In this document: positions 1 through 64,000 of the stretch, piece after piece
Layout of the letters: the number at the start of each line of letters is the position of its first letter
How positions within the stretch are numbered: the first letter of the stretch is position 1
Assembly: GCF_029168945.1 (NCBI RefSeq)
Contig: NC_083604.1
Coordinates: forward strand, 8,176,812-8,240,811
DNA: 64,000 bases
From: Cannabis sativa
Lineage: Eukaryota; Streptophyta; Magnoliopsida; Rosales; Cannabaceae
Direction of reading: 5' to 3'
Position numbers and translations under genes: made by a program
The notes under the pieces: generated by a model
What the model saw: the letters and a program-made list of their open reading frames with translations, nothing else
The model's database searches: none
What the model was told of the DNA's origin: nothing

Positions 1-1439
1 GAATATACTTAAAAAATATTTATAGAAATGCATTAGAACTTTAGAAGATAACATAATTAATTAATTAATTACTAAATATATACACACTAGTCGATCGAAC
101 ACGTTTCTTTATATGATTTGGCTATTAAATAATACTTTTTTCTAAAATAAGCTATTTTAAAAGGATAAAAGTAAAAAATTCTTACTTATTTTAGTGAGGT
201 CAAGGAAAATAAAAAGGTTGTATTAATTGTATTGTATGTCATTAAAATGATGACATATGAGGACATAATTAAACAGTAAAAATTGACCAGTTTTAAATTC
301 AGGAGAGTGATAATATGGTAAAACACCTCTGGTCCCATTCTTTTTCTTATTATTTATTTGCATTATTTCATTTTGGATATGAATAAATAATAAAAAAAAT
401 AATTTGTGGTATAAATTTTTAATTTTAATTATTGTTTATAAATAAATATTTAAATTTTATTTTTAACGGTAATAATAAATAAATTATAATTTTGTAATTT
501 CTGTAAGTACATAATTAAGTAAATTGCTACTTTAAAATTTAAATATACCAATAAAAAATAGCACGTGGATAATAACTTGACATTTAACTATTATATATTT
601 ACGAAATTTTAAAATATATAATATAAATATTATTACAGATAAAAATTAAATTTAATTATTTATTTTTAACTATAAATTAAATTTAGATATTGATATTTTA
701 AATTATCTTAATAAAAATTAATAATCAATTTATATTTTTCAAAGGCAAAAAAAACAAAAACAAAAGAACAAGAAAAACCTCATATGATGTTGAAAGAGAT
801 AGATAAACATATGCATCACCTCACTCCCACTACTGACAAAGATTTGGGATGATTATGATTGTTTTTATTTATTTTATTCATTTATTAAGTATTATTAGAG
901 TAATGATACGTATAATTATACCTAAATTTAATATACAGTGAGTGACGTGACAGTTGCTGGTTTAGTCTAATTTTTTTTATTTCACAATAATGATATGCCA
1001 AAATATTATAGACTTTTAAAAGAGTAGATCCTAATCTATACAAATATAATTAGTTTATTAATTCTCTAACAGAAAAAAAAAATATAATTAGTTTAAAAAA
1101 CTGTGATGTATGTATGTTTTTTTTTTTTAAAAATAAAGTATTAATTTATATTTTTTGTGTAATAATTTTTATTTATATATATTTTAAATATTTTTATTTA
1201 AAATGAAACTCTATTGAAAATAGTGTCCATGTAATGTTCGAATAAGTGCAATATCATTATTCTAATGGATCATCCACATTTTTATGTTTGATGTTAAAAA
1301 AAAATCTAATTTTAAATTTTCATATTTGATATTTTATATTACTGACAAAATAAAATTATCTTATAAGAAAATAATCTTAAATTTTCAACTAACAATTATT
1401 TAGCAAGCTCTTTTAGAATCAGAAAATTTTTACTGCTGC
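1..1439. other. AT-rich intergenic DNA, no gene seen
   Basis: Very AT-rich sequence with many short homopolymer runs. I see no open reading frame of coding character, no RNA gene and no clear repeat boundary in it. Confidence 0.6.
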
Positions 1440-2375
1440 AATTGTTCTCTCAATGCGGAAGGTGTGCTCTTGATCAGTATCAATTTGCTCAATCAACAAA
1501 AGATGATTCTTTATTGTCATTTCGTGATAATGATAAAGTTGTTGAGCATTTTAAACTAGAATAAAGTCAATGTCGAATGTGCAATTTTAACCAGTTTAGA
1601 CGTTATGGTGTTGGTTGTACAGCCCGTGATCATGATGGGAAAGTGGTTGCTGCTTTCAACAAATCTTTTAAGGGTCTGGTTCAACCTGAGATGGCAGAAA
1701 TCATTAGCATCAAGGAAGCTCTTAGTTAGATCGATAGTTTCTCTTAGGATTATGAGGTTCTTGAGACAGACAGTTTAGTTTGTATTCAAGCCATTTTTAG
1801 TTCTCTTTCCACTCCTTTTCAATTTAGTTTTAGGCTAATTAGGATTTTTGTCCCCTGAAACTTTGACATGTATAAACTCATGCCCCTGAACTTTTAAGGT
1901 TGTTAAAAATACCCTTTGAACTATTGAGATTGTTGGATTTAAAGACTTTTTTCCAATTTTATTAGTAAAAAAGTCTAACATAGTTAAAAGTCCAGGGGCC
2001 ATGACTTAGTACATGTCAAAGTTGGAGAGATATGATTTAGTAGATATCAAAGTTTGGGGAGCATGATTTAGTATATAAACAATCACTGAAATAGTAAAAT
2101 TGAATGAAATTAGACAAAAGTCCTTAAATCCAACAATCTCAATAGTTCAGGGGCATTTTTAACGACCTTAAAAGTTTATGGGACATAATTTGGTACATAT
2201 CAAAGTTCAAGGTGCAAAAATTATAATTAGCCTTATTTTTATTATTTCTAATTGTAAGACTTTGCTTAAACATTTGTCTTTTGTTTCTTTATATTTTGTT
2301 AAACGATTTGTAAATAAAACTGCTCATTATATAGTACGAGTTTTTTGTTTCTTCACAAGTCGTACTATTTAAAAA
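1440..2375 (+). pseudogene. RNase H-like (RVT_3 type) retroelement remnant, split by a MITE
   Basis: Translation of about 1600-1815 gives a run with the pattern GVG-x-TARDHDGKVVAAF, an acidic AE-like segment (QPEMAEIISIKEAL) and an LETDS motif. This is the order of the RNase H-like domain found at the end of plant LINE ORF2 proteins and in many plant RNase H-domain genes. In-frame stops occur near 1728 and 1748. Downstream of the MITE at 1833-2232 the similarity resumes (about 2236-2370) with NCKTLLKHLSFVSLYFVKR and a following NKTAHY segment, the usual C-terminal part of the domain. I see no catalytic RT region upstream, so this is a decayed 3' fragment. It could equally come from a host RNase H-domain gene copy. 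The domain call is from motif memory, not a search. Confidence 0.6.
1833..2232 (+). mobile_element. MITE family 1, copy 1 (Tourist/PIF-like)
   Basis: A 400-bp unit with imperfect terminal inverted repeats: it begins GGCTAATTAGGATTTTTG and ends with the diverged reverse complement (AATTATAATTAGCC). It is flanked by TTA on both sides (1830-1832 and 2233-2235), the target duplication typical of PIF/Harbinger-type MITEs. The insertion splits the RNase H-like remnant. Two further copies are at 15980-16321 (opposite orientation) and 63731 to the window end. The superfamily assignment rests only on the TTA duplication. Confidence 0.75.
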
Positions 2376-2621
2376 GATTTTTGTCTCCTAAATTAGTTGT
2401 CATTACTTTAATAAAAGCTCAAGATTTAATTCAAAAAAATCTACTTAAATACAATTATTTTTTATTTTTTAATATTTTAATTAATTAAATTATTTTTTTT
2501 AACTCCTAATTATCCTACCAATTATGATTCAAAGAAGATAGTCACTCCACATCAACATACCCAAATTCCCCCCCACTATGTGTAAAGCACTCATTACTCC
2601 TCGTCACCACCCTAAAACAGC

Positions 2622-2685
2622 CACGTGCGTGTTTTTTCTAATTTTCCAGATTCAATTTTTTTCTTATTTTTTTATATATAAATAA
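2622..2685 (+). promoter_or_regulatory. Putative core promoter of the ABCC gene
   Basis: A G-box core CACGTG is at 2622-2627 and a TATA-like run TATATATAAATA at 2673-2684, about 270 bp before the ATG at 2956. A transcript starting about 30 bp downstream of the TATA would carry a roughly 240-nt pyrimidine-rich leader. Position and composition fit, but the region is so AT-rich that the TATA call is weak. Confidence 0.35.
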
Positions 2686-2955
2686 ATATATTTGTATCTA
2701 TATATATCAGCTTCACCATTTATATCAGAACCATAAAAAGATTGTATCTTTTCGATTCATTTCGGCTCGTGATCTTTATCCTCAATCACCTATACTCATG
2801 CAGCCTTGAAAAACAGAAAGACTTTTTCTTTTTTGTTTTTAGCAATGGCGTTTCATGTCTTCTAACTGTTCGCTATATTGAGAGTTTTTTCTTTTTTCTA
2901 AAAAAAAAAAAAAAACTGTTTTTGTTTTGCAATATTTTTTTTTCTTTCCATCTGG

Positions 2956-9338
<6,383 letters not shown>

Positions 9339-10115
9339 GATCAGGCATGAACCCCTCTCTGTTCTTCCATCCTAGACTGAATTTCGATTTCTTGTACATG
9401 GTGATATTCTTCCATCAATTTCTCTCTCACCTTCTAACATGATAACAACATAGATTTTAGCAACTAGGAAACTTAGTTTAGAAATTATTGGTTCTGAGAT
9501 AGGTAATTCAAAATTGTAATCTTTCACTTTCAGTAGGTGTTTGTGATTAGGTTTGTAGCATTAAAGAAGAGCAAATAAAGCTGAAATAATAATGGCCTTA
9601 ATTTTTTATGATTTTGTTTTTGGGAGCTAATACACAAAGTCTCCCTCGCAGACAGTTAAACATGACTATGTGTACTACAGTAACCCCATTGCTGATTGTC
9701 CATGCTTTTGTTAAAGTGGTAGATACTAAGAAGTTGTGGACATTGTACACTACTTTTCACTTTGTCTTATAAATATCTGACCCCATACTGAAGAACCAAT
9801 TCAGTGGGCACATACGTCCACTATTTGAGTGCCCTGAAAAAAAGATGAGAATCCCAAAAGCAAAAGAAAAACAAACAAATGGAAAAAAAAAAAAGCTTTG
9901 GGTTGTCAAGGAATTCAGAAACAGGACAATGCAGCTTCCATATTGGCCTGAACTGATAGTGAAATGAAAAAGATAGCGCATATTGCCAATGGAAACAAAC
10001 AAAACTATCATTAAGACAAAAATAAATACAATAAAGAGGGTGATCCAGAATCTAACCGTTTTGAAAAGATAAACTTTTGTCGTAATTAATTTCCAAGAAA
10101 TGGATTAAGAATGTG
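9339..10115. other. ABCC 3' UTR and intergenic DNA
   Basis: The first few hundred bases are probably the ABCC 3' untranslated region. Short reading frames here have no coding character. No RNA gene or clear repeat seen. Confidence 0.5.
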
Positions 10116-10120
10116 AGATT

Positions 10121-10363
10121 TGTTATAAAATAATATAAAATAGATGAGAAGAAAGAAGAAGAAGATGAAGAGAGAAAGAGAAAGTGAATGAGAATTTCTG
10201 AGTTGTTTATTCTAATGGGGTGAACCCCTATTTATACAAATACAAGAGTGAGATATTAAGAAACTAAGAAAAATGAAAACTAAGGAAAAGAGGAATGTTG
10301 ATTACAATTTATGGTAATAAATAAAAGATTTGGACATCCACATAATTAATAATATTTATAACA
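10121..10363 (-). repeat. Element A left LTR (3' LTR)
   Basis: 243 bp. It matches 15349-15591 at 239 of 243 positions by eye. It begins TGTTATAAA and ends TTTATAACA. Confidence 0.9.
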
Positions 10364-10479
10364 CTCCCCCTTGGATGTCCATAATAGCTGCCTTATTAAA
10401 AATCTTGCTGAAAACTTGGTCAAAGGAAAAAGAGTATAGTGTAAACTAACTCCCTCCCCCTCATTTAGGCATTTGTGGA

Positions 10480-10800
10480 GATCTTCTAATCGACGAATTT
10501 CGATCTTGTCTGCCGTCTTCTCAAATGTTGATGTTGGTAATAACTTTGTGAATAAGTTTGTAAGATTGACACTTGATTGAATATGTTGAACACCAATATG
10601 CATTTTCTTGAAGCGTATAAAGAAGAATTTCGTGAAATGTGTTCTAACTCTATCTCCTTCAATGTACCTCCTTTTAGTTGAACGATGCAAGCAGTATTAT
10701 CCATAGAGAATTGCTTGGGTTGATACTTCTTTATTGAGTGCAATCCATATGTTTCCTGAATATGCTATGTCAATGATCTCACTCACACACATTCTCTACT
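10480..10800 (-). pseudogene. Copia pol remnant: RNase H C-terminal tail
   Basis: Minus-strand frames give pieces of the usual Copia C-terminus: DNTACIVQLKGG, then HIQSSVNLTNLFTKLLPTS and FEKTADKIEIRRL, with a frameshift between them. Farther upstream (about 10745-10800) a broken segment corresponds to the part just before it. Catalytic RT, integrase and gag are absent. The tail ends close to the PPT, where pol would normally stop. Confidence 0.75.
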
Positions 10801-10836
10801 TGCTTCATAAAATGCAAGTATGTTAACATGATTTAT

Positions 10837-11010
10837 AGTTGCCTCGTTAAAAACCTTGCCAGAAAAACCCAGTGGGACAAAATCTGAGCTAAGGAAAAAA
10901 GAGTACAATATATATTTCATATTCATAACTATTTGCAAGTTGCCTCGTTAAAAACCTTGCCAGGAAAACCCATTGGGACAAAACCTGAACTAAGGGAAAA
11001 AAAGTGCAAC
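10837..11010 (-). repeat. Two-copy direct repeat beside the RNase H tail
   Basis: A block beginning AGTTGCCTCGTTAAAAACC occurs at 10837 and again at 10938, about 101 bp apart, with roughly 70 bp of good similarity (…CTTGCCAG, …GGGACAAAA, …TAAGG). It marks the boundary between the pol tail and the hairpin array. Confidence 0.75.
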
Positions 11011-11039
11011 ATGAATATGTCTCCCCCTCATGCACATAT

Positions 11040-14000
11040 GATCCATAATTCTTTTGGTGATAATAGATCTCATGAGATTATTGTTATCACTTTCAAAATA
11101 TCATCATATACAATCTTTGATCATATATTTTCTATAACTCTTCCAGAGTATGTATGGACTTCTAAATTATAGATGAGGGGTTTGTGGAACATTAGTCTTT
11201 ATCCAACTAATTGTATCATTCATGTGTGTACACAACTTTGTTCATACGAAAATTTAAAATTTCAATTAGATATGAACATAACACATTAATGGTACTACAA
11301 ATTTTCATTTGTGACAATGATGGTACTCCAAGACCATATATTTATTCCATCTTGTTTTATGATCTTAATTTCCATATCAAATGATCATATATCTATAATT
11401 CTCGATACATATGAAGTACTTCAGGACTTCAATACTAATGAACAAACTTTATACATTAATATTTCTCGAAATACAAAAGAAATAAAAGTTTGTTTTTCAA
11501 TTAATCAAAAACTCTTCAAGAGTCTATCACAACGTATACTTTACGTATTTATATTGCATAGACAACCATAGGTATTTTTCAAATAATAATTTACTTACAT
11601 GTCTTGATTTCATACAAAGATCTTTGTCATATAGTGCGCGCGACTTTGAATTTATATCACTTAAGACATGTATTAAATTCTTGTAGAATTTTTAGATAAG
11701 GCTTATTTCAAATTCTCACTATATTAGGAGCTCCAAATAAATAATCTTTTGTTGCAACATTTATGTGACGCTTATAAATCCTCATAAAATATATTCCAGG
11801 CTATAATCAAATAATGATTATATTTTCTCAATATTTCAGCCTTACTTCAATCAATCTCATGTCTATGCAAACTTTGTACAACAATTCATTATGTACAAAT
11901 ACATATATGCAAATTTCTCATTAGAAATATTTATTTGCACACCCTACAGGTCTTACTTCACTTTATGTGAGTAAATTTGCCTGGATTGCGTCATAATATT
12001 TTGGCCAAAAATCAAAATGTATGTCGATGATTCTCGACAAATCTAATACCATGATCCTTGCTATCTCATGTTAGTTTATTGCATATGCAAACATTCAATA
12101 TTTATTGCCGACAAAAATTTCAATAAATGATAATTTCCTCCCATATTGACATAATTTATAGAGATCTCTTTAAATTACATATTTTTCAAATATGTTTATC
12201 ATTTATAGGTACCTATATAGAATCACTTCAGGGATTCAATTATGATCAAATGTGTTATGTCTAACTTCTCTTGGGAGTCTTTTCGAGTACCGTTTTCATC
12301 ACGGTTATCATTTTAATACTTTATAACATTAAGGTATCTCCATGAGTACCTCTAGATTTAACAACTTCAGGGCAAATCAAATGAACATTTATTAATAATT
12401 TCTACATTGTTCATTTACGCTTCAGGCGTTTTCAACTCATTCTATCTCAACTTTGAATAATATTGATTTGCAGTTGGTATATATCATTTTGAACTATATT
12501 GTTCTTATATACTTTGTGCAAGGATCATTTTTCAAAAATTATCATCATCCCAACTGCTTCTCTCCCCCTGATCGAGAGAATTTTTAAAAATTGTGATATC
12601 TAATAATATTAATATACCTGTAGGGATTTCAGTATATCACAATGAATCAATATTTGTTTAAACTCATATATACTATATGACATTGAACTTCAGGTTCAAT
12701 AAACTTCAGTTTCAAGTTCAATCATTATGAACTTAATTCATTTATAAGAATGAGTCATACGTGTATAATTAGAAATACATAAATTTACACATTTTGTAAA
12801 TGCATGATTATATAATCTTATCACATCGATAAGAAACTATGCAATAAAAATCTAACAATGGCTCAAGATTGTTAAGAAAATATAATTTAAATATTTTCTA
12901 TGTGCAAATATATGCACATTCTTCTTTTGAGCCTTATAAATAACAATGAGAAGAATCTTTTGGTTCTTCAACAAAATTTAGTCAAATTCTTTGACAATTT
13001 ATTGCATATGATTGATCATGTCAAAATAATTCAATTCATGAACTTCAGGTTCACTATAATTTGTATTTCAATGAAACTTTCAAAATGTAATGTAAATTCA
13101 TTACAACATAATCATTACAAGTTTCATTTTTATATACACGAATAATATAATTATATTATTCTCCAAAACATATACACTCTTCAGGAGTCACTATTATGTT
13201 TATCAAACTTTATATTTCTTCAGGAATCACTATCATCAATTCAATGATGTGTATAATGTAAAATGTATATGACAACTTCATCATGTTGTTATAATGGTCA
13301 AATAGATATAACCATAATATATCATTCATGTTTCCTGGTATCTTTTTAACAAGTCGTCTAATTTATTAATAGACTATTCATCAGTCTAATTATCATGACT
13401 TGATATATTATATATTTAAATGTACAACCAGTACATATAATAAGTCATCTCTTATTACTTTCATAACTAGATAAAAGTTATACATCTAGGGACATACCAA
13501 GATATTTTACTACTCAAAGTAGCAATTGTATGTAAGAGTACTTCTTCAGGAAGCTTTTCAAATAATCATTTTGTGATTCTTTATCACTTTGATTATATTA
13601 GATCACTAACAAATATTAGTAAATTATATATCCACTTTTGGGAATATGCAAACTGAATTATATAGTAACTATATATATACATATCCTGTACTAACAATAG
13701 TTTGAAACTATTGATTTCAAGAAATAATAAAATATGTATATATTAATTTGCTTCTGGCATTACCAATATATGTGAAATCTATATTCTTTGAAATAGAATT
13801 TCATGTCTATTCATTCTCTTTAGGTAATGATATTTAAATATTCTAAATGTACAATAAGTTTGTACAATTCACATTCTATTAAATAATCAAGTATACTTTT
13901 ATCTTGACTATAAGTGTGTCCGTACTACAGGTACGCGACCACTATTATTCAATTCCACACATGATATATATTCATGCACTTTGATTGTGTGTGGTATCTC

Positions 14001-15032
14001 ATCTTTTGGTTATTTCCAATTTCTTCTGGAAATATTTGAGTAGCAAACAATGCCATTGATTATTTAAAATCATTACATTCACTTCGGGGAATGACGTTGA
14101 ACAAGTAGAACATTATTATAAATTTCTTAAAAATTTATTACTTGTTCATATATAAAAAGAAATTACTCAGCAATTTCTTTAACAATATTTCAAAGAATAT
14201 ATGAATACAATTTTTGCATAATCTCCAAGATGTATGCAAAATTTGATCTTTAATATATGTCACATGCAATAATTTTCAACATTGCAAGCAATAACAGTGT
14301 ATAATAACATGACTAATACAAAGAATCTTTAAAAGTAGTTGACTTCAATTCGTATCATTCTCTGCAGGGAATGATGAACAATAAATACATGTCTCATGTA
14401 TTTAAATAATATTAGTCATGCTCACTGTTATTCTTATACTTTGATGTTTCAATGCAATTTTCTTAATATTCTTTTTAGGTATTCAAAACCCACTATAAAA
14501 TTGCATCAATAATAATCATTTTTAATGATTCTTTAGTTGTATTCACATAAATACAATCATTTTTTTTTTACAAATATAAAACATTTACTTCAGGAAATGT
14601 TTGTCAAAATCTATATCGATATTAGATTACTTTTCATTGTCCTCAAAGAATACAAGAACATATATATAAATATGTATTCATCTCTTTCATTATATATCCA
14701 TCAATTATATAATGAATATTACGTTTGCATAATCTTCAGGATATATGCAAGATTTTATTGAGGACGCATAATCATCAGGATATATGCAATATTTTATCGA
14801 GGATGCATAATCTTCGGGATATATACAATTTTTTTATCGATGATGCATAATCTTCAGGATATATGCAATATTTTATCGATGATGCATAATCTTCAGGATA
14901 TATGCAATATTTTATCGATGATGCATAATCTTTAGGATATATGCAATATTTTATCGATGATGCATTATCTTTAGGATATATGCAATATTTTATCGATAAT
15001 ACATAATCTTTTGGATATATGTATAATTTATA
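11040..15032 (-). repeat. Hairpin array with conserved TTCAGG-type loops (element A interior)
   Basis: Non-coding, AT-rich. Plus-strand examples with 8-nt loops: stem TGAAGT/ACTTCA, loop ACTTCAGG (11412-11431); GAATC/GATTC, same loop (12220-12237); ACATTT/AAATGT, same loop (14581-14600); CATTC/GAATG, loop ACTTCGGG (14076-14093); ATCATTC/GAATGAT, loop TCTGCAGG (14354-14375). Short-loop examples: ACGC/GCGT (12417-12429), ATTGAAC/GTTCAAT (12682-12700), TGAAC/GTTCA (13039-13053), ACTC/GAGT (13176-13188), CTTC/GAAG (13541-13553), all around TTCAG. Others have CTCCAAG loops (TTTGCATA/TATGCAAA, 14213-14240). In the element's own sense strand the loop reads CCUGAAGU. Confidence 0.8.
14725..15032. repeat. 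39-bp tandem repeat, about 7.5 copies, each a hairpin
   Basis: The motif GCATA recurs at 14766, 14805, 14845, 14884, 14923 and 14962, spacing 39-40 bp, with a first related unit at 14725. Each unit contains TGCATA, then ATCTTCAGGATA, then TATGCA, so every copy is a stem-loop with the same TTCAGG centre as the rest of the array. Confidence 0.9.
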
Positions 15033-15348
15033 TAGATTTTCTCTATCATATCATAGGCGCACATATATTGTAAATATTATGAATGATAAGAACATAATAT
15101 ATATATGAAATTAATAATAAATATATAAAAACATATACATACATATATAATATATGGATATATAGATAAAAAGAAAAAAAAAAACCAAATGATTCTTGAA
15201 ATTGTTTCAGTCAGATGAGTATATATATAAATATATATTTAGTGTATTTTGACTTTGAAACAATTCAAGAACTTTAACAAGATACTTACATTGGGACTTG
15301 GGCAGAGACTCATGCTTGAAGTTTGGGCAGAGACTCGTGCTGATAACG

Positions 15349-15591
15349 TTTTATAAAATAATATAAAATAGATGAGAAGAAAGAAGAAGAAGATGAAGAG
15401 AGAAAGAGAAAGTGAATGAGAATTTCTGAGTTGTTTATTCCAATGGGGTGAACCCCTATTTATACAAATACAAGAGTGAGATATTAAGAAACTAAGAAAA
15501 ATGGAAACTAAGGAAAAGAGGAATGTTGATTACAATTTATGGTAATAAATAAAAAATTTGGACATCCACATAATTAATAATATTTATAACA
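15349..15591 (-). repeat. Element A right LTR (5' LTR)
   Basis: 243 bp, partner of 10121-10363. Its inner terminal dinucleotide reads TT instead of TG. It is followed by the AGATT target duplication. Confidence 0.9.
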
Positions 15592-15596
15592 AGATT

Positions 15597-15979
15597 GACA
15601 TATGATAAAATTTGGTAACCATCATTGTTTTGTGAGATGTGCCCAAAACAAAAATGGTGTCATATACTCAATGAAAGTTCATTTGTCAAAAAAAAAAATG
15701 GTGTCATATACAGTTACAAAATTTTAATTAAAAAATAAAAACACGTCATCTATACAAAGGAATGGTATTGGGTTTGGGAAGAAGGGTTCACTATGATCTT
15801 CTGATCTCCTCGGTCAGACCAAGAACGTTATCTAGTTGAAAAGCTAATAACCTTTTACTGCTAAAGGAGAAAATGGTTTTTATAGAAATGAGACCCAATA
15901 AACAACCATTAATGAATGGAGAAAACTTCAACTCGACTGTAACAATTTTTTTTCATTGTCAAGAACACTTTTTTTTTTA
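15597..15979. other. Intergenic DNA, nothing recognised
   Basis: AT-rich sequence between element A and a MITE. No gene or repeat boundary seen. Confidence 0.5.
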
Positions 15980-16321
15980 GCTAATTAAGATTTTTTTTTT
16001 CCCGAATTTTGACATGTACATGCCTTGAAGATTTTTGTCTAATTTCATTCAATTTTACTGTTTCAATTATTGTTTATGTTATACTAAACTATACTCACCA
16101 AACTTAAATATCTACCAAATTATGTCCCTCAAACTTTAATATGCCCCTCAAATGTACTAAATTATACTTTCATCCATGTTAAAATTTTTTTACTAAAATT
16201 AGACAAAATCCTTAAATCTAACTATCTCAATAATTCAGGATGAATTTTTAACGACAAAAAAAATTCAAAAAACATAATTTAATACATGTTAAAGTTCCGA
16301 GAGAAAAAATCTTAATTAGCC
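15980..16321 (-). mobile_element. MITE family 1, copy 2 (inverted, internally deleted)
   Basis: Ends GCTAATTAAGATTTTTT and AATCTTAATTAGCC. The interior is the reverse complement of copy 1 (the stretch about 16038-16078 matches copy 1 near 2075-2115), with part of one side missing. No clean TTA duplication remains. It lies about 390 bp downstream of the B12D-like gene's stop codon. Confidence 0.75.
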
Positions 16322-16714
16322 AAAAATAAAAAATAAATAACATATCAACTTTACTGGCAAAGACTGCTACCAAAATAGAAATAAAAAAAAAATTACTTGG
16401 ACTAAGAAATATAATTGACAATAAAGTCACATCATTATCATGATAGGCCAAACTTGCAAGAACATTATAGGTTTCGACCAAAATTTGATTGATAATATCA
16501 TCGGTCAAGATTATTACTAAAAACAAATTATAAGGCTTTTTTGAGATCTACCATGGATCTCATCAATAAATGTAATAATATATGAGCAGCCTAAAAAGAA
16601 TAACAATAATCGAGTATATGAATGTGATTTGAAAAAGACAATTGTTTTGTCTTTAAAATCAATGTGATATCATTATCAATTATCAATTGAGGAATTGGTG
16701 AGGTTTTGACTTCA

Positions 16715-19116
16715 TTAATTTGGGTCTGAGAAGAAACTGTTGATGTTGGGCATGATTTGGGATGATTTGTTTCGCACAAATTTTCTGACCATGTGTTGAG
16801 AATACTTCTCACCCTCCTCGAAGTTGTCAAGAATGCCTGCAGCTCTGTTCTCTTTGGTCACCCTTCATCACAATAACACAGCAAAATTAAAATCTTGTTA
16901 CAAGCAAACAAAAGATAAGATTTCAGAAAAACGACATGACTGTTGAAAAACGACTATAACAATGTAAAAATGAGAACAAGCATAGAAAGTATTATATACT
17001 TTGATCGGCACATCAAATATTTTAACAGATTCATAAAATATTACTCAACTTTAAGTCACAGTTTACATTGTTTTCTTACTTGGTTTAGATATTATTGCTA
17101 GTAAATTTCGGCATCAAGTTTGCATTTTATTTATTAAAACCAATGACAATTTGACACTATAAAGTAACTTGTATGGTGTTAGCAAATGAGTCAGTCCACC
17201 GCTTAGACGACTCTCTTGTATTCACCATACAAGTTGTTACTTGAGCCAAATGGTAATGAGTTTGTTAGGGTATGCTATCTTTTACATCAAAAGTTACTAG
17301 CAAGAAGTTTAGAAGACCTAACTTGATTTTTCTTGGATTCTACCCAACTTAGATTAGGTGACTTTCTTATGTCTAAATATTTTTGAAGGTGATTTGAACT
17401 ATTCGTATACAAGAAAAATGAGTGATAGTTAAACAAGTCAATCTTAAACGTCTATAACTATATTAGGTGGGGCTTGTAAGTTTGTAATGAATTTTATTCA
17501 AAATCATCTTTTATCTTTGACGATATTTTAAAATTATTTTACAATATTGGACAACTACTTTTTTTACTGTACTTAGCTAACAAAATGACTCTCTAAAACA
17601 ACTTTTTAGCTAAAAAAATAGGGAGTCGACTAGTCGAGCCTCTTTGGAGTTGCTCTAAATAGGTATTTTAGGGAGCCACTTTTATCATCCCAAACATACA
17701 CCTATTTTCACAAATACAGCTGTAAATATTCTCAAAACAAATTATAAGTAGAGAAAATAGGTACCAAATATATTAAAACAATAGAAATTGCAAGGAGAGA
17801 GAGAAGGGACACACGAAAGAGGCATACATTTGTGTATAATAGAAATTGCACACAACGCTCCTCATATCATATAGAGTAATGATTGATACACGTTTTACAC
17901 ACAAATTGTCCAAATATACTAAACACCTATTGAAAGGTGCATAATCCCACTTGGAAATGATTATATTGTTGAAAGTTTATTAATATGTTGTGTACAGCTA
18001 ACATGCAATGAAGTGGGTCTAGCATCACCCATAACATATGTTATTGTATACCACACAATTTTATCTTAAATGAGATCATGCAACTTTTCAGGGATGACTA
18101 ATTATACATCGTGAGTCTCAAGTATTACTCACACATATAACGTATTAATTAGAACTAATGTACTATATTTTTTTTGGATAAATAAGGTTTGATTTAAATG
18201 TACTCTACTTTTTGAATACATACATTAATTAGAATTCACAGTATCTAACACCACATGAGATAACATATTATGTCTAGTTGAATTTAAAACCGAATTCCAG
18301 TAATTATAATTTTACAAGTAATGTTGAGCATAATCACCATCAACTACAAACAAGATGTCATCTTATATGGTGTTCAGCCTTTAAAAAACACTCCTTTATT
18401 TTTTAGCATCTCTTAAATTATAAATAAGACTTAAATCCAATTTTAAATCCAACCACTCATAAGATACAATTACAGGCATTATTAGGCACTTTAAGATATG
18501 CATTAATCTTCATGTTATACAGTACTACAACAAAGAAGTTGAAATTATTGTTTATTTTGACAATTTATTGAAAAAGATTTATTATTTTTGTTTTTAATTA
18601 GAAAAAAATAAAAACAAACAGCACCGTAGTTAACAAAGAGAAAGACCCATTCAAAAAAAAAAAAGAACAAAGAGAAAGTGAGAAAGAGGAAGGTAGTGGA
18701 GAGAGGTACCTGACTTCAGGGTTAGTGCATATGTTTCTCACGAGTTGCATACCACAGATACCAACAGCTACTCCCACCGCCGCGAACAATGGATACACCT
18801 AATCAAATCCCCAAACTCAACCATCATTAAATTATACATTCTAAATTAATCCCCAAAAAAAAAATCATAATATCTTTATTTGTTTGAATAAAATTAAAAA
18901 TAAATGACCATTCGATTTACAAAAACATAAACAAGTAAATTATAGATCTAAAAGTCGGAGACTAAGAGACCATCGTCAGATCCAGAAGCAGTGAATCAAT
19001 GTATATAATCCTCATATTCTTAAGATTAATCTAGTACTATATATATTGTTTGTTAATCTAGATAAAGAAAGTAGTACCTCAGGTCTTAACCATCTGTTGA
19101 CGGTGGAGGAAGCCAT
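16715..19116 (-). CDS. B12D-like protein (NADH-ubiquinone reductase MLRQ-like subunit)
   Basis: Three minus-strand exons, 19116-19078, 18798-18710 and 16862-16715, join in frame to 91 residues, the usual B12D size. The protein starts MASSTVNRWLRPE, continues VYPLFAAVGVAVGICGMQLV (one hydrophobic, probably membrane-spanning segment, residues about 14-33) and RNICTNPEVRVTKENRAAG, then DNFEEGEKY, and ends SFFSDPN. These are hallmarks of plant B12D proteins, small mitochondrial proteins related to the MLRQ subunit of complex I and linked to seed development and low-oxygen growth. The first exon codes only 13 residues and is easily missed. Splice sites are GT-AG. Intron 2 is 1847 bp and contains an inverted repeat. 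The start is the only ATG giving the family N-terminus; a TATA box lies 70-78 bp upstream. Confidence 0.93.
17128..17290. repeat. Inverted repeat in B12D intron 2, MITE-like
   Basis: GTAACTTGTATGGTG at about 17165 is answered by CACCATACAAGTTGTTAC about 17223-17240, with weaker pairing continuing outward. The arrangement resembles a short foldback MITE, but no target duplication was identified. Confidence 0.5.
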
Positions 19117-19185
19117 TCCGGTAAATGTAAGAAGAGATCGGCGAGAGAAGAAATTAAGAAATCGAAGGAATTTTCCTATGGTTCT

Positions 19186-19194
19186 GTATTTATA
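19186..19194 (-). promoter_or_regulatory. TATA box of the B12D-like gene
   Basis: Read on the minus strand this is TATAAATAC, 70-78 bp upstream of the ATG at 19116, consistent with a start of transcription near 19155-19165. Confidence 0.65.
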
Positions 19195-19545
19195 GTGGGA
19201 AGAAGAAAAAGAGAAACAAAGGTATGAAAAAGTGTGTTTGTGTTTACACCTAATAAGTCGTGTTTGGCAGCGTAGATTTTGAGAGACTTTTAACTCTATA
19301 TATGCATTGTAAAGTCAAATAAAACAAGACTCCCAACAAACATGCCGCTAATCTATGCTCAGCTGTACTACCCAATAAAATTTCATCTTTTTTTAGAAAA
19401 ATAATAATAAATAAATAAAAATCCTTGCTTTCAAAATTCAAAGTCCAGCCTCTTTTTTGCGTTGTTTGTAATCACACGCAATAAAATAATAAAGGATGTC
19501 AATATTAATATATTATTTAATAAAAACAAATTTAAATAACAAGCT

Positions 19546-19619
19546 GGTGTCGTGGTGTAGTTGGTTATCACGTCAGTCTAACACACTGAAGGTCTCCGGT
19601 TCGAACCCGGGCGACGCCA
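19546..19619 (+). tRNA. trnV-AAC: tRNA-Val (anticodon AAC)
   Basis: A 74-nt nuclear tRNA gene. The acceptor stem GGTGTCG pairs with CGACGCC (one G-U), with discriminator A at 19619. The anticodon arm TCAGT / ACTGA encloses CTAACAC, anticodon AAC at 19580-19582. The T arm carries GGTTCGAACCC and the D arm GTAGTTGGTTATCAC. A T-run at about 19625-19630 is a fitting RNA polymerase III terminator. CCA is not encoded, as expected. Confidence 0.97.
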
Positions 19620-19631
19620 TTGTGTCTTTTT

Positions 19632-21099
19632 TAATTCCCAATAAGAGAACAAATTTCGATTGGATTTCTTCTTCTTTTTCTAATTAATACTTTATTTCAG
19701 TTCTTCTAATAATTAAATGTAAAAAAAAATTAAAATAAGGCAGGAGATTCTTTTCTTCTTAAAAGTTTTTTTTTTTTTTTAATTATTAAAAGTATAAAAC
19801 AATTATCATAAGCTCACAACCATTCTCACTGTTAACGCTTTTTTCTCCCCTTTATTTTACAAAATTGAATTAACAGAACAAATTTTTGATACTTTTTGTT
19901 ATATTATTAGATTTGACATCCTCTATTAACTTAATGTATAATTAAATTCAAATAAATTGGATCAAAATATTGAGCAGCATCTTCTATTTCATGCGTGGTT
20001 TTGTTCCTTTTTTTTTTAAAATGAACATGCGTGGTTTTATTCGATCCAATAATTATTATTACCCTATAAATATAAAAGAAAATTTAATGACAATATTAAC
20101 CATGTTTCATGCATACCACCAACACTTGACTTTATTTCATTATTCGAAGAAAATAATAAAATAACAATGGTTTGAGGAAGCTTATTAGCTGACCTTTTAA
20201 TACAAAACAATAATAAAAATAAAAAATAGTACTAAAAATCATAAATATTTAATATTATTTTTATTAATAATTAGTACATATGTATAGTGAGTTTCCATGC
20301 ATGTTATGTGATCCGATCAATGATGTAAAACATCACGCTCGTGAAATTGAGTCAACTTGATCATATACAATTTCTTTTTTTATTATTGAAGTTGATTCTT
20401 GTTTTTAAGTTTATAAAATGCTTGTTGAGAAAAAGAAAAATAAAAAAGGTTTATAGTAAGTTTAAGTGTCATGTTCATTGCACTGTCCCAAAAGGCACTA
20501 AATATGACCTTTTCTTTAAATTATTAATATTATGTTATGTAATGCATGACTATTAAATCACTTTTTCTTTTCATTTGAAAATGAGTATATTAACTTTTGT
20601 ATATAATAAGTAATAAAAATGTAACCATTTGTTCCATCCGTACCTTCACCTAACAAAACCACATCTAATTATATGTGCTCTTTGTGGGTCTATGTTTGTG
20701 GTGGTGGCAACTATGGGAAATAAGGTAGCCATAAAGTACTTTACAACAAAAGTCCAAAAAAAATTAACATTATACTTAAAGCCATTAGCAAAATATTAGG
20801 CAAAAAAAAGCTCAAAAACATTATTTTTTTAAACAAATAACTTAAATAATAAAAAATGTTTCAAAAAAATATCAATCAATAAAATTTGATCAATTTTAAC
20901 CAAATTGCTCAGAATTATATATTAAAATTAAAATTTATATAATTGAAGACACTTAATCATAATTTTTTTCATTGATTTTATTTGAGTTCACCTAATTTAA
21001 TATGTACCATTTTATTACAAAAACAAACTTTTAAAATAAATTGTTTTTACACCATTTTTTCTTTTTTATGATTTTCATGTCTTTTATGGTTTTTGTGCT
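19632..21099. other. AT-rich intergenic DNA, no gene seen
   Basis: No coding frame, RNA gene or bounded repeat recognised. Confidence 0.55.
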
Positions 21100-21104
21100 A
21101 TTTT

Positions 21105-21266
21105 TGTTAAACAATATAAATTAATATTAGTTTTTATGTGTATTATTGGTGTAGTGCCATGTGTCCTTGTATGCTTTTACTTTATCCAAAAGTATTATAA
21201 ATACCAATGTACTGTGTACTATTTTGCCTTACGGAATAGAAATACATTTTTACTTTCCTTCTCACA
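21105..21266 (+). repeat. 5' LTR of the coding Copia
   Basis: 162 bp, TG…CA. A TATA-like TATAAATACC lies within it near 21197. Confidence 0.93.
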
Positions 21267-21291
21267 TGGTATCAGAGTCAATCGATTCCCC

Positions 21292-24200
21292 ATGGCATCA
21301 ATAGAGTGTACTAGTTCTACCCCACAAATGGAAGATGAAAATACCTAAAACCCCCTTTAAAACCCTACAATCACAAACCCACAAAACCCTACCAATACTG
21401 TTGTCGCCACACCTTCTTCTCCTCCCCTGCATTTTTCAAACTCATCTACTCCACCCACAAATTTCTCTTCCTTCAATCAATCCATATCAGTAAAACTCGA
21501 TGATACAAACTATTTAGTTTGGAGGATGCAAATGCAAAATATCATCATAGCTAATGGTCTTGAAGGTTATATTGATGGCACCATTGTTTGTCCTCCTCAG
21601 TTCACCGATTCCACCTCAAATCAGATGGAACCTGAGTTTACCGTTTGGCATCAATACAATCGGCTACTCATGAGTTGGCTTTATGCTTCTATTTCCGATT
21701 CCATGCTTGGACAGATAGTTGGCTTCATTACAGCTGCCAAAATCTGGGTTTCACTTGAAAGAACTTACTCTGCTGCATCATTCGCCCGAAGCTCCGATTA
21801 TCGCACTGCTCTACAAAATTTGAAGAAAGATGGGCTCACGGCTTCAGCATATTTGCAGAAAATCAAAACTCTCTGCATCACCTTGGCCTCTGTTGGTGAA
21901 CCTATATCTACACAAGAACACTTAACTTACTTGTTGAATGGTCTAGGACCGCAGTACAATGCTTTTGTGACTCTGATCTTGGCTAGGCCTGTAAAGCCGA
22001 CTATTGAAGAGGTTCACTCACTTCTTCTCAGCTATGAACCTCGCCTCGAACGCCAAACAGCCACTACAACACTTAGCTCCCTTCAAGCCAATTTCGCCAA
22101 CCTCTCTTTCCCAAAACAGAGACCCAAAACACCTTCCTCACAGCCTTCGTTCAACCCTCGTTACTCACCCCAAACACAACAAAGTCGACCACCATTTTCC
22201 CCTCCCTTCCACACTCCACGGAGTTCATATCCAACTAACCCACGCCCTCCGAATCCTTGGATTCCTTCTGGTTCACGCCCTCAAACCAGACCACCTAAGT
22301 GCCAAATTTGTTTCAAATTGGGACATACTGCTGTGATGTGCTATCATCGCACCAACCTTCACTACCAACCTGCACCTCCAAATCAGCGTCCATTCAATGC
22401 CTACTTTACACAGCAACAACCACAACTTAACCCACCACCACCTCTACCAAATCCATCCTCACAACAACTTAATCTGCTCTCGTTACCCACCCCTCCAACT
22501 CCCACTGTTGTAACTGACCCGGCGTGGTATATGGATTCTGGAGCTTCTCATCACTTCACACCCGATCTCAACCTTCTTGAAGCCGCCGCGCCGTACCATG
22601 GTAATGATCACATTACTATGGGCAATGGTAAGTTTGTTCCTATTTCTCATGTGGGTTCTGCATCTTTACCTTCCTCTTGTTTTCCTTTTCTTAAACTATG
22701 CAAAGTTTATCATTCACCAAGTCTATCTAAAAATTTACTCAGCTTTTCTCAACTTTGTCTTGACAACAATGCTTATGTTGAATTTCACCCAACCTTTTTC
22801 TTTGTCAAAAATCAGGACAACCATCAAATTCTACTCAAAGGTCTTCTTGATCAAGGGATTTATCGAGTCACTCCAACTTCCACTCTCGCTGTCTCTCCTC
22901 AACTTCTTTACTCTTTCAAGACTTCACTTGATCTGTGGAATTCGCGGTTGGGTCACCCTGCTTCGGATGTTATTTCTCGTGTTTCATCAACTTGTAATTT
23001 TTCATTTCCAAGAAAAGATTGCCTATAATTTTGTACTTCATGTCAATTAGGCAAATCTCATAGATTAAGTTTTCCCAACTCTGTATCTCGGGCCTCAAAA
23101 CCCTTTGAATTAATACATTCGGATATTTGGGGACCGGCCCCGGTTACTGCTATTACTGGAGTGAAATATTTTCTTTTGTTTATTGATGATTTTACTCGTT
23201 TTTCTTGGCTTTATTTACTCATTACAAAAGATGAAGCATTCAACACTTTTCTCATTTTCAAAAATATGGTTTCCAACCAATTTCAAAGTAGCATTCACTC
23301 TGTGCGTACTGATTGGGGTGGCGAATATCGCTCACTTTCCACATTCTTCACTCACCATGGTATTCGCCATGAACTATCTTGCCCTTATACTCCTCAACAG
23401 AATGGCCGTGTTGAGCGCAAAAATCACCATGTTGTTGAAACCGGTCTCACATTACTTGCTCATGCCAATTTACCCCTACACTTTTGGCCTTATGCCTTCT
23501 CCACAGCCATCTATTTAATCAATCGTCTTCCTACTCGTGTTCTTCGGTACACCAGCCCTTACCAACTTCTCTATCACAAAGCGCCCAATTATGATCTCCT
23601 TCGTGTTTTTGGTTGCCAATGCTTCCCTTTTCTTCGTCCCTACAATCATCACAAACTTGAATTTCGCTCTTCTCCATGCACTTTTCTTGGTTACAGCAGT
23701 AAACACAAAGGATATCTTTGCCTTCAATCAAATTCTGGGCGCCTTTTTGTCACTCGCCATGTTATTTTTAATGAATCTTGTTTTCCCTTTGCTGTTGCCA
23801 CTGCCCCGTCTTCACCATCTCAAAAACAACATTCTATTATTTCATCTCTTCCCTTCTTGGTTCCTTTTACTGCCCATATTCCCAACACATATCACTCTCA
23901 TCCAACTCCATCTCACACTGCTCAACCCGTCCAACCAGCAGCAGTCATAACCTCCACTCCTCCTTCACCCGATTCTCATCATTCACCATTTCCTCCTACT
24001 CCACACACTCATGCTTCTACTTCATCCTCTTCAACTACCTCTCCTCCTACTATCCCACCCTTGGTTGATTTGCAGGGCCCTCGTGAACTTTCCATTGCCC
24101 CTACTGATGTGCACCCCATGGTTACTCGTGCTAAATCTGAAATTCATAAACCTCGTTTGTTTTATAGTGTTGCTGCAGGTACACCGAATGAACCATCTTC

Positions 24201-25740
24201 TTTTAAAGAAGCTATTGCTGACCCCAAATGGCATCAAGCTATGAACACTGAAATTGTTGCTTTGAAGTCTCAAGGCACTTGGGTTTTGGTTCCTCCCCAA
24301 TTGGCTTCTGTATCATTGGTTGTAAATGGGTGTACCGAATTAAACTTCTTGTTGATGGGACTATTGAACGCTACAAGGCTCGCTTGGTAGCTAAGGGCTT
24401 TCATCAAACACAGTGCCTTGATTACCATGAAACTTTCAGCCGGTTGTTAAACCGAACTCCATTCGGTTGGTCCTCTCTTTAGCCATCTCTTACAATTGGG
24501 TCATCAAACAACTTGACATACAAAATGCTTTTCTTCATGGAGATCTTACCGAGACTGTTTATATGTCTCAACCCGAAGGTTCCATTGACCCGCAATATCC
24601 TAATCATGTATGTAAACTCACCAAATCACTTTATGGCCTTAAACAATCACCTCGGGCTTGGTTTCTAAAGTTGAGTACTGTTGTTTTGGAGTGGGGCTTA
24701 GTTGCTTCACAAGCTGATGCATCTTTGTTTATCTATCGATCTCCTACCGCTGTGATAGTATTGCTCATTTATGTGGATGACATTATCATAGCCGGCTCCT
24801 CCACTGCTATGATTGATGCTCTTTTAACCTTTCTCAACACCAAGTTTGCTGTCAAGGACCTCGACCACCTTCACTATTTCCTCGGCATCCAGGTTCATCG
24901 CTCTTCGGCTGGTTTACATCTCTCTCAAACAAAGTACATTCGAGATCTTCTCACTAAAACACAGCTACTGGATGCCAAACCAGTCACCACTCCAATGGCT
25001 CTCACTCCACTTTCTCTTTATGATGGTGAATCACTTCATGATGCTACAACTTATAGAAGTTTAGTGGGGGCTTTACAATATTGTACCTTGACTCGCCCGA
25101 ATATAGCTTTCACCGTCAACAAACTTTGTCAATTTCTTCATGCACCAACAACTACTCATTTTCAAGCGACCAAGATAGTGCTTCGTTATCTCAATGGTAC
25201 TGCCCATCTTAGTGTACTCCTCCAACCGGACACAACTCATGAACTACACTGCTTTATAGATGCCGATTGGGCCTCATGCCCCGATGACCACCGTAGCACA
25301 AGTGCCTACTGTGTCTACTTGGGCCTCAACCTCATCTCTTGGTCTTCATCCAAGCAAAAAGTGGTCTCTCATTCGAGTACCGAATCTGAATATCGAGCCC
25401 TTGCCAATGGATCTTCTGAAGTCACTTGGATGCACCCACTTCTTGGTGAACTTGGCTTCTCTCTTCGTGTCCCTCCTACATTCCATTGTGACAATATCAG
25501 CACTTTACATCTAGCCTCCAACCCCGTTCTTCATGCTCACACTAAAATGTCAAGATTGACTACCATTTTGTTCGTGAAAAAGTCAAAAAGGGCCTGCTAC
25601 GCCTTTGTTTCACTCCCTCGGATGATCAAGTGGTTTATTGCCTCACTAAACCACTTGCCTCTACTCGGTTTCAAGAATTAAGAACCAAACTCACGGTGCT
25701 CCCTAGCCCCATGAGTTTGAGGGGGGATGTTAAACAATAG
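21292..25740 (+). pseudogene. Copia gag-pol polyprotein, inactivated
   Basis: Domains in order: gag (LDDTNYLVWRMQ at about 21496), CCHC zinc knuckle CQICFKLGHTAVMC (about 22300), aspartic protease WYMDSGASHH (about 22527), integrase with HPAS…CQLGKSH zinc-binding region and DWGGEY, RT core with YVDDIII (about 24770), and RNase H DADWAS…STESEYRA (about 25260-25400). Breaks: two in-frame TAA codons after the presumed ATG (21346 and 21358), another at 23026, and frameshifts near 24295, 24440 and 25550. The element cannot supply its own proteins. The presumed start is the ATG at 21292, just after the PBS. Confidence 0.92.
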
Positions 25741-25889
25741 AAATTAATATTAGTTTTTATGTGTATTATTGGTGTAGTGCCATGTGTCCTTGTATGATTT
25801 TACTTTATCCAAAGGTATTATAAATACCAATGTACTGTGTACTATTTTGCCTTAAGGAATAGAAATACATTTTTACCTTCCTTCTGACA
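25728..25889 (+). repeat. 3' LTR of the coding Copia
   Basis: 162 bp, partner of 21105-21266, followed by the ATTTT duplication. Confidence 0.93.
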
Positions 25890-25894
25890 ATTTT

Positions 25895-26161
25895 TATGGT
25901 AGATTTGTGATATGGTCCATGGGTATGAAAAGTGTTTCTTTTTGTACTCATGCCTTTTACAAATGACTTTTTAGATTTGACAAATAAGTGTTTCAAGTCA
26001 TGACATTATAATATGTATTATTTTACCATCTTTATTCACATTAACTATTTTTTTTCTTTAAATTATGTGGTAATATAGTTTATTTTTGTTAATCTGCATG
26101 TCTATTTTGAAGAGGACTATTACAGAGATTTGCCGAGAAGTTTATTTTAAAAATAATTTAT
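25895..26161. other. Short intergenic piece between two LTR elements
   Basis: AT-rich DNA separating the Copia and the Athila-like element. Nothing recognised. Confidence 0.5.
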
Positions 26162-26166
26162 TTGAG

Positions 26167-27528
26167 TGTTAAGCTATTTTTAGCCTAAGTTTTGGGTCAC
26201 ATTTTATAGTTATTTTTCTTCTTAATTATTGTTTTTGGAATAGAATTACGCTTGTTTTCTTTGGTTTCAGGTTTCAACACTTGGAATGTATAAATTGGAC
26301 AAATTTCAGAAAACAGTGATCTATAAAATAGAGAAAATTTTAAAAGAGAATAAAGCTGAAACTTGAAGCCTAAATTCGACTATGTTCTGGTCATATTTTG
26401 GAAAAAGTCAAAACATAAAAGTTTTAGATCTCTTTCTTATCTTTCCAACTCATCTTGGATCAGCCCATTTGGAGTTTGTATGAGAAAGTTATGCCCATTT
26501 TACTAAAAGATGTCGAAGCTGAAAATTCCATCTCGCCGCGGCGAGATTTCCATGGCCGCGGCTAGAAAGTCTGGGCAGAAACGTAGTTTTTTGATGCACT
26601 TTTGGCCGCGGCGAGACCACTTTTGGCCGCGGCGAGCGTCCGTACGGTCAGGGGTATTTTTGTCCGACGAACCCTAAAAATTAGATATAAATAGAAAACT
26701 GCGATTGGAAGTCAAGGGAGGCGATTTGGAACCCTAAAACACAGCAGAAAGAGGCAGGAAAAGCAGAGAAAATCAAGGTGAAGACCCAGAATTCATCCAC
26801 CAACAGTTTCTTTCTCTATTCCTCTTTAATTTATTTATGTTGAATATTGTCATAGGAATGGTTATGGATTTATTTCTGAACTAAATTTCCCATTTAGGGA
26901 GGATGATGATTGTTGTTTAATGTTTTGCCTAGTTAATGTTTAATTGCCATTCCTCCATTCTTGTTTGTGAAATTATCTTAATTTGTGTTTAATTTCATGT
27001 TTAAGATTGATCACCTTGTGCATGTTCTATGATCTCAATTCAAAATCTGAAAAGTGAGAATTGAGAATGCTAAAATTGGATAATCGATGTTCTATGTGAA
27101 ACGAGAGTATTCACATGACTTATGTGACAAGTAGATTATTACCTAATGCTGATTTCATGTTAGTTTAATTAAGGAATTAATTAGATAACATGTGATTTAG
27201 AACCTAGAAGATCTGAAAAGAGCTAGGTTACTTTATAATCTGTCATTCACTTCAAGAATAGGATAGCAATTAGGCATTAACGATTTGGGTAAACAACAAC
27301 AGGATTCTCCTCCCTATTATTTCATCTTGCTCAACTTTTAATTGTGTTATTTAAGTTTTCTGAATTACTTTCATTCTTTTTAAATCATAAATACTTTTGA
27401 TTTGCCAAATAGAATTATAAGTATAGTTTAGTAGTAATTAATCCAATTCCCTGTGGTTCGACCTCACTTGCGTGAGTATACTACTTGATTGCGTGCACTT
27501 GCGTAGTAATTAATAATTTTCAGCAACA
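26167..27528 (+). repeat. 5' LTR of the Athila-like element
   Basis: 1362 bp, TG…CA. It carries several CpG-rich palindromes, including CTCGCCGCGGCGAG at 26532-26545, in otherwise AT-rich DNA. Confidence 0.93.
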
Positions 27529-27813
27529 AGTTTTTGGCGCCGTTGCCGGGGAATTGTATAAAGATTGATATTACATAAAATTATACTAACTTCTACTTTG
27601 GTTCTTTTTTGCTTATTTCTAATCTGTTTCTTTTAGATTAATTTTTGTAATATTATTAAAAATTAAATTTTGTTCTAATTTGGTTTTACTTTTTAGTTTT
27701 AGTATTAATTTTGTTGTTTCAAATTTTTATCTTTTTAGTATTAATTTAGTTTTATTTTTCTTTTAATTTTACTAATGTGTTACTTATGAGTTTGACCTGC
27801 AAGATAAATCCAG

Positions 27814-28761
27814 ATGTTATATCTTGAGGATTTTGCCCAACAACACAATGAACCATTCTATTCTGCTTGGAGGAGATTTAAAGAGCTTGGAGAGAGATGT
27901 TATCCCACTTTCTCAAGTGGGTGTTTTACGTGGCTCTTTTATAATGGGCTTAATGATGAAACAAGAAGCTGGGTTGATTATGGAGCAGAGGCAACTGGAG
28001 CACCTCTATTAATGAGAGGCTATGATGTAATAAATCTGTTGAATAACATGGCAGATTTTGATTACGACTGGCATTGGGATCCATCACTTCAGGGTTGGAG
28101 TCACCAATACCCACCTTATTGCCCAAATTCATCCCAACAAACTGAAAAAGAGGAGCAACTACTATCACTTCTACAATCACTTCCCGGAGAGATTAATCGC
28201 TTAACTGACATGGTGAGATCCTTATGTGATAATTCAATGACTCATGATTCAGAATGTAATAACTCCAATGATGAAAGTTATGAGAGTTGTTGGTACAATG
28301 AAGAAGGGTCATTATTTGAATACAAGGAAGATAATGAGCCTACAATTGAAGATCAAGATCCTTGTGAAGAGGAACTCATTGAATATGAAATCACAAGCAA
28401 GGGTATGGATAGCCAAGTGGAGAGTGAGCAACAAGAAGAAGTGTTGTTAGATGAAAGTGTAGAAACTGTGACATTGGAGGATGAAGAAGAACATGGCATC
28501 ATTGATTCGACTTCATCAATGATATTGACTAATAAACCACCAATGAATTCATATATTTCATCAACACCATATTATATCCTCTACAAGCTACAAAAGGCAT
28601 CTCCCCAAGCTCATCATCCAAAGTCTTATGTTGTTGGTGCTGATTTTGGTTCAAACTCATCACTTGCCAAGCTTGAAGGCAAGTACAACAACAATTTTCA
28701 AGTTGTCTTGCATGACGCTTATTACGGGTGTCAACCGCTTATTGATGTGGCACTCAGGTAA
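27814..28761 (+). CDS. Gag-like protein of the Athila-like element
   Basis: 315 residues in one open frame. The first 90 residues resemble the plant retrotransposon gag domain: EPFYSAWRRFKELGERCYP, then FYNGLNDETRSWVDYGA, then an EEA-like segment ending in NLLNNMADFDYDW. The C-terminal two-thirds is acidic, with runs of Glu and Asp and no CCHC zinc knuckle. The ATG is the first in frame, but the domain seems to begin close to it, so a longer or spliced N-terminus is possible. Intactness fits the element's youth. The protein would form or join virus-like particles; with no pol in cis its role is uncertain. Confidence 0.75.
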   Translation: MLYLEDFAQQHNEPFYSAWRRFKELGERCYPTFSSGCFTWLFYNGLNDETRSWVDYGAEATGAPLLMRGYDVINLLNNMADFDYDWHWDPSLQGWSHQYPPYCPNSSQQTEKEEQLLSLLQSLPGEINRLTDMVRSLCDNSMTHDSECNNSNDESYESCWYNEEGSLFEYKEDNEPTIEDQDPCEEELIEYEITSKGMDSQVESEQQEEVLLDESVETVTLEDEEEHGIIDSTSSMILTNKPPMNSYISSTPYYILYKLQKASPQAHHPKSYVVGADFGSNSSLAKLEGKYNNNFQVVLHDAYYGCQPLIDVALR

Positions 28762-30056
28762 GTTTCCTTTCCTTTTTCTTTAATGTCACATTGGGGACAA
28801 TGTGCATCTTTAGTTTGGGGGGAGAGATTTAATTTTTTTTTCAGTTTTTCAGTTTATGTTTTCGTTTTTTTAGTTTAGTTTTTGTTTTTGTTAGTGTCAT
28901 GTGTTGAAGACTGAGCTGGAATATTGATTGACTTACTGTTATTCACTTGTGCAATGGATTGAAATCTTAACTGTGTGCTTGAGTCATAACTGTTTGAATT
29001 AAAGTGGATGTGTATTAGAAGGTTGTTCATGTAGATGTAAAACATTTATTTTTGACGCATATCACTTGTGTTCTATTTGGATTGTGGAATGTTGGCTTGA
29101 CATGGAATAGAATTTGTTTGACATACTCTCTTGAAGCGAAATTCTTGTTGATTTTTGTTTGGAAAGTGATTTAGGCAAATTTTCTTTGGATCGATTGAGC
29201 CTTTCAAGCCTACCTAAAAAAGTTTTATCCTTAGTATACCCAAAGTTGAGCCTTAGCTTATTCTAAAAAAAATTTCACCACTTAACTAAGCTGAATTCGT
29301 TATCTTTAACTACTTTCACCCTCAACATACCTTATTATGCCATAAGCTTTTAAGCAAGTTTGGGGGGGATAAGTTATTGTAAGTGGGGGAATAATTTTTG
29401 CAGTAAGAGATTAAAAAAAAAAAATTAAATAAGTTGTCATGTGTTGTGCCTCTATTGAAAAAAAGAGAAAGAAGAAAAAAAAGAGAAAAATGACATGTGA
29501 TAATTTCTTCTTGAGAATCAATTGTGAACAATGGGGTAGGCACATAGGAAAAAATATGCAATCTCTTACTATCTTCTTTGGGATATATGAAAAAGAAAAA
29601 AATGGATAAGTGTGGGTGCTTGTTTGGTATAATTGTGCTTATGGTATAATGTAACCTAAATGACTTCTCATCTACCCGTTTTGCCTAAGCCATGCTATTA
29701 TAACCGAAAAAGACCTTTTGATTCCGAGCAAAAATTGTCAACATTAGTGGAGAGAGGTATGTCATCCAAACTTATTGAACATGGGTTAGCGGAATGTCGG
29801 AAAGTGTAGAATGGTTGTGATATGAATGTCAAAAGCGATGTTTTGTGCCTGTATGAATTGCTTACTTCTGAATTATGCATCCAAGTTAGTTCGTAGAGTT
29901 ATTGAGTTGAAATTCTGGTTATTGATTTGCTTGAAGTTGTGCAGGTGGTAGTGGGAGTTCAATCAATTGAAGGTTTAGTTATCGATTGCATTGTTTAATT
30001 TCAGTTTGAGTTTTAGATTTACTCGAGGGCGAGTAAAGATTCAGTTTGGGGGAATT
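28762..30056 (+). other. Non-coding 3' interior of the Athila-like element
   Basis: Contains two stretches typical of the 3' untranslated part of Athila/Tat elements (CACATTGGGGACAATGTGC near 28787, and repeated AGTTTGGGGG tracts near 28813, 29357 and 30042). No coding domain seen. Confidence 0.6.
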
Positions 30057-31418
30057 TGTTAAGCTATTTTTAGCCTAAGTTTTGGGTCACATTTTATAGT
30101 TATTTTTCTTCTTAATTATTGTTTTTGGAATAGAATTACGCTTGTTTTCTTTGGTTTCAGGTTTCAACACTTGGAATGTATAAATTGGACAAATTTCAGA
30201 AAACAGTGATCTATAAAATAGAGAAAATTTTAAAAGAGAATAAAGCTGAAACTTGAAGCCTAAATTCGACTATGTTCTGGTCATATTTTGGAAAAAGTCA
30301 AAACATAGAAGTTTTAGATCTCTTTCTTATCTTTCCAACGCATCTTGGATCAGCCCATTTGGAGTTCGTATGAGAAAGTTATGCCCATTTTACTAAAAGA
30401 TGTCGAAGCTGAAAATTCCATCTCGCCGCGGCGAGATTTCCATGGCCGCGGCTAGAAAGTCTGGGCAGAAACGTAGTTTTTTGATGCACTTTTGGCCGCG
30501 GCGAGACCACTTTTGGCCGCGGCGAGCGTCCGTACGGTCAGGGGTATTTTTGTCCGACGAACCCTAAAAATTAGATATAAATAGAAAACTGCGATTGGAA
30601 GTCAAGGGAGGCGATTTGGAACCCTAAAACACAGCAGAAAGAGGCAGGAAAAGCAGAGAAAATCAAGGTGAAGACCCAGAATTCATCCACCAACAGTTTC
30701 TTTCTCTATTCCTCTTTAATTTATTTATGTTGAATATTGTCATAGGAATGGTTATGGATTTATTTCTGAACTAAATTTCCCATTTAGGGAGGATGATGAT
30801 TGTTGTTTAATGTTTTGCCTAGTTAATGTTTAATTGCCATTCCTCCATTCTTGTTTGTGAAATTATCTTAATTTGTGTTTAATTTCATGTTTAAGATTGA
30901 TCACCTTGTGCATGTTCTATGATCTCAATTCAAAATCTGAAAAGTGAGAATTGAGAATGCTAAAATTGGATAATCGATGTTCTATGTGAAACGAGAGTAT
31001 TCACATGACTTATGTGACAAGTAGATTATTACCTAATGCTGATTTCATGTTAGTTTAATTAAGGAATTAATTAGATAACATGTGATTTAGAACCTAGAAG
31101 ATCTGAAAAGAGCTAGGTTACTTTATAATCTGTCATTCACTTCAAGAATAGGATAGCAATTAGGCATTAACGATTTGGGTAAACAACAACAGGATTCTCC
31201 TCCCTATTATTTCATCTTGCTCAACTTTTAATTGTGTTATTTAAGTTTTCTGAATTACTTTCATTCTTTTTAAATCATAAATACTTTTGATTTGCCAAAT
31301 AGAATTATAAGTATAGTTTAGTAGTAATTAATCCAATTCCCTGTGGTTCGACCTCACTTGCGTGAGTATACTACTTGATTGCGTGCACTTGCGTAGTAAT
31401 TAATAATTTTCAGCAACA
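30057..31418 (+). repeat. 3' LTR of the Athila-like element
   Basis: Same length as the 5' LTR; observed differences lie about 30307-30367. It is offset by exactly 3890 bp. Confidence 0.93.
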
Positions 31419-31423
31419 TTGAG

Positions 31424-33405
31424 AGTTGTTATCTTCTTACTATTGAGGATTTTTTATTAGGTTAATATTATCGCTAGAGGATTAATTCACTTTTATCTTC
31501 TTCTTTTTTGTAGATATTTTGGGGATCATTTTTTATATGCTAATGAATTGGTGTGTACTCTAGCTCTTTGGGTGTGTTGTTTGAGGACGTTATGGCTTAA
31601 TTGTCTAAATTTTTCGGGATAGTTTTGTCTCATGTTGCTCGTTGACTTTAACAATTCATGGTTTGACAAAGCATGCATTTTGGTTAGACGATGAGCTATC
31701 CATATTCAATGAAGTTCCCGCGCTATTTGTGGATGTGTGCATCGTAAATTCATAAGTGATTTTAATCAATACGTCAAAAAAAATATGTACCATTTTAAAA
31801 TACATAATACTATATTAGTATTTTCAACAAAACTTGTATTTAGATAAAAATACATGGTACTAAATAAGTACAGTACTGTACACACTCTTTAATCTTAAAA
31901 GTTATATTTAGATAAGTGAGTTATAATTTTTTATCACTCATAAAATATGCAATAACAAGATTTAATTTCATAGATAAACATATTTCATATAATTATAAGT
32001 GTATAACCATATATTTAAAGAATACATTTGTTGATTTAAAGAGAAGAACTCAAATAACGAAAACGTACCTTTTTTTTTTGAATAATCCATAAATAGTAAT
32101 GATTTTAATCCATCTTGTAGAGATGATCTTTGTGGTAATTTTGGATAATGATATTTCAAGAAAACAAGACTGAGGATTTTCTAATTTTCTCTCTTGATGG
32201 AGGGAGATGAGAATAAGACTCTTGTTTTTTGGGGGCCACTACTATTATATAATCTCACAGCTAGGTTATTAATTTTAGGAATTTCTAATTTAGCCCATCA
32301 ATAAATTAAAAATATCCCTTAAGGTATCTGCACATTTAGCCCATAATCCTTTAATACTCAATGACCCAAAATTATTAAAATGATCACATTATTTGGGTTA
32401 AACTTCAAATAGCAATACACCAATACATATGAGCCCATATTAAAAATTTCAATCTAACAAACTGTTATTCGTGTTTTTGGCAAGGGATATATGGAATCCA
32501 AATAGAAGCTTAAAGCCCATCAGTGGGTCTAAATAACATAAACTGGGCCAAGCTAAATTATTATCTGGCCTTCTGAGAGAACAATCACATGTCTCGCCAG
32601 ATGAAGGTTTCATTAAGCCTAGTCAGCATACGAAAGAGTGTCAACTCCGTGTACATAGAAAGGGTTCTTAGCGTGTATCCGGAGGCCAGTCCCATTTTTC
32701 TATTTATTGCTCCGCACATAATAAGGAAAACTTTCCTAAAATCTTGCATAGAGAATATTATCCTACCTAAACATGAAAATAAATAAACTGAAGATCAATT
32801 AATTAATAGCACATTAATTACCTATAATCATAGGACACAGTATGAACAACTATTATCATTATCAGATATTCATATCAGCATACATGTATTACCTCATGGG
32901 TTAGGCTTCCTTAGATAAGTCAAAATCTATGTATTATATGTAAACTCCTTATTAGAGGGAAATTGTAACTAAGTACAACATCTATTACTCTATAAATATG
33001 CATTGAATCCTTTATGCAAAGTATTAGAAATTTTTGGCTTACTTGCTTAAGAAGAGAATAAAGTGCTCATACTCATTGTTATCTCTTAAGCTTTTTCTAG
33101 CCAATTTCATAATAATACTAACTCATGGACTAAGACTCATTAACACCCCAACACTGTAAAAACTCTAAGTGTCTTCTTCATATTTTATTCTCTTAATTAT
33201 ATTTTCTTTAGTTCTAATATTAAATAATTGGTTATCCAAAAATCTCAATAAATATTTTGGTACTTTCATTGAGAGTTGAAGAAAGTAGTGATATCATTCA
33301 AGATTATGTTCAGTAATTATGGTACTCACCCGAATTAAATACTGTCTTCAATATAATGACCCTAAAAAGGGTGATGTTAATCCTAATTCTAAGATGAGAG
33401 ACGGA
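31424..33405. other. Older retroelement debris, possible Gypsy LTR at about 32460-33270
   Basis: From about 32460 (TGTTATTCGTG) to about 33270 the sequence looks like an LTR: a TATA-like CTATAAATATGC near 32992, then TTGGTACTTTCATTGAG (about 33257). That resembles the LTR/primer-site junction of the Gypsy element at 44609 (TTGGCGCTTTCATTG). After it, a broken gag-like frame begins near 33300 and continues beyond the solo LTR. The left part (31424-32460) shows nothing I recognise. Confidence 0.35.
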
Positions 33406-33410
33406 GAAGA

Positions 33411-36278
33411 TGTAATACCCGAAATTAAGAAAAAGGATTAGCAAAGCCCTAAATAGATAATTATGAGTAATTGATGGAATTATATTATTATATAGTTCAA
33501 TATATGTGAAATTATATGAATTTTAATGTGTTAAGACCCCGTTGGTAAGCCAGGGGCATTTTAGTAATTTTGACCTGAGAAGGGTAAAACGATGAAATTA
33601 ATTTAATTACGTGCTTAATAGAACTATATTATTATATAGTATGCCTGTGTAGTCTTTTCAGGTGTGTTCTGACAGGTTGGCGCGGTATAGTCACAACCGG
33701 GTATTTCGCAATTTGAATTCAATTATTGGCATTTTACTTATGTATGAGAAATCTGAATTTATTTGAATGTATTTGTGTTATGTGGAATGACCTAAATGCC
33801 CTTGTTTGGTTTGTTGTGTGTTGAATGGCCTTAAGGGCATTTTGGACCTTTGGCTTTATTATTGGATTTGTTAAGAAAAGAGGTTTATTTTGAGAATTAA
33901 AGGAAATTTCTGGAGTTTTTCTCCAGCCCTAGCTGAAACTCTCTCTTTCTCTCTAAATTCATTCTTGTTCTTGAATTGTTGGTTGAGTTTGGCTTGGAAT
34001 CAAGATTGGTGTTGAAGGCTTTTGTGCTAGAAATTAGGAGGAATTGAGGTAGCTCTTTTACTGAATTTTATTTGAGATTCTTGCTGAATATTATTGTTGA
34101 AAAAGCATGAAATATGATGTGGGTTGTGTTTTTGAGTTTGTGATGCATGTTCTTGGTTGTTGGGGTTGTCTTGAGCATGCTTAGAGCTTTAAATTCATAA
34201 GTTTGTATGGGTTAACTTTGGGCAGAAATTAGAGGATTTGATTAGTGTAATTTTCTGTTGTTGAGCTCTGAAATTTATTGTTTGAAATTGGAGTTCAAGC
34301 TCTTGTTAATGGAAGTTTGTTTGAGATGTAGCTCAAGTTAAAGCTTTGATTTTTATGGATTTGCAATCTGAAATTATGGGGTTATAATGTTGGATTTTGA
34401 TACTTGAGCATGTGTTTTAAACTCCCTTTATGATGATTAAAAACCTATTTTATGGTTTGGGAGTTTTAGTTGTGAATTGGGGTGAAAAGATTGGATTTTT
34501 CTTGCTGAAATCGTGTTCTTGCTGCTGTTTTTCTGGGTTTTGAACCCAGATGCCGCGGCATGGTATTTAGCATGCCGCGACGCGCTCATTTCTTTCTGGG
34601 CAGATCCTTTTAGCAACTTCAAATGGCCATAACTTTGTGATCCGGACTCCGATTTGGGAGTTCTATATACCGTTGGAAAGCTCTTTTTGAGCTCTATCTG
34701 AATATGTGAATTTTAAATGCCATGTGAATATTTTATGAAAATGAAATCAGGGGTTAACCCTATTTGTGAAATCCCGGATTGTGTGACTAGGATTACCGGC
34801 ACCTGATCAGGAGCACCCGGGGATTTGGAATCTCTATCATTGCAGGACATCAGGTAAGACAGTGATTAGCACGTAGAGTATGCGCAGTGGCGCTTATATT
34901 GTGAATGATATGCATGAAAGTTTAGTAACCGGGATTAGGGTTATTACCCTAACATGAGCGGTTTAATAGCCTAGGGTTATTACCCTAGTGATATATGCTG
35001 TATAAATACTATGCCATGTTGGATAAATGTACATATTGAGATTATGAATTATGCGCTTAAGGCATAATTAAGCTAGACTCGGTAAGTTGGTACCTTGAGT
35101 TAATTTTAATGCGGTCTAGGGTTATTACCCTAGAATATTAAGAATCCAGTGAAAGCATGAGTTAGGGTTAACATTCTTAGTAAATGTTATCTGAGTATAT
35201 AGAAGTGTATTATATGAGTGATTACTTGTTTGTAAGTTAGGGTTATTACCCTAAGATTATATATGTTGTAGTAAATGTTGAATACACGCATGTATGTTAT
35301 AAGTTATGTGAATGAGACATAACTGGGTTAGACCTGGTATATATCACCAGGATAAACCATTGAAAGAACGTAATGTATGGATTACGTATATATATAAGAA
35401 TAGGGTTATGCGAGCAAGGCATAACCAGGTTAGGCTCGGTAAGCAAAACCGAGGTAAACCCTACTAAGGCCTTATCGTATATAGACGTGTGAGAGCAACA
35501 CGTAGGTCTACGCCACGTAGACATAAATAGGCATGTGAGCGTAACATGCAGGTCTACAGTAGATAGACCAATGGTGCAGTGGGCACCATCAGTTATGTGT
35601 TATACATATTAAGATTAAGGGTTATGCGTTCAAGGCATAATCAAGTTGGACTCGGTAATCAGAACCGAGATGAACTATTCTAGGGCCTTATTGTAACTAG
35701 ACGTGTGAGAGCAACACGTAGGTCTACGCCACGTAGATAAAAAGAGATGTGTGAGCGCAACACATAGGTCTACGCCATGTAGACATAAATAGGCATGTGA
35801 GTGTGACATGCAGGTCTGTGACACACAGACATATAGAAATGGCATCATTGTTTAAACAGTATGATGAGCATATTATTATTGTTATGTTATATACTGTCTT
35901 GTTGGGCTTGGCTCACAGGTGCTCTACTGTGCAGGAAAGGGTAAGACATTAGCTGATCAACCATGAGTTTCAGGAGCAGGGCGAGGAATGTACATGTTCA
36001 TGCCACTTCAGACCAAGCGGGTTATGGGTCTAACAGTGTTGACTTTTGTATTCTATTTTGCCACTTAGGTCGGCTAGAAAGAAAGGACTTGTAATAAGTT
36101 TGTAAATATTTTTGGGATCCCAACGGTTTAAAAGTTTAAAAGTATTACAAGTTTTATTTTCATTCCGATTAATTTAAAAGTTTAAATTCTGCGCTATTTT
36201 TGATTAGTAATCCCGAATTAGGGGATTAGGATTCCATAAGCATTTTGGGTAGCGTGCCTAATTATTTAGGGCGTTACA
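33411..36278. mobile_element. Solo LTR (2868 bp) carrying a dense hairpin array
   Basis: Begins TGTAATACCCG and ends GGGCGTTACA, with the 5-bp duplication GAAGA at 33406-33410 and 36279-36283. No internal LTR pair, primer site or coding domain is present, so this is a single long LTR left after recombination, or an unusual non-coding element bounded like one. The flanking debris joins in frame across it (GDVNPNSKM…to DLTKVIGHH…). Superfamily unknown; a Gypsy origin is likely from size. Confidence 0.85.
34882..35830. repeat. Array of about 25 perfect hairpins in the solo LTR
   Basis: Stem families (plus strand). A: TTAGGGT/ACCCTAA-type with TATT loop at 34935, 34971, 35115, 35237. B: TTATGC/GCATAA-type with 7-nt loops at 35047 (GCTTAAG), 35302 (ATGT/ACAT variant, GAATGAG), 35404 (GAGCAAG), 35620 (GTTCAAG). 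C: CTCGGT/ACCGAG at 35435 and 35651, CCTGGT/ACCAGG at 35333, all 7-nt loops. D: ACGTGT/ACACGT (35485, 35701), GCATGT/ACATGC (35531, 35793), ATGTGT/ACACAT (35747), loops GAGAGCA, GAGCGTA, GAGCGCA, GAGTGTG. E: GTCTACG/CGTAGAC-type with CCA loop (35506, 35722, 35768) and GTCTGTG/CACAGAC (35814). Others: ACGTAAT/ATTACGT (35368), GGTCTA/TAGACC (35551), ATGGTGC/GCACCAT (35571), GCGC/GCGC (34882). Confidence 0.88.
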
Positions 36279-36283
36279 GAAGA

Positions 36284-36581
36284 TCTAACTAAGGTGATCG
36301 GTCACCACAAGAAGGATCAAACTGACTAGGATTCTATTCCTTAAGACCCTATGAATGAAGGCAATGAATCAAATGAGACTGATTCTACTGATCTTAAAGA
36401 TAATCATTTAGACATGCATGTTGACGATGACGCTAAAATGAAGGCGATCCAGATGAGTCACATCTTGCAGTCACCATGGCTAAAAAGCTAAAAATAGCTA
36501 AAGACAAATTATCATTGGAAGAATAATTCTCTTTATTGATGCACACAAAAAATAGTGAGAATGGAGGTCGTAACTAAAGCA
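36284..36581 (+). pseudogene. Retroelement gag-like fragment
   Basis: Continuation of the frame interrupted by the solo LTR: about 36284-36480 reads through asparagine/aspartate-rich sequence (NESNETDSTD…HVDDDAKMKAIQMSH) with stop codons. I cannot assign it to a family; its position after the LTR-like region suggests a decayed Gypsy gag. Confidence 0.35.
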
Positions 36582-36589
36582 CTGAACGC

Positions 36590-37323
36590 TAGGGGTGTAC
36601 ATCAAACCGCTCAAATCGCCCGCCCCGCACCACACCACAAAAAAAAATGCGGTTTGAAATTCTTCGCGGTGCGGTTGCGGTTTGAATTTTTCCCAAACCG
36701 CGCCGTGCGGTGCGGTTTGCGGTTTGGAATTATTAAACCGCGATTCAAACCGCACCGCACCGCATGTTTTAAAATTTTAATTTTTATATTTATTTAATTA
36801 AGCCCATACATATGAGCCCAACCCAAGCCCATAAATCTTAGGACAAAATCCATAACTCTTCACAAACCCTCTCTTCTTAGCAACAAACCCAAGCCCATAC
36901 ATGTGTATTGAAATTTGGAGTTAGAAGTTTGTGTTTGTACATTTATATTGTTGTTGGAATTTAATTAGTTTCAAGTTTATTATTTTGATTTAGGTGTGTT
37001 GTTGAAACTTTAAAAAGATTATTAACTTATTGTTGTTATAACTTTTATTAGTCTCAAGTTTGTTGTATTTTCTTAAGTGTTTTGGAATAATTATATTAAT
37101 GATAGTTTAATTATTTTGTGATGACTTCAAAAAAAAAATGTGATAGTTCAAACCGCATAAACTGCAGAAACCGCACCGTACCGCATCATTTTTTGCGGTG
37201 CGGTTTTTGCAGTTTTTTAGTATCGCGGTGCGGGTGCGGTTTGGAAAATTGGAAAAACCTCATGTGCGGGTTGGTTTGAAAAAATGGTTAAAAACCGCAC
37301 CACCCGCACCGCGAACACCCCTA
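36590..37323. mobile_element. hAT-type MITE 1 (GCGGTTTG-rich)
   Basis: 734 bp. Terminal inverted repeat TAGGGGTGT…ACACCCCTA and an 8-bp target duplication CTGAACGC at 36582-36589 and 37324-37331, diagnostic of the hAT superfamily. Both ends carry many copies of a subterminal motif around GCGGTGCGGTTTG in both orientations; the centre is plain AT-rich DNA. No transposase. Confidence 0.92.
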
Positions 37324-37331
37324 CTGAACGC

Positions 37332-37677
37332 TGCAAGCAAAACCAATCATGCGACCCAAAAGATAACACCTTGGAATTAGTTGGATGTGGGGTACTAGCT
37401 GATATGTTTGGCTGTGTGGCACTGGTTGTTGACACAATGGGTGCAACATTAGTTACACCAGCTGCAGCAGGAAGAGCCTTAGTTGAACCAACAGGTGAAG
37501 ATAATAATTTAGGTATTAACAGTGGAGCAACAAATGTAGTAGTAAGGAACAATTAATGGGCAGAATTTGGTACATGTGAGGCGTATTATCTCAATTTCTA
37601 CACAGGGTGATGTGGCATTCATTTAGGTGATATGTGGAACACTTTAAGACCTAGACGGGTGATACCATATTCGACAT
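37332..37677 (+). other. Unassigned debris between two hAT MITEs
   Basis: Sequence that appears to continue the retroelement remnant at 36284-36581. A 90-residue open frame spans 37284-37556 but begins inside MITE 1, so I do not treat it as a gene. Confidence 0.4.
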
Positions 37678-37685
37678 GTTGTCCA

Positions 37686-38415
37686 TAGGGCTGAACATCG
37701 GGCGGGTTTATCGGGTTTCGGGTTGGCGGGTTTCAGGTTCACGGGTTTCGGGTTCGAAAAATTGAAACCGAACCCGGACCCGAATAGGGCACGGGTTGGT
37801 GGGTTGGCGGGTCACGGGTTGGCGGGTTTCGGTTGGTTAGGTTTAGCGGGTTGGCGGGTTGACCCGGTCAACTCAGTCAACTCGGTCAACTCTTTAAAAA
37901 AATTAATTTTTTTTTGAAATAATTTTTTTTTATTTTTTTATTTATTAAATTAAGCATATATAATATAACAATTTGTTCATAGTATTTACTATTGAAGAAA
38001 AAATACATTAATCAATCCAACCAACAAACAATTTATTTATCAAAGATTCAAATCAAACTTCATATTCATGTTCATGAATCATGATAAAAGTGAAAACTAA
38101 AATATTTCAAAATACATCCATATCCAATATCCATAGTCCATAAGAATCTAAAGTCCATATTATATATATAAAACAGTAAAAAAAAAATATATATATATAT
38201 AACATATTTATAAATCGGGTTCGCGGGCGGGTTCGCGGGTTCAACCCGAAACCCGGTACCCCTAAAATCTCAACCCGCCAACCCACCCGAAGGGTACCGG
38301 GTTGAACCCAACCCGCCCGAAACTTTTTTTAAAAAAATTTTTTGCGGGTTCACCAGTTCGGGTTCGGGCGGGTTGCTCGGGTTCGGTTCAAACCCGCTCA
38401 AAATGTTCAGCCCTA
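37686..38415. mobile_element. hAT-type MITE 2 (GGCGGGTT-rich)
   Basis: 730 bp. Terminal inverted repeat TAGGGCTGAACAT / ATGTTCAGCCCTA and 8-bp target duplication GTTGTCCA at 37678-37685 and 38416-38423. Ends are packed with GGCGGGTT/GGGTTCGGG variants in both orientations; the centre (about 37900-38210) is AT-rich. No transposase. It sits only 362 bp from MITE 1 and has the same architecture with a different motif. Confidence 0.92.
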
Positions 38416-38423
38416 GTTGTCCA

Positions 38424-39880
38424 GGGTGGGTTATTCCTCAAAAACAACTTGTTTGAAAGAATAAGTTGGAATATTCGGATAGGGTAAATAACACCGTCCA
38501 ACCAACATCAATCTCACAGTAAGCCCACATACACTAACCAGGATAAATGCAGCTGAAATCTTTAGAGATATTTTCTTTATTTATTTTATTAATTGATTTC
38601 CTATTTTAATAGAATTTCCACACGTTTGGACAACTATGAGTCAGGAGTCTTCTCCAGCAAATGTACATATAGCTCATCCGAAAAGTGGTGCTAAGTTATT
38701 AAGAATTGTATTTCAAATGTTCTGAATATAATTTTATATTTTATAATATTTCTATAATGGCATGTCTTGTCATTTTTTTTTTAAAAAAGGGAATCTCTAA
38801 TTGTAAAAGTGATTATGCCATGATTTTATAATTCGGGTTATTAGCAAAATTTTATAAAATCACTTTTTTTTTTTTTTAAAAAAAAAGCTAATTTATTATT
38901 ATATACTAATTTATAAAAGTAAAAATATGTGGCGTCCCTAAAGATAAAACGTTATAATAATCATAAATAACAATGTGTTCTAGATTTAATAAAATAATAA
39001 TATGTTTAAAATTTAACTAAATTTATATACTAAACATATAATTATGAAAGTAACAAGTAACAAAAAAAAAAATTAATATTTTATTAATTAATAAATAAAG
39101 GTTACATTAAAATAAATTTTATTTATGTAATAAAATTTTGTTGAAATTTTATTTATATTGAAATGAGTCTTAACTTATATTGAACATCCAACCACACTTT
39201 TATATAATTTTTTTTTTTTTTTGTATATGCATATATTTTTGTAAAGTATATTGTGTAAATCTAAATGTAATTTTAATTACACTTTACACATTTTCACATG
39301 ATTTGATGTTATTAATTTTTTTTTTCTTTTCAATTTGATATCTGGTAAAATGTTTACGGTAAAAATTTACTGTGGGCTGGACCAAACTTGCGTAACGGGT
39401 TACAGAAGGCGAAGTTAAGATTGGATTATTCTCCAGAAGAGAAGAATATTCCTATTTCCAGGAATGGTAAAACTCCCAACTTTGTCAAACCTCAAAAAAC
39501 TAATAGAACACTCTAGAACATTTCCCATATTTCAATTGAATTGAATTTTCCATATTCGACTGGTAAAACAATCACATACGGTCATCCTCATTTTCTCTCT
39601 CAATATCCCAAACCCAACTTTGACACGTCCGCTCCTTCACCCACCGTATTTCTCGCCTAAAATTCTCTCACGCTCACTTCAAAGCTCTGCAACTCACTGC
39701 TCACCAATAAAACAGCGCGTGATTTATAAACACACTGTAAGCGCGTGCTGAATTATGACTAATTAAATCTACCGGCTAATACAAGAAGTTTTCAAGCCAA
39801 ATCTAGCGGCTCCGAGCCACTTTCGTCTTGCCCAAGGTTAAAAAAACGCAACTTTTTTTTTTTTTTTTAAATGAATAAAA
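38424..39880. other. Intergenic DNA upstream of GAPDH
   Basis: AT-rich to about 39360. Around 39440-39520 there are heat-shock-element-like pieces (GAATATTC at 39444-39451 and TCTAGAACATTTCC near 39510). No gene seen. Confidence 0.45.
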
Positions 39881-39889
39881 AAATGGATG

Positions 39890-39955
39890 GCACGTGATCG
39901 TACCGCTGGGACCGAACCCAAAGGCGTCTTTGGGTCCTTTAAATATAAGCCCCAA
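39890..39955 (+). promoter_or_regulatory. Core promoter of cytosolic GAPDH
   Basis: G-box CACGTG at about 39892-39897 and a TATA element TTTAAATATAAG at about 39938-39949, roughly 90 bp before the ATG at 40036. The leader between is pyrimidine-rich (TTTCTTCTCACTATC…), usual for highly expressed plant housekeeping genes. Confidence 0.6.
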
Positions 39956-40035
39956 ATTGACACTTTCTTCTCACTATCATTTCTCTCAGTATTTCATCTT
40001 CCTCGAAATCTCAGTCACTCTCTTCTCAGTTTACA

Positions 40036-42274
<2,239 letters not shown>

Positions 42275-43000
42275 ACAAAACAAAACATAACCTGTGAAGA
42301 TTGAAAGGCTTATTGTTCTCCATTTTCGATCCTATTTAGTTTGAGTCTCTTTATAAGGTTCAGTTGTTTGTTGTGCTTATAAGTGTTTTGAGTTGAGTTT
42401 CGAATAAGCAAAATGAGGCCTAACCATTTGGCTTTTGGTGTTTTAATTGTTCCATTTTGATCAGCTTTCGAAGAACCTGTAATGGTGCTAGTTAGAATTT
42501 TATAATTTTGATGTAAACAGTTACATGGTTTTCTTTTTCATATGAAATTGTTAAAAAGCGGTGGCTTTTTTTTACAGAGAAACTTTAATATCAACTGCCT
42601 CATTTTCGTTTTGTTTTGTTAGATTAACTATAATATTGCTTCATACGAAAAAAAAAAAATTAATATTGTTTAACTGTGGTAATTTTAGAAAACACTAACA
42701 GAAATTACATTTAACAGAAACTAAATGGATGGTGAGCATAACAAAATGATAATTGTATTACTATTTTTATTATAGTTAAATTCTTCTGAGAACTAAAAAA
42801 TCATGAAAGCTTTACAGGTTTAATTGTAATACCAAGATCAAATCCCCCTGTCCATTTGTCCAAAAAAAAAAAAAATACAAAAAAATTGTGATACCAACAG
42901 AGGAACCCACCTCCATCCGTTGTGTTTTTTTTTTCTCTGAAAAGATTAACATTTCATTAATTCAAAGCATTCAGAGTACAGCCAAAAAAGATAAAACATT
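42275..43000. other. GAPDH 3' UTR and AT-rich spacer
   Basis: The first ~300 bp are likely the GAPDH 3' untranslated region (TGTAAACAGTTACATGG near 42512 precedes an AT-rich tail). The rest has no recognised feature. Confidence 0.5.
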
Positions 43001-43131
43001 TGTTTAGATTTATGGAAATGAAATGATTGATGTGTTTTTTGTTTTTCAGACTTACATGTTTAAGTACAATTCCTTTCATCGACCATGGAAGCATCACAAG
43101 CTTAAGGTTTAGGACTCTAAGACCCTTCTCT
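43001..43131 (+). pseudogene. Duplicated GAPDH fragment (intron 3 end plus exon 4 start)
   Basis: Matches 40449-40581 of the GAPDH gene: the last ~50 bp of intron 3, its acceptor, and about 80 bp of exon 4 (acceptor TTTTTCAG, then ACTTACATGTTTAAGTAC). It contains a 2-bp deletion, several substitutions and an in-frame TAG (AAGGTTTAGGAC). Because intron sequence is present it arose by DNA duplication, not from mRNA. Confidence 0.88.
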
Positions 43132-43424
43132 ACGTTATCTGTGTTTGAGAAATTTGTTTGGTGTGTCTGGGGGAACTTGGGGTAGAAAGAGTGGTTTGAA
43201 TGAATACATGGCTTACCTTAGTAAAATTTGGGTAGAAAGAGTGGTTCTTCATTTTGATCAAGTTCCACAGAGATAAATGCTGGTAAAAGAGGAAGTGCAA
43301 GCTAAAGAAAGATTGATTGAGGAGCAGTCTGGTTTGGGCACAATTATTCTAACAGTGAGCAAGGAAGATAAATGGGAAGTTCCTAAAAGGAAAATTGGGA
43401 GGAACCAGCAACGAAGATAAAAAA

Positions 43425-43730
43425 ATTTAGGAATGAAAATATAGGAATAGGAATGGGAATGGGAATGGGAATAGGAATGGAATGGAATAAAATTTAAAAT
43501 GGATAAAAAAAATTGATAAAAAAATAATTAAATTTTTTTTCTTGTTACATTGGAATGGTCATTCCTTCCTTTTTAAAATGGAATAGCCATTCCACCAAAA
43601 TGGTGGAAAGAGCATTCCATTGGAATGTCATTCCAATACTTTAAAATGCAACCAAACAAAGGAATGGAATGAAAATTATTTCCTTTCCATTCCATTCCAT
43701 TTCATTACCTCCAACCAAACGCCACCTTAG
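43425..43730. repeat. GGAATGGAAT-type foldback repeat, probably a MITE
   Basis: The left side is a run of GGAATGGGAATAGG-like units, the right side is their complement (TTTCCATTCCATTCCATTTC), and the middle has further palindromic ATTCCATTGGAAT pieces. The outer edge on the right reads CCAACCAAACGCCACC. Boundaries and target duplication not resolved. Confidence 0.6.
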
Positions 43731-44222
43731 TGTTTTGCAGGAACAAAATTGCAACAAAATCACTCAATAAGTTGATGATTGAGAGTTGCAACATCTTAGT
43801 GTAATTGATCGAATAAGTAGGAGATTGTTTCTTAGTCTCTTGCAAAGAAATAAAGTGGGGATAGGTGCGGTTTTGGAAACTAAGTTGAGAGAGAATAAGG
43901 TAAGTGAAATAATGGAAGCTAAATTCTAAGGATGGGATTATCTTACTAGTTCTACTATAGAGGGGAAAATCTTGATGTTATGGCGAAATTTTTTTGTGTA
44001 AGTGGAGGTTTTAGAGGGGAATAAACAGTTTTTGCACAGTAGAGTAAAAATGATAGGTATTGATAGGGAGTTTGGTTCACAATGGTGTATGGATGTAACA
44101 CGAATGCTGAGAGGCTGGAGTTGTGGAGAGGCTTGAGTAGTTTGGTTTTTACAATGTATCCTTGGTTGGTTTGTTGTGATTTCAACACTAGATAGGTTAT
44201 AGTAGATTCTAATGATTGACTA
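43731..44222. other. Unassigned low-copy-looking DNA
   Basis: Less AT-rich than its surroundings, with purine-rich stretches that look like decayed coding DNA on the plus strand, but no domain that I can identify. Confidence 0.3.
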
Positions 44223-44609
44223 TGTTAGCAAGGCCCAAGCTATAGGCCCAATTGAATTGGACCCCAAAGATATACATGAAAGGTAGGATATCCAGTTGGG
44301 AAAGGGACGCTAGCCAGCAGATGGATTTCAGCCAAGCTCAAGCCGATGGCGAAGAAGAAGAGAGTACTGCAACTGTAACGAGAGAAGCTCGTAACAAAAG
44401 AGAGTGTGCAAAACCAAGCTGGCTAAAGGATTATGTCATGAGAATGAGTTGTTAGAAGTCTGTATGAGGGTCTAACCATTTTCTTTTTTGCTTCTGTTAG
44501 CTGCTGAGTATAAAAGGAACACTGTAAAATTTTCAAAAGCATGTTGAATAAAATGGCAATTTGCTACTTGGGAGATTTTTCTTGTCTCGAAGAAGGCCTT
44601 TTCTTAACA
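44223..44609 (+). repeat. 5' LTR of the decayed Gypsy element
   Basis: TG…CA, with a TATA-like AGTATAAAAGG at about 44508. No second copy in the window. Confidence 0.7.
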
Positions 44610-44637
44610 TTGGCGCTTTCATTGCTTAGTCCTCACT

Positions 44638-47600
44638 ATGAAGAACGAGGACGTAGCAACGTTGATACAAGAATTGCATTCCAAATTGAACGTCCGATTG
44701 GATGCTAAGCTGGAGAAGTTCAAGGGTGATCAATCAATGAAGTTACAATCGATGTTGGACTAGAGAATCGCTCAATCAGAGGATTGTATGACCAAACACG
44801 TCGCTTATACGGAGGAGCGTTTAGCTCAAGTATCATTATAGCCTCCACCTGTCAGCACAGGAGATACTAGCTCCGTCAGGGATACCCACAAATTCAGGGA
44901 TACTTAGCCTGCTTCCCCGAAGAATGGCCATGAATTTAATAACATCATCAAGACTCTCCGAGTCAAAATTCCTCGATTTGATGGTACAGATGTGGATGAT
45001 TAGATTTACAAGATTAATAAGTTTTTTGACATTCACCAGGTGGAGCAGTCGATGCGATTGGCGATGGTCTCTTTGTTGGAAATTTATTTTACCAGGATCT
45101 TAGATCTACTCACAAGTATGTTGTTTAACACCCTAAATATGAACTTTCTAAAACGATAAATTAAACACATATAAAGTTAAGAAAACCTTACATTGATGCA
45201 GCGGAATTAATGTCTCCTTCCACTCAGATCTCTAACCCTTGTATCCTTTCTGTAGCAGAGTATAATCAAGATCTGAGCCCGAACGTCCTTCTTCTTTAAG
45301 TTTGATCCTTCATAGTCTTCCAATCTATGATTGAGTTACTGCTTGTTGTGTGTGGGCACTTACTCTTTCACTAGGGTCACGAAATTTATGAAGAGGAAAG
45401 AGAAGAGGGATTTCGGCCAAGTATAGAAAATAGGGAAGGCTTAGTTTTTCTGAAGAGAGAAATTTCTGTCAGAAGATGTTATGAAAAACTTATGATTTGA
45501 CTGAGCCGTCACTTTCTATTTATAGGCAACTACTAGGTTTAGGTTAGGAATTATTTGGCATTAAAATAATGAAAATATTAATTTGAAATCCCACAATTAG
45601 TGGCCGGCCATGGTGTAGTTTATGGGCTCCACTTAATTTTGCAGTTTTAACAAATTTTATTTCTATTTTCTCAAAAACGCCAATTTTCCAATTCTAACCT
45701 TTTAAAGGCCAACACTAATTATTTAATAACTAAAATAGATTATTAAAGAATATTGTCATTTAATTTAATTATTAACTAGACATGTAAAGTCCATTAATAA
45801 ATAAATAAACCTAGAATCTCTCTTCTTTACAATTTCACCCCTGCTTAGTGAAAATTCACAAATTAGACATAGTCTAACTTTAGAATTATAATTGATCAAT
45901 CACGAATCAATTAATGAGTATTACAAGCAGAATCTTCTCAACTAGAATGGGGACCGTGGATCTATATGCTGAGCTTCCAATAAGTGAACCAAATTTACCA
46001 AGTAAATTCCTACTTATTAATTCTTCGTTGAATCCACTCTTAGAACTTAGAATTGCACTCTCAGACTTATATAGAGCATATTATATGTTCCACGATATCA
46101 ATATGCTATCTCATTTAACCATTGTTATAATCTTATTGTGATTTAAAGATCCTCTATATAGATGATCTACATCAAGATGGGATTTCTTTACCGTTCTCAC
46201 CCCTCAATGTATTTTACCCCTTAAAACACTTAGCTACCTGTAAATGGTGTTTAGTGATCTAATGATTAGTCAGTTAAACAAGAGCTCATCCATTTACTTC
46301 TATTTGCTAAGCTCGAAGGGAATCATCACTTGACTTCTATACACCAGTAGAAGCTATAGATTCCATATTTATGTTCAGCACTCCCACTCAATCATACTAT
46401 CATGTTCCCAAAATATACGTATCACCCTGACCTAAAAGTAGGCTTAATTAATAAATCAAAGAACATGAATAACACTACTGAGTTGAGCCTAAGCATATCA
46501 GGATTTAGATTCTTTTAATCTTAAGATCAACTACTGATATTGACTTGGAAAGATATATATAACGGTAAGTTTGTAATATCTTAACTTAGTTGCAATATCA
46601 GTCCAGTCCAATATATACTCCATACATTTGAAACTAGTATACTTTACTAATGTCCTGGAAAGAACATAACACTTACTCCAAGTGTAAGTACACATCATCG
46701 CTGATTATCACATTAGTGTAAATCCAATAACACTGATGAAACAGGGACCAAGTCTTTTGATTCATATGATCACAATCACATTCCACTGTGTTGACGATAC
46801 TGTAATTGTGAATAAACATATGATCTGGATTTAACTGATTCTGTGTGTAAATGTAATAAACATATTAAACCATTAGCATGTAAAATTCATGCAAACAACA
46901 ATCACTTCAAATTCCTTATATTGATAACTAATCAGATTGTAAAGAGTTTTATTTAGGGCATAAAACTCAACACTCTTTCCATTTAAATGGAGCACCATCA
47001 GCTTGGTTCCAATGGATGGAGAAGGCAGGCAGATTTATCGATTGGCATTCCTTTCTTCGTGCTCTTCGGTTATGTTTCAGTGCTTCAATTTATGAGGATC
47101 CACTTGGGAGGATAACGAAGCTCACTGAAACGGGCACAGTTTCTTAGTTTCGTGTCTAATTTGAGGAACTAATGACTCGAGTCACGGGAGTCTTAGATCA
47201 AATGTTTTTAATTTTTTTTGTATGGGTCTAAAGCCCGAGAATCGCAGAGAGCTATTGATGTCGACTCCTTTAGATTTGGCAGATGCTATGGCCAAAGCAC
47301 AGTTATATGAGGATCAGAATGAGGATTTATTCAATCGTTCTCGTGGTGGAAATCAAACGTCCAGGATGGGTTTCGAAGACAGGTTCACCTAGTCCAGTAT
47401 CAGCTTCACATCCAGGTACAATAATCCCTTCAGGTTCCCTAGCCAATTCTGCCACTGTGACTTCAACTAAACTAGGTATTACCCTTTTACTCATGAAGCG
47501 TTTAACGCCTGCTGAGATGCACGACAAAAGGAAACGTGGTATTTGTTTTACTTGTGATGATAAATATAGTTTTGGGTATAAGTACAAAAACAGGGTCATG

Positions 47601-48070
47601 TTGCTATGTGGAACAAATGAGACTGAAGAGGAAATAAGTCAATCAGAGGGATTAGAAGCTCATGATTCAGAGGATAATGCGATGGATAAGGTGAGCTTGA
47701 ATGCTTTATCGAACTCCTCTTACCCGCAAATTTTTCAAATTATGGCCAACCATAGAGCTGAGACATTGGAAGTCTTAATAAATACACGTAGTAATAACAA
47801 TTTCATTCAAAAATCCTTGGTCACACAATTACAATTTCCCTGGGAGGAGACAAAATGCTTTAAAGTTTATATGGGAAATGAGAATTTCTTGCTCTGTTCA
47901 AAAGTTTGCAAGGGAGGGGAGTTGGTGTTATAGGGCCACATCTTTATTGTTGATCTGTATATTCTTCCTATACATGGCTTGGATGTGGTTTTAGGCATGC
48001 AGTGGATGCAGAACTTGGGGCCTTGTATTCATGATCATAAGACACTGACTATGGAGTTCTCCTAGAAAGG
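44638..48070 (+). pseudogene. Gypsy gag and protease region, with many stops
   Basis: Starts MKNEDVATLIQELHSKLN at 44638. The gag core is IPRFDGTDVDD (about 44970), resuming after the inserted LTR with HLNGAPSAWFQWMEKAG (about 46980). A region about 47490-47590 (RLTPAEMHDKRKRGICFTCD) is the degenerate zinc knuckle. The protease-like part (about 47740-48060) has NTRSNNNF where active enzymes have a D-S/T-G motif, then VVLGMQWMQNLGP. Numerous in-frame stops. Non-functional. Confidence 0.75.
45074..46972. mobile_element. Solo LTR (1899 bp) nested in Gypsy gag
   Basis: Starts TGTTGGAAATTTATTTTACC and ends AAAACTCAACA, with the duplication CTCTT at 45069-45073 and 46973-46977. The host gag frame resumes beyond it. 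The start, and the GCGGAATTAA segment about 130 bp in, resemble the LTR of Copia element C at 48242, so it may be a long Copia LTR in the same (minus) orientation. No coding content. Confidence 0.85.
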
Positions 48071-48241
48071 AAATGTGGTTAAGTTAGTCTTTCTTCTATG
48101 ACGTTCATTCATATCCTTGTTATTCTTTTCAATAACTTGAATGAGTACTTTATTTTGTTCCATTAGTTTTTTGAATTGATCATCACATAATTGTTTTGCC
48201 TTTGCTTTTTCACACCTAATGGTCTTTTTGCTAGAAAAGTA

Positions 48242-48740
48242 TGTTAGAAATTTATTATGTATAAACTGGAATATATATATTTATGTATAAAACGCGGAAT
48301 TAAATCAAACATATATACACTATGAATAAGGATCGAAATACCTCCAGCCATTGATTCTTGAGCTTCAAACCCACATAAGCTTTGATCTGCAAGGAAAATT
48401 GGTTGATGTGGGTAATCGGGCTTCCTCGCTCTCTCAACTCTCTTTAGATGGATTTTGCTGTTATGAACAGAATGAGTGAGGAGCTCGGGGACCGAGACCC
48501 TATATTTATAGGTAAGATACTCCATCAGTATCTGTGCCACATTAATTGTCAGAATATTTTGACAATTAATTCAGGAAATCAAATCAGGTAATGAATATAG
48601 AAATCTGACCATATATAGAATATTATGTAATTGATTTTGTCCAGATCCAATGAATATAAAATATTCATTTATCACAAAATCAATTATTTATTTATTTCCT
48701 TAAATAGAAATTTATTTCCTTAAATAAAAATATTCTTATA
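48242..48740 (-). repeat. Element C left LTR (3' LTR)
   Basis: 499 bp. The 98-residue open frame it contains on the minus strand is also in the partner LTR and is not a gene. Confidence 0.9.
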
Positions 48741-49064
48741 TTCTCCCACTTGGTCAGCATTTAGACTAAAACATTCAAACCCAAACGTTCCTCATTATAT
48801 AATAAACATACGAATCATAGCGACATGTCCTCATTATAAGTCGAGTATTATCTTCCATGTATTACGATATATTTATTATATAACAATGTACTTTATGTGG
48901 CAATGTACTTAAGCGAATAAACCCTAAACCTTATGTTTATTCAGGTCCTCTTATGATAATTTTCTCAAACAAAATTAAGGTGCACATAAATATGAGAAAA
49001 TATTGAAATTAGAGTTTCATTGAACAATTTTTGGTTGTACAAATAAAAAACTGCATATGGATTA

Positions 49065-49210
49065 ACTGAATCCCATATTTACTTTATGATCCTTGAGTTT
49101 GTGTTGCGGCATGCCTTTAGTCAAGGATATGCGATCACCCAATTCAGTTTGCGTGATTAATGACCACTTATCACGCCTTTTTATGGCTAAATACTTAATG
49201 TCGATATGCT
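49065..49210 (-). pseudogene. Copia RNase H C-terminal tail in element C
   Basis: Minus-strand translation contains HIDIKYLAIKRR, then LTKGMPQHKLKDHKVNMGF, the classic end of Copia pol. The middle (about 20 residues) has drifted. Nothing upstream of it in the element encodes RT, integrase or gag. Confidence 0.8.
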
Positions 49211-51324
49211 AGCTTCGACCAGTACTCTTATAGGTATTAGCCATAAATATTGTAGCTGAATTTATCACAAAATTTTCTTAATGGCCTAATGAAACTGTAA
49301 TTCTGAACTCTAGGCCTACTATGAAACTCTATAATACATCATACGAGATGTATCCTCAAAACAATAAATGAATGTGACTTCTATAGTGGAAATAACAATC
49401 AAGATTCTCTACAATATAACTTACTGGTAATCTTAAGGACGTAATAAAATATTGATTTACGTGAATCAATACAACCAGTGAAGTACATTAGAATCTAATT
49501 GGTTAACTTCAATTCTTTATCATTCTATAATTTAATTTATGTCTCAAATTAATATTGTAGTTGAACTCTTATTGTACAAAATGTAATCACTAGAAAACAT
49601 TGATCTTACTGTTCTAATAAGTCATCTTAAGGATGGACCAACAAACTCTTAAAAGAGCAAATGGTTCAATAACATGTTATTTTAGAAATTGTAAGCAATT
49701 ACTAAATAACATAACTTATTAGAATTTTACCAATGACTTGTATATTATTAATGATTAGTTATGAATTCTCAATAACCATTAATCTTAAGGGTTGTTGTGA
49801 ATCATAATTAATCTAACACTTGATGTGGAAGTTTGAGAAAATATGAATGATCTTTCTCAGAAACTAGGTTCCTAGATTGATCACTCCCACTGATCAAGTC
49901 AATTCTTAATTCCACAATTCTAGTGTTGTGAGATGGATAATAAAATATGTAACCCTTAAACCTTATAGCTTTTCAAATGAAATATGCTCATTTATTGTTT
50001 AGGGCCCAAATATTTTCTTTGACAATTGTACTCTAACTATATATGGGTATTTATAAAATGTGTACATGTCATCAAGTCGGTTTTCAACCTTATCACAACT
50101 CAAAATATGTTTGAGAAACAACTTTGGTTAGAATACGTTTCGATATGTACACTCCATTGTTGAGTATCAATAGACAAAGATTTAGGAAAGATTGGAGTTT
50201 ACTATGTAGGCTCCACCCCATGTCCAAAAAATGCTTAGTTTCTTAAATCTGTTACACACTATAATTTGGGTGTACCAAGCATATGTATCGGGCAATGAAC
50301 CCATGCTTTTAAAGAAACTTTACAAATAGACTGGGAGTTTATCCATACTCACGAATTTTAATGTAGTATTTTCCATTTTATATTTGATCTCACTATCTTA
50401 ATATGCAAAATGCACCATTTCTCTACTTAAGATTTAAATGTCTTTGAAACATATAAATCTATACTTTTGTAGAAAAATTATTTATGTGAGTAATCGTTAA
50501 AAAGGAGATGCAAAATTTGAGTCCATGTCTTCAAAATTAGTTGACTTGTATGATTTCTGATACGATAGAATTCTAGTATGCACCGATTTTGACTTGTTGG
50601 AATACGTATTCTTAATGAAATTCACACAAGTTCTAAATAAAGTTAGTAAAATCAAGTGTAATGAATATCTCCACCATTTACTAACATTTATTCTATTTGT
50701 GGAGATATGTTCCATAATCTTTGGGTCTATAATGTAGAAGAATTCTTATTAATAACACATTTCTTATTGTCAGATTGAACTTGCATATCTTTATGAGTGA
50801 CATCATTTGTAGTAAAGACCTCTAAATGTGTCTAAATCAAGTTTCAATAGAATCTTGGAACATAAAGATCTTTGCCAATTTTAAAACAAAGCCACTACTA
50901 TATTGCTTGTTCCTTAAACTTCTAAATGTGAGAACTTATCTTGTCTGTGGATAAGATTTGCTCACAGTTACTAGATTTGCTCACAGTTACTGACTTTCTT
51001 AGGTTTATTTGTAAACCTTGCAAGAAATTATGAATGTGGAATAACAATCTAAAATAATCCACTATGTGTTAATAATCACATTAACTATATTAGAATGAAT
51101 TCATACACAATAAATTAAAATTTATTGGTGATAATAAAGTGTGATTTATTTTTCTTAATTATACAGTAAAAACTGTATATTCTAAATGAAGTTATCAGAA
51201 TAAATTTTAAAAATTTCTACTGGTATGGAAGAAATTTATGAATAGTGATGTAATAAAATTACATATATAGTTTTGAGGTTTAAATGAATCATGTTTTTAC
51301 CAATGAATAAGCATGCTTAAATAT

Positions 51325-52110
51325 GAAATCTTATTAAACAAAAATTGCCTGTGGGCTAAATTTTTAATTTAATAAGATTAAATTTAGATGTAGATTATGA
51401 TAGATTTACACAATTTATGAAAAAACTTAAAGTTTAATAATTTTATCTCAATGAAAGGTATGGAACACTTATAAATGTTTCAAAATTTTATACTTTATGA
51501 TAAAATTATTAAATTAAATCTACATAATTCCCTGTGGGATAAATTAAGAGAATTTAATTTAATATATTAATTATGTAAATATAATAAAATCCCTGTAAGG
51601 TAAGATTATTATGTTCACATAATTTATGTGCATTATGTGATCTTGATCCACTTAATATATATAATTTTATATAATTAAGGATGCTGTGGCTACTCCCTAA
51701 TTATTTAAAATTATGTGGTTCACTAGACACCAAAGTATAAACTGAAGATTAAAATTTTACTAAATCCAAAATTGCCTGTGGGCTAAATTTTAAATTTAAT
51801 AAAATTAGATGAACTTTATGATAGATTTAATTAAACAATTAGTTTAGGAAAATGAAGGTTTATTATCTATCTTTAATTAAATTTGTGATAAAACTATTAA
51901 ATTAAATCCCCATAACTCCCTGTGGGGTAAATTAAGAGAACTTAATTTAACATATTATCCTAATTAATTATACAAATATAATAAAATCCCAGTGGGGTAA
52001 AATTATTATACCTATATAATTAATTACAAGTTATGTCCATTAAGGTGAATTTTAATTAATATATAATTTTATACAAATAAGGATGCTGTGGCTACTCCCT
52101 AATTATATAA
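51325..52110 (-). repeat. Tandem pair of hairpin clusters with CTGTGG caps (element C)
   Basis: Two related ~360-bp blocks (about 51325-51700 and 51755-52125) hold the same series of AT-rich hairpins. Examples: AATCTTATTAAA (51327-51338) with TTTAATAAGATT (51368-51379) around GCCTGTGGGC; ATTAAATTAAAT (51508-51519) with ATTTAATTTAAT (51552-51563) around CCCTGTGGGA; ATAATAA with TTATTAT (51581-51612) around CCCTGTAAGG. The second block repeats these with CCTGTGGGC, CCCTGTGGGG and CCCAGTGGGG. Each block ends with GGATGCTGTGGCTACTCCC flanked by AT-rich arms. Confidence 0.8.
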
Positions 52111-53399
52111 AATTATATTTTCACTTTGACATTAGGTATTGGGCTCTACCTAAAAGTAATTTCGTTATTAACATAGTAGACAATCACTGAGATTAATGCT
52201 CCTAGTGTGGTCGTCCGAAGATCATTAAAAACCATTCTAGATATGAGCATTTGTCCCAAATTCATGTTTTCTTATGTCAAACCACAAAATTACTTACATT
52301 TTATTCATATTTTATTCATTTTAGGAAGTTTTATGAATATTTTATGAATAATTTTATGAAGTTTTATGAAACTTAATGTGCTATATAAAATATTCAACCT
52401 ATCTTAATGTTTGAATATTTCTAAATATATCTAGCACTATAAAAGGAATTTATGTATAGCATTTAAATCATACAAATCAAAATTAATTGTATTAAAAATA
52501 AATTTTCCAAATAAATACAAATTAAAACAATTATTGTATGATAATAAATTAAATGCTTAATTCCATGATATGTAATTAATTATGCATTTATAACTATATA
52601 ATATCTTAAATATTTGTACTAATAATTAGTTTGTATAAATAAGGTAAATATACAAATTAGTACAATTAATTATATGAAATAAATTAAATGCAAAATTAAA
52701 GAATATACTTGATGGCAGATTATCAATTAATTTAATCAATAAATTACTTAATTGGTAAATAAATATAATAATTGCGCACTTAATTGTAGAATAATTAAAT
52801 ATTTACATTCTTAAAATATCACAATTATTGTAATTACATGTAAAAAAAATAAAGCATGTAATTAATTTACCAAATTAAAAATTTTCCATAATAATTTATT
52901 ACTAAATAACATATAATATATGAAGATATATGTTAAATAAGTATGGAAAGTTTAAATAAATGTAATTTAATTGACTAAATAAACAAAAATAAGGAAATAA
53001 ATTAAAATTCCAAAAATAAATCAAAATAATAAAAAAATTTGGAATTTTCTTAAATTTTTCTTAATTTTTCTTTTTTTTTTTTAGAAAAAACTGCCCTGAA
53101 AAACAACACCGACGACTAAAATTCATGAAATTAATTCAAAAATGATCTAAATGAATAAATTAAGAGATCCATATTGATTTCAAGCATCAAAAAATACGTA
53201 AAATGTAGACTTTAATTTGATAAATATTCTTTCGGGTCCGATCGTGTTCTTAAGAGAATTTTTCAGTTTTCAGATGGTTTTCAAATCCTTTTCATTCATA
53301 AAATCGATCTAAAATATTATATGAATATAGTAATAAGTAGAGGATTTGAAATAAATACCAAAAAATGAAAACGAAAAAAATTACAGACCGAAAAATAAA

Positions 53400-54065
53400 A
53401 CCTTCATGTATATATATACTCATATACAATGTATATACTGCATAAAATCATCATTAATGTATGGAAGATAATATTACATATAATTTTATGCAATAAAAAA
53501 TATGAAAGCATTGAGTATTATATATAAACATATATACATGAAAAATTATATGTATATACATATATGAATATAAATATGAATGTGTGTATACATATGAACA
53601 TATAAATTATGAAATATGAATATAAAAGTGTATATATATAAATATGAATATATATACGTAAATGAAAAGAAAATGTATATATATATATAAAATATATATA
53701 TATATAAACAAAAACCAATACTGTATACATATATATACATATATACTTGCATATACATATTAAACCATATAAATATCATACAAATATATAATAGAATATG
53801 ATAATTAATTATATGGAAAGAAATCAATGAATAAATGAATAATAATATGAAAGTATACTTAGAAATATATATATTATACGGTATAAATGAATGTATATAA
53901 TATATATATGAACGTAAATATGAAGATGAATATATATATATATGTATATATAAAAAATAAATTGAGTATGAATATATATATAATCGGGATTATATAATAT
54001 AAAAGTATATATAAAATATATATAATTTATATTATAAATGAAGAACCCCGTAAAGGTATATATAT
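53400..54065. repeat. TA-rich microsatellite-like tract
   Basis: Dense (TA)n with interspersed TATG/AATATG units. Minus-strand reading frames of tyrosine and isoleucine here are composition artefacts. Confidence 0.75.
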
Positions 54066-54124
54066 AAATAAACTCAAAAAAAAAAAAATCAAGGCAGAGA
54101 TATATAATCCGCTCTGATACCAAC

Positions 54125-54643
54125 TGTTAGAAATTTATTATGTATAAACTGGAATATATATGTTTATGTATAAAATGCGGAATTAAATCAAACATATATA
54201 CACTATGAATAAGGATCGAAATACCTCCAGCCATTGATTCTTGAGCTTCAAACCCACATAAGCTTTGATCTGCAAGGAAAACTGGTTGATGTGGGTAATC
54301 GGGCTTCCTCGCTCCCTCAACTCTCTTTAGATGGATTTTGCTGTTATGAACAGAATGAGTGAGGAGCTCGGGGACCGAGACCCTATATTTATAGGTAAGA
54401 TACTCCATCAGTATCTGTGCCACATTAATTGTCAGAATATTTTGACAATTAATTCAGGAAATCAAATCAGGTAATGAATATAGAAATCTGACCATATATA
54501 GAATATTATGTAATTGATTTTGTCCGGATCCAATGAATATAAAATATTCATTTATCACAAAATCAATTATTTATTTATTTCCTTAAATAGAAATTTATTT
54601 CTTTAAATAGAAATATATTTCCTTAAATAAAAATATTCTTATA
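54125..54643 (-). repeat. Element C right LTR (5' LTR)
   Basis: 519 bp, partner of 48242-48740, with an additional AAATTTATTTC-type unit near 54590-54615. Confidence 0.9.
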
Positions 54644-55920
54644 AAGTATTGATTTTCTCATTGTTCATGTTTAGATCAAATAAACTCATACCAGTAGATG
54701 CTGATGTTGGAGACTCAAAATTGTGAGACAATGATTTGGATGAAGTAAAAATAGGATCTTCGTGTTGGAAACTACGTGGTGCATTGATGTTGTCATCATT
54801 TGAAAACTTTTGAATACCTTTGAGGATGTGTCACACATGATCAAGTTTAAAGTCTTTGTCGTATTTTTTTCTTAGGCTAATAACATCTTCGCTTGAATTA
54901 GCTGTTAAAATATAAATTAAGTAATAGCGTCAATAAAAATTGAAAATAAAATAGTAATAATAAATAAACTATAATGACAAACACTTACAATTTCTTTTGG
55001 TGAAGTACCACTTGGATTTTTATTTTTAATTTGGTTTATACATCCCCTTAATGTGAAATTGGACTGTTAATAGTAGCATTCGAGTTTGTAAAGATCTTAC
55101 TGGTTGATGTTTATTACTAAATTTTCCATCCTTGTGGTGCTCTGATTCAACTCTTTCCCAATGAATACATCAAAGTAGGAGAATCTACAACTTTAGAAAG
55201 CTTAAAGCGATTTTGTTGTCCTATTGTTGAGGTGTTTGGAGCCCACTATCACCGATTACCCAACACTCATGATGTTGCAAGACTATTCTACATTGGTGAA
55301 CGTCGAGGTTTTCCAGGATGTTCAAAAGTTTAGATTGTATGCATTGGAAATGGAAAAAATTTCCAACTGTTTAGGGAGGACAATATGTCGGTCGTAGTGG
55401 ATCCTCGACTATTATTCTTGAAACAGTAGCTGAATATGATCTCTAGATATGACATGTATATTTTAGTTTACCAAAATCTAATAATGACATTAATTTGTAA
55501 GAGGCATTCTATCTTTTTGCTAATCTTGCTCAATGTATTGTTCTACTCGCTAATTATGTTATTAAAAGAAAAGAGTACAATATGGGTTATTATTTAGTGA
55601 ATGGTATATATCCAAAATGGTCTACTCTTGTTCAAACTATTCATGATCCATGTGGTAAAAAAAATTATTTGCAATGATACAAGAAACATGTAGAAAAAAT
55701 ATTGAATGTGCATTTGGAGTATTGCAGTTTAGATTTGTAATTATTGTTGGACTGACACGTCTTTAGAATGAAAATGTAATGTCCCTGTTTCAAACCTTTA
55801 TTGGGTCCTTACACCCATAGAATAATGGCTCTTATACACGAGTACGTTATTCTGGCTACTTCCTGGACCGATAACTGACCCTACGAATCATCACGAGTGT
55901 TTCTAGTGTGCTTTGTCCTC

Positions 55921-56023
55921 ACTCGCACGCTTCCTGGGAAAACTTCCCAGGAGGTCACCCATCCTAAAATTGCCCCAAGCCAAGTACGCTTAACTATGGA
56001 GTTCTTTCGTGATGGGCTCCTGA
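55921..56023 (-). other. 5S rRNA-like segment, left Cassandra LTR
   Basis: On the minus strand it reads the 5S-type blocks AGTTAAGCGTACTTGG and AGGATGGGTGACCTCCTGGG, i.e. the internal control region (A box and C box) of 5S rRNA genes. It is LTR-borne, so not a cellular rRNA gene. Confidence 0.85.
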
Positions 56024-56420
56024 AAAATAATATGAACCTTGTTGATATAGGTAGTACCAATCAATGCATTTAAGCCGTCTTCAACTATGTAGTCCCATAC
56101 CTACACAGTCTCAGAATCATCTCACTTGACCTTCCCCAGGCGATGTGGGATTGTACAACTTACCTGATATTTCCCCTTACGGATCACAGGACTACTGACT
56201 GTCAGAACACCCCCCTTACGGGGTCCGACGTCCTCATCGACCACACTTCCGGCTGGGTCAAGGCTCTGATACCATTTGTAACGTCCCCGCTTCAAGCCTC
56301 CATTAGGTCCTTACACCCACGGAATAGTTGCTCTTAAAAACGAGTACGTCATTCTGGCTACTTCCTAGACTGATAACTGACCTTGCAATTCAACACGAGT
56401 ATTTCTAGCGTGCTTTCTCC

Positions 56421-56525
56421 TCACTCGCACGCTTCCTGGAAAAACTTCCCAGGAGGTCACCCATCCTGAAATTGCCCCAAGCCAAGCACGCTTAACTGTG
56501 GAGTTCTTTCGTGATGGGCTCCTGA
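56421..56525 (-). other. 5S rRNA-like segment, right Cassandra LTR
   Basis: Minus-strand AGTTAAGCGTGCTTGGC and AGGATGGGTGACCTCCTGGG. This copy keeps the usual GTGCTTGG, where the left copy has GTACTTGG. Confidence 0.85.
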
Positions 56526-56960
56526 AAAACAAGATGCACCTTGTTGATATAGGTAGTACCAATCAATCCATTTAAGTTCTCTTCAACTATGTAGTCCCAT
56601 ACCTACACAGTCTCAGAATCATCTCACTTGACCTTCCCCAGGCAATGTGGGATTGTACAGATTACCCGGTATTTTTCCTTACGAATCACGGGACTACTGA
56701 CTGTCACAAAAAATATTTTACATGATATAATGACTTCATGTATTATTATGCATAATATAATAATAGAAGACGAACATGATCTAAATGCATCAATTGAAGA
56801 GCGAGTCGAAGTGCCAAGTTCAGAAGTTGAGATAGTAGAAGATGATTATGTTTGGTTTTAAAATTTTGTTGCTAGACATAGAAAAATTAAGGATAAAGAA
56901 GCTCACACTTAAATTTCGAAATGCATTAGTCAAATACTTGTAAGACGAATATGACAAATC

Positions 56961-58064
56961 ACAAAATTAGTATATTATAATTAATATTTTCAAGTGTATT
57001 TTAGGTTTAGTTTGATTTAATGTAATTTCTTTCATTATGAATGTAATATTTTTTCTCTAGTAATGTAATATTTATGTTATTGTAATATATTATTTTAACT
57101 TATGGAGTTTTACCGATTTTACAGTATTATTATCTTTAAATTAATTAATAAATTTATTTAAATTATTATTTAGATATAACAATTGTGGTAATTTTAGTAA
57201 ATTAATATAATATTATTTTTATAAGTATTTTTTTAGTGTTGTAGTTGGAATAGAAATAATTTTGGGGTATATTAAAAAATACCTCTTTTATTTATCAATT
57301 AACCAAATTTATTTCTAATTTATATTTAATTGAAACATACATCTTTTTATATGTACTATACTCAAAATATATTGACATAAGGGACTCACATGGAGGGTAC
57401 ATTGAAGTGACATGAGTAAAATTGGTAAAGTATTTAAAAAAAAAAAGTAAAAATGATAGACTTTAAAAAAAAAAAAAATAAAAGAGGATAATATAAAAAG
57501 GGTATAAAATCTAATTTCTTTAATAATTTTTGACACTAAATTTATTTAATGATTTTTTTTTTTTTTGAAAGGAAATTTATTTAATGATAGTGCCACACCA
57601 AATATAATGTCATGATCAAATATCAATTTATAATCCCATTTATGAGATAATTACATAAGGCACTATTTTTTGTAAAAAAAATTATACATTTACGTTTAAT
57701 TTTTTTTTTTTACATTTTACAGTTTTCTATAGAAATAACACGAAAACTACATAAAAGTAACATGAAAATAACATCTAAATAACAATAAAAAAAATAACAT
57801 ACAGAACAAAAAATCAACAACAAATTAACAAGAGTACAACATAAAAAGACCGTATTTTTTATAAATGAAATTAAAAAAATTGTAAAATTTCGTAAAACTA
57901 TATTTTTGTTATTTTTGTATATTCTACCTTTCATTCCTCCCAACCAAAAGCCTTATTTTAATTTTTCTATGTTTGAACATACAACAACTATTTATTTTGT
58001 ATGTTAGTTTCAGATACAAATTTACAATCTGAAAAGAAATTTGAGTTTTAACTGAAGTTTTTTG
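56961..58064. other. AT-rich spacer before the PPR gene
   Basis: Includes the tail of the Harbinger element and poly-A/T stretches (for example 57430-57490 and 57690-57870). No gene seen. The PPR promoter must lie at the right end, but no clear TATA stands out. Confidence 0.45.
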
Positions 58065-59537
58065 ATGATCTCACGAGCCTTGAGAATCAGAAAAGCTGCC
58101 TCCTTTCTTGTTAATTCGTCTAAAGCTGGAGCCTTCATTCATGGCTCATCCGAAAACGAAGACCATACCAAGCTCTCTCAACTTGATACCATTGTTTCTA
58201 AAGTACGATTATCCAACTCCAACAGCGTTGATGATATTGTTAAATCTCTTCTAAACGATCAGCAATGTAATAGCTTTAACCTATCTGACAACCTCGTTGA
58301 TGGGTTGCTTAATCGGTTTAAGGACGATTGGAAATCTGCGTTGGGAGTTTTCAAATGGGCAGAGTCGCGTTTAGATTATGAACACAACCCAGATGGGTAC
58401 GACTTGATTCTTGACATACTTGGAAAAATGAAGCAAATGGAGACGATGATGATGATTTTGCAGGAAATGGGTACTCGTAATTTGGTCACACTTAACACCG
58501 TAGCTAAAGTTATGAGAAGATTTGCTGGTTCTGGGAAGTGGGAAAATGCAGTGAAGGTGTTTGATGAAATGGGTACTTACGGATTGGAGAAGAACACTGA
58601 ATCCATGAACTTGTTGCTTGATACTCTTTGCAAAGCATGTAAAGTGGAGCAAGCTCGTGGGATTTTTTTGGAGTTGAAACCACATATATTGCCAAATGCT
58701 CACTCTTTTAATATACTCATTCATGGTTGGTGCAAAATTCGTAGGGTTGAGGAGGCTTATTGGACAATCCAGGAGATGAAAGGTCATGGCTGCCATCCTT
58801 GTGTCATTAGCTACTCAACTATAATCAAGTCTTATTGTGGCCAACAGAAATTTGACAATGCCTATGAAATGCTCGACGAAATGAGAGTTGAAGGGTGTCC
58901 ACCAAATATTGTTACTTATACTACTGTCATGAGTTCTCTGGCCAAGTCAGAGAAGTTTGATGAAGCTTTACAGATAGCCAAGAGAATGAAATCAGATGGG
59001 TGTAAGTTAGATACACTGTTTTATAATTCTATGATCCATATTCTTGGAAGGACTGGCAGAGTAAGAGATGCTGTGCTAGTTTTTGAAACTGAAATGCCTA
59101 ATACAAGTGTTGAACCTAATACTTCGACCTATAATACAATGATTGCTATGTTTTGTTACCATAATCAAGAACAGAAGGCCTTGAATCTCCTTGCAAAGAT
59201 GGAAAGTTCTGGGGTTTGTAAGCCTGATGTTCAGACATACTATCCATTGCTTAAATCTTGCTTTAGAAATGGCAAAACAGATGATTGTTTAAAGAAATTG
59301 TTGGATGACATGGTGAACAGACATCATCTTAGCTTTGATATGTCAACTTATACACTTTTAGTTCATGGACTCTGTCGAGCAAATAAATGTGAGTGGGCTT
59401 ACCTCCTCTTTGAGGAGATGATTGGTCAAGGACTGATGCCAAGATATAAGACATGTCGTTTGCTTTTGGAAGAGCTCAAACAGAAGTACATGTATGATGC
59501 TGCTGGGAAGATTGAAGACTTCATAAAAAAGATGTAA
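58065..59537 (+). CDS. P-class pentatricopeptide repeat protein, probably mitochondrial
   Basis: A 490-residue intronless frame. The ATG is at 58065; the in-frame TTG three bases earlier is not a start. The first ~25 residues (MISRALRIRKAASFLVNSS…) are basic, hydroxyl-rich and lack acids, as in mitochondrial targeting peptides. From about residue 140 there are around nine 35-residue PPR units, for example HSFNILIHGWCKIRRVEEAY, VTYTTVMSSLAKSEKFDEAL and STYTLLVHGLCRANKCEWAY. There is no E, DYW or SMR C-terminal domain, so it is P-class: such proteins bind organelle RNA in a sequence-specific way and affect its processing, stability or translation. Its target is unknown. From memory, its closest position-equivalent is Arabidopsis AT3G04130. 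Confidence 0.95.
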   Translation: MISRALRIRKAASFLVNSSKAGAFIHGSSENEDHTKLSQLDTIVSKVRLSNSNSVDDIVKSLLNDQQCNSFNLSDNLVDGLLNRFKDDWKSALGVFKWAESRLDYEHNPDGYDLILDILGKMKQMETMMMILQEMGTRNLVTLNTVAKVMRRFAGSGKWENAVKVFDEMGTYGLEKNTESMNLLLDTLCKACKVEQARGIFLELKPHILPNAHSFNILIHGWCKIRRVEEAYWTIQEMKGHGCHPCVISYSTIIKSYCGQQKFDNAYEMLDEMRVEGCPPNIVTYTTVMSSLAKSEKFDEALQIAKRMKSDGCKLDTLFYNSMIHILGRTGRVRDAVLVFETEMPNTSVEPNTSTYNTMIAMFCYHNQEQKALNLLAKMESSGVCKPDVQTYYPLLKSCFRNGKTDDCLKKLLDDMVNRHHLSFDMSTYTLLVHGLCRANKCEWAYLLFEEMIGQGLMPRYKTCRLLLEELKQKYMYDAAGKIEDFIKKM

Positions 59538-62280
59538 ACATCTAAAAGAAAGGATAACAACATGCAAAGGTTTGTTTTATTGTGATAAGAAAACAGTCTC
59601 TTTTATTTTTATTTCTCAATTTTCATGTTTCTGCAAATCACTGATGAAAAATGTTCTGTTATGGCCTTAAGCTTTCTGATGTTGATTAGTTAGTAAATCT
59701 GAAATATGACAAATATCTCAATTGTGGTTGACTGAAGAGTACCTTTAGATCTATAGACAAACATGGGAACTGAGATTATTGAGATTATGTCATTATTATT
59801 TTTCTGTCTATTCATTAATAGATTCTGAAGCTAGATTCAAGACCTGTTCGAGATAATATGATACTTTTATATGCACATTTCTGATGCAGAGTCACATGTT
59901 TGTGTCTACAGTTCATTTGTATTATCAAGAAAACTACTCAGATTATGAGAATCATTCTCGTGATCCAATAGTAAGTGAGGACAGATTAGGTAAGACCAAA
60001 AAACTAGTCCAAGAACAAGATCCACTTGGTCTCCTAATATCTTACCTTTCCATGAACCATGCCATGTGCTAGATGGTCCACTTTTATGATTTGTTAAATC
60101 ATTGTTAAAGATTTTATGACTTCTGTAATAATATCTCTTTGAAGACCATTGCTTCCCATTATGTAGAGCCCAAGTCTTCTTCTCATATATTAATCCCTAA
60201 TGAAGCTTTGAATGGTTTAAAGACACTTTATGTGGAGTTATATACAGTTACTAGCAAAAGTTTGGTGCTTTTTTTACACTTGAAAAACCCACTGATTTAT
60301 TTATCATTGGATTTGTAACACACACTAGTATATATAAATATATATTTATTGGGGTGCCATATGTATTTAGTGTACATCTTAAATAATGATGGAACGTTGA
60401 AAACAAGGACTAGTGTACCAATGAAATTTATTTGAGGCTTCAGTCATTAAATAATAGTCACCTTTTTCTTCAGAAGAAAGAAGAAAAGAATGTCATCATT
60501 GATGAGATGAAATAAGGGTGTTGTTTGGCCAAAGAAGTAGTCATGTTCTCATTTTGGCAAATTTTGTTTCTTTTAATAATACTCATCTTGGTTTTAACAA
60601 AACAATTAGAAAGAATATATTTTTAACAGTCGCTAGTCGGTGCAGTTGAGTAAATGACTCGTATCATTGATTATTTTGACCATGTGGACACAAGTAAAGA
60701 TGACAAAAAAAAAATTGAAAATTGAAAATATATCTACTAAATTCGAGTGTAATGAAATATTTTTACCAAAGGAATAAAATTATTAATTAAATTTTTTATT
60801 TTGTTAAATGATAAAATAGACCTTATATTTTTTAAAATGGTAAAAATAAGACCCTGAATTTAATTTTCAACAATTTTGATTTTTAATGTAACCAACTTTA
60901 AGACAGTTTTTAACACGAACATATACACAAAATATAACCAGTTATGTCATAACATCTTTAAATTAAATTATTATTAAATTTTATTTTGATAAAATATCAG
61001 TTCATGGTCCTATTTTTATAATTTTAAAAAATACAGGATTTATTTTGTTATTTAACAAAATAGAAAGTCCAATTAATAATTTTTGCAAAACACATAATCT
61101 AAAATGGTATTTACCTTATTAAAACTAGAATATTTAAATTAGTATTAAATCAAATTATAATATTACATATTTCCTTATATCGAATTCCTTGAATGCCGGC
61201 CATTTCTTGTAAGTGAAAGTATACAGAATGTTGCAGTAAGGACCACATAATTCATAGGCTGCTACATGGTTGGGATCCAAGAACAACACATAATAATTTG
61301 TGCTCATCAAAACTTTGAACTTTTTCTTACTTTTTATGAGAAAGGACAATGTTCTATATAGTATAAGATCTTTAAAGCATGAAAAGGTGACTTTTTTCTT
61401 TTTTTTCTTCACATGATAATATGTGGGGCATATATTTGTAGCTAAATTAGGATTTTCCCCTTCTATAATAAATAAATCACGAAGCTTTTATTGTTTTTTT
61501 TTGCCCATAAGTGATAATCAATGGCTTTGTTAATTGTAATAAAATGAGAAGAAGGGTCTCATCTTGTTGTGTCCCATACTAGCCAAACTTCCTATTTAGT
61601 ACTTACCCACCAAATTAATAGAAAAGCTTAATGAAAATAAAAACTCATTTAATTGATTAGTGGGTCTCATCCCATCAAAGGTCGTTTTTTTTGGCTAAGT
61701 ATTGACTTCACAACATGGCCAGCCTGTGGTATGGTCTATTGAAAAAGCAAACATTGAAGTTAGGGTACCTTTGGTGCTATAGGTGTTTTTAGAAACAAGC
61801 TCCATTGATAAACAGATAGTTGGCTTCAGAGTTTTTGGCTTTTGCACTATATTCATTAATGGATGAAAAAGTTTGGTTCTTTACTTTTTTTTTTTTTGGT
61901 CTCTCTCTTCTTGGAATATGAGAAAGTGCATAATAATGACAAACAGAATAGAAAAGGCACAAACTAAATCACACCAAAAAAAGAAAGAAACTTTATACTA
62001 AAATGACCCCAGAAAATTAAACTTTTTTTAAAATGTCTTTTTTTTTTTCAGTATATAAATAACTAATGTTCATTAAGATTTGGTGAAAAAGCAGAGAACT
62101 TTACTCTTTAATTTTGAGTTAAATCTTCTAGTTTGCTCCGTCTCTCTCAATCCACACCACCACGTATTGGTTATAATCCTCAATCAAATTTCTCTCTCTC
62201 TGTCCACTGGGTTTTCACGGATCAAAAGATTCTCAAATTATCTTTCTCTTTCTAATGTTTTTGGCATTTGTTTCTTAACT
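59538..62280. other. Spacer between the PPR and ankyrin genes
   Basis: The first few hundred bases are probably PPR 3' UTR. The rest is AT-rich with no coding frame of convincing character, no RNA gene and no bounded repeat that I can establish. Confidence 0.5.
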
Positions 62281-62289
62281 TTTTCTCCA

Positions 62290-62330
62290 CCATATATATA
62301 TATATATAGCAATATATAATTATGTATATT
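62290..62330 (+). promoter_or_regulatory. TA microsatellite / TATA region of the ankyrin gene
   Basis: A (TA)n tract followed by TATATAATTATGTATA about 340 bp before the ATG at 62667. The pyrimidine-rich stretch after it (CTTTCTTTATTTCTTTCTTC and CTCTCTCTCC, 62410-62510) looks like a leader. Suggestive only. Confidence 0.35.
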
Positions 62331-62666
62331 ATCTTCCAAAAATCTTCCATTCCACTCCAAAAAGCCTCGTCCTTTTCTTCACTATAGATCATACATTCTA
62401 TTCTATTTGTAACTTTCTTTATTTCTTTCTTCTACAAAACAAACCCATCTTTCCCTCCTTTCTCTCTATCTATAATTGAGCTTCATATATGACTCTCTCT
62501 CCTCCCTCCAAACTCCTTATCTCTTCATCTCAACATGGTCTCTAATGGGTCTTCTTTAACTTTTCCTACAATCATCAAAAGCCTCAGCTTTATGCCTTGA
62601 TTCCCATATTCTTCATTAATATATTTTCTCTCTTTATTTTCCCGGGAAAGTTTTTCAAGGAGAAAT

Positions 62667-63377
62667 ATGCCACCTGATAACTTTCCTCTGAGATGGGAGA
62701 GCACCAGAGACCAGTGGTGGTACGCTTCACCAATTGATTGGGCTGCAGCCAATGGTTTATATGATCTGGTTAGAGAGCTTCTCCATTTAGACACAAACCT
62801 TCTCATTAAGCTCACCTCTCTTCGCCGTATTAGGCGTCTTGAAACGGTTTGGGATGATGAATCTCAGTTCGATGATGTAGCCAAATGTCGGTGTCAAGTG
62901 GCCAAGAAACTCCTCTTGGCATGTGAAGTAAAGGGTGGTCATCATAACACTCTCATAAGGGCTGGCTATGGTGGATGGCTACTCTACACAGCAGCCTCAG
63001 CTGGTGATGTGGGGTTCGTTAAAGTGTTGTTAGAGAGAGACCCTCTTCTTGTTTATGGAGAAGGAGAGTATGGTGTTACTGATTTGCTTTATGCTGCAGC
63101 TAGGAGTAAGAATTCTAACGTTTTCAAGTTGCTTCTGGATTTTGCTATGTCTCCAAGGTGTTCCCTAAAAAGTGGAGGAGAGTTGGAAGAGCAATTGGGC
63201 TGTGTAAGTGCTGAGTTTAAGTGGGAAATGAAGAACAGGGCTGTTCATGCTTTGGCTAGAGGAGGAAATTTGGAGATGTTGAGAGAGATTCTTGGTGATG
63301 GTTCTGATGTTTTGACTTTCAGGGATGCTCAGGGTTATACCATCTTGCATTCTGCTTCTGGCAGAGGACAGATTGAG
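62667..63377 (+). CDS. Ankyrin-repeat family protein, first exon (partial)
   Basis: 237 codons from the ATG at 62667 to a donor GTGAGG at 63378; the gene continues past the window. The protein opens MPPDNFPLRWESTRDQWWYA and then PIDWAAANGLYDLVRELLHL, an ankyrin-like helix pair, with further units GWLLYTAASAGDVGFVKVLL, TDLLYAAARSKNSNVFKLLL, AVHALARGGNLEMLREIL and TILHSASGRGQIE. This N-terminus belongs to a plant-specific ankyrin family of unknown biochemical role. No transmembrane region is visible in this exon. The frame after the donor is intron. It lies 3.1 kb from the PPR gene in the same orientation. Confidence 0.9.
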
Positions 63378-63730
63378 GTGAGGACTGAGATTCTTAGCTT
63401 AATACTTTTAATATATGTCAATTCATTAACTGGGCATTGTATTAAGAATGTTCTTATGTAGTGATGTTAATTTCTATATGCTTAGTATATTATTAGAGAA
63501 ATTGAGGAAGATGGACTATTTTTTAATACCATTTTGACTTCTGAGACTTTTTTGCAAAATGTCTGTAAATAGTGTGGCGTGTTTAGATAGGTGTTGAGTG
63601 TGAGTGTCTAGAAAGTCATTTTACAAAGAATTATGAAAGAGAAATTATTGTGCAAAATGATTATAATGGAAAGACTATCTTACTGTCTGTTCTAATAGAA
63701 TGTCCTTATGGGGTTGTTGCATTATTTTTA

Positions 63731-64000
63731 GGCTAATTAGGATTTTTTTTTCCGAACTTTGACATGTACCAAATCATTTCCCTTGAATTTTTTTAGCTGT
63801 TAAAAATTCCCCCTGAATTATTGAAATCGTTAAATTTAAGGACTTTTGTCTAATTTTAGTAAAAAAATTCTAACATGCATGAAAGTTCAGAGGGCATCAT
63901 GATTTAATACATATCAAAATTTAAAGGGCATGATTTAGTAGATATCAAAATTTGGGGAGCATGTTTAGTACATAAACAATTACTGTAATAGTAAAATTGA
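63731..64000 (+). mobile_element. MITE family 1, copy 3 (cut by window end)
   Basis: Starts GGCTAATTAGGATTTTTT after TTA (63728-63730), in the same orientation as copy 1 and similar along its whole visible length. It lies in the first intron of the ankyrin gene. Confidence 0.8.

Follow-up and report, generated by a model that had tools for sequence, protein, structure and literature searches.

A modular array of perfect hairpins with paired arm changes in a solo LTR of Cannabis sativa

Introduction

Why does a single long terminal repeat (LTR) in the hemp genome carry about two dozen short, perfect hairpins within 1 kb, and what keeps the two arms of these hairpins complementary while their sequences change? 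The locus lies in a 64-kb stretch of Cannabis sativa contig NC_083604.1 (hereafter, the window), in which a first-pass annotation, made from the nucleotide sequence by itself, had described some 25 hairpins with changing but still-paired stems, and had proposed either selection for structure or an expansion mechanism that copies hairpins. If stems change in sequence yet remain paired, either selection for RNA shape in a retrotransposon or hairpin-copying mutation would be indicated and, since LTRs are usually present in many copies in a genome, these two possibilities could be distinguished directly by the comparison of copies. The analysis reported here confirmed the observation and partly supported its interpretation: units of one or two hairpins have been duplicated in tandem within the array, and the arms of most stems have changed together between copies.

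The host LTR and its surroundings

The hairpins are located in a complete LTR of 2868 bp at positions 33411–36278 (+ strand), which begins with TGTAATACCC and ends with GGGCGTTACA, thus bearing TG...CA termini. The 5-bp target site duplication GAAGA directly flanks the LTR on both sides (33406–33410 and 36279–36283), with neither an internal region nor a second LTR in between. Repeat comparison returned only the full-length self-hit, with no second copy of this LTR in the 64-kb window; the LTR is therefore a solo LTR, as the first-pass annotation had stated. Its + orientation is presumed from the resemblance of its ends to those of plant Ty3/gypsy LTRs. By the same end sequences, this solo LTR without a coding part is tentatively assigned to the Tekay/Del type of Ty3/gypsy chromoviruses, and the hemp retrotransposon bearing it was probably a Ty3/gypsy chromovirus. 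In addition, the LTR segment 34600–34720, with GGCCATAACTTTGTGATCCGGACTCCGATTTGGGAG...GTTGGAAAGCTCTTT, probably recurs in other plant Ty3/gypsy LTRs.

Several other repeats are present in the window. Two direct repeats of 1362 bp (26167–27528 and 30057–31418), 99.8% identical and enclosing about 2.5 kb, give the stretch 26167–31418 the appearance of an LTR retrotransposon that inserted recently and may be non-autonomous; the 317-aa frame between them (27808–28761) matched no Pfam family at an E-value of 0.001. A Copia-type element at 21105–25889 has 162-bp terminal repeats with 96% identity and encodes its gag and RVT_2 domains in different open reading frames, and 492-bp direct repeats at 48242–48733 and 54125–54616 (98.6% identical, about 5.9 kb apart) form a candidate LTR pair. 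Dispersed, partly inverted repeats of ~280–300 bp at 1824–2103, 16030–16330, and 63722–64000, which are 73–80% alike, are possibly MITEs, and the sequences at 7219–7714 and 60776–61083, with ~69% match to their own reverse complements, are possible MITE-like palindromes. The window also encodes a pentatricopeptide-repeat protein at 58065–59534, with 99% identity to Cannabis sativa CsatB_022464.

Hairpin density and modular architecture

Hairpins were counted as perfect stems with loops of 3–9 nt in the region 34882–35830. This count gave 24 hairpins with stems of at least 6 bp, occupying 34935–35830 on the + strand, and 27 with stems of at least 5 bp, in agreement with the approximately 25 hairpins in under 1 kb originally claimed. 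Dinucleotide-shuffled sequences did not approach this density: in 2000 shuffles, the mean number of hairpins with stems of at least 6 bp was 1.87 and the maximum 7, with none giving 8, and the concern that shuffled sequence might be equally rich in hairpins was thereby removed. A smaller set of 100 shuffles gave a mean of 1.76 and a maximum of 6 at this stem length, a mean of 6.0 and a maximum of 12 for stems of at least 5 bp, and a mean of 0.53 and a maximum of 3 for stems of at least 7 bp, of which the array contains 12. A chance origin of the hairpin array is ruled out by these shuffles. Furthermore, mirror repeats, which are unable to pair, numbered only one in the array region under the same counting rule.

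Among 133 overlapping 949-bp segments, the four that overlap the array include those ranked first to third (z = 16.3, 11.9, and 10.4) and one, containing the array start only, ranked eighth (z = 5.1); the best segment off the array has a z of 6.8. In the rest of the LTR, the hairpin count is near expectation, with 4 hairpins (2.65 expected) in the 1471 bp upstream of the array region and 2 (0.85 expected) in the 448 bp downstream. The same count in six other repeats of the window found 1–6 hairpins and at most one 7-nt loop in each; the 492-bp direct repeat of the candidate LTR pair contains 5 hairpins versus 1.6 expected, with a maximum of 5 in 200 shuffles. Loops of 7 nt, described at the outset as predominant, indeed close 14 of the 24 array hairpins, versus 47 of 379 hairpins from 200 shuffles. 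Position 5 is a purine in all 14 of these loops, located within 35047–35811, and position 4 is a pyrimidine in 11 of them, a bias that may reflect descent because many of the hairpin copies are related.

Much of the hairpin count stems from the tandem duplication of modules, and the suggested expansion by hairpin copying is borne out in this form. The array comprises five copies of a 46-nt, two-hairpin U unit, four BC modules with two hairpins in about 63 nt, four family D hairpins, and three singletons. Family D, TAGGGTTATTACCCTA, is represented by TTAGGGT-tatt-ACCCTAA at 34935–34952 (D1) and again at 35237–35254 (D4), CTAGGGT-tatt-ACCCTAG at 34971–34988 (D2), and TCTAGGGT-tatt-ACCCTAGA at 35115–35134 (D3). 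The BC modules are located at 35045–35107 (copy a, with hairpin B at 35047–35069, having an 8-bp stem and a 7-nt loop, and a C hairpin whose stem is bulged in the predicted fold), 35300–35362 (copy b, hairpins 35302–35324 and 35333–35351), 35402–35464 (copy c, 35404–35426 and 35435–35453), and 35618–35680 (copy d, 35622–35640 and 35651–35669). The U units are located at 35483–35528 (copy a, hairpins 35485–35503, ACGTGT-gagagca-ACACGT, and 35506–35522), 35529–35574 (copy b, 35531–35549, GCATGT-gagcgta-ACATGC, with the second hairpin re-registered to 35551–35569), 35699–35744 (copy c, 35701–35719 and 35723–35737), 35745–35790 (copy d, 35747–35765, ATGTGT-gagcgca-ACACAT, and 35768–35784), and 35791–35836 (copy e, 35793–35811, GCATGT-gagtgtg-ACATGC, and 35814–35830, GTCTGTG-aca-CACAGAC). 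The singletons are TAACATT-cttagta-AATGTTA (35169–35189), ACGTAAT-gtatgg-ATTACGT (35368–35387), and ATGGTGC-agtgg-GCACCAT (35571–35589). Self-comparison showed a higher-order duplication within 35402–35784 (+ strand), in which 35402–35568 and 35618–35784, each with a BC module and U units, are 81% alike.

When the modules were collapsed to 504 non-redundant nucleotides, 9 hairpins remained versus 1.15 expected, a number reached in none of 1000 shuffles. Covariance models of both modules detected no convincing further copies in the 64-kb window, and their minus-strand hits were weak (E = 0.54 and 0.99) and were taken as chance. A protein search with the 100-aa minus-strand frame spanning the array yielded no translated array copies, and one exact-pattern scan each of a viral and a genome contig collection gave no match, as expected for a plant LTR.

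Paired changes between repeat copies

The copies compared were repeats within this one LTR, with three to five related copies per family, and the p-values given here ignore their genealogy. Between these copies, 12 stem pairs have changed on both sides with pairing kept, namely 5 of 13 in the U units, 6 of 18 in the BC modules, and pair 1 of family D. In the alignment of the five U units, 96.9% of 65 cells are paired, and the covariation score of 0.408 was equaled in none of 500 shuffles (0.235 on shuffling), with scores of at most 0.138 when the partners were slid. The four BC modules gave a score of 0.389 versus 0.238 for shuffles, 1 of 500 being as high, and at most 0.176 with slid partners; the bulged C stem of copy a was included in this alignment and excluded from the family C comparisons. 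RNAalifold, with no structure supplied, returned the same hairpins for both modules. Among the five measures used, that of further pair types was no higher than in shuffles, with 500 of 500 (U) and 226 of 500 (BC) at least as high.

In families U1, B, C, and D, the two arms split the copies in the same way at 26 of the 27 pairs. Column permutation, from which family U2 was excluded, gave p-values of 0.017 (U1), 0.0035 (B), 0.066 (C), and 0.14 (D), and a Fisher-combined value of 3.4 × 10−4, all of which ignore the genealogy of these few repeats. Pairwise stem differences between copies were likewise mostly two-sided: 16 of 16 in U1, 9 versus 3 one-sided in B, and 4 versus 0 in each of C and D. 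In U2 the split was 11 to 11, in part because the copy at 35552 re-registers its stem. In U1, stem (0.27) and loop (0.26) vary to the same extent between copies, and the family D loop never differs. In families B, C, and U2, the loops differ more than the stems, so that the stems are conserved in sequence too, beyond pairing.

Selection on pairing and alternative explanations

Two-sided changes with pairing kept suggest that the folded shape of the hairpins has been preserved, as tested on one LTR copy. Selection on the array is supported, short of proof, and we give the hairpin pairing an even chance of being under selection.

A rather unlikely alternative is mutational self-templating, in which a template switch inside a hairpin during replication or reverse transcription copies one arm into the other, so that stems arise and become perfect again without selection, and tandem duplication then spreads them; paired changes can also result from template-switch repair. 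According to the excerpted text of one study, stems can originate by template switching, which may also restore them to perfection, and there is an enrichment of patterns in which several mismatches are converted simultaneously (PMC8794818). Consistent with such a process, two double changes lie close together in one copy in three families (U1 pairs 1 and 3, U2 pairs 5 and 6, and C pairs 2 and 3), imperfect stems are rare, and the array includes several hairpin sequences unrelated to one another. The same excerpt reports enrichment of 4-nt loops (56 vs. 42%) and, slightly, of 7-nt loops (9.6 vs. 7.6%) among instant paired changes (PMC8794818), so that the loop length of the array does not decide between selection and self-templating. 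On the other hand, a check of U1, B, C, and U2 (family D and the U2 copy at 35552, whose stem re-registers, being excluded) found no loop that resembles a sister loop more closely in inverted than in direct form. Also speaking against self-templating, the substitutions in stems are almost all transitions (25, with 1 transversion), versus 12 transitions and 8 transversions in loops, and three places retain G-T pairs that arose by a change on one side. The stem-versus-loop transition bias has a p-value of 0.006 with both sides counted and is weak (p = 0.048) with each pair event counted once, or 0.011 without the one transversion, which belongs to the copy at 35552; this copy was included in the covariation, stem/loop, and transition counts. 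Since the stem changes are nearly all transitions, the keeping of pairing via G-U steps fits somewhat better than template-switch repair.

Similarly unlikely, in our estimate, is that the array functions as double-stranded DNA, its palindromes being cis-regulatory sites for transcription factors that bind as dimers, a function proposed for the Sirevirus LTR repeats and box I of Tnt1. Palindrome clusters of plant LTRs are known and have been proposed to be regulatory in the excerpts considered here (PMC2829016; PMC10760457), and the TCGGT/ACCGA arms of two array hairpins are shared with the Barbara repeat of the former. However, the arms, which would be the part read by a dimer, vary together, whereas the GAGNG part of the U1 spacer is constant in all five copies, and manual grouping gives at least eight different palindromes rather than one motif. 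The loop motif GAGNGNN, initially described as kept within a family, holds for all five U1 copies and for that family only.

Returning to selection on pairing, the decay of symmetric CpG sites had been named as a process that can mimic paired changes, and this caution was justified for 4 of the 12 double changes (U1 pairs 2 and 3, U2 pair 6, and C pair 3), in which both sides are CpG in some copy; the U2 copy at 35552 was excluded from this listing. The remaining eight have no CpG explanation on both sides, upholding the claim of paired change beyond CpG decay and ruling out such decay as the full explanation. The individual examples put forward as non-CpG fared unevenly: pair 1 of the GCATGT stem and pair 2 of CCTGGT/CTCGGT stand, and the third pair in each of the GCATGT and CTCGGT stems can be explained by CpG. 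As all 12 double changes are transitions, C-to-T decay outside CpG could add to them. A scenario in which a few hairpins that arose by chance were duplicated in tandem, and symmetric CpG decay later mimicked covariation, is very improbable, since, despite the clear duplication of the modules and the four CpG-compatible pairs, neither the eight other double changes nor the hairpin excess in the non-redundant sequence fits it.

Folding, strand, and a possible role

The folding energy of the array region is lower than that of shuffled sequence on both strands (z = −8.0 on + and −7.9 on minus; 20 shuffles each), and, when folded with their surroundings, 20 of the 24 hairpins on the + strand and 17 on the minus strand exceed a mean pair probability of 0.5. 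On the + strand, a manual count in alignments A1 and A2 gave 6 G-U versus 3 A-C cells, which is close to the ~1.45:1 expected from the G+T-rich composition and no clear excess. TATA-like motifs of the + strand fall within the hairpin array; one of these, TATAAATA at 35001–35008, is a candidate promoter core by motif scan only and, if used, would place 22 of the 24 hairpins downstream, inside the transcript. No Rfam family matched the array at gathering score, the only match in the whole window being a tRNA at 19546–19619. A microRNA precursor was set aside because the array stems are only 6–8 bp long.

Under selection on pairing, the folded shape would matter in the RNA or the single-stranded cDNA stage of the element, with stem changes passing through putative G-U intermediates, and with loops of mostly 7 nt presumably presented on the 6–8-bp stems. 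The most likely role might then be that of a repeated binding platform in the element transcript, for instance for Gag or a host RNA-binding protein, and such a putative platform could act on packaging, translation, or transcript stability. In its most specific form, this proposal is that a plant retrotransposon evolved a modular, duplicating, covarying array of RNA hairpins with 7-nt loops in its LTR as a multivalent signal within its own RNA, read by loop and shape rather than by stem sequence, one example being packaging hairpins that bind Gag at dispersed sites; we consider this form doubtful.

Comparison with known systems

The nearest likeness is to the LTRs of Sireviruses (Ty1/copia), which share with the hemp array many short palindromes within a few hundred base pairs of one plant LTR. 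As described in the excerpted text of PMC2829016, these LTRs contain palindromic repeated motifs, one motif per element with 66.5–100% identity, that carry a CGG-CCG core in 12 of 13 elements and for the most part occupy the upstream LTR half, with up to 32 palindrome units in one element when LTR and linker are taken together. Unlike this arrangement of one motif with short spacers (as read from the consensus sequences in that excerpt), the hemp array has several unrelated stems, mostly 7-nt loops, and paired changes. In place of one palindromic motif in at least eight copies, at least eight distinct stems are found, the largest family having five copies, and the CGG-CCG core is present in only 2 of the 24 array hairpins (35437 and 35653). 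If the presumed + orientation holds, the array occupies positions 1525–2420 of the 2868-bp LTR and thus its downstream half, rather than the upstream half and the sequence upstream of the TATA box; in the opposite orientation, it would lie at 449–1344, within the upstream half. Core, spacer, and motif diversity (and position, if the + orientation is right) differ from those of Sireviruses, and Sirevirus membership is not claimed.

Other systems share single features with the array. In maize LTR retrotransposons, predicted RNA structure is concentrated in the LTRs of Copia elements, and palindrome clusters of LTRs have been linked to small RNAs (Bousios et al., 2016, as cited in the excerpt of PMC10760457). 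The hemp array resembles these structured regions in the concentration of structure in the LTR, but its 6–8-bp stems are far shorter than those of miRNA-like hairpins. With the hairpins attributed to template switching, it shares perfect stems maintained via paired changes; those described in the excerpt of PMC8794818 are in RNA genes, mostly rRNA, whereas the hemp stems are in an LTR, with 7-nt loops dominant and no loop inversion in the four families checked. The plant enod40 RNA, compared by the description in the excerpt of PMC10578108, has stem-loop modules that derive from transposons and have expanded as tandem repeats, as in hemp, but in a host non-coding RNA gene rather than in the LTR itself. 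Among the matches listed, no title or abstract opening pointed to an LTR with an array of covarying hairpins, which is not proof of absence, and the excerpt of PMC3601003, on LTR models in general, contains nothing resembling a hairpin array. Palindrome clusters of plant LTRs are treated in the excerpted literature as DNA regulatory motifs or as small-RNA triggers (PMC10760457; PMC2829016). Overall, the hemp hairpin array is real and unusual, and probably represents a variant of these LTR palindrome clusters.
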